From: an uncultured Prochlorococcus sp.
GTDB taxonomy: Bacteria; Cyanobacteriota; Cyanobacteriia; PCC-6307; Cyanobiaceae
Length of the DNA stretch: 44,938 nucleotides
Direction of reading: 5' to 3'
Assembly (NCBI GenBank): GCA_913048245.1
Contig: CAJWWR010000007.1
Span: forward strand, 1-44,938
Below are positions 1 to 44,938 of this stretch, one piece after another (positions within the stretch are counted from its first letter, which is position 1; every line of letters starts with the position of its first letter). The translations under genes and the position numbers were made by a program. The notes under the pieces were generated by a model. The model had not been told where the DNA came from. It saw nothing but the letters and a program-made list of their open reading frames with translations, and did no database searches.

Positions 1-238
1 TCTAGAGAGATTATATTCTTAGAAATTTAATAAAAATTCAAACCCCAAAAATTAAGAGATTATTAGTTTATTACGCAACCGAAATTTTAATGTTAACTTA
101 AAAATGAATCTTGGGTAAATAAAAGATTTCATAAGAAGTTTAGGTAATCTTTGAGTCACGCAACTTTTAAATCCACCCTTGAGTAAATCCTGTAACTTTT
201 AAGAAGTTATTAATTTTCTATATTAAAAACTAATTATT
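1..238. other. AT-rich non-coding left edge
   Basis: I see no convincing gene here. Nine sense codons followed by TAA run in from the left edge (bases 1-30), which is too little to call the tail of a gene. The stretch carries an imperfect direct repeat (151-202) and a small hairpin (193-209), described separately. It may be the 3' region of a gene outside the window plus the upstream region of the small ORF at 239. Confidence 0.5.
151..202. repeat. Imperfect direct repeat with small hairpin
   Basis: Two related segments lie 8 bases apart. The copy at 151-170 begins TTGAGT and ends AACTTTTAA; the copy at 179-202 has the same ends with four extra bases in the middle. The second copy runs into a weak hairpin: TAACTT (193-198), a 5-base loop, AAGTTA (204-209), followed by a T-rich stretch. 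This could be a degenerate terminator for an upstream gene. The DNA is so AT-rich that chance is a real alternative. Confidence 0.3.
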
Positions 239-391
239 ATGAACATCAATAAATTTAAGATCCTTAATCAAAAATTGTTTGGTAATAAATTAAGCAATCT
301 CAATATTTATTTATTCTTAGGATTTAATCTTACTTTAGTATCCATACTTGGTTTCGTATGGTTTCATTCTGCTTCAAATAGTTTAGTTTAA
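239..391 (+). CDS. Small hypothetical membrane protein (50 aa)
   Basis: An ATG-started frame of 50 codons precedes rsmB with a 50-base gap. The predicted peptide has a basic N-terminal third rich in Asn and Lys (about residues 1-19). A hydrophobic segment follows at about residues 24-42 that could span a membrane once, then a short polar tail. I do not recognise a family. There is no clear Shine-Dalgarno sequence, which is common in this genome type. The frame is short, so it could be fortuitous; the continuous hydrophobic helix after a charged N-terminus is the main argument for a real gene. Possible roles include a small single-span subunit or an unannotated membrane peptide, but nothing here fixes a function. 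Confidence 0.4.
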   Translation: MNINKFKILNQKLFGNKLSNLNIYLFLGFNLTLVSILGFVWFHSASNSLV

Positions 392-441
392 ATTCTAAAA
401 AATTTGTATATTTAGATTGTCATAATGTTTAAAAGCTAGTT

Positions 442-1755
442 TTGTCAATCGGATATCTACCAAGAAAAGCGGCGTGGGAGATTTTATTAAAGGTAAATGC
501 GGGTGTTTTTTCAGATCAAGCTTTAGAAAAAGTGCTATTAAATTATAAATTTAAGTCTATTGATATAGCTTTTTTAACAGAGTTATCCTTTGGATGTATT
601 AGATATAGAAAATTTCTTGATTTATGGATAGATCATACATCCAAATTTACTCATACTAAACAACCCCCTAAATTGAGATGGCTTCTTCATATTGGTTTTT
701 ATCAGATTCTAAAAATGGAAAAGATTCCCCACTCTGCATCCATATCAACTACGGTAGAAATTGCAAAGAAAACGGAGCTAAAGGGTTTATCTGGTGTTGT
801 TAATGGAATCCTAAGAAATGCAATAAAGAAATTAGAAATGGATAATCTGCCTTATGTATCCGATAATCCTCTTGATAGAATTTCTTACCTAGACTCGGTT
901 CCTGAATGGTTAGTCAAAGAAATGGTTCATTGGTATGGTGAAACAGTCGCCTCAAACATTGCTAAAACATTTAATAAAAAACCATCCATTGATTTAAGAA
1001 TTAATATTCTAAAGACGGATTTAAATTCTTGTCTTGATTCTTTTAAATTGAATGATATAAAAGCTGAACCTATTGAAAACTTAAAGAATGCAATCACTTT
1101 TAAGGGTAAAGTTGGATCAATTAGGGAACTTCCTGGTTATAAAGAAGGTAATTGGGTAATTCAAAATAGATCATCGCAATGGGTTGTACCTCTTTTGAAT
1201 CCTCAGAAAGGAGAAAAAATACTAGATGCTTGTGCGGCTCCAGGTATCAAAACTACTCAAATTGCAGAATTAATAAATGATCAAGGAGAGATCTGGGCAA
1301 TTGATAGATCGAAAAAGAGGTTGAAATATTTAGAACAGAATTTAAAGAGATTAGGCCTCAATAGTGTTAAATTATTATCTACAGATTCTATAAATTTAAT
1401 AAATAAAAGACCTGAATTTCTTAATTACTTTGACAAGATTTTAATTGATGCTCCATGTTCAGGTATTGGGACTTTATCGAGAAATCCAGATGCAAGATGG
1501 TCGCTAAATAAGAAGAAAATTGGAGAGCTTATATCCATACAAGCAAAATTATTAGCGTCGAATTTGGCTCTTCTCAAAAAAAGTGGCACGTTAGTCTACT
1601 CAACATGTACAATTTGCCCAAATGAAAATAATCTTCAGGTAAAAAAATTTATAGAACAGAATAAACAAATTAGTTTGATTTATGAAAAACAAATATTACA
1701 AAGTTTTGATAGTGAAAGTGACGGTTTTTATGCTGCGGTAATACGGTACAAATAA
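442..1755 (+). CDS. rsmB: 16S rRNA (cytosine-967 C5) methyltransferase RsmB/Sun
   Basis: This enzyme methylates C5 of cytosine 967 in 16S rRNA using S-adenosylmethionine. At 437 residues it has the usual family length. A NusB-like RNA-binding domain covers about residues 1-135 and a Rossmann methyltransferase domain the C-terminal half. The SAM motif DACAAPG starts at residue 262. The motif IV cysteine is C339 in DAPCSG, and the catalytic motif VI cysteine is C389 in STCT. The start is TTG at 442: an upstream ATG at 425 meets a stop after four codons, and the first in-frame internal Met is deep in the NusB domain. It is transcribed convergently with the penicillin-binding protein gene, 9 bases away. 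Confidence 0.93.
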   Translation: MSIGYLPRKAAWEILLKVNAGVFSDQALEKVLLNYKFKSIDIAFLTELSFGCIRYRKFLDLWIDHTSKFTHTKQPPKLRWLLHIGFYQILKMEKIPHSASISTTVEIAKKTELKGLSGVVNGILRNAIKKLEMDNLPYVSDNPLDRISYLDSVPEWLVKEMVHWYGETVASNIAKTFNKKPSIDLRINILKTDLNSCLDSFKLNDIKAEPIENLKNAITFKGKVGSIRELPGYKEGNWVIQNRSSQWVVPLLNPQKGEKILDACAAPGIKTTQIAELINDQGEIWAIDRSKKRLKYLEQNLKRLGLNSVKLLSTDSINLINKRPEFLNYFDKILIDAPCSGIGTLSRNPDARWSLNKKKIGELISIQAKLLASNLALLKKSGTLVYSTCTICPNENNLQVKKFIEQNKQISLIYEKQILQSFDSESDGFYAAVIRYK

Positions 1756-1764
1756 TTTTAAATT

Positions 1765-3531
1765 TTAATTATTAAAACTTTCTTTAATGCTTTTTATGTA
1801 AACTTTCCAAAGGTAAGCCGCATCGCCGCTTGAAAAAATAGATGATTTGTTGTTGTCATTCCCCAGCCATATACCAGTTGTAATATTATCAATTGATCCA
1901 ATAAACCATAAGTCCTTATTATCATCTGAGGTGCCTGTCTTGCCATATATTTTTTCCCCTATAATTGATGCTGCTATACCACTTCCTTCAGAAACAGAAT
2001 TCTCTAGCAATTTATTAAGGGAAATTACAACGTCACCTTCAATAAGTTCTATTGGATTTAATTTGTGTTCCCATATTATTTCACCATTAATTGATTCTAT
2101 ACTTTCGATAATAGTTGGGGTTAAAAGATTGCCATTATTATTGATTGTTGCATACACATTAGTAATATTTATCAAACTATCGCCATATGCTCCTATAGCT
2201 AAAGGATAAAATTCTTCTATTTTTTGGTCATTCCCTAAACCAAATAAATTAGCAGTTTTAATTATATTTTCTAGTCCTATTTTCTCTGCTATTTTGATAG
2301 CAACTATGTTAGAAGAGAATTTAAATGAATCAATCATAGATATTTCCCCTCTATAAATCTCTTCGAAATTCTTAGGGCAATAATTATTCCAACATGTGGG
2401 CTCATCATTAAAAATAAAATCTTCAGTTATACCCTCCTGTAAAGCGAGGAGGTACGGGATCACCTTAAATGTCGAGCCTAATGGTCTTATAGCAGATGTC
2501 ACCCTGTTAAATTCATTTAATTCTGAGTTTTTCCCAGAAATCATAACCCTAATTAATCCACTATCAGATTGAATTGATATTAAGCCAATTTCTGTTTCGC
2601 TGAAGTTTAAAAATTTCGAAAGTTGTTGAGCTTTCAATTGCCATTCGTTGTTTATACTTGTTCTTATTATTAAATGCTCTTTATTGTTAAATATCATATT
2701 CTCATTCAGAGTATCATTCGCCTCATTAAGAATAAAATTAATAAGTAAATTATCATTAATTCTATCTTCAAATTTATTTAGCGTTAACCCTTTTGAACTT
2801 GCTTCTTCAAACTCATCTATAGATATATATTTTTTATCAAGCATTGCAATCAAGACATCATTTCTTTTTTCTAGTGCAAGTTCTAAATTCTCAAATGGGG
2901 AAAATATTGATGGCGCTGGAGCTATTCCTGCCAAAAGAGCAATTTCTGACAATGTTAATTCATCAATTAATTTTCCAAAATATATAGAAGCAGCCTCATT
3001 AATCCCATAAGCCCCTGAACCTAAATAAATATTATTTAGATAAATTTTTAGAATTTGTTCCTTACTATATTTGATATCAAGTATTAGAGATATAAAAATT
3101 TCTTGAATTTTTCTTTTAAAACTAAGTTCATTATTTAGAAATATTGTTCTTGCAACTTGTTGTGTTATTGTACTTCCTCCTTCTTTTATATAGCCACTCT
3201 TTATATTTATAAGAAGTGCTCTTGATACCCCAAATAAGTCAATTCCATGATGTAGATAAAATCTGTTATCTTCTGAAGCAATGAAAGCTAGTTTTAATAG
3301 GTTCGGTATTTCTTCTCCATTATCATAAACACTAAATTTCCTGCTTAATTTTTCTATGATTATATTGTCTGTCGAATGAATTTCATAAGTATAATTACTT
3401 TTATTATTGTATTGATTAAGAAGGTCTTTGCTTAATGTAGTCTTTAATAAATTGACTAATGAGATAACTAGCCAAAAAAATATAAAAAATAAGGGGAAAT
3501 ATAAAATTAATTTGTACTTAGATCTAAGCAC
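1765..3531 (-). CDS. Class A penicillin-binding protein (transglycosylase/transpeptidase)
   Basis: This bifunctional enzyme polymerises and crosslinks peptidoglycan on the periplasmic face of the inner membrane. A single N-terminal anchor lies at about residues 7-30. The GT51 glycosyltransferase domain follows, with catalytic E87 in EDNRFYLHHG and the GGSTITQQ motif at 118-125. The transpeptidase domain has S353-TF-K356 as SxxK, S406-S-N408 as SxN, and KTGT at 531-534, so both activities look intact. The length of 588 residues is short for PBP1A/1B, with no C-terminal extension. The start is GTG. It is the last gene of a petP-chlG-pbp operon, only 2 bases after chlG, so it is probably co-transcribed with pigment synthesis genes. 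Confidence 0.92.
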   Translation of the reverse strand: MLRSKYKLILYFPLFFIFFWLVISLVNLLKTTLSKDLLNQYNNKSNYTYEIHSTDNIIIEKLSRKFSVYDNGEEIPNLLKLAFIASEDNRFYLHHGIDLFGVSRALLINIKSGYIKEGGSTITQQVARTIFLNNELSFKRKIQEIFISLILDIKYSKEQILKIYLNNIYLGSGAYGINEAASIYFGKLIDELTLSEIALLAGIAPAPSIFSPFENLELALEKRNDVLIAMLDKKYISIDEFEEASSKGLTLNKFEDRINDNLLINFILNEANDTLNENMIFNNKEHLIIRTSINNEWQLKAQQLSKFLNFSETEIGLISIQSDSGLIRVMISGKNSELNEFNRVTSAIRPLGSTFKVIPYLLALQEGITEDFIFNDEPTCWNNYCPKNFEEIYRGEISMIDSFKFSSNIVAIKIAEKIGLENIIKTANLFGLGNDQKIEEFYPLAIGAYGDSLINITNVYATINNNGNLLTPTIIESIESINGEIIWEHKLNPIELIEGDVVISLNKLLENSVSEGSGIAASIIGEKIYGKTGTSDDNKDLWFIGSIDNITTGIWLGNDNNKSSIFSSGDAAYLWKVYIKSIKESFNN

Positions 3532-3533
3532 TT

Positions 3534-4481
3534 TTAGAGAACTAAAGAACTATGACCGATAGCTAAAGCCGTCACAAGCATACCTGTTATAAGAAAAGGC
3601 TGTGCACTGGCTTGATATTTTACATCAAACTTTAAAGGATCTTTAAGTAACCACATTTCCTGAAAAGTGATTTGAGGAATGACAAGCAAAACTAATATAA
3701 CTGAGGCCAAATTTTGCCCAATAATTATTAATACTCCAACCATTGCTAGTTGAAAAATATCTATTAGTCCTGCGCTTATTCTACTCGCATTCTTAATTCC
3801 AAATATTACAGGTAATGAATTTAAACCTAATTTTGAATCTCCTTCTACGCTCTTAAAATCATTGATTATTGCTATCCCAAGTCCTGAAAGACTATAGGCA
3901 AGGGTTAGTAATGCCGTTACAAATGTTAGCTTCCCAAACAATGCTTGCCCAGCCCACCATGGTAACGCTATGTAAGAAGCACCCAAAGCGTAATTACCTA
4001 GCCAACCATTTTGTTTTAATTTGAGTGGTGGAGCTGAATATATATAACTAACTAATGAACCGCCCAAAGCTAATAAAAAAACCGAGGGAAAATCATGATT
4101 AGCATATATGTCGAGAAGATATGACACAATTAAACCTAAACAAAGAAGGACCCAAATTTGTATCTTAACCTGCATTAAGGATATAGCTCCAGATGGAATC
4201 GGCCTATTTGGTTCATTAATTGCATCGATATCTTTGTCATAAAAGTCATTGATTGTCTGTGTATAGCCTGCCAATAAAGGACCGCTCATTAACATGCAAG
4301 CCAATGAAGCCAGAAAATTATTTAAAGTCCAAGTGTAATTGCCACTCGCGGCTGCGCCGCAAATAACGCCCCATATTAATGGTATCCAAGTTATGGGCTT
4401 CATTAATTGGAGCCGCAGTTTCCAAAGACTTTTAGTTTCAGAAGCACCTTTGATACCTAGTAATTGTTTTGGATCATTCAC
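3534..4481 (-). CDS. chlG: Chlorophyll a synthase ChlG
   Basis: This enzyme esterifies chlorophyllide a with phytyl or geranylgeranyl diphosphate, the last step of chlorophyll synthesis, in the thylakoid membrane. It is a UbiA-superfamily prenyltransferase of 315 residues with about eight hydrophobic segments. The first aspartate-rich motif is N78-D79-xx-D82-xxx-D86, followed by the ChlG-type sequence NEPNRPIPSG at about 89-98. The second motif surrounds D208 and D215 in NDFKSVEGD. The conserved NRPIPSG stretch separates ChlG from the quinone prenyltransferase UbiA encoded at 29923-30810. It is the middle gene of a three-gene minus-strand operon, 6 bases after the PetP-like gene. The ATG start is unambiguous. 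Confidence 0.95.
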   Translation of the reverse strand: MNDPKQLLGIKGASETKSLWKLRLQLMKPITWIPLIWGVICGAAASGNYTWTLNNFLASLACMLMSGPLLAGYTQTINDFYDKDIDAINEPNRPIPSGAISLMQVKIQIWVLLCLGLIVSYLLDIYANHDFPSVFLLALGGSLVSYIYSAPPLKLKQNGWLGNYALGASYIALPWWAGQALFGKLTFVTALLTLAYSLSGLGIAIINDFKSVEGDSKLGLNSLPVIFGIKNASRISAGLIDIFQLAMVGVLIIIGQNLASVILVLLVIPQITFQEMWLLKDPLKFDVKYQASAQPFLITGMLVTALAIGHSSLVL

Positions 4482-4487
4482 AATTAA

Positions 4488-4712
4488 TTAACCTCGCTCA
4501 ACCTCTTCTGAAAAGAACCAATTTTCCTCCCCAGATTGAAATCTTACTATTAACCCAATACTTCTACCATCAGTCATTTTATATCCTGTTATGCTCCCTT
4601 TGGGATTTAAGCTAATCTGATCAATTAATTTAGTAGGCAATCTGTCTTTCACTTTATCAATATTTATTTTTATTTTACTTCCAATTTTTGGTAATAAATT
4701 AGTGTTTGCCAT
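4488..4712 (-). CDS. petP: PetP-like small protein (DUF2862), cytochrome b6f-associated
   Basis: This 74-residue soluble protein has a basic N-terminal half and the C-terminal pattern TDG..IGLIV.F....NWFF.EE (about residues 47-72). I recognise that as the DUF2862/Tsr0524-like family, whose characterised cyanobacterial member is PetP, an SH3-like peripheral subunit of the cytochrome b6f complex. The assignment is from recalled family features, not a search. It is the promoter-proximal gene of the petP-chlG-pbp operon and diverges from hisF across only 51 bases. Co-transcription with chlG fits a thylakoid role. The alternative is simply a conserved cyanobacterial protein of unknown function. 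Confidence 0.65.
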
Positions 4713-4763
4713 GACAGTTTAGAATGGAGGTGTTATGCAAGACTAACAGTAATTGGCTTAAAA

Positions 4764-5534
4764 ATGGTAGCTCTTCGTTTAATTCCATGTTTAGATGTTG
4801 CAAATGGACGCGTAGTTAAAGGTGTTAATTTTGTTCATCTAAGAGATGCAGGTGACCCTGTTGAATTGGCATGTAGATATTCTGATGAAGGAGCAGATGA
4901 ATTAGTTTTTTTAGATATAAAAGCTACTTTCGAGAATCGAAAAACTCTAGTAGATTTAGTATCAAGAACAGCAAAAACAGTAAAAATTCCTTTCACTGTT
5001 GGAGGTGGAGTCAATTCAATTGAATCGATCAATGAACTTTTGAGGGCAGGAGCTGACAAAGTAAGCCTTAATTCTTCGGCTGTAAAAAATCCAGATATTA
5101 TTTCACTTAGTGCTAATGAATTCGGTAATCAATGTATTGTCGTAGCTATAGATGCTAGACGAAAAATGGATGAACCTCATAAATGGGAGGTATATGTTAA
5201 GGGTGGAAGGGAAAATACAAAATTAGACGTTATGGATTGGGCAAGGTTAGTTGAAGATTTAGGTGCTGGCGAGATTTTATTGACTTCGATGGATGGAGAT
5301 GGCACACAAAACGGATATGATCTAGAACTAACAAGTTTAGTATCACAAGCGGTAAATATACCTGTAATTGCCTCTGGGGGGGCTGGATGCCTAGAGGATA
5401 TATTTGAGGCTTTCACAAAAGGTAAAGCATCTGCCGCTCTTTTGGCTTCATTGCTTCATGATCAAAAATTGACAATTAGAGAAATCAAGTCTTATTTAAT
5501 TGAGAGAGAACTCTTAATAAGACCCAATTACTAA
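4764..5534 (+). CDS. hisF: Imidazole glycerol phosphate synthase cyclase subunit HisF
   Basis: HisF uses ammonia from the HisH glutaminase to convert PRFAR to imidazole glycerol phosphate and AICAR, joining histidine and purine synthesis. The 256-residue protein is a full-length (beta/alpha)8 barrel. The two catalytic aspartates are D11 in [12 protein letters not shown] and D130 in AIDARR. The phosphate-binding loops VGGGV (79-83) and the late ASGGAG loop are intact. HisH is not encoded in this window, so the partner lies elsewhere. The ATG start is 51 bases from the divergent PetP-like gene. menG follows on the same strand after 39 bases and may be co-transcribed. Confidence 0.97.
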
Positions 5535-5573
5535 TTAAAATAGTAAGATGGTAAGGTTTAATGTTCCATTAAA

Positions 5574-6290
5574 ATGGCAAATAAAGAATCATCTTATGTA
5601 CAAGACATTTTTAATAGGATCTCTCATAAGTATGATTTCTTGAATAACTTATTAAGTTTTGGATTGCATAATCTATGGAAAAGAAAATTAGTGAAATTAC
5701 TTAAACCAGTTGATGGTGAAAACTGGGCAGATTTATGTTGCGGAACTGGTGATATGTCAATTCTAATTAGTCATAGAATTTCTCCTAGTGGAAGTGTGGT
5801 TGGAGTAGATAATGCATCTGAAATACTATCAATAGCTAGATTACGAGTAGAAAAAAAACGAAAGAAATTAATCAGTAATAAAGTAATTAAGTGGGAAAAT
5901 AAGGATATTTTTGATATAGATCATACAGTTAATGTTTTTGATGGTGTATGCATGTCTTATGGTTTGCGTAACCTTAAAGATGTTGAGCAAGGACTAGAAA
6001 AAGTATTTTTTCTATTGAAAGAAAGAGGAAGAGCCGGGTTTCTAGATTTCAACCATTCTAGTGATAAATCGTTAGCTTCCTTATTTCAAAAGATTTATTT
6101 GAGATTTGTAGTTGTTCCTTTCTCAAAGATTTTTAGTTTAGGCTCAGAATACTCTTACATAGAGCAAAGTATAAGAGATTTTCCAGATGGAATTAAATTG
6201 ATTCAAATCTCAAAGAGAATAGGTTTCAGTTCAGCTGAATACAAAACTTTGCTTGGCGGCCAAATGGGTATTTTGTTATTAAAAAGATAA
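5574..6290 (+). CDS. menG: Demethylphylloquinone/demethylmenaquinone methyltransferase MenG (UbiE family)
   Basis: This SAM-dependent C-methyltransferase acts late in quinone synthesis. In cyanobacteria the UbiE-family enzyme methylates demethylphylloquinone to phylloquinone, the A1 electron carrier of photosystem I. The 238-residue protein begins with the family's SYVQDIFNRIS.KYD.LN pattern. It has the motif I region WADLCCGTGD at residues 51-60 and the NLKD region of UbiE proteins near residue 137. Ubiquinone is absent from cyanobacteria, so MenG is a better name than UbiE here. It sits 39 bases downstream of hisF and converges on the DUF721 gene with an 11-base gap. Confidence 0.9.
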   Translation: MANKESSYVQDIFNRISHKYDFLNNLLSFGLHNLWKRKLVKLLKPVDGENWADLCCGTGDMSILISHRISPSGSVVGVDNASEILSIARLRVEKKRKKLISNKVIKWENKDIFDIDHTVNVFDGVCMSYGLRNLKDVEQGLEKVFFLLKERGRAGFLDFNHSSDKSLASLFQKIYLRFVVVPFSKIFSLGSEYSYIEQSIRDFPDGIKLIQISKRIGFSSAEYKTLLGGQMGILLLKR

Positions 6291-6301
6291 ATATTAAGAC
6301 T

Positions 6302-6757
6302 TTACTTATCCTTTCTCCAACAAAAAGTGCATTTACCCCATCGATCAATTTCACCCTGAGGAGTTGGACATTTGCACAAATTACATAAAACAATTTGAGA
6401 ATTTTTTATTCTACTTGGATGATTGAGCCATTCTGATTTATTAAAACTGATATTTGTTTTTTCTTCAGGAGAGTAATTTTGTATTATTCTAATACTTTTT
6501 AATTTAATACCTTTTTTGGCAATTGATTCCTTTAATTTATGCCTGTAGTAGATTAATTCTTGCCTCCATTGTGGATGGTTTGCGACTATGGTAAGAATAC
6601 TTTTTTCAATTTTTAGAGGTTTGCATTCTTGAGCTAAATCTCTACCTACTATTTGTTCCCAATTGTCTTTTAACTGAATAACATTATCAAGATCTGACCA
6701 AGAGCTTTTGAAGTCTTTTAGACAATTGTTTAAGGTGAAAAGTTTTTTTTTATCCAA
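6302..6757 (-). CDS. DUF721/DciA-like protein with C-terminal CxxC pairs
   Basis: The N-terminal 100 residues resemble the DUF721 (DciA-like) family, with VGRDLAQECKPLKIEKSILTI followed by HPQWRQEL. DciA proteins interact with the replicative helicase DnaB in many bacteria lacking DnaC; that role is family knowledge and untested here. The C-terminus (121-151) adds C125-xx-C128 and C143-xx-C146, with C130 nearby, which looks like a small zinc ribbon. The start is TTG at 6757, 90 bases from the divergent birA. It stands alone, converging on menG. A zinc-binding tail would suit nucleic-acid or protein binding, but no function is shown. Confidence 0.75.
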   Translation of the reverse strand: MDKKKLFTLNNCLKDFKSSWSDLDNVIQLKDNWEQIVGRDLAQECKPLKIEKSILTIVANHPQWRQELIYYRHKLKESIAKKGIKLKSIRIIQNYSPEEKTNISFNKSEWLNHPSRIKNSQIVLCNLCKCPTPQGEIDRWGKCTFCWRKDK

Positions 6758-6847
6758 ATTTTAAAGATTATTCAATCCCTCATTTCATATACTACAGTCA
6801 TCCGAGATATATTTAAATAAGATTAACTTATTGTCTATTTTCTATTT

Positions 6848-7591
6848 GTGATACTTATTGGCCAAGCATCAAAGACTTCTTTTTTTTATAAGAAGAATAA
6901 AGTTCGACTCCCTAATTGGCGGCTTTTTTACAAACTTAAATGCAATAGTACTGAAATTCAGCTAAGTAATTATCTTAAGAATAAAAATAAAATAAACAAT
7001 CCTCTTGCAATCATTTCTAAGGAACAATTGCAAGGTTTTGGTCAGCATCAAAGGAAATGGATTTCTCCAAAAGGAGGAATTTGGTTAAGCGCAGCCTATC
7101 CCATTTACTCCCCTAGATTTAATCCGGAAGTTTTTTCATTATCTTTGGCCTGCAAATTATGCCGCATATTATCTAATGATTATATTTCTCTTAAATTAAA
7201 ATGGCCAAATGATATTCTTTACGGTTCTAGAAAATTGATTGGCTTTTTACCTAAAATTGTTACTCGAGGGGATAATGTTCTTTACGCAAGAATTGGGATT
7301 GGTTTTAATTTAAATAATAGGACCCCTCCTGAGGGGATTGCATTATCTGAAATCATCAATAAAAAATATTTATCTGAATATTTTTGGACATCTGAAATTT
7401 TGCGAGGAATTGTCGAGGCAATTCAATCAAACCATAACACCGAAGAAATTATCTTAGAAGCAAATAAGTTAATAGATAAAAAATACCTTCCTAGCGGATA
7501 TAGAGATAATCAATATCATATTAAGGATATAGATTCTCATGGTAACCTCAGACTGTTATCTAGAGATGGAATTAAGGTTATTAGAAATTAA
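6848..7591 (+). CDS. birA: Biotin--[acetyl-CoA-carboxylase] ligase BirA (no DNA-binding domain)
   Basis: This enzyme activates biotin with ATP and attaches it to the biotin carboxyl carrier protein of acetyl-CoA carboxylase. At 247 residues it has the catalytic domain only, without the N-terminal HTH of repressor-type BirA, so it should not act as a transcription factor. The biotinyl-AMP loop is degenerate but recognisable as QGFGQHQRKWISPKGGIW (62-79). The KWPND motif begins at K118, and the presumed catalytic Lys is K129 in RKLIG. The start is GTG; the protein contains no later methionine that could serve as a start. It converges on the ABC ATPase gene with 2 bases between stops. Confidence 0.88.
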   Translation: MILIGQASKTSFFYKKNKVRLPNWRLFYKLKCNSTEIQLSNYLKNKNKINNPLAIISKEQLQGFGQHQRKWISPKGGIWLSAAYPIYSPRFNPEVFSLSLACKLCRILSNDYISLKLKWPNDILYGSRKLIGFLPKIVTRGDNVLYARIGIGFNLNNRTPPEGIALSEIINKKYLSEYFWTSEILRGIVEAIQSNHNTEEIILEANKLIDKKYLPSGYRDNQYHIKDIDSHGNLRLLSRDGIKVIRN

Positions 7592-7593
7592 AT

Positions 7594-8277
7594 TTAATTT
7601 GATTTTAATTCTATTATCTTTCCATCTTTAAAACGGACAATCTTTTTAGCCCTACTAGCAACTTCATTCTCATGGGTAACTAAAACAAGAGTAATTCCAG
7701 AATTATGTAATTTATCAAAGAGATCTAAAACATCTTCAGTAGTTTGAGAATCTAAAGCACCAGTTGGTTCATCGGCCAATAAAAGAGCAGGTTTATTTAT
7801 AATAGCTCTGGCTATAGCAACTCTTTGTTGTTGACCTCCAGATAATTGGTTCGGTTTATTATTCATCCTTTCTGTTAAGCCCACTTTCTTAAGAGCTTCT
7901 TTAGCTCTCTTTTCTCTAGACGATGGACTTACGCCGGCATATATCATTGGCAACATTACATTTTCAAGGGCAGTAGCGTCTGATAATAAGTGAAATTGCT
8001 GAAACACAAATCCTAGTTTTTGATTCCTTAGAATTGCAAGTTCATCATCTGATAATTTTTCCACTGATTTACCGTTTAATTGATATTGGCCGCTTGAAGG
8101 GCGATCTAAACAACCAAGTATATTCATTGCAGTACTTTTACCAGATCCGCTAGCTCCCATGACAGCTAAATAATCACCACGCGATATTTCTAAGTTGATA
8201 TCGTCAAGTGCTTTTACCACTAGATTATCTTTACCGTATGTTTTCGAAACTTTTTCTAAGGAGGCAACTACAGGCAT
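7594..8277 (-). CDS. ABC transporter ATP-binding protein (MacB/LolD/DevA type)
   Basis: This cytoplasmic ATPase of a MacB/LolD/DevA-like exporter has 227 residues and complete motifs. Walker A is GASGSGKST (41-49), the Q-loop lies at about 93, the signature LSGGQ at 145-149, Walker B with DEPTG at 169-173, and the H-loop histidine is H202. The family normally pairs with a FtsX-like permease and a membrane fusion protein, but none is adjacent. It instead follows ndhB by 4 bases on the minus strand. In cyanobacteria related DevA proteins work in outer-layer export, which cannot be assumed here. Substrate unknown. Confidence 0.88.
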   Translation of the reverse strand: MPVVASLEKVSKTYGKDNLVVKALDDINLEISRGDYLAVMGASGSGKSTAMNILGCLDRPSSGQYQLNGKSVEKLSDDELAILRNQKLGFVFQQFHLLSDATALENVMLPMIYAGVSPSSREKRAKEALKKVGLTERMNNKPNQLSGGQQQRVAIARAIINKPALLLADEPTGALDSQTTEDVLDLFDKLHNSGITLVLVTHENEVASRAKKIVRFKDGKIIELKSN

Positions 8278-8281
8278 CTTT

Positions 8282-9808
8282 TTAATTTAAGAAATACATA
8301 CTGGTGTTAGCAAGAATTTCTTTCAAAAAAGGTGTTTCAGCCACTGCTGTGTTAGCTAGTTTAAATAATGGATTTGATAGTATTCCACCTAATGCAGTAA
8401 CAGCTAGGCAGGTATAAAGCGCAATACGTAAAGGTGGTAAACCTACGATATTCCAGTTCAAATCTGGATAAGATTTGACTATATCTGATGCTTCTTGAGG
8501 TTCTTTTACAACCATCATTTTTATTACTGAAATATAATAATATATTGAAATTACTGAAGTCACCAAACCAGTAATGACTAGAAGGTATTGATGATTTGCC
8601 CAGCCCGCAAAAAACAAATATATCTTACCGAAGAAACCTAACATTGGAGGGATCCCTCCCAAAGAAAGAAGACAAAGACTAAGACCAAGAGTTACTAAAG
8701 GGTCTTTTTGGTATAGACCAGAATAGTCGGCAATTTTATCGGAGCCTGTTCGAAGAGAAAAAAGGATAACACAGGAAAAAGCTCCTAAATTCATAAATAA
8801 ATAAGCTGCTAAATAAAGAACTGCTGCTGATAATCCATCTTGTGTCCCTGATACAATTCCTATCATCACAAATCCTGCTTGCCCAATAGAGCTATAAGCA
8901 AGCATTCTTTTCATTGAAGTTTGAGCTAAAGCAACAATGTTGCCAAGCGCCATGCTCAAAATAGCAAGAACTGTAAAAAGTAATTTCCATTGTTCGTCAA
9001 ATGAAGAGAAGGAAGTTGCCAGTATTCGTATTGCGAAAGCAAAACCAGCAGTTTTGGAACCTACTGATAAGAATGCTACAACTGGAGTTGGCGATCCCTC
9101 GTAAACATCTGGAGTCCATTGATGAAATGGAACAGCGGCAATTTTAAATGCGACTGTAGAAAGAACAAATACTAGAGCTAATGAAGTTATAAATGATGGT
9201 TTGTTGATTAACTCTAATCCAATTGTGTTTAAATTAGTAGAGCCACTTAGTCCATACAATAAAGATGAACCATAGAGATAAACAGCTGCCGCAGCAGAAC
9301 CTACGAGTAAATACTTTAATGCTGCTTCTGAGCTTCTAGGATCTCTTTTTAAATAACCGGATAATAAATAACTTGCTACTGAGAGAGTTTCTAAAGAAAT
9401 AAATACACTTATTAAGTCAGTGGATCCACACAAAAGCATTGCTCCAAGTGTTGCGGATAAAACTATTGCCGCAAATTCTCCAATTGGGCTTCCACTTTGT
9501 TCTGTGTAACGCCAACTTATAAGAAGTGATATTAGCGTTGATAAAGCGATTATTCCCCTAAAGGCTAGCGAGAGATTATCTGAAATAAATGAACCAAGGA
9601 AAGCTACGTTAGCAGGATCATTCCACTGAAAAGCAAGTGCAATTATTGAGCTACCTAAAGATAAATAACATATTATTGGAGCCCATTTAGATGCTGTTTT
9701 CTCTCCTGCAAGGTCAACAATTAAAGTCCCAACAATTCCAAATAATATGAAAGCTTCAGGAACAATTGCCTGAGCGTTTAGGTTAAATGTAAAGATTTCG
9801 TTTGACAC
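8282..9808 (-). CDS. ndhB: NAD(P)H-quinone oxidoreductase (NDH-1) subunit 2
   Basis: NdhB is one of the three antiporter-like proton-pumping membrane subunits of photosynthetic NDH-1, which takes electrons from ferredoxin to plastoquinone in respiration and cyclic flow. The 508-residue protein has about 14 hydrophobic segments. Family-typical stretches include [16 protein letters not shown] and [19 protein letters not shown] (about residues 223-241), with the conserved lysine-bearing antiporter helices. The length is normal for cyanobacteria. The start is GTG at 9808, inside the 163-base gap shared with divergent topA. The ABC ATPase gene follows after 4 bases and is probably co-transcribed. 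Confidence 0.96.
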
Positions 9809-9845
9809 TTATTTAAGATAAAGTTTTGGTTGTGAGGATTTAATA

Positions 9846-9857
9846 GTTAATATTAAC
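9846..9857. repeat. 12-bp perfect palindrome in ndhB-topA gap
   Basis: GTTAATATTAAC is self-complementary over 12 bases and lies 38 bases upstream of the ndhB start codon. It could be an operator half-site pair, but the AT-rich background makes short palindromes common. No regulator can be named. Confidence 0.3.
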
Positions 9858-9860
9858 TTG

Positions 9861-9868
9861 ATTATAAT
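9861..9868. promoter_or_regulatory. Symmetric -10 element, possibly shared by ndhB and topA
   Basis: ATTATAAT is its own reverse complement, so a perfect TATAAT reads on both strands (9863-9868 plus, 9861-9866 minus). It sits between the divergent genes, 104 bases before topA and 53 before ndhB. The -35 regions on both sides are weak. I infer a possible shared promoter core; only transcript start mapping would settle it. Confidence 0.35.
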
Positions 9869-9890
9869 TTGTGGGTAGGTTAATTGATGT

Positions 9891-9912
9891 TCTCAAGAAA
9901 CAATACTTGAGA
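9891..9912. repeat. Inverted repeat upstream of topA
   Basis: TCTCAAG (9891-9897) and CTTGAGA (9906-9912) form a perfect 7-bp inverted repeat around an 8-base spacer, 60 bases before the topA start. It contains more G and C than its surroundings. It could be an operator for a dimeric regulator, or a hairpin in the topA 5' leader if transcription starts near the upstream TATAAT. No known consensus is matched. Confidence 0.4.
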
Positions 9913-9971
9913 TATATTTAGTTAATCATATTATGCCCTCAGGGAAACAAACTAAATTTCTTTAAACTTCC

Positions 9972-12569
9972 TTGGAACACACACTAGTTATTGTTGAAAG
10001 CCCCACAAAAGCAAAAACTATCAGAAAGTTTTTGCCATCTAATTATGAAGTTTTAGCTTCGATGGGACATGTAAGGGATCTTCCTAAAGGTGCAGGTGAG
10101 ATCCCCTCATCATTAAAAAAAGAAAAATGGTCAAGAATTGGAGTAAATACTGGTGAAGATTTTGAACCACTTTATGTAATACCCAAAGAGAAGAAAAAGA
10201 TAGTTCAGGATCTTAAGAAAGCTTTAAAAGGAGCAAACAGATTATTATTGGCTACTGATGAAGATAGAGAAGGTGAAAGTATAAGTTGGCATTTACTACA
10301 AATTCTAAAGCCAAAAATTCCAACAAGGAGAATGGTTTTTCACGAAATAACAGAAAAGGCCATCAATAAAGCTTTGGATGATACACGGGAAATTGATATG
10401 GAATTAGTTCAAGCGCAAGAAACGAGACGAATTCTAGATAGGCTTTTTGGATATGAATTATCGCCATTATTATGGAAGAAGGTTGCACCAAGACTTTCAG
10501 CTGGTCGTGTTCAGTCTGTTTCCGTAAGATTGTTAGTAAGAAGAGAGAGAGAAAGAAGAGCATTCAAAAAAGCCTTATATTGGGATTTAAAGGCAGTTCT
10601 TTCCTCTGATAACATAGAGTTCGAAGCAAAATTATTTAGCCTGAATGGAGATAAAATAGCAACTGGTTCAGATTTTGATGAGAAGACAGGAAATCTCAAG
10701 AAAAGTTGTCAAGCTCTTTTATTGGATCAAACAAAGACAGAGGTCTTATTGAAATCTTTAGTTAATAAAACTTGGATTGTAGATAAAGTTGAAAAGAGAC
10801 CTGTAACTAGGAAACCAGTCCCCCCATTTACTACAAGTACTTTGCAACAGGAAGCAAATAGAAAAATACGCCTTTCTGCAAGAGAAACCATGAGATGTGC
10901 TCAAGGTCTTTATGAAAGAGGATACATAACATATATGAGAACAGATTCTGTACATTTATCGCAACAAGCTATTACAGCAGCCAGAGATTGTGTGCTGTCA
11001 AAATATGGTAAAGAATATCTTTCTAATGAACCGCGACAGTTTAGTTCTAAGGCCGTTAATGCCCAGGAAGCCCATGAAGCAATTAGGCCTGCTGGAGAAA
11101 AATTTCAGACGCCTGCTGATACAGATTTACAAGGACGTGATTTAGCTTTATACGAGCTTATCTGGAAAAGGACTGTTGCCAGTCAAATGGCAGAGGCAAA
11201 ACTAACAATGATCAATTCAGAGATACTTGTAGGGGACGCAGTTTTTAAATCAAGTGGAAAGAGTATTGATTTTCCTGGCTTTTTCAGAGCTTATGTTGAA
11301 GGAAGTGACGATCCAGGAGCCGCATTGGAGCAGAAGGAGGTGGTTTTGCCTAATCTTACTATTGGCAAGGAATTAAATGTAAAAAGTAACAATTCTATTT
11401 GCCATGAAACAAAACCTCCTGCCAGATTTACTGAGGCGGCCTTAGTGAAAATTCTTGAAAAGGAGGGTATAGGTAGACCCTCTACTTATGCAAGCATTAT
11501 TGGCACGATTGTTGATAGAGGTTATGCTCATATATCTTCCAATTCTTTAGCTCCAACTTTTACTGCCTTTGCTGTGACTGCGCTTCTAGAGGAGCACTTC
11601 CCGGATTTAGTCGATACCACTTTTACCGCAAAAATGGAATCTTCACTTGATGAAATTTCTGCAGGCAATTTAGAGTGGCTTCCATATCTAGAGACTTTTT
11701 ACAAAGGTAAAAATGGATTAGAGGTTAAAGTAAAAAAAACTGAAGGGGATATAGATGGAAAGGCTTATAGACAGGTTGATTTTGACGACTTACCTTGCGT
11801 TGTTAGAATTGGATCTAATGGTCCATGGATTGAAGGTACAAAAATTGACGAAGAAGGTAATGAGATTCAAGCAAAAGGGAATCTTCCAATGGATATTACC
11901 CCTGGTGATCTAGACAAAAAGAAAGTCGATCAAATCCTGAGTGGACCTTCTGATTTAGGGCAGGATCCACAGACTGGAGAAAAAGTTTTCTTAAGGTTTG
12001 GCCCTTATGGTCCATATGTTCAGCTTGGTACTAATGATAATTCTGAGGCTAAGCCAAGGAGGGCATCTTTACCAAAGGAATTAAAAACAGATGATTTAAC
12101 ATTAGCAGAGGCTCTCAAACTTTTAAGTCTACCCAGGCTATTGGGAGAACATCCAGATGGAGGAATTGTAGAAGCAGATAGAGGTAGATTTGGTCCATAT
12201 GTTAGGTGGATTAAGAATAAAGATGAATCTGAAAATAGGTCTTTAAAAAAAGATGACGATGTTTTTAATGTGGATTTAAATAGAGCTCTAGAAATTCTTT
12301 CGATGCCAAAATTAGCCAGAGGTGGTAGAGAGGTTCTAAAAGAATTGGGGAAACCAAAAGGTTCAAAAGATAAAATTCAGGTTTTAAATGGTCCTTATGG
12401 AATTTATGCAAAATATGGAAAAGTCAATATTTCTCTACCTAAGGATATCGATATTGAGAAATTGACTGAGGAGGATGTGCTCAATTTCATGAAAGACAAG
12501 AATCCCACAAATAAAAAGAAAACCACTTCTAGTAAAGTTAATTCTGTTAAAAAGCGACGCAAAACCTAG
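9972..12569 (+). CDS. topA: DNA topoisomerase I (type IA)
   Basis: TopA relaxes negative supercoils by single-strand passage. The TOPRIM domain opens at once, with E9 in VIVESPTKAK and the D96-x-D98-x-E100 triad. The catalytic tyrosine is Y321 in ITYMRTDS, and a second family motif, EGIGRPSTYASII, lies near residue 498. The 865-residue protein ends in about four glycine-aromatic repeats (for example RIGSNGPWIEG, RFGPYGPYVQLG, RGRFGPYVRW, NGPYGIYAKYG) and a basic tail, with no CxxC zinc fingers of the E. coli type. The start is TTG at 9972, directly before the TOPRIM strand; the next Met is residue 31. It heads a five-gene plus-strand cluster. Confidence 0.96.
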   Translation: MEHTLVIVESPTKAKTIRKFLPSNYEVLASMGHVRDLPKGAGEIPSSLKKEKWSRIGVNTGEDFEPLYVIPKEKKKIVQDLKKALKGANRLLLATDEDREGESISWHLLQILKPKIPTRRMVFHEITEKAINKALDDTREIDMELVQAQETRRILDRLFGYELSPLLWKKVAPRLSAGRVQSVSVRLLVRRERERRAFKKALYWDLKAVLSSDNIEFEAKLFSLNGDKIATGSDFDEKTGNLKKSCQALLLDQTKTEVLLKSLVNKTWIVDKVEKRPVTRKPVPPFTTSTLQQEANRKIRLSARETMRCAQGLYERGYITYMRTDSVHLSQQAITAARDCVLSKYGKEYLSNEPRQFSSKAVNAQEAHEAIRPAGEKFQTPADTDLQGRDLALYELIWKRTVASQMAEAKLTMINSEILVGDAVFKSSGKSIDFPGFFRAYVEGSDDPGAALEQKEVVLPNLTIGKELNVKSNNSICHETKPPARFTEAALVKILEKEGIGRPSTYASIIGTIVDRGYAHISSNSLAPTFTAFAVTALLEEHFPDLVDTTFTAKMESSLDEISAGNLEWLPYLETFYKGKNGLEVKVKKTEGDIDGKAYRQVDFDDLPCVVRIGSNGPWIEGTKIDEEGNEIQAKGNLPMDITPGDLDKKKVDQILSGPSDLGQDPQTGEKVFLRFGPYGPYVQLGTNDNSEAKPRRASLPKELKTDDLTLAEALKLLSLPRLLGEHPDGGIVEADRGRFGPYVRWIKNKDESENRSLKKDDDVFNVDLNRALEILSMPKLARGGREVLKELGKPKGSKDKIQVLNGPYGIYAKYGKVNISLPKDIDIEKLTEEDVLNFMKDKNPTNKKKTTSSKVNSVKKRRKT

Positions 12570-12578
12570 ACAGAAAAA

Positions 12579-13067
12579 ATGTTTGCATTATATAAAAAGG
12601 TTTCTTTATTTTGTGTACTGATATTTTTACAGTCTTGCTCAGGAGGTAAACTAGGGAATTTTTTTGAATTAACTTTCGAGAATATAGAGGAAGAGAATAT
12701 TTCTGATACTTATTTATCTACTGCTGATTTTATCTCTCCAGATAACAACGACTTTATCTCCGCAGAAAATGATTTCAAAAATATTGATTTATCTGAAGAA
12801 ATAGAAGAAATAGAAGAAATAGAAGAAATAGAAGAAATAGAAGAAACTAATAATGCATTGGAAGAATTGATAATTATTTCTAGCGATGAGGAAAATACTG
12901 CAAATCAAGAAAAAAAAAATTACCAGACCTACAAAATTATCGTAATACTTAAAGATGTAGATCCAACTGCTCCTACAGAGGAACTTACAAAAATTTTAAG
13001 AGAATTTAACTTTAATTTTGAAATTGAAAAAATAGAACGTTATTCTGAAGCTAATCAGCAAAATTAA
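12579..13067 (+). CDS. Acidic lipoprotein with EEI tandem repeat, hypothetical
   Basis: I do not recognise the family. The N-terminus is a lipoprotein signal peptide: basic KK, a hydrophobic core, and the lipobox LQSC with C20 as the predicted acylated cysteine. The middle is strongly acidic and includes a run of EEI units at about residues 72-90, encoded by an exact 9-bp tandem repeat (12795-12839). The last 55 residues (TYKIIVILKDVDPTAPTEEL onward) look like a small beta-alpha-beta fold. It begins 9 bases after topA and is followed by a DUF2232 gene, so it is probably co-transcribed. The mature protein should be membrane-anchored. Function unknown. Confidence 0.75.
   Translation: MFALYKKVSLFCVLIFLQSCSGGKLGNFFELTFENIEEENISDTYLSTADFISPDNNDFISAENDFKNIDLSEEIEEIEEIEEIEEIEETNNALEELIIISSDEENTANQEKKNYQTYKIIVILKDVDPTAPTEELTKILREFNFNFEIEKIERYSEANQQN
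12795..12839 (+). repeat. 9-bp tandem repeat, five exact copies
   Basis: The unit GAAGAAATA is repeated five times without error from 12795 to 12839, followed by a partial sixth unit (GAAGAAACT, 12840-12848). It encodes Glu-Glu-Ile repeats. Because the unit is a multiple of three, gain or loss of copies would change protein length without shifting the frame. Confidence 0.9.
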
Positions 13068-13084
13068 AATAGGCCTTGTTCGGA

Positions 13085-13720
13085 ATGAAGCTAACTAAGA
13101 AGTCAGAAGCTTTAAATATTATTGAACCATCATATCTAGCCTCACTTTCATCGTTACTATGGATTGCGTTGTACTATCTACCGATTGGAGGTTCAATTCT
13201 TAGACTTATTCTTCCGTTGCCATTAGCTTTACTACACTTAAGGCGAGGTTCAAAAGTCGCATTAGAAGGGTTAATAATTCAGACACTTTTACTAACAGTC
13301 TTGATGGGCCCTTTTCGAGGACCTTTGTTTTTATTCCCCTATGGTATTTTAGCTTTCTCTTTAGGTTGGTGCTGGAGAAAAAGAAAAAATTGGTGGATTA
13401 GCTGGTCAATAGGTATTATATTAGGTTCTTTTGGCTTTTTAATAAGAGTTCTTGCATTATCAACGCTAGTTGGTGAAAATCTTTGGCTAATAATTACACG
13501 TGCAAGTTTTGGCCTAATTGATAAATTTATTTCTTTTTTCCATTTATCTTTGTCTCCTTCCTTACTTGCAATTCAGGTAGTCGCTTTACTGTTGATTGTT
13601 TTACAAGAAGTTATTTATGTTTTAACTCTTCATGTAATTGCTTATGCAATTTTTCCAAGGTTGAAAATATCAATACCTAATCCCCCGAAATTAATTAGTG
13701 GATTAATTTATTTTGGTTGA
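13085..13720 (+). CDS. DUF2232-type integral membrane protein
   Basis: This highly hydrophobic protein has about six membrane segments, which I place in the DUF2232/YybS-like family of cyanobacterial membrane proteins by overall look: LLWIALYYLPIGGSILRLILPLPLALLHLRRG near the N-terminus is typical. Some relatives are thought to be membrane parts of transport or cell-surface systems, but no function is established. I chose ATG at 13085 (211 residues); a TTG at 13076 would add three residues. It lies in the topA cluster, 17 bases after the acidic lipoprotein gene and 18 before the CobT-type gene. Confidence 0.7.
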   Translation: MKLTKKSEALNIIEPSYLASLSSLLWIALYYLPIGGSILRLILPLPLALLHLRRGSKVALEGLIIQTLLLTVLMGPFRGPLFLFPYGILAFSLGWCWRKRKNWWISWSIGIILGSFGFLIRVLALSTLVGENLWLIITRASFGLIDKFISFFHLSLSPSLLAIQVVALLLIVLQEVIYVLTLHVIAYAIFPRLKISIPNPPKLISGLIYFG

Positions 13721-13738
13721 TCAATTGATTAATAAATT

Positions 13739-14869
13739 ATGGAAAAATTAAAATATTTCGGAACAAAGCAAAGCGATGTTTTTATCTCAAACAAGATCCA
13801 AATTCTAAAAAAAGAGATTGTTAAATTAAATTTCTACTTAATTATTGCAATTACTAATACTGCAAAGAATAAGGGTATTTCAGCTGTTTGTATGGACTCA
13901 GATTCAGGAATTATCACCCCGTTAGCTGATGCAGAATTCTTGCTATTTGGACCTAAACAAGATTACCGTTATAAATTACCCTTATTAAAAGCAGGAGTTA
14001 CACCAGCTCTTATTAGTTATGTATGCGCTAAATTAATAAATGCTGACGTTGTTGTTGTGCCAATAGGGATTCGGAAGTCTCCATATTTTAGTCATTTAAA
14101 TATTGAGGCAGAAAATTCTTTTCCATCTGAATGCGTCAGCACTGGTAAGGCAATGCAGAGGTTTAGGGTAGCCAACCTTTTTGACAAAGGTTTTAAAATT
14201 GGTCGGTCATCTCAAAATCCTATATTTATTTCCGAATCTGTTCCGGGTGGTACTACTACAGCACAAGCAGTTATGGAAGCTATTGGATATGAGGTTTCTC
14301 ATTTAACAGGAAGCAGTCTTTTGAATTCACCGAGAAAATTAAAAAGAGAAATTATTGATAAAGGAATTTCTAAAGCTAATCTAAATACAAATTCTGATCC
14401 GTTTGATATTATTTCCGCCCTTGGTGATCCTTTTCAGGCATTTTCTATGGGTCTCTTAATTGGCGCTAGAAAAAAAGGTAAAATGGTTATCTTATCTGGT
14501 GGCAGTCAAATGATAGCTTTATTGGCCCTTGCCCTAGAATTAATAAGTTCTGCTGAAAAAAAGTTATTTGCAGATAATGTTTTTGTTTTTACAACAAATT
14601 GGTTGGTTCGAGATTACAGGTTAAATAGTTTGTTGAACTTAGTATCGAGTAGACATGATGTTGATTTATTTGGAATAGGAAGTTGCCTTGATTTTAACTC
14701 TTCTAAATATCAAGAATTGTTAGACTACGAGAGAGGATATGTTAATGAAGGTGTCGGAGCGGGAGGATTTTCGATTCTTGCTAATTTAAGAGGTCATGAA
14801 TATAAAGAAATTGTCTCGAGCTGTGAATATAATTTAGAAAGAATGATAGACATGTCTCAAATAATTTGA
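13739..14869 (+). CDS. cobT: CobT-type nicotinate-nucleotide-dependent phosphoribosyltransferase
   Basis: The 376-residue protein matches the cyanobacterial/archaeal branch (TIGR00303-like) of nicotinate mononucleotide-dependent phosphoribosyltransferases. These activate the lower-ligand base for the nucleotide loop of cobalamin. Visible features are SESVPGGTTTAQAVMEAIGY (about residues 163-182), an ISALGDPFQAFSMGLLIGA block, and SGGSQMIALLALALEL. It differs from the classic E. coli CobT in sequence. Together with cobM at 33120 it shows a corrinoid pathway in this organism. Marine picocyanobacteria are reported to make pseudocobalamin with adenine as the lower base, so the base used here is uncertain. 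It ends 1 base before the next gene. Confidence 0.78.
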   Translation: MEKLKYFGTKQSDVFISNKIQILKKEIVKLNFYLIIAITNTAKNKGISAVCMDSDSGIITPLADAEFLLFGPKQDYRYKLPLLKAGVTPALISYVCAKLINADVVVVPIGIRKSPYFSHLNIEAENSFPSECVSTGKAMQRFRVANLFDKGFKIGRSSQNPIFISESVPGGTTTAQAVMEAIGYEVSHLTGSSLLNSPRKLKREIIDKGISKANLNTNSDPFDIISALGDPFQAFSMGLLIGARKKGKMVILSGGSQMIALLALALELISSAEKKLFADNVFVFTTNWLVRDYRLNSLLNLVSSRHDVDLFGIGSCLDFNSSKYQELLDYERGYVNEGVGAGGFSILANLRGHEYKEIVSSCEYNLERMIDMSQII

Positions 14870-14870
14870 A

Positions 14871-15866
14871 ATGACATATCAATTTCAAAATAGAAGAGAA
14901 TTTCTTAATCTTACAAAGTTATCAGTAGCTTTTCTTCTGACATCTTGTGGCTTAAATTCAAGAAAATTTAATTTAGGAATTCAAAGTAAATTTTATCCTG
15001 ATGCCTTTCTAAAATCTTTACCTAAAAATTGGATAAGGAATAATATAAATTTCAGTGATCTTGATGTAAATAATAATTATGAGAAATCTGAATTACTTAT
15101 TATTAACGATGGTTGGCTGAATAGTATTAATTTTGAAAGATTTAAAAATTTAAAAAATAATTTTAACAATAAGTTAGATAGTAAAGCAGAAGCTTTTTTA
15201 GACAGTATACCTATAGAAAATAGAAATAAATTAATTCCAATAGGAGTAATTCCTTATGTGGTGGTTATCAAAAATAATAGGGATTTAAAAATTAGTGCCG
15301 ATCAAACATGGGATTTTCTTTTATCAGAAAATCTTAAAAATAAAATTATCGTTCCAAATAGCCCTAGGCTATTGATCTCTATTGCTGAGAGAATGAAGAC
15401 TGATAATGCTCTCCCAAAATTAATTTCCCAGGTACATTCCTTTGATGAAAAAAATGCTCTTAATTGGTTAATTAACTCGGATATTTCTATTGCAATTATG
15501 CCATATTCTATTTGCTACGAATCTATTAAGATTGACTCAAGACTTTCTTTCTTATTTCCAGAAGATGGAGTTCCTCTGATTTGGAATTTCATCTTAACAA
15601 GATCTGAATTGCATCAAGATCAGATACACAATTGGATAAATTCTTTTAATGATCAAATTATTTTAAGCAGGTTAAGTAGTCAAGGATTTTTCCTGCCTTT
15701 TGTATTTGAATCGAATAATGATATTTTTGCAGAAGGGCAATTTTTTTCTAAATCAAGTGATTTACTTTCTACTAAGTGTTGGCAGAATAGTTGGTCTTTG
15801 TCAATGCTAGAAGAAAATGAAAAACAAGAATTAGAGAAATTATGGAAAACATCATCAATCCCATAA
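14871..15866 (+). CDS. Tat-type substrate-binding lipoprotein (PotD-like), orphan
   Basis: The N-terminus combines a twin-arginine motif (R8-R9 in NRREFL) with a lipobox (LTSC, C26), predicting a Tat-exported lipoprotein. The rest has the rhythm of a type 2 periplasmic binding protein, closest to the spermidine/putrescine PotD group: a central IPYVVVIKNN, then TWDFLLSENLKNKIIVP and later LIWNFILTRSELHQDQIHNWINSF. No permease or ATPase is adjacent, so the partner and ligand are unknown. At 331 residues it is full length. It starts 1 base after the CobT-type gene and overlaps the convergent aldo/keto reductase gene by 12 bases. The family assignment is from general appearance. Confidence 0.65.
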   Translation: MTYQFQNRREFLNLTKLSVAFLLTSCGLNSRKFNLGIQSKFYPDAFLKSLPKNWIRNNINFSDLDVNNNYEKSELLIINDGWLNSINFERFKNLKNNFNNKLDSKAEAFLDSIPIENRNKLIPIGVIPYVVVIKNNRDLKISADQTWDFLLSENLKNKIIVPNSPRLLISIAERMKTDNALPKLISQVHSFDEKNALNWLINSDISIAIMPYSICYESIKIDSRLSFLFPEDGVPLIWNFILTRSELHQDQIHNWINSFNDQIILSRLSSQGFFLPFVFESNNDIFAEGQFFSKSSDLLSTKCWQNSWSLSMLEENEKQELEKLWKTSSIP

Positions 15867-16997
15867 CCTCCTTTTTGGGTTCTCAATCAACATTTCATGA
15901 GTCTCTTTTAATAAATGAGGAATATCCAGATGGTTTGGACATTTTGGAACACAGAAATTACAATTTCTACAATCACTACCATCTCTTATTTCCCACCAAT
16001 GTCCAGCACGTCCAATTAAATTATATCTTTCTTTTGAAAATTTCATTTGCCCATTTCCAATTGCGATGTTTCTTAATCTAAGAATCTCTGGGATTGGAAT
16101 TTTGCTTGGACATGGAAGACATTCTCTGCATTGACCACATTTAGAATCCCCAAGTCTTTTTGAAGACTGATCTTCTATGTTTTTGATTATGTTAATTTCA
16201 TTTTCATTTAGTTCTGAAGTGGAGTTTGCTAACTTTATTGCGAGGTGAAAATCTTCTTCTTTACTAGCGCCTAAAGATAGTGTCGTAATCCCTTCAGAAA
16301 TAAGATATCTATATGCAAGCTCTAAAGGATGCATTGTTTTTGAGTCTTTCTTAAGGAGCTTGCTTGGTGCATATAATTGTCCACCCTTATCAGCAGGAGA
16401 TATGGCTAAAACACCCATCTTTTTACTCAATGCTTTTTTTGCTAAAGGAATCTTTGATTTATCAAATAAATGCAAATGTAAATTGCAAAAATTAAAAAGA
16501 TCTGAATCAATAGCTTGATCTATAAGTTCATAATCACCATGTGAGCTAAAGCCTAATTGCTCTGCTAAATTGTTCTTTATAATCCAATTAACAAAAATCT
16601 TCCCGGGTCCTTTTAATACCCAATCTAAATGTTCCTTAAGATTTATTCCATGAATAGCAAGATTATGGATTCTATCTATCTTGAGATTTTTTTTTGATTG
16701 GTTATATTTAACTTTTAATTGTTCTATATTTCCTCTAGGCAATATTTTTGTTGTTATTACCCATTTATTTTTATTAACTTTTTCTTCTTGTTCCAACTTT
16801 TCAAGTGCCATGCCAATCAATTTCTCAGCATTTCCATATGAAGGAGCTGTTTCAATATGATTAATTCCTGCGGAATAAGCAGACTTAATAACACCATACA
16901 TTTTATCTAAGCTATTAGTTGCTCGCATTGTCCCTAAAGTAAAGATACTTACTTTGGGACCAATTCCAAAAGGTCTTTTTATGGAATTAATGATCAC
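15855..16997 (-). CDS. Aldo/keto reductase fused to a ferredoxin-like Fe-S domain
   Basis: Residues 1 to about 270 form an aldo/keto reductase barrel. K84 (TTKI) and H116 (AIHG) occupy catalytic-tetrad positions and Y54 is present, but the usual Asp in the DTAxxYG motif is Glu (E49, IETAPSYG). The C-terminus adds cysteines in CxxCxxCxxC spacing (C287, C290, C293, C296) and CxxCxxCxxxCP spacing (C343, C346, C349, C353), typical of iron-sulfur-bearing reductases of this family. The substrate is unknown; NADP(H) use and electron exchange with ferredoxin are inferences. The start is GTG. The gene stands alone, overlapping the binding-protein gene by 12 bases and diverging from ribE. Confidence 0.85.
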   Translation of the reverse strand: MIINSIKRPFGIGPKVSIFTLGTMRATNSLDKMYGVIKSAYSAGINHIETAPSYGNAEKLIGMALEKLEQEEKVNKNKWVITTKILPRGNIEQLKVKYNQSKKNLKIDRIHNLAIHGINLKEHLDWVLKGPGKIFVNWIIKNNLAEQLGFSSHGDYELIDQAIDSDLFNFCNLHLHLFDKSKIPLAKKALSKKMGVLAISPADKGGQLYAPSKLLKKDSKTMHPLELAYRYLISEGITTLSLGASKEEDFHLAIKLANSTSELNENEINIIKNIEDQSSKRLGDSKCGQCRECLPCPSKIPIPEILRLRNIAIGNGQMKFSKERYNLIGRAGHWWEIRDGSDCRNCNFCVPKCPNHLDIPHLLKETHEMLIENPKRRLWD

Positions 16998-17093
16998 TTT
17001 GAAAGTTATTAAATTTGATTGAGGTGTCTTTTATAAACATAATGATAAAATTTAATTTAAATAACAAGCTAATTCCAAATTGTTTTTTGTTTT

Positions 17094-17750
17094 ATGTTTA
17101 CAGGAATAGTACAAGCTACTGGGAAATTAAATAAGTTAGATAATAAAACAATTATCGAACTTGACAATAATGAATTTGATATAAAACTGGGAGATAGCGT
17201 ATCTGTTGATGGAGTTTGTCTCACAGTTAAAGAAAATTTTGAGAAAGCTTTTACTGTCGATATTAGCGAAGAAACGCTAGCAAAAACCACTTTAGGTGTA
17301 AAATCAGATGCAGATCTAATTGTAAATTTAGAACCTGCCTTGAGAATTTCTGATCGCCTAGGCGGGCATATAGTCAGTGGGCATGTTGATGGTTTAGGAA
17401 AAGTTGTTGATATTAAAGAATTAGATAAATCATGGATAATTTCAATTGAGTGGGTTAAGGATTCTTTTGCTAAATATGTAGTTAATAAAGGAAGTATTTG
17501 TGTAAACGGTATAAGCTTAACTATTGCTGGCTATAAGAATAATGGAATGATTTTTAATATTGCTATTATCCCTCATACATGGAAAAGTACAAACTTAAGA
17601 TTCTTAAATATAGGAGATTATGTAAATCTGGAAGCAGATTCTCTTGTAAAGTATGTTGAAAGGTTGCTAAAAAATGAGAAAAATGATTTTGGTTCTTCGC
17701 CTAATCCAATTAATAATAACTGGCTAAGAGAAAATGGTTGGTTAAATTAG
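17094..17750 (+). CDS. ribE: Riboflavin synthase, alpha subunit
   Basis: This enzyme dismutates two molecules of 6,7-dimethyl-8-ribityllumazine to riboflavin. The 218-residue protein has the family's two homologous lumazine-binding repeats: the first opens MFTGIVQATGKL and carries the SVDGVCLTV motif, the second contains GGHIVSGHVDG and the matching NGISLTIAG. Length and start (ATG at 17094, the canonical MFTG) are standard. No FMN riboswitch is visible in the 96 bases before it, and no other rib gene is nearby. It is a single-gene unit converging on cyAbrB with 2 bases between stops. Confidence 0.96.
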   Translation: MFTGIVQATGKLNKLDNKTIIELDNNEFDIKLGDSVSVDGVCLTVKENFEKAFTVDISEETLAKTTLGVKSDADLIVNLEPALRISDRLGGHIVSGHVDGLGKVVDIKELDKSWIISIEWVKDSFAKYVVNKGSICVNGISLTIAGYKNNGMIFNIAIIPHTWKSTNLRFLNIGDYVNLEADSLVKYVERLLKNEKNDFGSSPNPINNNWLRENGWLN

Positions 17751-17752
17751 TT

Positions 17753-18106
17753 TTAACTAAGTGGAATAAGGTAAATAATTTTCGAATTTTTTTTAATTTC
17801 AATCTTAAATGATTGCCCCGGAATTAAACCTAATTTTTTGGTATATGCATGACCAATTAAAAGATTACCATTCCCATGTACTTTGGTTCTGAAATCAGCT
17901 TTTCTTCCCCTGCTAAGTCTATTACTGTTCCTACCAGTCAACTTACTACTTAATTTGTATCCTTTAGCCTGAACTAATGCTCTATAAAAACTTTTTTTTA
18001 AAACTCTTCCACTAGGTCCAATATAGCCGCATCCTTTAGCTATATCTTGCTCTGATTTTTTACATAACGATTTATATTTTTCAAGTAGTTCTTTTCCTAT
18101 TAACAT
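17753..18106 (-). CDS. Cyanobacterial AbrB-type transcriptional regulator (cyAbrB)
   Basis: The 117-residue protein has the cyAbrB layout. The N-terminus reads LIGKELLEKYKSL then DIAKGCGYIGPSG, and a basic middle section precedes the C-terminal AbrB-like DNA-binding region with RTKVHGNGNLLIGHAYTKKLGLIPGQ (about residues 72-97). cyAbrB proteins are characterised in cyanobacteria as regulators of carbon and nitrogen metabolism and as abundant DNA-binding proteins, with the AbrB domain at the C-terminus rather than the N-terminus. Its targets here are unknown. It lies 94 bases downstream of ctaE on the same strand, so both read-through and its own promoter are possible. Confidence 0.88.
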   Translation of the reverse strand: MLIGKELLEKYKSLCKKSEQDIAKGCGYIGPSGRVLKKSFYRALVQAKGYKLSSKLTGRNSNRLSRGRKADFRTKVHGNGNLLIGHAYTKKLGLIPGQSFKIEIKKNSKIIYLIPLS

Positions 18107-18200
18107 TATCTATGAAAATTTATTAATATATATTCTTGCTAAAGAAAAGATTTGTCGCAATAGATTTTAAAGAAAATATATTTAATATTTTTTTTTGGAT

Positions 18201-18803
18201 TTATAAAAGATATAAAATTAGAAATAAGATCACCCATATGCCATCAACGAAATGCCAATAAAGTTCAACAGCTTCCAAAGGAAACATATTTAAATTAGTT
18301 ATTCTGCCCCCATCAGGCCTTACTTGCCAAGATATTATTAATATCATTAATGTACCAAGAGTCACATGAAGACCATGAAAACCAGTTAGCGCATAGAAGG
18401 TGCTTGCAAATAAATTATCCGTTAGAGCAAAAGGTAAATTGAAATATTCAAAAATTTGAAAACCTAAGAAGACAATACCAAATAGTGCTGTAATTAAAAG
18501 CCATTTTTGTGAATTTGAATTGTTTTGATTAGAGAGAGCTTTTCCTGCTTTATGGAAAGTTGCACTACTAATAAGTAATAAAATAGTATTTATTGTTGGT
18601 ATAGGTAGTTCGAGTTCATAAATTGCTCCATCCGGGAGAGGATTTACAGCCTTATAAGTTAGATAAGCGGCAAAAAAACCTGCAAATGTCATTCCATCAG
18701 CAATAAGAAATGTAATCAAACCAAAAATGCGAAAATCTTCATGATTTTCAGATATTTTTTTGTTGTTTTCCTTTAATTTTTCTGAGGTCTCAATACTTGT
18801 CAT
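18201..18803 (-). CDS. ctaE: Cytochrome c oxidase subunit III
   Basis: Subunit III of the aa3-type terminal oxidase, an integral membrane protein that stabilises the catalytic core. At 200 residues it is the short, about five-helix form common in cyanobacteria, lacking the first two helices of mitochondrial COX3. Characteristic stretches are GLITFLIADGMTFAGFFAAYLTYKAV, GFHGLHVTLGTLMIL and EAVELYWHFVDGIWVILF. It is the last gene of ctaC-ctaD-ctaE, 26 bases after ctaD. No GC-rich terminator hairpin follows. The ATG start at 18803 is unambiguous. Confidence 0.95.
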   Translation of the reverse strand: MTSIETSEKLKENNKKISENHEDFRIFGLITFLIADGMTFAGFFAAYLTYKAVNPLPDGAIYELELPIPTINTILLLISSATFHKAGKALSNQNNSNSQKWLLITALFGIVFLGFQIFEYFNLPFALTDNLFASTFYALTGFHGLHVTLGTLMILIISWQVRPDGGRITNLNMFPLEAVELYWHFVDGIWVILFLILYLL

Positions 18804-18829
18804 AGTTAAATTCTGATGAATAATTTTTT

Positions 18830-20449
18830 TTATTTAGTAATTGATTTTCCATATCCATAAGGTTCTTCAACTAAAGGAGCTTCTCCTTCCCAGTTTTCAA
18901 TTGGAGGGGGAGAAGATGTTAACCATTCTGGCGTGAGTGCATTCCATGGATTATCCCCAGCCTTTTTACCATTGGCAATACTTATAAAAACGTTTATTAA
19001 AAAAGGGATTGTACTTATTGCCATTAATAAAGCGCCAAGAGTACTGATTTGATTTACAAATTGAAATTGAGGATCATATTCAGCAACTCTTCTAGGCATA
19101 CCGTTTAAACCAAGCCAATGTTGAGGCGCAAAACATAGATTAAATCCAATAAAAGTTATTGCAAAATGAATAATACCTAATTTCTCATTTAATAACTTGC
19201 CAGAAGCTTTTGGAAACCAGTGATAAATTGATGAGAAAATCACAAATACTGAACCACCGTAAACGATGTAATGAAAATGGGCCACAACAAAATAAGTATC
19301 ATGCACATGTATATCAAATGGAACTTGCGCAAGAGCTACTCCCGTAATACCTCCAAAGACAAAATTAATTATGAATCCGCAAGAAAATAGGATAGCACTG
19401 TTTATTGAGATTCTACCTCCCCACATAGTGGCTACCCAGTTGAAAAATTTTATTCCAGTGGGCACTGCGATAAAAGCAGTTGCAATAGTAAAAAATAGTC
19501 GCATCCATGGTGGAGTACCACTTGTGAACATATGATGAGCCCAAACGACAAGACCAAGAACTACTATTCCCATTATTGAAAAAACCATAGTTGTATAGCC
19601 AAAAAGTGGTTTTCTGCAATGTATAGGAAGTATCTCACTAACTAATCCAAAAGCAGGGAGTACCATTATGTAAACAGCAGGGTGTGAATAAAACCAAAAT
19701 AAATGCTGATATACAACAACATTTCCACCCAAAACAGGATTAAAAAAGCCTGTATTAGCAACAATGTCAAAACTTAATAAAATTAAAGTTCCTGCAAGTA
19801 CTGGAGTAGATAAAACTACAAGAATACTTGTTCCGAGCATTGCCCAACAATACATTGGCAATTGCATTAACTTTAACCCTGGTCTTCTTAGTTTCAAAAT
19901 AGTAGCAATAAAATTAATACCTCCAAAAATGGAACTACCACCAAGTAATAGAACACTGAGGATCCAAATTATTTGTCCGGATTGAGGGGTTGTAATGCTT
20001 AAAGGTGGATAGGCTGTCCACCCTGCTTGTGCAGCTCCATCTATAAAATAACTAGCTATCAACATTAAACCCGAAGGTGGTATTAACCAAAAAGCTACAG
20101 CATTCAGTCGAGGAAATGCCATATCTCTGGCCCCAACATAAAAGGGAATTAAATAGTTCCCAAAGGCGCCATTCACAACTGGGACAATCCAAAGAAAGAT
20201 CATAATTGTTCCATGCAATGTTAAAACCTGGTTATAAACATCTCTTGGCATGAAATCAGACATTGGACTGGCAAGTTCAATTCTTATCGCGCTCGCTAAT
20301 GTTCCTCCTACTAGGTAAAAAAGAAAACCGCAAACTAGATATTGAATACCTATAACTTTATGATCTAAACTAAAACTGAAATATCTCAACCATCCTTTTG
20401 GCTGTAAATTTTTTTTGGCTTGATTTTTAGGTTCTATAGAAATTGTCAT
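18830..20449 (-). CDS. ctaD: Cytochrome c oxidase subunit I (A2-type, YSHP motif)
   Basis: The catalytic heme-copper subunit reduces O2 at heme a3-CuB and pumps protons. The 539-residue protein has the expected twelve-helix pattern. CuB ligands are H256, H305 and H306; Y260 is the crosslinked tyrosine. H79 and H393 ligate the low-spin heme and H391 the high-spin heme. The helix VI motif is YSHPAVY (254-260) instead of GHPEVY, so the proton-channel glutamate is missing and replaced by the Tyr-Ser pair. This is the signature of A2-type oxidases. It is preceded by ctaC (3-base gap) and followed by ctaE. Confidence 0.97.
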   Translation of the reverse strand: MTISIEPKNQAKKNLQPKGWLRYFSFSLDHKVIGIQYLVCGFLFYLVGGTLASAIRIELASPMSDFMPRDVYNQVLTLHGTIMIFLWIVPVVNGAFGNYLIPFYVGARDMAFPRLNAVAFWLIPPSGLMLIASYFIDGAAQAGWTAYPPLSITTPQSGQIIWILSVLLLGGSSIFGGINFIATILKLRRPGLKLMQLPMYCWAMLGTSILVVLSTPVLAGTLILLSFDIVANTGFFNPVLGGNVVVYQHLFWFYSHPAVYIMVLPAFGLVSEILPIHCRKPLFGYTTMVFSIMGIVVLGLVVWAHHMFTSGTPPWMRLFFTIATAFIAVPTGIKFFNWVATMWGGRISINSAILFSCGFIINFVFGGITGVALAQVPFDIHVHDTYFVVAHFHYIVYGGSVFVIFSSIYHWFPKASGKLLNEKLGIIHFAITFIGFNLCFAPQHWLGLNGMPRRVAEYDPQFQFVNQISTLGALLMAISTIPFLINVFISIANGKKAGDNPWNALTPEWLTSSPPPIENWEGEAPLVEEPYGYGKSITK

Positions 20450-20452
20450 AAA

Positions 20453-21247
20453 TTAAACCTCTGCTTTACTATTTTTGTTGAACCATTTTTCATAATCAGA
20501 AGAATCTTCAACGATTATTGATGCTCTCATTCCACCATGATAAGGGCCGCATAATTCTGCGCAAATTATTGGATATTTCCCTATCCTTGTTGGAGTGAAA
20601 TTTAGGATTGTTGGTTGACCGGGGATTATATCTTGTTTGATCCTGAATTCGGGCACCCAAAAGGCATGTATAACATCTTTTGATTCCATTTTCATCGAAA
20701 CTTCTTGATCTACAGGTACGTGTAGTTCACCAGAAATAAAGTTTCCTTTTGGATAATTAAAAAGGAAGGCAAATTGCATGGCTGATACTTCAATAGATAA
20801 ATTATTACCCAATTGATTGTCTAACTTTGGACTTATACCTGCCCAAATTTTCTCGGAATTTGTATTAACTATTTCGTGATTATGATTTAGTTCTTTCATT
20901 CCTCCCATGCGGTCGTAAATGTTATAGCTATATAACCCAACGAATAGAACTACTATAGAGGGGATCACAGTCCATAGAATTTCAAGACTTAAATTACCTT
21001 CTAATGAAATACCATCTCCAATCTGTCCTTCTTTTCTTCTGAATTTAAATAAACTATATATGACTAACAATGTCATACCAATAAATAAAATTAAACCAAT
21101 GATGAATAAAATTCTAAAAAGTTCGTCATAAATAGGTGCGTTAATACTAGCTTCTTGTGGTAAGAGATTAATATTAAATCCAATCCAAAAAGATGAAGCA
21201 AATATTAAACTAACAATAATTATTAAATTGAACTTTTTACTTATCAA
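20453..21247 (-). CDS. ctaC: Cytochrome c oxidase subunit II (CuA)
   Basis: Subunit II accepts electrons from cytochrome c6 or plastocyanin through its binuclear CuA centre. Membrane segments lie at about residues 7-27, 45-68 and 90-110, followed by a periplasmic/lumenal cupredoxin domain. All CuA ligands are present: H194, C229, E231, C233, H237 and M240, in the pattern CAELCGPYHGGM. The 264-residue length is normal. The start is TTG at 21247 (no earlier in-frame ATG fits), which is weak evidence. It heads the ctaC-D-E operon and diverges from ctaA over 210 AT-rich bases. Confidence 0.95.
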   Translation of the reverse strand: MISKKFNLIIIVSLIFASSFWIGFNINLLPQEASINAPIYDELFRILFIIGLILFIGMTLLVIYSLFKFRRKEGQIGDGISLEGNLSLEILWTVIPSIVVLFVGLYSYNIYDRMGGMKELNHNHEIVNTNSEKIWAGISPKLDNQLGNNLSIEVSAMQFAFLFNYPKGNFISGELHVPVDQEVSMKMESKDVIHAFWVPEFRIKQDIIPGQPTILNFTPTRIGKYPIICAELCGPYHGGMRASIIVEDSSDYEKWFNKNSKAEV

Positions 21248-21426
21248 TTTGATTAATAATATATATTTTTAAGATATTACTTTTTTAGAATTTTGCATTA
21301 TTTTGGGATGCTTAAATTTAATAAATTCATAACTTCTTAATAATTAGATGGTCAATGTTGTATTTATAAAAACTTTTTTAATTAATATGTCAGCAAAGAA
21401 AGATTATTATTTATATTTGGCTTTTT

Positions 21427-21432
21427 TATAAT
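21427..21432 (+). promoter_or_regulatory. Candidate -10 box for ctaA
   Basis: A perfect TATAAT lies 25 bases before the ctaA TTG start. The expected -35 region (about 21404-21409) is TTATTA, a weak match. Transcription would begin near 21440, giving a leader of under 20 bases. The rest of the 210-base ctaC-ctaA gap is AT-rich without other clear elements apart from an unconvincing 27-codon frame (21348-21431). Confidence 0.35.
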
Positions 21433-21457
21433 TAAAACATTTTGATTTTATTAATAT

Positions 21458-22453
21458 TTGATCTTAAAAACTAAATTATTATGCAATCAATCAAATTATT
21501 TTTTCTTGAAAAATACAGATATTTCTGAAGCAAAATATAGACTTTCGTTGATTAGATTAGGGAACCATAGTGTTTTGGCTATTATCGCTTTAATATCCAT
21601 TGGATCAGCAACAAGGGTCATGGAGGCAGGACTTGCTTGCCCAGATTGGCCTTTATGTTATGGAAATTTTTTCCCTGCTAGTCATATGAATTTGCAGGTT
21701 TTTCTAGAGTGGTTTCATAGGCTAGATGCCTTTTTTGTAGGGACAGTAATACTTGCGCAATTTATACTCTCATTGATTTGGAGAAGATATTTACCCTGTT
21801 GGGTTCCTAAAACATATTCTATAATTTTATTCTTAATTGTTTTGCAAGGTTCTCTTGGTGCTCTTACAGTTATAAATACTTTGGCATCAGTAACAGTAAC
21901 AGCTCATCTATTAGTAGCTCTTCTTATATTGATAACATCCATATTTGTTAATCAAAATTTAGAGATCAAAGAAATACAAAGTGAAAAATCAGGGGAAAGA
22001 ATTCTATTTAGTCAGATATTCTGGTGGAAAACTTCTATATGTTTTCCATTGATCTTGACCTTGTTGCAATCAATTATTGGGGCAAGGCTGGCTTCAACTT
22101 GGTCAGCGCATTTATGTTTAGATTTTCATCAACAATGTATAAACTTAAATATTCATAAATTATTTGCTATCCCTACAGGTCTATCTATTTTAATCCCAAT
22201 TTTTATTTCTTTTTCCTCTAAGCAATTATTTGTGAACAACAACAAATTATTGATATCAATTTTTATTCTTCTAGTTTTACAAATATCATTAGGTTTTTCT
22301 AGTTTAGTGACTAATCTAAGTCAACCATTTATTTTAGTTTCTCATCAACTAATAGCCTCATTACTAATTGCGACTTTATCAGCATTATTTTTTAAACAAC
22401 AAAATAACTTCAATTTCATTGAAACCAAAAACACAAAATTAATTATCAACTAG
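21458..22453 (+). CDS. ctaA: Heme A synthase CtaA
   Basis: CtaA oxidises the C8 methyl of heme O to a formyl group, making heme A for the aa3 oxidase. The protein has about eight membrane segments in two four-helix halves. The signature region is [20 protein letters not shown], followed by the conserved histidine motif [14 protein letters not shown] and later histidines at [14 protein letters not shown] and LVSHQLIA. The assigned start is TTG at 21458, since the first Met is inside the signature; a second TTG at 21548 would give a form closer to the first helix, so the exact start is unsure. It diverges from ctaC and is 2 bases from ctaB. Confidence 0.92.
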
Positions 22454-22455
22454 TC

Positions 22456-23472
22456 ATGAACAATAGTTTAGAAAGTATTAGTCCTAATACATCAATTAGG
22501 AACGAAGTCGTCCCCTCAAGAAAGAGAATAAAACTTCCTCCTTGGTTAGAAGTCGCTAAACCTAGATTAATCCCTCTTTTGTTGGCTACTACACTTGGAG
22601 GAATGGCTTTAAATGAAGATTGGCCATTATCCTCTCCTAAGCTTGTATGCACTTTAGGAGGAGGTGCTTTAGCCGCTGCCGCTGCAGGAGCCTTAAATTG
22701 TTTGTGGGAGATAGATTTAGACAAAAGAATGCTAAGAACAAGTAATAGAGCATTACCTTCTGGTAAATTATCAAAAAATACAGTTTTTCTTGGCGCTGTT
22801 TCTTGTACTTTTGCTGCTGCAATGGTTTTAATAAGTGGTGTTAATTATCTTGCTGCAGGTCTTACTTTATTGGGTTTGTGTAGTTATGTAATTTTATACA
22901 CAGTTGTCCTTAAACCAAGAACTACTAAAAATATTGTTTTTGGAGGAGTGGCTGGAGCTATACCCCCTTTAGTTGGAGCTTCAGCGGCTACTGGACATGT
23001 AGGTCTTAGTGGATGGTGGTTATTTGGTTTGGTTATGTTATGGACTCCTGCTCATTTTTGGGCTCTGGCGATTTTACTAAAAGATGATTATTCCTCAGTA
23101 GGTATCCCAATGCTACCCTCCGTGAAGGGATCTGTTTTTACTGTTAAAGCTATTTCGCGTTATGGTTTTGCTACTGTTTTTATGAGTATCCTAGGAATCT
23201 TTGCTTTGCCTGAAGGAGGTTTACTTTATGAGATTATGATTATCCCTTTTAATGCAAGATTAATACAATTAATTTCTAGATTAAAAGATTCACCTGATGA
23301 TTTAGATAAGTCAAAAGGTTTATTTAGATGGTCAATTTTATATATGTTCGGAATATGCCTTTTACTAATACTTTCAAGAATAGGACTTGCTGTTGAATTT
23401 GAGGAACAGACCCTGACATTAGTCTCTTCAATGTTTTCTGGACTTAATAATTTACCTTTTAATTTGGTATAA
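22456..23472 (+). CDS. ctaB: Protoheme IX farnesyltransferase (heme O synthase)
   Basis: CtaB adds a farnesyl group to heme B to form heme O, the substrate of CtaA next door. It is a UbiA-superfamily protein of 338 residues with about nine membrane helices. The aspartate motif is [20 protein letters not shown], where NR-x-LPSGKL is typical of heme O synthases, and the second signature is [16 protein letters not shown]. The N-terminal 35 residues are hydrophilic. ATG start at 22456, 2 bases after ctaA, so the two steps of heme A synthesis are translated from one message. Confidence 0.95.
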
Positions 23473-23496
23473 AATAATATTATAAATATTTAATTG

Positions 23497-24513
23497 ATGC
23501 ATATTATCGAAACAAAAAGTCTTTCAAAATCTTATAAAAGTGTAAAGGCCTTAGATGGATTTAATATTAGAGTACCTAAAGGCACTTTATTTGGGATATT
23601 GGGACCAAATGGTGCAGGAAAAACTACTTTTTTAAAAATACTGGCTACTCTTATTAATCCAGACGATGGAGAGGTTTTTATAAACAATATTGATTTAAAG
23701 AAAAGTCCTAGATCAATTAGAGAGTTAATTGGTTATGTTGCTCAAGATATTGCTTTGGACAAGGTTCTTACAGGAAGAGAATTGTTGGATTTTCAGGCAG
23801 ATCTTTACCATATCTCAAAGCCAAAAAAACATGAAAGAATTGAATCTCTAATTAATCAATTGGATATGAAAGAATGGATTGATAGAAAGTGCGGTACATA
23901 TTCGGGTGGTATGAAAAGACGTATTGATTTAGCCGCAGGCCTTTTACATTTTCCAGAAATACTAATTTTAGATGAACCGACTGTGGGCTTGGATATCGAA
24001 AGCAGAGAAATAATTTGGAATTTGATGACAAGCTTAAAAAATCAGGGAGTGACAATCATTCTTAGTAGTCATTATCTTGATGAAATTGATAGGTTGGCTG
24101 ACTATGTCGCAATAATTAATAGTGGAAAAGTTATAGACCAGGGATCTCCAAGTGATTTAAAAAATAAATTAGGAGGTGATAGAGTGTCCTTGAAGGTAAA
24201 AGAATTTAGTAATAAAAAAGAGTCTGAAAAAGTCAAAGAAATTTTAGCGAATATCAATGGTATATCTCAAATAGTAGTTAATGTATCGCAAGGATATTCA
24301 TTGAACTTTATCGCGGAGAGGGGAAAAGATTTGATCAATAAATTAAAAGTCGAATTGGCATTTGCTAAATTTGAAATCTTTTCTTTAACTCAAAGTCAGC
24401 CAAGTTTAGATGATGTATATTTACAATCTACAGGTTATACATTGCAGGATGCTGAAATCTCAATGGCAGGTAAAAGAGATTTAAAAAAAGAGTCAAAAGA
24501 ATCTATGAGATAA
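23497..24513 (+). CDS. ABC-2 type exporter, ATP-binding protein (DrrA/NodI type)
   Basis: The ATPase subunit of an ABC-2 exporter has complete motifs: Walker A GPNGAGKT (36-43), signature YSGGMKRR (135-142), Walker B ILILDEP (155-161) and the H-loop SSHYLDEIDRLAD. The C-terminal 110 residues are the extra domain typical of DrrA-like proteins, ending QSQPSLDDVYLQSTGY. A lysine-rich tail follows. ATG at 23497 gives 338 residues; a TTG one codon earlier is possible. It lies 24 bases after ctaB and 50 before its permease. This ctaA-ctaB-exporter order suggests a common transcript, but the substrate is unknown. Confidence 0.9.
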   Translation: MHIIETKSLSKSYKSVKALDGFNIRVPKGTLFGILGPNGAGKTTFLKILATLINPDDGEVFINNIDLKKSPRSIRELIGYVAQDIALDKVLTGRELLDFQADLYHISKPKKHERIESLINQLDMKEWIDRKCGTYSGGMKRRIDLAAGLLHFPEILILDEPTVGLDIESREIIWNLMTSLKNQGVTIILSSHYLDEIDRLADYVAIINSGKVIDQGSPSDLKNKLGGDRVSLKVKEFSNKKESEKVKEILANINGISQIVVNVSQGYSLNFIAERGKDLINKLKVELAFAKFEIFSLTQSQPSLDDVYLQSTGYTLQDAEISMAGKRDLKKESKESMR

Positions 24514-24563
24514 TTGAATTTCGTGGATTACCTTTATAATGCATTTATTAGAATTCTAGTTTA

Positions 24564-25388
24564 ATGGAATTACAAAATTACAATATCCTTTTTTTATATC
24601 AAGAAACATTTGCTTTAACAAAAAGATTGTTTATTCAACTAAAAAGAAGGCCCTCCACTCTTTTTGCAGGAATTTTACAGCCTATTATTTGGCTGTTCCT
24701 TTTTGGAGCTTTATTTACTAATGCTCCTAGTAATTTTTTACCAGGAGTTGATTCATATGGAAGTTTCCTTGGAGCTGGTTTAATAGTATTTACAGCATTT
24801 AGCGGTGCTCTAAATTCTGGATTACCCTTAATGTTTGATAGAGAATTTGGTTTTCTAAATAGACTTTTGGTTTCACCTTTGACAAGTAGGATATCAATTG
24901 TTTTATCTTCCTTCATATATATCACTGCCTTAAGTCTTATTCAGAGTTTAGTCATTATGTTAATGACTTTTTTATTGGGATATGGATTTCCAGATTTATT
25001 GGGTTTAGGGATCGTATTAATAACACTTACTCTATTAGTTTTTTTTGTGACATCGTTAAGTTTAAGTTTGGCATTTATACTTCCAGGTCATATAGAGTTA
25101 ATTGCTTTAATTTTCGTAGTAAATTTACCTCTCCTTTTTGCTAGTACAGCTTTGGCGCCAATCTCTTTTATGCCAAATTGGCTTGGCTGGATTGCTTCTT
25201 TTAATCCCTTAACTTTTGCTATTGAACCTATAAGGTTCGCGTATTCTAATCATCTTAATTTAGATTCAGTAGCTTTAAGTGCACCTTATGGAGATTTAAG
25301 TTGCAGAGATTGTATAACATCTCTTTTTGTATTGACATTAATATCATTGATAATTATTAGGCCACTTTTAAACAAAAAATTAGGATAA
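24564..25388 (+). CDS. ABC-2 type exporter, permease
   Basis: This is the membrane subunit paired with the preceding ATPase. The 274-residue protein has about six hydrophobic segments. The ABC-2 pattern is clear: a cytoplasmic lead-in RLFIQLKRRPSTLFAGILQPIIWLFLFGALF, then SFLGAGLIVFTAFSGAL, LMFDREFGFLNRLLVSPLT, and the late LPLLFASTALAPISFMPNWLGWIASFNPLTFAIEPIR. The conserved REFGFLNRLL.SP motif supports the assignment strongly. It converges on groEL across 145 bases that include a possible hairpin. Substrate unknown; DrrB-type permeases move drugs, glycolipids or lipids in other organisms. Confidence 0.9.
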   Translation: MELQNYNILFLYQETFALTKRLFIQLKRRPSTLFAGILQPIIWLFLFGALFTNAPSNFLPGVDSYGSFLGAGLIVFTAFSGALNSGLPLMFDREFGFLNRLLVSPLTSRISIVLSSFIYITALSLIQSLVIMLMTFLLGYGFPDLLGLGIVLITLTLLVFFVTSLSLSLAFILPGHIELIALIFVVNLPLLFASTALAPISFMPNWLGWIASFNPLTFAIEPIRFAYSNHLNLDSVALSAPYGDLSCRDCITSLFVLTLISLIIIRPLLNKKLG

Positions 25389-25445
25389 TAAAAAATCTGA
25401 TTATTGAATCATTGAAATTCTAGTTTTAGAGATTTAATATAAGAA

Positions 25446-25483
25446 CTTTGATCAAGTTATTAGGCTACTGTTGATAATCAAAG
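25446..25483. terminator. Possible bidirectional terminator hairpin
   Basis: CTTTGAT (25446-25452) pairs perfectly with ATCAAAG (25477-25483), and an inner CAA/TTG can extend the stem imperfectly. It lies between the convergent exporter permease and groEL genes. The stem is AT-rich and no clean T-tract follows on either strand, so terminator function is a guess from position. Confidence 0.3.
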
Positions 25484-25533
25484 CAATAAATTTATATTGT
25501 GTTTTTAACTAACCAATAAACTCAAAATTATTC

Positions 25534-27219
25534 TCACATCATACCAGGCATACCCATACCACCCATACCAGGCATACCCATACCACCCATACCAGGCATA
25601 CCCATACCACCCATTGGATCTCCACCACCAGCTGGGGGCTCTTGCTCTGGCTCAGGAATATCTGTTATTGAAACTTCTGTTGAAAGTAGCATAGATGCTA
25701 TTGAAATGGCATCTTCTATCGATAATCTGATTACCTTAGAGGGATCAAGAATTCCTGCTTTATTTAGGTCTTCGTATTGACCAGTAGAAACATTGAAACC
25801 TTTTTTAAGTCTAATTATTTCTGAGACAACAACTTCACCATTAAAGCCCCCATTCTTAGCAATTTGCTTTGCTGGTTCCACTAGTGATTTTGCGACAATC
25901 TCAAGCCCTGTTTTTTCATCATCAACTAAGGTGGATTTAAATTTGATAAGTTCCTCAGAAATTTCTATTAGAGATTGTCCACCGCCAGCTACTACGCCTT
26001 CTTCTATCGCTGCTTTGGTCGCATTTAAAGAGTCTTCAATTCTGAGTTTTTTATATTTCATTTCTGTTTCTGTTGCTGCTCCAACTTTGATAACAGCTAC
26101 ACCACCAGATAGCTTGGCTATTCTTTCATTGATTTTATCTTTGTCATATTCAGAATCAGTAATCTCAAGTTCATTTTTTAATAGCTTTACTCTTTCTTTT
26201 ATAAGGTCTTTTGTATCTTCATAAGCAACAATTGTTGTTTTATCTTTTGTAATAGTTACCTTCTTGGCTTTACCCAAATCATTAAGAGTTACCTGATCTA
26301 GAGACATTGATTTGTCTTCACTAATAAGGTTGCCACCAGTAAGAATTGCAATGTCCTCTAAGGCGGCTTTTCTTCTCTCTCCAAATGAAGGCGCTCTAAC
26401 AGCTGAAACATTTAAAACTCCTGCATTTTTATTCATTACGAGAGCTGTTAAAGCTTCACCTTCAATATCTTCAGCAAGTATTAGAAATGACGAAGATGAT
26501 TTTTGAATTTCCTCAAGTATTGGTACAAGTGAATTTAGGTTTGAGATTTTCTGGTCGGTAATTAAAATCTTTGGATCTTCTAATTCACATAATTGTCTGT
26601 CTTGATCAGTGATGAAGTAGGGAGAGCTATACCCTCTATCAAAAGACATCCCTTCTGTTATGTCCAGTTCTGTTTCAAGTGATTGGGATTCTTCAACAGT
26701 TATTACTCCATCTGAAGTTACAACATCTATAGCTTTAGTAATTATTGAACCTATTGCCTCATCTCCACCAGCGCTTACAGTGGCAACTTTTTTAATATCA
26801 GTTCCTTTGATTTGAATACTTTTTTCATTTAATTTTTTTAAAACATGTTTAAGAGCTACTGACATGCCTCTTTTTATATCCATGGGACTTGCTCCCGCCG
26901 CAATGTTTTTTAAACCTTCCTGAACCATTGACTGAGCTAATACTGTGGCTGTAGTTGTTCCGTCTCCTGCTTTTTCTTTTGTTTTTGAAGCAACTTGCTC
27001 AATCAATTTTGCACCAAGATTTGCAAATCGATTTTCAATTTCTATTTCTTTAGCAACAGCTGATCCATCTTTGACTACATCAGGGGAACCAAATTCTCTT
27101 TCAATAACAACATTTTTAGCTTTTGGGCCAAGTGTAACTTTTACAGCATTTGCAACGGTGTTAACTCCTTTCTCAAGTGATTCTCTCGATTCATCTGAAA
27201 AACTCAATTGCTTTGGCAT
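25534..27219 (-). CDS. groEL: 60 kDa chaperonin GroEL (second type, no adjacent groES)
   Basis: GroEL forms the folding chamber that works with GroES in an ATP-driven cycle. The 561-residue protein has intact ATPase features, including LGPKAKNVV near residue 34 and [13 protein letters not shown] at about 86. It ends in a Gly-Met-rich tail made of three GGMGMPGM units encoded by a perfect 24-bp DNA repeat. No groES is adjacent, although bacterial groEL normally follows groES, so this is probably the solitary extra copy that cyanobacteria carry. I see no CIRCE element (TTAGCACTC with its inverted partner) in the 135 bases upstream. The divergent neighbour is a 59-codon membrane protein gene. 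Confidence 0.95.
25541..25612. repeat. 24-bp tandem repeat, three exact copies, groEL 3' end
   Basis: Three identical 24-base units (25541-25564, 25565-25588, 25589-25612) encode the GGMGMPGM units of the GroEL tail. Gly-Gly-Met tails are normal for GroEL; identity at the DNA level, including third positions, points to recent duplication or gene conversion of the unit. Confidence 0.9.
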
Positions 27220-27354
27220 TGTGATTTAGTCTTAACGCATTTATATTCTAATCTCCCATAGAAAATAGTAATTAAGCATGTTTTTTTAGTGGGGAAAGCC
27301 GAATTTGTTTAACTAATTTTCCACATTTAAAAGAAATAAAGGTATCTTAAGTGT

Positions 27355-27534
27355 ATGTATGATACCGGCAACTTAATTTTTTCATTGACTGCAATTTTAG
27401 CTGTTGCAATGACACTTATATATTTTCCTCTTAGATTTTTTCTCACATTAACTGCAAGAAGTAGAAGATTAAAACTTCTTCAAAGAATAAGAAGATTAAG
27501 AGATGAGCTTGGTCAACCTTATGAAAGTAACTAG
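27355..27534 (+). CDS. Small membrane protein (59 aa) with basic tail
   Basis: A 59-codon ATG frame fills the space between divergent groEL and convergent fabG, ending exactly 1 base before the fabG stop. The first 10 residues are neutral. A hydrophobic helix spans about residues 8-32 (SLTAILAVAMTLIYFPLRFF), and the C-terminal half is strongly basic and helical, with SRRLKLLQRIRRLRDELG. This one-helix-plus-cationic-tail design, with an exact fit between genes, argues for a real gene. I do not recognise a named family; small proteins of this shape occur in other marine picocyanobacteria. A role at the membrane surface, for example binding acidic partners, is speculation. Confidence 0.7.
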   Translation: MYDTGNLIFSLTAILAVAMTLIYFPLRFFLTLTARSRRLKLLQRIRRLRDELGQPYESN

Positions 27535-28284
27535 CTATATATTCATTCCGCCATCAATGCTAATTGTTTGGCCTGTAATATACTCACTAGCTGTACTAGA
27601 AACCAGAAAGTCAACCAAGCTTGCGATTTCCTCTGTGCTTCCAAGTTTGTTTAATGGAATAGCTTTGAGAATGTCTTCATAATTAAGTTTTTCAGTCATT
27701 TCAGTTTCTATAAAACCAGGAGCAACAGCATTTACCTGAATACCTCTTGAAGCAAACTCTTTAGCACAAGTTTTTGTGAAACCAATGACTCCTGCTTTGG
27801 CAGCTGAATAATTTGCTTGTCCTGGATTTCCTATTAACCCAACGATAGATGTGATGTTAACTATTTTTCCAGCTCTCTGTTTAAGCATGAATTTAGATAC
27901 TGATTTTGTACATAGAAAAACGCCCTTTAGATTTGTATTTAAGACCTCGTCCCATTGAGATGATTTCATTCTCATTAGTAAACCATCCCTAGTTATTCCA
28001 GCGTTATTGATAAGAATATCTATTGAACCACTTTTTTCAATAATCTTATTGATTGATTCATTTACGGATTCTTCATCAGCAACATTGAATTTTAATTCAT
28101 AAGAATTAGTACCCAAAGATCTTATTTGCTCTACTACTTCTTTTGCTCTCTCTTCTGATGATGAATAATTTACTATGACCTCAGCACCAAGTTTCCCAAG
28201 AGATATTGCAATCGCTTTACCAATACCTCGGCTTGCACCAGTAATTAAAGCGACTTTTCCAGACAAACATTTTTTTTGATTCAT
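27535..28284 (-). CDS. fabG: 3-oxoacyl-[acyl-carrier-protein] reductase
   Basis: FabG reduces 3-oxoacyl-ACP with NADPH in each cycle of fatty acid elongation. The 249-residue protein is a classic short-chain dehydrogenase: the cofactor loop TGASRGIG (15-22), NNAG (93-96), and the catalytic residues N118, S146, Y159 and K163 in the YSAAK motif. The C-terminus ITGQTISIDGGMNI is typical of FabG, which favours this role over other SDRs. ATG start at 28284. The 88-base gap to divergent ispD carries both promoters. It is the only fatty-acid synthesis gene here. Confidence 0.93.
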   Translation of the reverse strand: MNQKKCLSGKVALITGASRGIGKAIAISLGKLGAEVIVNYSSSEERAKEVVEQIRSLGTNSYELKFNVADEESVNESINKIIEKSGSIDILINNAGITRDGLLMRMKSSQWDEVLNTNLKGVFLCTKSVSKFMLKQRAGKIVNITSIVGLIGNPGQANYSAAKAGVIGFTKTCAKEFASRGIQVNAVAPGFIETEMTEKLNYEDILKAIPLNKLGSTEEIASLVDFLVSSTASEYITGQTISIDGGMNI

Positions 28285-28372
28285 TGTATTAATATGATTG
28301 AGAATTTTAGTTGTAATTGTGTAATGTTATAACTTTTATTTATAATTATCAAGAAGTGGGATTTATTTTTCT

Positions 28373-29050
28373 GTGCACATACTTATACCTGCTGCTGGAA
28401 GTGGATCTCGGATGCAAGCAGGAAAAAATAAATTACTTATAGAATTAAAAGGTAGACCAATACTTTATTGGACCTTGAGATCTGTTCTCTTATCAAAAAA
28501 AATAAGTTGGGTTGGAATAATTGGACAACCACATGACAAAAAAGACATTTTAAGGGAAACTAAAGAATTTCATCAAAATATAAATTGGATAACTGGTGGT
28601 AAAACAAGGCAGGAATCTGTAAGGAATGGTCTAAATGCTCTGCCTGAAGATGCTAAAAAAGTCTTAATTCATGACGGAGCGAGATGTTTAATTCAACCAG
28701 ATTTATTTGATAGATGTTCAGACGAATTAAATTTATATGATGCTGTGATTGTTGCAAATAGAGTTACTGATACTATTAAAATTGTTAATGAAAATATGAT
28801 TATCATAGATACTCCAGATAGAAATAATCTTTGGGCCGCTCAAACTCCACAAGGCTTTTTAGTATCTAAATTAAAAGAAGCCCACAAAGAGGCCTTAAAA
28901 AGGGATTGGTCTGTTACTGACGATGCTTCTTTATTTGAAAAATTAGATTGGGATGTCAAAATAATTGAGGGGAATGATGTAAATATAAAAATAACAAATC
29001 CATTTGATTTACAGATAGCTAGTGCACTTTTGCCAGAAATTAATAAATAA
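28373..29050 (+). CDS. ispD: 2-C-methyl-D-erythritol 4-phosphate cytidylyltransferase
   Basis: IspD makes CDP-methylerythritol from MEP and CTP, the third step of the MEP isoprenoid pathway that feeds chlorophyll, quinone and carotenoid tails. The 225-residue protein opens with the nucleotide-binding loop IPAAGSGSRMQAGKNK and carries HDGARCLI (about 102-109), the TDTIK region and ITNPFDLQIA near the C-terminus. Length and motifs are standard. The start is GTG at 28373, directly at the first beta-strand, with no alternative upstream. It overlaps the convergent LD-carboxypeptidase gene by 11 bases. Confidence 0.94.
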   Translation: MHILIPAAGSGSRMQAGKNKLLIELKGRPILYWTLRSVLLSKKISWVGIIGQPHDKKDILRETKEFHQNINWITGGKTRQESVRNGLNALPEDAKKVLIHDGARCLIQPDLFDRCSDELNLYDAVIVANRVTDTIKIVNENMIIIDTPDRNNLWAAQTPQGFLVSKLKEAHKEALKRDWSVTDDASLFEKLDWDVKIIEGNDVNIKITNPFDLQIASALLPEINK

Positions 29051-29912
29051 ATGTCTGTACATCAAGCGATCCATTATTCCCATTTAATACTGAGTTAAAA
29101 CCTAATGGGATGCATGCATTACCAGATGTATGGCCGATAGGTAGATCAATAACAACAGGGATATTAAATCCTTCTAAACGATCTAAAATTAAATTTCTAA
29201 ATAATTCTTTTTTACTTATGTTTTCATTTGAGTCAAAGAAATTCCCAAAGCCTATTCCTGCAACTCCCTCTAATTTTTTTGTAACTCTAAAATAAGTCAA
29301 CATTCTGTCAATTTTATATATATCTTCATTAATGTCTTCGAAAACGATTATTTTTCCAGTGAGGTCTGGTAGATGATTGGTTCCAATTAGAAATGAGGCA
29401 ATTGTCAAGTTAGTTACTATTATTTGACCTTCTGCAATTCCCTCTTTAAGTGGATTTCCTTGAATGCATTCAACATGTCCTTCAAAGAGTAAATTCTTTA
29501 ATCTATCAATACTCCAAGACGGTTCACTAGATAAGGTTGAAATCATGGGGCCATGGACTGAACCACTACAACCATGTGCATATTTGGATAATAATAATGA
29601 ACAAGGATCTGAAAATCCCACCATCCATCCATCATTCCATAAGGGGTTTTTTTCCAAGACTCTCGCCGAGCCCCAACCACCTTTGGCAAAAAAAACTAAT
29701 TTACTGTTCTGTGCTTCTTGGATTTCTTTGAATCTGATTTCATCATTCCCCGCATAAGAGGAATATCTCCTAGCAATAATATCATTTTGCTTAATTCTTA
29801 ATCCCCATTTTTTTAAAATCTCTAAACCCGCATTGTGCTGAGATTCATTATCAATAAATGAACTTGATGCAACGATATAAACTTCATCCCCTTGTTTAAT
29901 TCTTTTAAGCAT
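29040..29912 (-). CDS. LD-carboxypeptidase (peptidase S66, LdcA-like)
   Basis: This family removes the terminal D-alanine from tetrapeptide muropeptides during peptidoglycan recycling, cutting between L- and D-centres. The 290-residue protein shows the S66 catalytic triad: nucleophile S101 in GFSD, E192 in FEDINED, and H261 in LPIGHTSGN. The GGWG motif before the nucleophile (about 78-81) is also typical. There is no signal peptide, in line with a cytoplasmic enzyme. It follows ubiA by 10 bases in a two-gene operon and overlaps ispD by 11 bases. Some S66 proteins act on microcin C instead, so muropeptide specificity is inferred. Confidence 0.87.
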   Translation of the reverse strand: MLKRIKQGDEVYIVASSSFIDNESQHNAGLEILKKWGLRIKQNDIIARRYSSYAGNDEIRFKEIQEAQNSKLVFFAKGGWGSARVLEKNPLWNDGWMVGFSDPCSLLLSKYAHGCSGSVHGPMISTLSSEPSWSIDRLKNLLFEGHVECIQGNPLKEGIAEGQIIVTNLTIASFLIGTNHLPDLTGKIIVFEDINEDIYKIDRMLTYFRVTKKLEGVAGIGFGNFFDSNENISKKELFRNLILDRLEGFNIPVVIDLPIGHTSGNACIPLGFNSVLNGNNGSLDVQTFIY

Positions 29913-29922
29913 ATACTTAAAT

Positions 29923-30810
29923 TTATTTAGAAATTATGAAACCAAGTAGAAATAAACTTCCATAAATAACTTGATTTCGAAAATGGGTGCTTACCAAAGA
30001 TATGCATTGCTCTTTTCTCTTAAAAATTTTTATAGTATCTCTCTGCATTAAAATAGAAGTTATAAACCAAATTGGCCAAAATAAATAATCAAAATCACTT
30101 AATAAAGCGCTGCATCCCAAGAAAATTGAAGTACATAAATAACATAATTGTACAGCTTTTTTTGTATGCGAGCCCAAATGAATTGCCGAGCTATTAACAC
30201 CTATTTTTATATCGTACTTTTTGTCTGCTAAAGCATAAACAGTATCAAAACCAAATGTCCAGAAAATAGTAGCCAACCAGCAGAATAATAATACAAAACT
30301 CTTTAAGTCACCTTTGACTGCAGCCCATGGAATTAAAACCGCAAAACCCCAACAAATAGATAAAAAAAACTGAGGAAACTTAAACCATCTTTTAGTTGAT
30401 GGGTAAATTAAAATGAATGGCAAAGCTAAAAATGCTAGTGATAGAGATAAGATTGCTCCTTCCCCTTTAATTGATATAGTCAATACTAGGCTTGCTATCA
30501 TTAATAAAATTAATATAAAAAAAGCCATAATCTTATTAAGTTTATTAGCTGCGAGGGGTCTTTCTTTAGTTCTGGAAACTTCTTTATCAATTTCACTATC
30601 CCAAAGATCATTTGCTACGCATCCAAATCCACTTACTAATAAACCACCTAAAGCAATTTTTATTATTAGGGAAAAATTTTGCTGACCGTTGTTAGCTAAC
30701 CACAAACTCCATCCTGCAGGTATTAATAGAATTAATCTGCCAGAGGGTTTATTCCAACGTAATATTTGCAGAATAGATATTAAATTATCTTTTGTTCTTT
30801 GAAGGTCCAC
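29923..30810 (-). CDS. ubiA: 4-hydroxybenzoate solanesyltransferase, UbiA family (plastoquinone synthesis)
   Basis: This membrane prenyltransferase attaches the solanesyl tail to 4-hydroxybenzoate, the cyanobacterial route to plastoquinone (characterised in Synechocystis). The 295-residue protein has about eight hydrophobic segments. The first aspartate motif is N67-D68-xx-D71-xxx-D75, followed by the UbiA-specific RTKERPLAA; the second region is FGFDTVYALADKKYD. These differ from ChlG (NRPIPSG), supporting the quinone role. The start is GTG at 30810. It leads a two-gene unit with the LD-carboxypeptidase and diverges from ppx over 125 bases in which I see only AT-rich sequence. Confidence 0.88.
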   Translation of the reverse strand: MDLQRTKDNLISILQILRWNKPSGRLILLIPAGWSLWLANNGQQNFSLIIKIALGGLLVSGFGCVANDLWDSEIDKEVSRTKERPLAANKLNKIMAFFILILLMIASLVLTISIKGEGAILSLSLAFLALPFILIYPSTKRWFKFPQFFLSICWGFAVLIPWAAVKGDLKSFVLLFCWLATIFWTFGFDTVYALADKKYDIKIGVNSSAIHLGSHTKKAVQLCYLCTSIFLGCSALLSDFDYLFWPIWFITSILMQRDTIKIFKRKEQCISLVSTHFRNQVIYGSLFLLGFIISK

Positions 30811-30935
30811 TAAAAATTTATATGCATAAGTGTAAATAATCTAACGCAGTTAACAACTAAATAAAAATTAAGAATCAATTTTAAGTATATTAATTATTGA
30901 CTTTGAAATCTTTATAGTTTTTAAGATCAAAATAA

Positions 30936-32525
30936 ATGCAAAAAACATTCAAAGATTTACCTTCAAAAGAGATTTATGTAGCATCAATAGATATTGGTAC
31001 AAATTCCACACATCTATTGATAGCTCAAATAAATTTAAGTCTGAAATCATTTTCAATTAAATTTACAGAGAAATCAACCACAAGACTTGGCGAAAGAGAT
31101 GAAGAGGGAAATCTTAGAGAGTCCTCTATCCAAAAAGTCTTAGACACTCTAAAAACATTCAAAGATTACTGTACAAGTTATAAGGTTACTGAAATACTAG
31201 CGGCGGCCACTAGTGCAGTTAGAGAATCCCCCAATGGTGGTGAATTGATTCAACGTATAAAGGAAGATATTGGTTTTAAAGTGGAGTTAATAAGTGGTGT
31301 TGAGGAGGCTAGGCTTATATATTTAGGAGTATTGTCAGGGATGGCATTAGAAGATAAATCCTACGTAATTATTGATATTGGTGGTGGTTCTACTGAATTA
31401 ATCTTAGCTAATAATGAAGATACTCAAGCTTTGACTAGTTCAAGAGTAGGCGCGGTAAGGTTAAAGAATGATTTTTTTGATAAAAGTTCACTCAGTAAAT
31501 CTCGAGTAGATTTTTTAAAGACTTTCATAAAGGGCTCTCTTGAACCTTCAGTGACAAAAATCAGGAAAAGGTTATCACGCAATGAGAGAATTGCTTTAAT
31601 TGCTACAAGTGGAACTGCTACTTCTTTAGGAAATCTAATTTCATATGAATTAACTCAGTCAAAGCAGAAGATGCATGGATATCAATTTACTAAAAATGAT
31701 TTAGATAAGATTCTTGAGAAATTGATTAATATGTCAGAATCTGAGAGAAGAAAAGTACCTTTCTTAAGTGAACGAAGAGCCGAAATAATTATACCAGGAG
31801 CATTAATATTAAATACTTCAATGGAGATGTTGGGAGCAGAGGAATTAACATTAAGTGAAAGGTCATTGAGAGAAGGATTAGTAGTTGATTGGATGTTAAG
31901 GAGAGGAATGTTAAAGAGCAAATTTACGATCCAGAGTAACGTAAGAAGGACAACTGTCCTGCATCAGGCCCAGAAGTTTGGAGTTGACGAATCACGATCT
32001 GAGACGTTACAAAATCTAGCAATGAGTATTTATGAACAGACTAAAAATATTCTTCATGATGATCAAAACAATATTGGAAAAAATTTATTATGGGCAGCTT
32101 GTTATTTATTTACTTGTGGTAAGCATATTAATTTAAGTGCTTACCATAAACACTCTTGGTATTTAATAAAAAATTTTGAATTACTAGGATATTCTCATTC
32201 AGAGATAAATATTATTGCTTCGATAGCGAGATATCATAGAAAGACTTTACCTAAGAAAAGACATGAATCTTGGCAGACTTTAAACACAAGAGAAGAAAAA
32301 AAGATTGTTCTTGAAATGTCATTGATTTTAAGATTAGCCTCTGCTTTAGATAAAAGACCAGATTCTTCTATTAGTTCAATTGATATACAATTATTAGATA
32401 AAAAACTATTATTTAGAATTATTCCTTTAGATTTAAATAAAGATCTTTTACTAGAAAAATGGAGTTTAAAATCTTGTTCAGATGTTTTAAAAGAATTGAA
32501 AGATTTGGAATTAGAAGTCTCTTAA
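30936..32525 (+). CDS. ppx: Exopolyphosphatase (Ppx/GppA family)
   Basis: Ppx releases orthophosphate from polyphosphate ends; GppA relatives hydrolyse pppGpp, and the two cannot be told apart by sequence alone. The 529-residue protein has the ASKHA-type nucleotide-binding fold: phosphate loop 1 SIDIGTNSTHLLIAQ (about 18-32), the TSAVRESPNG segment, and loop 2 DIGGGSTELI (about 147-156). The C-terminal third contains an HD-like helical domain with ARYHRKTLPKK, as in E. coli Ppx. In a phosphate-limited marine cyanobacterium a polyphosphate role is plausible. The ATG start is clear. It overlaps the convergent HTH gene by 4 bases. Confidence 0.9.
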   Translation: MQKTFKDLPSKEIYVASIDIGTNSTHLLIAQINLSLKSFSIKFTEKSTTRLGERDEEGNLRESSIQKVLDTLKTFKDYCTSYKVTEILAAATSAVRESPNGGELIQRIKEDIGFKVELISGVEEARLIYLGVLSGMALEDKSYVIIDIGGGSTELILANNEDTQALTSSRVGAVRLKNDFFDKSSLSKSRVDFLKTFIKGSLEPSVTKIRKRLSRNERIALIATSGTATSLGNLISYELTQSKQKMHGYQFTKNDLDKILEKLINMSESERRKVPFLSERRAEIIIPGALILNTSMEMLGAEELTLSERSLREGLVVDWMLRRGMLKSKFTIQSNVRRTTVLHQAQKFGVDESRSETLQNLAMSIYEQTKNILHDDQNNIGKNLLWAACYLFTCGKHINLSAYHKHSWYLIKNFELLGYSHSEINIIASIARYHRKTLPKKRHESWQTLNTREEKKIVLEMSLILRLASALDKRPDSSISSIDIQLLDKKLLFRIIPLDLNKDLLLEKWSLKSCSDVLKELKDLELEVS

Positions 32526-33040
32526 TTTTGCTTAATTAATTCTTCTTTATTAGTTTCATGAAGACTTTCTGAGATTATATTAAAAATGAGAGAGGAAGTA
32601 GATAAACCAACCAAACCAGAAATTATTACAACTAAAATAAAGAAGAAAGGATTCTGTTTTTCTTTTGTATTTTCTAAATCATCAGTTGCGGTAGTATTTT
32701 GGATTTCAGCTTGAGGCGTAAATTCAACTTCTTCTATCGTATTACTTTTATTTATTCTCTCGAATTCTCCCATAATAGGTATATCAATTCTCAATTTTTC
32801 TGATATTCTCTTAATCATTGCCCTGACAAAGACTTTTTCTGGTAAAAGATCTTCTCTTCCTTCTTCAATTGCCTTGAGTTGTTGTTCGCTAATTTTTAAA
32901 ATTGATGCTAATTCATTAATTGATTGATTTCTACCTATCCTTGTTTCTTTTATAAGTGTGCCTATTTTTGTTAAAGAAAAATCATTTATGGATTTCTTTT
33001 TACGAGAATTTTTATTGTTTCTTTTTTCCAAAGTATTCAA
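32522..33040 (-). CDS. RodZ-like HTH protein with C-terminal membrane anchor
   Basis: Residues about 24-90 form a helix-turn-helix of the Cro/RodZ (HTH_25) type, with IGTLIKETRIGRNQSINELASILKISEQQLKAIEEG. An acidic linker follows, then a single membrane helix at about 131-155 and a short tail. Typical RodZ has the same order plus a larger periplasmic domain, which is missing here, so the 172-residue protein is a short version. RodZ links MreB to the membrane in cell-shape control, but no mre gene is in the window. The assigned start is TTG at 33040; no suitable ATG exists. It could also be a membrane-bound transcription factor. Confidence 0.72.
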   Translation of the reverse strand: MNTLEKRNNKNSRKKKSINDFSLTKIGTLIKETRIGRNQSINELASILKISEQQLKAIEEGREDLLPEKVFVRAMIKRISEKLRIDIPIMGEFERINKSNTIEEVEFTPQAEIQNTTATDDLENTKEKQNPFFFILVVIISGLVGLSTSSLIFNIISESLHETNKEELIKQN

Positions 33041-33119
33041 TTTTTCACTAATTATAATGATTTATTATTTTCTAACAACTTTAACCGACAAAATACCCCA
33101 AGGGAGAAAATCAATTTAT

Positions 33120-33875
33120 TTAATTAGGCCGAAATAAGTGCCTATAATTTGGGTCATATAAATTTGATTGTTTTTTAAAATTGCTTATTGCAGGACTAAT
33201 AATATATATCGTAGTTCTAATAAGTTTTTGTTTCTCTGAGAACTTATCCATGTCTTGGAGTTCAATGAGCTTTGTCCAACCATCCTCCCAAGATACTCTA
33301 TATCCAACTATTACTTTTGTTGTTGGAGGATAAAACTCTAGTAAGGTTTCTTGCACACGTTTTACATGTCTTGCGCTTAAGTAAAGACATAAGGAAGAAT
33401 TCAGTTTTGCTAAGTTGCTTAGTGACTCTTTATCAGGCATTCCTGTCCTTCCTCCTGCTCTTGATAAAATTATCGTCTGAGTGACATCTGGAATAGTTAA
33501 CTCCGCTTGGTGGTATGCGGCAGTAACTTGGAAAGCACTAATACCTGGAATCACTTCCGATCCAATATTTGATTTATGCAAAATATCAATTTGTTCAGCT
33601 ATCGCCCCGTATAAGCAAGGATCTCCATCATGTAATCTTATAACTTTTCTACCTTCTTTTGCTCTTGCAATCATCATGCTTGTGATTTTGGTTAGATCAA
33701 GAGAACTAGTTTTTATCTTTTCGGCATTTGGTTTCGCGAAATCTAATATTTTCTCAGGTATTAAAGAATCTGTCCAAAATAAAACATCAGCTAATTGAAT
33801 GATTTTCATTGCTTTTATCGTTAATAGGTCAGGATCTCCTGGACCAACTCCTACAAATGAAATCTTTTGAGTCAT
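33120..33875 (-). CDS. cobM: Precorrin-4 C11-methyltransferase (CobM/CbiF)
   Basis: This SAM-dependent enzyme methylates C-11 of precorrin-4 (or cobalt-precorrin-4) in corrin ring synthesis. It has the uroporphyrin-III C-methyltransferase family fold: VGVGPGDPDLLTIKAMKII near the N-terminus, then IRLHDGDPCLYGAIAEQID (about 80-98) and the VIPGISAFQVTAAY region. The DVTQTIILSRAGGRTGMP block fits CobM/CbiF rather than CobI or CobJ. I chose ATG at 33875 (251 residues), sharing one base with the lgt stop in a TGATG overlap; a TTG one codon earlier is also open. It is the last gene of petC-petA-lgt-cobM. Confidence 0.9.
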   Translation of the reverse strand: MTQKISFVGVGPGDPDLLTIKAMKIIQLADVLFWTDSLIPEKILDFAKPNAEKIKTSSLDLTKITSMMIARAKEGRKVIRLHDGDPCLYGAIAEQIDILHKSNIGSEVIPGISAFQVTAAYHQAELTIPDVTQTIILSRAGGRTGMPDKESLSNLAKLNSSLCLYLSARHVKRVQETLLEFYPPTTKVIVGYRVSWEDGWTKLIELQDMDKFSEKQKLIRTTIYIISPAISNFKKQSNLYDPNYRHLFRPN

Positions 33876-34753
33876 CAATGATTCTTATGAGTTTTTAATT
33901 TTAAAAAATATAACCATATTAATCCAGACGAAAAAAGGCAAATACTGATGAATTGTGCCACTCTTAATCCTCCCTCGCAAAAAGGCGGCAAGGAACCCAC
34001 GCAAAGAGAATCTGTTCTTAAGCCTTCAATCCAGAATCTTCCAAAGCTGTAGGTGATGATATAAGTGCAACTAATTAATCCTGGAATTATAAATTTTGTT
34101 TGAGATTGTTTATTGAAGATATAAATTAATAATATAAAAATTAGAAAATTCCATATTGATTCATATAGGAATGTTGGATGAAAAAAATTAGAGTTAGCAA
34201 ATTCCATTGGCCTATTAACTTCGGGAATAAAAATTTTCCACGGCAAATCTGTCGGTAGACCAAAGGCTTCATTATTGAAGTAATTACCCCATCTTCCGAT
34301 AGCCTGGCCAAGCACTAACGAAGGTATGATTATGTCAAGAATATTTTTAAAGGGTATTTTTTTTGATCTGCAAAAGAAAAAGATTGATAAGCATCCGCCA
34401 ATTAAGGCACCATGAATTGCAATTCCACCTTCCCATACAGCTAAGAAAGAAGGTAATTTGATTGTAAAATTTAGTAACCTTATATTGGTAAAAGAATTGT
34501 AGCCAGTGAATTGTCTTAGCTCAAAAAAAACGTAATATAGTCTCGCTCCTATAATAGAGCTGATAATTAAGGACGGCAAAAGATCTGTTACGTTGCTTGG
34601 ATCTATTCCTCTTATCTTTGCAAGCCTCTTTGATATGTTTAATCCAACTAAGACTGAAATTGAGATTAGAAAACCATACCATTTAATACTATATGCTCCT
34701 ATGCTTAGAATTTCTGAACCAGGAGAAGTTGGGAAAGAGAGGTAGAGATGCAT
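33875..34753 (-). CDS. lgt: Prolipoprotein diacylglyceryl transferase
   Basis: Lgt transfers diacylglycerol from phosphatidylglycerol to the lipobox cysteine of prolipoproteins, the first step of lipoprotein maturation. The 292-residue protein has about seven membrane segments. Key residues are visible: H114 in [10 protein letters not shown], and the Lgt signature [13 protein letters not shown] beginning at G153, with R154. The start is ATG at 34753. It sits between petA (11 bases) and cobM (overlap) in the b6f operon. Its clients in this window would be the lipoproteins encoded at 12579-13067 and 14871-15866. Confidence 0.95.
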
Positions 34754-34764
34754 TAATTGCTATT

Positions 34765-35718
34765 TCAGATCCCTTCTGCGGCTTGGACTTTTTCTACTTG
34801 TTTTTTCTTAAGAACTAGAAGGATTTGAGTTAATCCAACTCCTATAAAAAAGGCAATAAGGCCAATTATTCTGTAGGGGCTTTGTAGAACAACTTCGGTA
34901 TCTAACTGACCAAAGCCACCAACGTTAGGATCTTTTGTCAGTGGATCACCAGCTTTGATCTCATCATTTAAATTTACAATAATTTGCGTGCCAGCAGGTA
35001 GATTTTCTGTTGCAGTATTACCATCATTATTAGTTATATCAATTGCTAAGGAACCATCATCATTTGTATCTATAGAAGTAATGGTACCTGAAGCGGTTGA
35101 AGTGAATAATGAGTTGTTGCTCTTTTCGCCAGTTGGATAGACTTGTCCTCTTCCCCTATTAGCACCAACATGTATTGAATACTTCCCATAATGATATTCT
35201 TTATTAGTAGAAGGGTCTGGGGAAAGTACTGGGAAAGTAATTTCTTTGTTAGTGTCTCCAGGTAAGGGGCCTACAAGGATTATGTTATCTTTATCTTCAC
35301 TGTAGTTAGTGAAATATACACCTTCTGTTTCTTCTTTTATCTCATCACTCCATCTATCTTGTGGAGCAAGTTTAAAGCCATCAGGAAGCATTACAACTGC
35401 TCCAACCTGTAGAGGCACTTCTGATCCATCTGCTCCGATTTCTTTAAGATCTTTTTTATAGGGAATTTTTACTACAGCTTTAAACACACTATCTGCTCCG
35501 ACTGATTGAGGAACCTCTGCAATAGTTGGCATTTGTGCGAGATGACAGTTAGCACAAACTATTTTCCCTGTGGCTTCTCTAGGGGATTCATAATTTTGCT
35601 GAGCCCAAAAAGGATATGCATTAACTGAGTTTGGTGCAAATAAGAATCCAATAATAACTATTATTGAACAAAAAAAGTAAAGTGTTTTTTTCATGATTTT
35701 GGTTTTTAAATTATTCAT
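34765..35718 (-). CDS. petA: Cytochrome f precursor
   Basis: Cytochrome f is the c-type heme subunit of the b6f complex that passes electrons to plastocyanin or cytochrome c6 in the thylakoid lumen. A Sec signal peptide ends at about residue 34 (VNA), exposing Y35, the unusual heme ligand formed by the mature N-terminus in YPFWAQQNY. The heme motif is C55-AN-C58-H59. The C-terminus has one membrane anchor at about 281-302, then a basic stromal tail. An ATG at residue 9 (MKKTLYFF, start 35694) is an alternative and would give a more usual signal peptide. It follows petC by 6 bases. Confidence 0.96.
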
Positions 35719-35724
35719 AATCTT

Positions 35725-36261
35725 TTAAGCCCACCATGGTTTTTCATTAGTCCTAAAGTCTGTTTCGGTCCATTGTTTAACAATAACTGCATCATCATCA
35801 ACATCAACATGAGCTAAAGCTAAGGAAAGAGGGGCTGGTCCTCTTACCACTTTTCCCTCGGAATTATACTGACTCCCGTGACAAGGGCATATAAATTTGT
35901 TGGCCCCGCTATCCCATGGAACAACACAACCTAAATGTGTACAAATAGCATTAAGACCAAAATCGTTTATTTCACCATTATTTTGAACTATTAAGTAAGT
36001 AGGATCCCCTTTTAGACCTTGAACTAAACTTCTATCTCCAGGCTGATGATTTGCAAGCCAACCTGTTTTTGTGACTGGGTTGCCGAATTCATCTTTTGCA
36101 GATGTTCCACCACCTCCACCACCTGCTCTGAGTGGCATGAAATAATTTGCGACTGGATATAAAGCTCCTAATGCAACGCCAGTGGCTGTTCCAAATGTTA
36201 GAAGATTCATAAATTGCCTTCGACCCATGGAAGGAACATCATTGGAACTTAATTGAGTCAT
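35725..36261 (-). CDS. petC: Cytochrome b6f Rieske iron-sulfur protein
   Basis: The Rieske subunit carries electrons from plastoquinol to cytochrome f through a [2Fe-2S] cluster. The cluster ligands are C107 and H109 in CTHLGC and C125 and H128 in CPCHGS, with C112 and C127 as the disulfide pair. The N-terminus has a twin-arginine motif (R14-R15 in MGRRQFMN) and one uncleaved membrane helix (about 20-42), then a glycine-rich hinge GGGGGG (47-52). Rieske proteins are Tat clients, and tatC is encoded nearby at 36673. It is the first gene of petC-petA-lgt-cobM. ATG start. Confidence 0.97.
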
Positions 36262-36343
36262 TCGATACTATGATCTGTTATTTATTAGCTATTATGAATC
36301 AAATCGTACTCTTTCTGTTAAAAATAGATAGGACTTTTAATAA

Positions 36344-36372
36344 TTTATAGGTTTTTGCGTATTGTTAACCAA
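36344..36372 (-). promoter_or_regulatory. Candidate promoter for petC-petA-lgt-cobM
   Basis: On the minus strand TTGGTT (36367-36372) is separated by exactly 17 bases from TATAAA (36344-36349), close to bacterial -35 and -10 consensus. Transcription would start near 36337, leaving a leader of about 75 bases before petC. It overlaps the space before the divergent DUF3067 gene. No experimental support is available here. Confidence 0.45.
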
Positions 36373-36383
36373 CGTCTAATCAA

Positions 36384-36704
36384 ATGATGAAACCTTTAAA
36401 AGTAGAAGAAGTGATTTTCTATTTAATAAATAGATGGGGCAAAAGATATGATTTCAGATTATTTAAGAGGCAAAACTGCCTATATTTGCAAATGATGTGG
36501 AAATATCTTGAGCAGGAATCGTTCCCCTTATCTGAAGATGAATATACAAAATCACTGGCGGAAAAAATTGATATTTTAAATCGAGGTGGTTACTCAGATG
36601 AGGTAAGAAATTGGCTTTTAACTGTTAATTCAAGGCCAAGGTTAGGTAGAGCTGTTAGCCTCCAACTTAAAATTAATGAGAAGATGAGAGAGTTTTTTCT
36701 TTAA
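36384..36704 (+). CDS. DUF3067 family protein
   Basis: This 106-residue soluble protein is found in cyanobacteria and plastids. I recognise it as DUF3067 from the start KVEEVIFYLINRWGKRYDFRLFKR, the middle LYLQMMWKYLEQESFPL, and the end VRNWLLTVNSRPRLGRAVSLQL. No biochemical function is established to my knowledge. It diverges from petC across 122 bases, and its 3' end overlaps tatC on the other strand by 32 bases, a long convergent overlap. Position between petC and tatC suggests a thylakoid or photosynthesis link, but this is inference from neighbours only. Confidence 0.8.
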   Translation: MMKPLKVEEVIFYLINRWGKRYDFRLFKRQNCLYLQMMWKYLEQESFPLSEDEYTKSLAEKIDILNRGGYSDEVRNWLLTVNSRPRLGRAVSLQLKINEKMREFFL

Positions 36705-37434
36705 TTGATTCGGATAGATAAGTAAGGCCAGTGCCTACAAAAAATAATAATATTATTGATAAAGATAGAAGAGACATGGTTAGTGGATCAGTAGATGGAG
36801 TAATAACGGCAGATAAGATGGCGGAAAACATCACAACTATTTTCCAATTTGAGATCATTTTTTCTGTTGTTACTATTCCTAGTGAACCCAGAATGAATTG
36901 CAAAACTGGTAATTGAAATGCTACTGCAGTGCTAGACATTAGTAGAAGCACAAAATCAAAATATTTTTCAATAGACCATATTGGTTCAACTATATCTGCC
37001 CCAAACTTAATGAAAAAACTTACTGCAGCAGGAACTAAAACCCACCATGAGAATAATAAACCAAGAAAAAATAATATTCCTGAACCTAAAACTGCGGGTA
37101 AAATAAGACCTTTTTCCTTGCTCGTTAATCCTGGAGAAATAAATAGAATTATTTGATAAAAAATATATGGTAACGAAATAATTAAACCCGTATAACCAGC
37201 TATTTTTATAGCAACGAATAAGAATTCACCTGGCGAAAGTTGTAATAATCTAATATTTTTTGCTGGAATTTCTAAGAAATTTATTATTGGCTTTATAACT
37301 AAGAAACTAAAAAATATTGATATTACGATGGATAAAATGGAATTTATTATTCTTTGTCTTAATTCATCCAAATGCTCGGTAAAAGGCATACTTTTATCGG
37401 AGTTTAATTCTAATTTGTTATTGACATTGCTCAT
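36673..37434 (-). CDS. tatC: Sec-independent protein translocase TatC
   Basis: TatC is the core receptor of the twin-arginine translocase, which exports folded proteins across thylakoid and plasma membranes. The protein has six hydrophobic segments. The first cytoplasmic stretch carries MPFTEHLDELRQRIINS, the diagnostic TatC motif that binds twin-arginine signals. I chose ATG at 37434 (253 residues); a TTG at 37446 would add four residues. No tatA or tatB is in the window. Likely local clients are PetC and the lipoprotein at 14871. It follows the small membrane protein gene by 43 bases and overlaps DUF3067 by 32. Confidence 0.94.
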   Translation of the reverse strand: MSNVNNKLELNSDKSMPFTEHLDELRQRIINSILSIVISIFFSFLVIKPIINFLEIPAKNIRLLQLSPGEFLFVAIKIAGYTGLIISLPYIFYQIILFISPGLTSKEKGLILPAVLGSGILFFLGLLFSWWVLVPAAVSFFIKFGADIVEPIWSIEKYFDFVLLLMSSTAVAFQLPVLQFILGSLGIVTTEKMISNWKIVVMFSAILSAVITPSTDPLTMSLLSLSIILLFFVGTGLTYLSESIKEKTLSSSH

Positions 37435-37477
37435 TGAAGCTATCAAACATTAATTATTTATAATTGGATATATTGAA

Positions 37478-37732
37478 TTAATTCTTTGGATTTGTAGGGT
37501 CGGGAAGAAGAAATGGAGGGCAATCATTTAGTGAAGATTCTCCATAAGTTTCATATTCTCTATAACCGCCCATTTTCCCATTGGTTTTCATTAGGGCACT
37601 TACAAAAGCTAGTAATAAGAACACAGTTGGTGCCCCAATTATTAGAGCAGCACCAAATAAATATCCAACTATGAATTCAGGGAAGGTATGGTTACCTAAA
37701 AATTCATGAGATCCTAAAAGAAAATCAAACAT
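37478..37732 (-). CDS. Small conserved-looking membrane protein (84 aa)
   Basis: I do not recognise the family. Starting at ATG 37732 (MFDFLLGSHEFLG), the protein has 84 residues. One hydrophobic helix lies at about residues 19-46 (FIVGYLFGAALIIGAPTVFLLLAFVSALM), followed by a hydrophilic tail with GGYREYETYGESSLND and CPPFLLPDP. A TTG ten codons upstream (37762) would add a lysine-rich extension. It is sandwiched between RqcH/NFACT (3-33 bases) and tatC (43 bases) on one strand. The Tyr- and Pro-rich C-terminal tail looks like that of a small thylakoid subunit, but no role is shown. Confidence 0.65.
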   Translation of the reverse strand: MFDFLLGSHEFLGNHTFPEFIVGYLFGAALIIGAPTVFLLLAFVSALMKTNGKMGGYREYETYGESSLNDCPPFLLPDPTNPKN

Positions 37733-37765
37733 CTTAAAAATTTTTTTCTTTATTATAATCAAAAT

Positions 37766-39481
37766 TTAACTTTCACGAATCTTTTTTATATAATCTTCGC
37801 CTCTTGTTGGATTTCCCCATAAAATTTGTTGTTTCTTAAAAGAAACGCAACCTAATCCGCCTTTATTAATTTTATTCAAATCTTTAATATTGACTAAATT
37901 AATAGGCACTTTAAAATTGCCTTTCGCTTTACTAAAGAATGCTGCAATATCTGCAGATATTTGAATATCATTAGATGTTGGATCTTTTACTGATGATTTT
38001 AAAACTACGTGACTTCCAGGAGACTCTTGGGCATGAAACCAAAGGTCTCCTTTTTTGGAATATTTGAAACTTATTAAATCATTTTGTTTCATATTTCTTC
38101 CAACTTGAATTACTAAATTATCTGGGGACTTAAATTCGATAGGTGAGAAATTATAAAAGTTCTGCTTCTTTTTTATTGTTTTTGATTTTTCTCTTAGATT
38201 AAATTCCTTCATTAGTTCCGCTTTAAGATCTTCTAGTTGATTTAGTTTAATTTTTAGAGACTCAAGATTTAAATAATTTAAATTTTCCAACATTACACTG
38301 TATTCATTTAACCTTTTAATTTTGTTTTCATAGATTCTTATTCTTTCTAAAATTAAATTTTTTGCTCTTTTTAACTTTTTAGTTTTTTTATAGAGTTTTT
38401 CAGCTTCAAGTATATTTTTTTTCTCTAAATTGGGATTTAGAAAAATATTGTCCGCTTTTTGTCTGTAACTCTCGAAGTTTTCTGATTTGTTTAGTAATTC
38501 TTTTTGATCATTCAAGTTTTTAAGCTCTAAGCTCGATTGTTTAAAGATAAGATTTTTTATTCTTGTAAATAAATTACTAATTCTATTTAGATCCAAATAA
38601 TGAGAATAGTAATCTTCTAACTGCTCAATCAAATACTGGTGCTCTCCTTTTTTTATATTATTCTTTGGAATCCATACAGAGTAAAAATAATTATCAAAAA
38701 TTGAGTATCTGAAATTATTAGTATTGAAATTAATTATCCATGTTTTCCAGGCCTTAAATATAATTTCTAAATTTTTTAAGTCTATATTCTCGATATTTTT
38801 ATCCATCAAGTTTTTTGTTTTTAAATTCGCAAAGTATTCAATTTGTCTAGTTAAAATTGGACTTACTCCTTGATAGTTGTTCATTAGACATTTTTTTAGT
38901 TCTTGAGGTGCCACAGATAAGGTTTTTAACCAATCTTCAAAAGATTCATTCTCGTTGGGTTCTTTTTTATAATTTTTTGGAGGATCAGAGTAAGTTGATC
39001 CTGTAGAAATAATCCTAAAACTAGATTGATTCGACTTAATCTGTTTGCCAGCACTAATAATTTTAAAATTTTTGTCTAAGTAAAAAAAATTGCTATGTTT
39101 TCCCATTAATTCAATTATCAAATATTTAGTGATTGCTTCTCCTGGCTTCTTTGCAAACTCAAATTTAATTACTCTTTCATACCTATCTTGATGAATCCCA
39201 ACTAGAGCCATATATTTAAGACCATAAGTAAGTTGCTTTGCAAGAGTACTTTCTGCTCCTATTCTCTCTGGTTTTCTTATACATAGAATCCTTGCGCAAT
39301 CTCCTTGCCAGCTTATCTCAACCCATTGTTGTTTCTTAATTCCTCTAAAGCAGAGTTGAATAGTATTTGATTCAGGTTGTTGAGCCTTTTCGAATTTTGA
39401 TGGTAAAATTTCTACTGATAAATAATGCAATATGGATTTGATCGAGGTTATGTCCATTATTTGAGGAACACCTTTAGGCAT
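37766..39481 (-). CDS. RqcH/NFACT family protein (ribosome quality control)
   Basis: NFACT proteins (RqcH in bacteria, Rqc2/NEMF in eukaryotes) bind stalled 50S subunits and recruit tRNA-Ala to add alanine tails. The 571-residue protein has the NFACT-N domain (about 9-230), with the diagnostic D99-R100 (HQDRYERVIKF), the pair needed for tailing in studied RqcH. Two coiled-coil arms rich in Lys, Glu and Leu follow (about 300-430), then the NFACT-R domain with KYSKKGDLWFHAQESPGSHVVL. It was long annotated as a fibronectin-binding protein, which is misleading. Two ATGs are open (39481 and residue 9). It diverges from gmk by 47 bases. Confidence 0.88.
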   Translation of the reverse strand: MPKGVPQIMDITSIKSILHYLSVEILPSKFEKAQQPESNTIQLCFRGIKKQQWVEISWQGDCARILCIRKPERIGAESTLAKQLTYGLKYMALVGIHQDRYERVIKFEFAKKPGEAITKYLIIELMGKHSNFFYLDKNFKIISAGKQIKSNQSSFRIISTGSTYSDPPKNYKKEPNENESFEDWLKTLSVAPQELKKCLMNNYQGVSPILTRQIEYFANLKTKNLMDKNIENIDLKNLEIIFKAWKTWIINFNTNNFRYSIFDNYFYSVWIPKNNIKKGEHQYLIEQLEDYYSHYLDLNRISNLFTRIKNLIFKQSSLELKNLNDQKELLNKSENFESYRQKADNIFLNPNLEKKNILEAEKLYKKTKKLKRAKNLILERIRIYENKIKRLNEYSVMLENLNYLNLESLKIKLNQLEDLKAELMKEFNLREKSKTIKKKQNFYNFSPIEFKSPDNLVIQVGRNMKQNDLISFKYSKKGDLWFHAQESPGSHVVLKSSVKDPTSNDIQISADIAAFFSKAKGNFKVPINLVNIKDLNKINKGGLGCVSFKKQQILWGNPTRGEDYIKKIRES

Positions 39482-39528
39482 TATTATGAGACTTCTAAGA
39501 GTAACAATTTTACATCAAAATAATTAAT

Positions 39529-40089
39529 ATGAAAAACAAGGGTAAGCTTATTATCATTACTGGACCTAGCGGAGTTGGGAAAGGGACAGTTGTAAAAGAA
39601 TTAATAGGAAACAATAAAAACTTTTGGCTATCTATATCTGCCACTACAAGACAGCCAAGAAAAGGAGAAATACATGGTAAGGAATATTATTTTTATAACA
39701 GAAAAGAATTCAAAAAGAAGATTAATGAAGGTTTATTTTTAGAATGGGCAGAATTTGCTGGAAATCTCTATGGAACACCAGCAGAGTCAGTAACAGAGAG
39801 AATAAATAATGGAAAGATGGTTATTTTGGAAATTGAGGTTGAAGGCGCTAAGCAAATACGAGAGAAGTATCCAGATAATTTATCAATTTTTTTATTACCT
39901 CCTAGCATAGAAGAACTTGAGAGAAGGATAAGGAATAGAGGGACTGATGATGAAAACTCTATATTAAAAAGATTAAAACGAGCACAACATGAAATAGAGT
40001 CATCCATAGATTTTGATTTTGCTATTACAAATCAAAATGTAGATGACTCTATAAGAGTTATTTTGGACTTGATTAAACCTTCTAATTAG
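39529..40089 (+). CDS. gmk: Guanylate kinase
   Basis: This enzyme phosphorylates GMP to GDP with ATP, supplying GTP and dGTP. The 186-residue protein has the P-loop GPSGVGKG (12-19) and the GMP-binding segment [21 protein letters not shown] (about 37-57). The [14 protein letters not shown] region and the lid sequence [10 protein letters not shown] (about 132-141) complete the family pattern. Length is standard. ATG start at 39529, with only 47 bases to the divergent RqcH gene. It converges on psaJ with a 4-base overlap of stop codons. Confidence 0.96.
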
Positions 40090-40220
40090 CTCATAGGATG
40101 GAATAACAAGTCAGGGAAGAATCTATTGAATTCTATAATTATCCCAGCAGTCATGGTTAGCCATATTGCTGCTACGACGGGAGCTGATCTGATGAATTTT
40201 GTATTTAAGATTTTAAACAT
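40086..40220 (-). CDS. psaJ: Photosystem I reaction center subunit IX (PsaJ)
   Basis: This 44-residue one-helix PSI subunit is too short for most ORF calls. It starts at ATG 40220, 28 bases after the psaF stop. The sequence fits PsaJ: a short polar lead [16 protein letters not shown], a single membrane helix (about 14-34, [20 protein letters not shown]), and the terminal PDLLFHPM. PsaJ neighbours PsaF in the complex and helps hold it, and the psaF-psaJ gene order is conserved in cyanobacteria and many algal plastids. Its stop overlaps the convergent gmk stop by 4 bases. Confidence 0.95.
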
Positions 40221-40248
40221 TTGAATTAAGAGTAATTACTTGGTTGAA

Positions 40249-40803
40249 CTAACGGGGGCCATTGAGTGTAATATTTTTATCCTCTTCTCTAAGTTCCCCA
40301 CTGCGACCTTGCTTATTTGCTAGTAGCGGCCATTGCGCTCCTTTGACAAGACATTTCTTAGCCAAATCAAAATCAATAATGATTTCCATCTCTGCAGGGT
40401 TTTTAGTCTTTTTGGATTCAATCAAATATTCTCTGCCAGACCAACCTATGATTCCTGCAATGTATATGAAAAGAACTCCAGGGATTAATAGGTCACCTTC
40501 ATGGCCTCTATTTAGTAATGCACCAAATGGTTCTAGAGGAGGACCAATTAATAGATGTGGTAATCCATCATCACCGCAAAGGGCTTTACCATATCTTTCG
40601 AACCTAGCTAGGTCCTTTGGAGTAGTGGCTGAATTAGCTCTTTCGATGAATTTAGGATTCTCTGAACAAGTTTGGAGAGCAGATGCCGTAAATTCAGTAC
40701 TAGCTCTATCAGCATTTAATGTTGGTCCGTTAGCAGCAAAGGCTAATGGAGTAATTCCAACAATTAAAAAAACCGAAGTTATGATTGAAAAAAAGAATTT
40801 CAT
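40249..40803 (-). CDS. psaF: Photosystem I reaction center subunit III (PsaF)
   Basis: PsaF is a lumen-facing PSI subunit near the plastocyanin/cytochrome c6 docking site. A signal peptide covers about residues 1-23 (ending LAFA). The lumenal domain includes TCSENPKFIERANSATTPKDLARFERYGKALCGDDGLPHLL with its two cysteines. One membrane helix follows at about 107-128, and a stromal tail ends NITLNGPR. I chose ATG at 40803 (184 residues) because the TTG three codons upstream would spoil the signal peptide. It leads the psaF-psaJ operon and diverges from tsaD over 71 bases. Confidence 0.96.
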   Translation of the reverse strand: MKFFFSIITSVFLIVGITPLAFAANGPTLNADRASTEFTASALQTCSENPKFIERANSATTPKDLARFERYGKALCGDDGLPHLLIGPPLEPFGALLNRGHEGDLLIPGVLFIYIAGIIGWSGREYLIESKKTKNPAEMEIIIDFDLAKKCLVKGAQWPLLANKQGRSGELREEDKNITLNGPR

Positions 40804-40874
40804 GAGTTGCAATCTTTAATTCCGTTATTTTTGGTAGGAAATTAATATTAAAATAAACCAAATTCAAGTCTTAT

Positions 40875-41945
40875 ATGCATAAAGTTCTAGCTATTGAAAC
40901 AAGTTGTGATGAGACTTCAGTTTCTGTGGTGTCCAAGTCTAGTGATTTTTATAAAATCCATTCAAATATAATAGCTTCTCAAATTAAGGATCATGCCAAG
41001 TGGGGAGGCGTTGTCCCAGAGCTTGCCGCAAGAAAACACCTTGAACTTTTGCCAGAGGTACTTGAAAAAGCTCTCGAATCCTCCAGGACTGACTTTAATG
41101 AATTTGATGCAATCGCCTCTACAGTGGCTCCTGGGTTAGTTGGGTGCCTAAGAGTGGGTTCTATTACTGCTAGGTCTCTTTCTTTGTTATATTCAAAACC
41201 CTTCTTGGGTATTCATCATTTAGAGGGGCATCTATCTTCAATTTTATTTTTAAAAGATTACCCTAAGCCACCATATCTTGTTTTACTAGTTAGTGGAGGA
41301 CATACAGAACTTATTAAGTTAGGAGATGGTAATAGTATGGAGAGACTTGGAAGAAGTCATGATGATGCGGCTGGTGAAGCTTTCGATAAAGTTGGAAGAT
41401 TACTAGGCTTAGGATATCCTGGTGGACCAGAAATAGAAAAAACTGCTAGGAATGGCGATCCTTACAAATTTGATTTGCCAAAATGTAAGATATCGGATGG
41501 GAAAGGAGGTTTTCTGAAATATGACTTCTCATTTAGCGGTCTGAAAACAGCAGTTTTAAGATTGACGCAGAAGATTAATGAAAATCAGGAAATATTACCT
41601 ATTGAAGATATCGCCGCGAGTTTTGAAAGAGTTGTAGCAGAGGTTCTTGTCGAAAGATCAATTCGTTGTTGTGTTGATTATAATTTACTTAATATTGTGG
41701 TCGTAGGTGGAGTAGCAGCAAACAATACATTAAGAAAAATTATGATTACTGAAGCCAAGAAAAAATCCATTAAAGTTTATTTAGCTCCTCTGTCACTTTG
41801 CACTGATAATGCAGCAATGATTGGAGCCGCAGCCTTATCTAGATTAAGTAATTGGAATTGCCAAAGTTCCTTAAAACTAGGAGTCTCGGGAAGGTTGCCT
41901 ATCAACTTAGCTTCTTCACTTTATAGGAAGACACCTCCTTTCTAA
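40875..41945 (+). CDS. tsaD: tRNA N6-threonylcarbamoyladenosine synthase subunit TsaD
   Basis: TsaD transfers the threonylcarbamoyl group onto A37 of ANN-decoding tRNAs, with TsaB and TsaE. The 356-residue protein has an ASKHA fold. Its N-terminus is LAIETSCDETSVSVV, the metal-binding histidines are H115 and H119 (HLEGH), and LLVSGGHTELIKLG, GEAFDKVGRLLGLGYPGGP and the late DNAAMIGAAA motif are all present. It was formerly annotated as the glycoprotease Gcp. ATG start at 40875. The hli gene follows after 10 bases, an arrangement that suggests co-transcription. Confidence 0.96.
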   Translation: MHKVLAIETSCDETSVSVVSKSSDFYKIHSNIIASQIKDHAKWGGVVPELAARKHLELLPEVLEKALESSRTDFNEFDAIASTVAPGLVGCLRVGSITARSLSLLYSKPFLGIHHLEGHLSSILFLKDYPKPPYLVLLVSGGHTELIKLGDGNSMERLGRSHDDAAGEAFDKVGRLLGLGYPGGPEIEKTARNGDPYKFDLPKCKISDGKGGFLKYDFSFSGLKTAVLRLTQKINENQEILPIEDIAASFERVVAEVLVERSIRCCVDYNLLNIVVVGGVAANNTLRKIMITEAKKKSIKVYLAPLSLCTDNAAMIGAAALSRLSNWNCQSSLKLGVSGRLPINLASSLYRKTPPF

Positions 41946-41955
41946 GTATAATTAA

Positions 41956-42132
41956 ATGAATAAAAAAATTAACAAAATTGAAAGAGAGCCAGAAAAACTA
42001 GTCGATAAATCTGAGCTTAATTTATGGAAACGAGGTTTTACTCCTCAAGCGGAAATATGGAATGGTAGAATGGCAACTATAGGAATTGGTTTGATATTAA
42101 TATTAATTACTTATTTGAATAGAATTTCTTAA
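41956..42132 (+). CDS. hli: High-light-inducible protein (Hli/Scp)
   Basis: This 58-residue one-helix protein of the chlorophyll a/b-binding superfamily is too short for most ORF calls. The diagnostic helix motif is AEIWNGRMATIGIGL (about 32-46), matching the consensus ExxNGRxAMxG with Thr-Ile in place of Met. The N-terminal 30 residues are charged and include GFTPQAE, a common lead-in for Hli proteins. Hlips bind chlorophyll and carotenoid and protect photosystem II assembly and pigments under excess light; many copies are typical of Prochlorococcus. It is 10 bases after tsaD and followed by an 11-bp AT-only inverted repeat. Confidence 0.9.
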   Translation: MNKKINKIEREPEKLVDKSELNLWKRGFTPQAEIWNGRMATIGIGLILILITYLNRIS

Positions 42133-42164
42133 TTAATTAAGTTTTTTAAATTTGTAAATTAATA

Positions 42165-42193
42165 AATATTTTTATATAGTTGATAAAAATATT
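42165..42193. repeat. 11-bp perfect inverted repeat after hli
   Basis: AATATTTTTAT (42165-42175) and ATAAAAATATT (42183-42193) form a perfect 11-bp stem around a 7-base loop, 32 bases after the hli stop and 50 before the antiporter gene. The stem contains no G or C and there is no T-tract behind it on the plus strand, so it is not a standard terminator. A second, shorter palindrome, TTGATTTAATCAA, lies at 42198-42210. Both could be protein-binding sites, RNA-end stabilisers or products of AT bias. Confidence 0.45.
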
Positions 42194-42243
42194 AAAATTG
42201 ATTTAATCAAATAGATTAGTTCTTTTAATTATCGGAAACTTAT

Positions 42244-43437
42244 ATGACGCCTGAAAGGCTTGGATTATTATGGGGTATTACTGTTTTTGCAGGAGCAATA
42301 GCAAGGTTAGTTTCTTCAATTACAGGTTTTCCAAGTGTAGTAATTCTTTTGCTTTCTGGGCTTTTTATAGGAAGATCTGGACTCGGTCTTGTTGAGCCCT
42401 TGGATCTGGGACAAGGACTTGAAACAATTGTTGGCTTATTGGTTTGCTTAGTCCTTTTTGAGGGCGGATTAAATTTGAGACTGCCGGAAGGGAATATTAG
42501 AAATACTGTATTAAGAATTTCATTCTTGAGATTAATTATTTCTTTGGCAGGAGGAATAATAGTAGCCCATTTGTTTGCTGGGTTGTCATGGGAAGTAGCG
42601 GCTGTGTACAGTGCGATTGTTTTAGCTACTGGACCTACTGTAATCTCACCATTAGTTGAACAAATAAAACTTGGTTCCCCTTTGTCAGATGTTTTAAAGG
42701 CAGAGGGCCTGGTTTTAGAGCCTATAGGTGCTGTTCTTGCGCTGTTACTACTTGAATTTCTTTTAGGCGATTTGCATGGATTAAAAGAAGTTTTTATTGC
42801 TCTAATGCAAAGATTAGGCGGTGGGATTTCCATTGGAATATTTGCAGGTTGGTTATTATCTGAGTTGTTGAAGAAAATTAAGAATAAGTCTTCTTTTGGA
42901 ATAGAACTTCAAGTAACAGTTGGGATTATTTTCTTGGCCTATGGAATTTGTGAATATTTCCTTCCAGAGTCAGGTTTACCAGCATCAGTAGCTGCTGGAT
43001 TTATCGTAGGTAAAAGAGAAACAATAGATAAGGAGAGGCTCGATACTCTTATAGGTGAATTAGCTCAGTTGGCAATTACAGTGCTTTTCCCATTGTTGGC
43101 ATCAGATGTAACCTGGGGCGAATTAAGTCCCCTTGGTTGGGGTGGAATAATATCCGTCTTAACAATGATGCTTGTTGTTCGACCAATTTCAGTATCTTTA
43201 GCGACTATTGGTCAAGGCCTCGAAATAAAGCAGAGAATATTTCTTGCTTGGTTGGCGCCTCGAGGCATAGTTACAGCTGCTGTAGCATCTCTTTTCGCAA
43301 TAAGACTTGAACAGGCTGGCATATTAGGCGCAGGACGTCTTCAAGGATTAGTTTTTTTAACCATTCTAATGACGGTAGGCATTCAAGGCCTTACAGCTAA
43401 ACCCCTTGCGAAATTTCTTAACTTAATAGATTCATAA
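42244..43437 (+). CDS. Cation:proton antiporter (CPA1/NhaP type)
   Basis: This is a membrane exchanger of Na+ or K+ for protons. The 397-residue protein has about 12 hydrophobic segments and no cytoplasmic regulatory tail. The unwound-helix motif is ATGPTVISPLVEQI (about 128-141) and the core acidic motif is AEGLVLEPIGAVLA (about 153-166). In the relatives I recall this reads DPIGA, so the presumed ion-binding acid here would be Glu instead of Asp. The late stretch LAWLAPRGIVTAAVASLFA carries the conserved Arg of the CPA1 fold. ATG start at 42244. Ion specificity cannot be read from sequence. It overlaps gltX by 6 bases. Confidence 0.85.
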   Translation: MTPERLGLLWGITVFAGAIARLVSSITGFPSVVILLLSGLFIGRSGLGLVEPLDLGQGLETIVGLLVCLVLFEGGLNLRLPEGNIRNTVLRISFLRLIISLAGGIIVAHLFAGLSWEVAAVYSAIVLATGPTVISPLVEQIKLGSPLSDVLKAEGLVLEPIGAVLALLLLEFLLGDLHGLKEVFIALMQRLGGGISIGIFAGWLLSELLKKIKNKSSFGIELQVTVGIIFLAYGICEYFLPESGLPASVAAGFIVGKRETIDKERLDTLIGELAQLAITVLFPLLASDVTWGELSPLGWGGIISVLTMMLVVRPISVSLATIGQGLEIKQRIFLAWLAPRGIVTAAVASLFAIRLEQAGILGAGRLQGLVFLTILMTVGIQGLTAKPLAKFLNLIDS

Positions 43438-44868
43438 AACTTCTAAAAATTCCCTTATTCTTTTATTGTCTTCCCCAATGAGCGATAATAGTTCCCAGCT
43501 TTCTATTAAATCTGGCCCATTAAGGCATCTAAAGAAAGACATTCTAAGAGATCTCATTAATAATCCTTTCTTGATTCCATGCTCTTTGGAAATAGAATTT
43601 AAGATTTCCTTGGCCAAATTATTATTAAATATTTTTTTATTGTTATTCAGATACCCTAAGACAAGCTTTAGGATGGTTTTTGAATCATTACTTTTCAGGA
43701 AATTTAAAGCATCATCTGTTATTTCTGGTGTCTCAAAGAATGGTTTAGACAGATAAACAACATCATTAATTACTGTTACAGAATCTTGAGCCAAGCAAGT
43801 TAATTTTAGACCCCATTCCTCAGATGGAGATGACCATCCTTCTTTTTCCCAGCACTCTTTAAATAGTTTGTGTAATTCATCTCTGCTCATTGATTTTATG
43901 TATTGGGCATTTACCCAATTTAGTTTTTCCCAATTAAATTTTGCTCCGGATTTATTAATATTTTTTAAATTAAAATTTTTAGCAATTTGGTCTAAGGAGA
44001 GAATCTCCTCTTGATCTTTATTTGGAGACCATCCTAAAAGCGCCATGTAGTTTGACATTGCCTCAGGAAGATATCCCATATCTTTAAATTCATCTATAGA
44101 TGTTACTGAATCACGTTTTGAAAGTTTTTTCCCTTCAGTATTGAGGATCAAAGGAGTATGAGAAAAGGATGGCAAATTAAATCCAAGTGCTTTGTATAAA
44201 AGAATTTGTTTAGCGGTATTTGAGATGTGATCTTCTCCTCTAACTACATGAGTAATATTCATGAAATTATCATCAACCACAACTGCTAAATTATAAAGAG
44301 GTTCTCCAATCTCATATCCATTAGCTCGCCTGGACAAAACCATATCTCCCCCAAGATCTTTGCCTAACCATTGAATTTCACCACGTATTAAATCATTCCA
44401 CTCAATCTCAACATCCTCTTCAATCTTAAATCTGATAACTGAAGTTTTACCTTCTGAAATGTATTTATCTATCTCATTAGCTGTCAGATTCCTATGTCTA
44501 TTATCGTGTTTTGGAGGTAACCTCATCTCTTTTTGTTCTTCTCTAAGTTTCTCACTCTCTTCTTCGGTTGTAAAACATCTATAAGCAAGCCCTTTATCGA
44601 GTAGTTGCTTAATCATCGATTTGTGAATGTCGATTCTATTGCTTTGTTTAATTATGTCTTCGTCCCAATCTAGCCCAAGCCATTTTAAGCCATTTAGAAT
44701 ATTTGTTGTAAATTTCTCTCTAGAACGATTAATATCGGTGTCTTCTATTCTTATGAGAAATTTACCATTAGTTTTTTTTGCATATAACCAGTTAAATAAA
44801 GCTGTTCTTGCTGTTCCTATGTGTAATGAACCAGTTGGACTAGGAGCTAATCTTAAACGGTTTTCCAA
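43432..44868 (-). CDS. gltX: Glutamyl-tRNA synthetase
   Basis: This enzyme charges tRNA-Glu. In cyanobacteria the product feeds both translation and, through glutamyl-tRNA reductase, all tetrapyrrole synthesis; many are non-discriminating and also charge tRNA-Gln. The 478-residue class I synthetase has HIGT (16-19) in place of HIGH and KLSKR (248-252) as the KMSKS loop. The catalytic core runs RIEDTDINRSR, EPLYNLAVVVDDNFMNITHVVRGEDHISNT. The start is TTG at 44868, immediately before the first strand. Only 17 bases separate it from the 3' end of tRNA-Asp on the same strand. Confidence 0.95.
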   Translation of the reverse strand: MENRLRLAPSPTGSLHIGTARTALFNWLYAKKTNGKFLIRIEDTDINRSREKFTTNILNGLKWLGLDWDEDIIKQSNRIDIHKSMIKQLLDKGLAYRCFTTEEESEKLREEQKEMRLPPKHDNRHRNLTANEIDKYISEGKTSVIRFKIEEDVEIEWNDLIRGEIQWLGKDLGGDMVLSRRANGYEIGEPLYNLAVVVDDNFMNITHVVRGEDHISNTAKQILLYKALGFNLPSFSHTPLILNTEGKKLSKRDSVTSIDEFKDMGYLPEAMSNYMALLGWSPNKDQEEILSLDQIAKNFNLKNINKSGAKFNWEKLNWVNAQYIKSMSRDELHKLFKECWEKEGWSSPSEEWGLKLTCLAQDSVTVINDVVYLSKPFFETPEITDDALNFLKSNDSKTILKLVLGYLNNNKKIFNNNLAKEILNSISKEHGIKKGLLMRSLRMSFFRCLNGPDLIESWELLSLIGEDNKRIREFLEVL

Positions 44869-44885
44869 TGAGATAATTATTAGAA

Positions 44886-44938
44886 CGGGACCGACGGGAT
44901 TCGAACCCGCAACTTCCGCCGTGACAGGGCGGTGCTCT
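44886..44938 (-). tRNA. tRNA-Asp (GUC), 5' end outside the window
   Basis: Read on the minus strand, the sequence gives an anticodon stem-loop CCGCC-CTGTCAC-GGCGG with anticodon GTC. A T-arm follows with the invariant TTCGAAT loop and stems GCGGG/CCCGT, then the 3' acceptor strand CGGTCCC with discriminator G at 44886. G at the discriminator position is the expected identity element for tRNA-Asp. The 5' acceptor strand and D-arm are cut off by the window edge. CCA is not encoded. Confidence 0.96.

Follow-up and report, generated by a model that had tools for sequence, protein, structure and literature searches.

Between topA and a DUF2232 membrane protein gene, Prochlorococcus carries a gene for a predicted lipoprotein whose central spacer differs between close relatives by whole tandem units. 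We take it to be a tethered lipoprotein with a spacer prone to tandem duplication, so that the length of the tether changes quickly, the 9-bp unit found here included, and we would give this reading a probability of about three in four. The window, by which we denote the whole stretch of DNA analysed, comprises 44,938 nucleotides from an uncultured Prochlorococcus sp. (contig CAJWWR010000007.1 of assembly GCA_913048245.1). The open reading frame of the lipoprotein starts 9 bp past topA, and the DUF2232 gene and a CobT-like gene follow close behind, all on the + strand (Table 1); from this close packing it is likely that the four genes share one transcript. The gene after the CobT-like gene (14871-15866) matches the solute-binding family SBP_bac_6 with an E value of 9.9e-7, and its N-terminal LLTSC resembles a lipobox.

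Table 1. Positions in the window of the lipoprotein gene, its parts and its neighbours.
Feature	Position	Strand	Evidence
Lipoprotein gene, 162 aa	12579..13067	+	ORF; orthologues in genus and family
Signal peptide with lipobox FLQSC, Cys20 the expected lipidation site	12579..12638	+	alignments
Conserved post-anchor segment GGKLGNFFELTF	12642..12677	+	two alignments; dN/dS 0.16 around Cys
Variable linker, 82 aa, net charge -26	12678..12923	+	charge count; pLDDT <50 for residues 32-71, 73-118
Perfect 9-bp array, 5.8 copies of GAAGAAATA	12795..12846	+	TRF (100% match); whole-assembly pattern search
Conserved C-terminal mini-domain YKIIVILKDVDP...FEIEKIERY	12918..13043	+	profile match E 7.5e-22; dN/dS 0.10
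topA, upstream neighbour	9972..12569	+	Pfam Topoisom_bac, Toprim
DUF2232 membrane protein gene; alternative TTG start at 13076	13085..13720	+	Pfam PF09991
CobT-like (PRK04447.1-2) gene, after DUF2232	13739..14869	+	NCBIfam NF003369 above cut-off

With a single-sequence search, orthologues of the lipoprotein were found in 204 of 266 genomes from the genus; of the 87 that are at least 90% complete and at most 5% contaminated, 82 yielded one. A profile search recovered them from 317 of the 335 genomes in the family (Cyanobiaceae), representing 35 of its 37 genera, so that the presence of the gene in close strains, on which the sequence-only reading had staked its proposal, is borne out and a strain-specific orphan is ruled out. 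A profile run against 289 genomes sampled from the class gave 51 clear matches, all within the family, and two marginal ones outside it (E 0.0015 and 0.0045). The other 236 were without a match, and the 20 of these that were listed all lie outside the family. In other genera, which we take to be those labelled Synechococcus, all 30 loci compared have the gene flanked by topA upstream and DUF2232 downstream. It belongs to the core of the family and keeps its synteny throughout, and the orthologues, this synteny and the dN/dS of 0.10 in its C-terminal stretch rule out a spurious open reading frame. That the protein has no recognisable family had been noted from the sequence alone, and indeed neither the window protein nor selected relatives matched a Pfam or NCBIfam family above the curated cut-off. 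A single-sequence scan of genome_contigs returned no relative, and neither did viral_contigs, for which reason a phage-borne gene was rejected; the alignment query found 178 relatives, of which 80 were kept. Among the hits listed from open-licence PMC text we found no paper on the gene or its repeats. PMC2823733 reports 60 signature proteins for this clade, a set to which the lipoprotein could belong.

Signal peptide and lipobox were judged by alignment. Residues L17, Q18, S19 and C20 are invariant in an alignment of 12 members, and L14, Q18, S19 and C20 in one of 32, in agreement with the earlier prediction of a lipoprotein-type N-terminus. By its signal peptide, lipobox and invariant cysteine the protein is a predicted bacterial lipoprotein, with Cys20 as the putative site of lipidation. 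At the other end, a stretch of about 40 amino acids is conserved over 26 aligned family members. Across 93 genes, dN/dS amounts to 0.16 around the cysteine and 0.10 in the C-terminal stretch (3,266 and 3,680 pairs, respectively, limited to a dS between 0.1 and 1.5; the gene of G090, whose frame is broken, was not in the set). The linker between these two ends varies in sequence, in length (50-191 aa in the genus) and in charge, with a net value of -26 in the window against 0 to +31 for the 92 further genes of the genus. In the 30 loci of other genera, read by eye, it contains short low-complexity stretches at most, and its charge lies between -14 and +14 in 29 of them.

An AlphaFold2 model of the whole protein was poor, with a pLDDT of 49 and values below 50 for linker residues 32-71 and 73-118, so that at this low overall confidence the model does no more than suggest an intrinsically disordered linker. 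Modelled in isolation the C-terminal head reached a pLDDT of 83.6, with a helix flanked by extended segments and without any internal sheet, and it is only a guess of ours that the head may need a partner strand. Sequence matches to the PDB were weak, the best having an E value of 0.087, and in the fold search Foldseek gave a single match (E 8.2) and VIA-align gave none; together with the lack of a Pfam or NCBIfam match above cut-off, this led us to reject a known fold or family for the head. In E. coli LpoB, a lipid anchor, a disordered tether and a small conserved C-terminal head are likewise combined, and the lipoprotein may be likened to it by description; the head had no counterpart among solved structures by sequence or by fold.

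The in-frame 9-bp repeat reported by the sequence-only reading was recovered by TRF (Table 1). Its units of GAAGAAATA code for residues 73-89 of the protein, and a pattern search for two consecutive units over the whole 1.10-Mb assembly found no site outside the array, the reversed control pattern being absent. Perfect arrays with a period of 2-120, a length of at least 30 bp and at least 2.5 copies number four in 444,352 sampled bases, that is in the window and in the opening stretch, 20 kb at most, of 20 other contigs: the 9-bp array itself, the tail of a GroEL-like gene (25540-25614 of the window), the tail of an Ffh gene at the start of contig C15 and the linker of a dnaX gene at the start of contig C1. 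As evidenced by the codon use of the genome, where GAA accounts for 75.5% of Glu and ATA for 34.2% of Ile codons, the synonymous purity of the array would arise with a chance of about 1.6e-4, from which it seems probable that the units were recently copied at the DNA level. A chance origin of the repeat was ruled out by TRF, by this codon purity and by the assembly-wide pattern search. Note that the array measures 52 bp and the repeat at the start of contig C1 127 bp; the latter suggests an assembly k-mer of 127 bases, and if this is so, the copy number of the shorter array is reliable in the window's assembly.

Triplets of the EEI type were present in none of the 117 other distinct genes compared, and no second genome was found that has a differing number of 9-bp units. 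The closest relative, G105, shows 80% identity in the head and 80% in the end of topA, and its contigs end either side of the position of the array. We regard variation in the copy number of the 9-bp unit itself as likely. The earlier proposal of a length-variable protein is strongly upheld in the relatives, and its further suggestion of slippage in the 9-bp unit found no support in the 117 genes or in the broken locus of G105. The EEI array might instead be a fixed acidic element of the window's lineage, serving for example in cation binding and no longer varying. Within the genus a net charge of -26 stands out, and the linker fragment of G105 is acidic as well, but the units are identical even at synonymous sites, which points to recent copying, and it is at the position of the array that the contigs of G105 end, so that we consider a fixed element unlikely.

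The relatives themselves were compared through 94 genes of the genus, 93 of them uninterrupted (128-277 aa) and one, that of G090, broken in frame; 81 of 82 same-contig genes were read, and G004, G045 and G176 were left out. At a threshold of at least 85% identity, 68 of the 94 have a tandemly periodic linker, with a period of 99 bp in 45 genes, of 93 bp in 11 and of 9, 69, 72, 81, 87, 90 or 102 bp in the rest. The commonest unit among relatives is therefore one of 99 bp, corresponding to 33 amino acids, and not the one of 9 bp. No tandem period was detected at the same threshold in 26 of the 94, five single-unit genes of 128-134 aa among them. Exact 99-bp arrays reach up to 4.4 copies. As regards the comparison of copy number with relatives, which the first reading had proposed as a check, this number is not constant: the gap between the anchors topA and DUF2232 ranges from 432 to 861 bp in 82 genomes (sd 81.5), and the control gap from DUF2232 to cobT from 531 to 555 bp in 128 genomes (sd 3.8).

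Unit number changes fast in these relatives. Flank pairs and trees were analysed for 67 loci, after 13 of 80 had been dropped as not intact. Among 82 pairs of loci whose flanks are at least 97% identical, the gene differs in length in 72, and in 46 it does so by a multiple of 33 aa. Loci L201 (AG-349-G11) and L263 (AG-347-I19), with flanks 99.47% identical, have two and four units, and L239 and L251, with flanks 98.87% identical, have one and five. Mapped onto the flank tree, the unit-number class of 28 rows requires at least 17 changes, and since all 300 of 300 shuffles needed 17 or fewer (mean 15.4), unit number carries no tree signal in these rows. With all 67 gene lengths taken as states, 49 changes compare with a shuffle mean of 52.5, and seven of 300 shuffles reached 49 or fewer, so that lineages with different units retain a weak tree signal between them. 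Eighteen genes have at least two full 99-bp units, which are 99.1% identical within a gene and 92.0% between genes, a difference that holds in 18 of 18 genes and that none of 2,000 permutations matched. Of 50 unit pairs within genes, 22 are exact. A higher identity within genes is expected from repeated duplication and loss, i.e. from concerted evolution.

Changes by 9-bp or 99-bp units keep the reading frame and do not amount to on/off phase variation. In G090, a 5-contig assembly rated 100% complete, an exact 22-bp duplication in the linker (locus L174) shifts the frame and cuts the lipoprotein to 84 aa, and a 69-bp repeat follows the duplication.

The locus is also a place where assemblies break. 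We surveyed 135 genomes, comprising those at least 82% complete and the window's own, and in the 125 where both topA and DUF2232 were found the two lie on one contig in the correct arrangement in 82 and are broken apart or rearranged in 43. The control interval from DUF2232 to cobT was intact in 128 of 128, so that the excess has a Fisher p of 8e-16, or of 2e-14 with one break added to the control; genomes with a single anchor, six for the first interval and four for the second, stand outside these counts. Both contig ends fall within the lipoprotein gene in 36 of these 43 genomes (33 identified by script and three, which its motif had missed, read separately). In another five the contig on the topA side stops within topA itself, and the last two, G149 and G179, carry the anchors inverted on a single contig. 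Read by eye, the contig ends flank the repeat region on both sides, often some 50 bp outside it. A single-cell pipeline that trims 100 bp off each contig end is described in PMC5519541, and such trimming would explain the positions, because restoring 100 bp puts both ends inside the repeats; it may be inferred that the genomes passed through a pipeline of this kind. The data probably lack the longest arrays, and with 36 to 43 of 125 assemblies cut in or beside the gene, the variation is probably under-counted. Concerning the inversions, topA and DUF2232 are mutually inverted on one contig at L068 (G179) and at L072/L113 (G149), with the breakpoint in G179 lying within the lipoprotein linker. 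Both are probably amplification chimeras, although a real inversion is possible.

Such cases raise the question whether the length differences as a whole are artefacts of assembly or amplification. Many of the genomes are those of amplified single cells, G149 and G179 look chimeric at this very locus, and tandem repeats are described as error-prone in short-read assembly (PMC6868369). Nevertheless, assemblies of at most six contigs, which supply 25 of the 94 genes, vary as well: their 24 uninterrupted genes range from 149 to 206 aa, with 167 aa in seven and 199-200 aa in G011, G012 and G022. One versus two 99-bp units, moreover, should be resolved with long k-mers. We therefore hold an artefactual origin to be highly improbable.

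Orthologous and syntenic across the family, the gene combines conserved ends with a variable centre, and the tethered lipoprotein that we prefer would account for this as follows. The lipid anchor and the conserved head of about 40 aa would be held apart by a disordered spacer, whose DNA in this genus would readily duplicate in tandem. Identical units would then recombine unequally or slip during replication, so that whole units are gained or lost, and as unit lengths are multiples of three bases the frame would mostly be kept. Tether length would in this way shift fast between strains with both ends under purifying selection, and in the lineage of the window the same process would act on an acidic spacer through units of 9 bp. 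Judging from the neighbourhood of the gene, the DUF2232 protein or peptidoglycan might be considered first as partners of the head.

What such a change means for the cell is a separate matter. The spacer may be neutral, any length above a minimum being sufficient and A+T-rich low-complexity coding DNA expanding and contracting without consequence. Neither charge nor length seems constrained: the former runs from -26 to +31 across 93 genes within the genus and from -14 to +14 in 29 of the 30 loci outside it, the latter from 50 to 191 aa in the genus. Instability is not general, though, as a sampled 444 kb holds four perfect arrays and dnaX, which also contains a repeat, has a reading frame of nearly constant length (579-595 aa) in 41 of the 43 other genomes (those of 375 and 407 aa in G067 and G118 being cut by contig starts). 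For this reason unstable coding repeats as a general feature were rejected, and neutrality is still compatible with both observations; we give it an even chance. Alternatively, this could be an adaptive contingency locus, an outer-surface lipoprotein whose repeat number sets its reach in a periscope-like manner, with phages or grazers exerting the pressure. Unit number does outpace the tree among the 28 rows, both ends are conserved by dN/dS, and other bacteria do have surface proteins of variable length (PMC8201768). Neutral change, however, predicts the same pattern, surface exposure and selection on length would both have to be assumed, and the linkers of other genera have short low-complexity stretches at most, which leaves an adaptive role possible and rather doubtful. 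The fuller version, in which recombination in the tether of an exposed lipoprotein generates surface diversity against phages and grazers, with part of the lengths hidden by assembly breaks, appears to us slightly more doubtful still.

Among described systems the closest in kind are the Periscope Proteins SasG, Rib and Sgo_0707. As presented in PMC8201768, these are anchored, have a stalk encoded by near-identical tandem DNA repeats and a conserved terminal domain, and differ in repeat number among similar strains, as do the relatives studied here; units are identical at the DNA level, to 99.1% in the 18 genes of relatives and exactly so for the 9-bp units of the window. In contrast, the repeats of that survey exceed 50 residues and are mostly folded domains, and here they have 33 or 3 aa with low predicted structure. 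Periscope Proteins are also anchored to the wall, and the present protein, from a phototroph, has an N-terminal lipid-type anchor and a surface location that is putative. Failing the features of repeat length and folded domain it was not filed as a Periscope Protein, and on our best reading it may work like one by analogy, without all the defining features. The genes with intragenic tandem repeats of Legionella pneumophila (PMC2639597) share coding repeats that vary among strains, although organism and proteins are different and the likeness meant is one of kind. PARCEL repeats, according to PMC2996958, are tandem repeats in membrane-anchored proteins, Mollicutes lipoproteins included, and are reported for Prochlorococcus MIT 9215 and MIT 9301. 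Their units differ from ours in having 25 residues that vary from copy to copy, and the Prochlorococcus ORFs, reported for 2 of 12 strains, are set apart by their description as bitopic transmembrane proteins.

We thus describe a lipoprotein, hitherto undescribed and common to Prochlorococcus and its family, whose spacer length changes faster than the flanks resolve into a tree. A fast-changing coding spacer of this kind occurs in genomes that are thought to be streamlined; it could be used as a fine-scale strain marker and is a concrete candidate for repeat-driven length variation of the envelope in ocean picocyanobacteria. If the length-contingency reading were true, it would mean heritable surface diversity in streamlined, free-living cells of the most abundant phototroph in the ocean.

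Further repeats were noticed in the same genome (G000). At the start of contig C1 (L301, 1-127) a gene that we take from its sequence to be dnaX-like contains a 36-bp unit in 3.5 copies over 127 bp. At the start of contig C15 (L314, 1-109) six copies of an 18-bp unit code for the C-terminal GMPGMG tail of what is presumably an Ffh-like (SRP54) protein. In the window, a 24-bp repeat in three copies encodes the GGMGMPGM tail of the GroEL-like gene (25534-27219).
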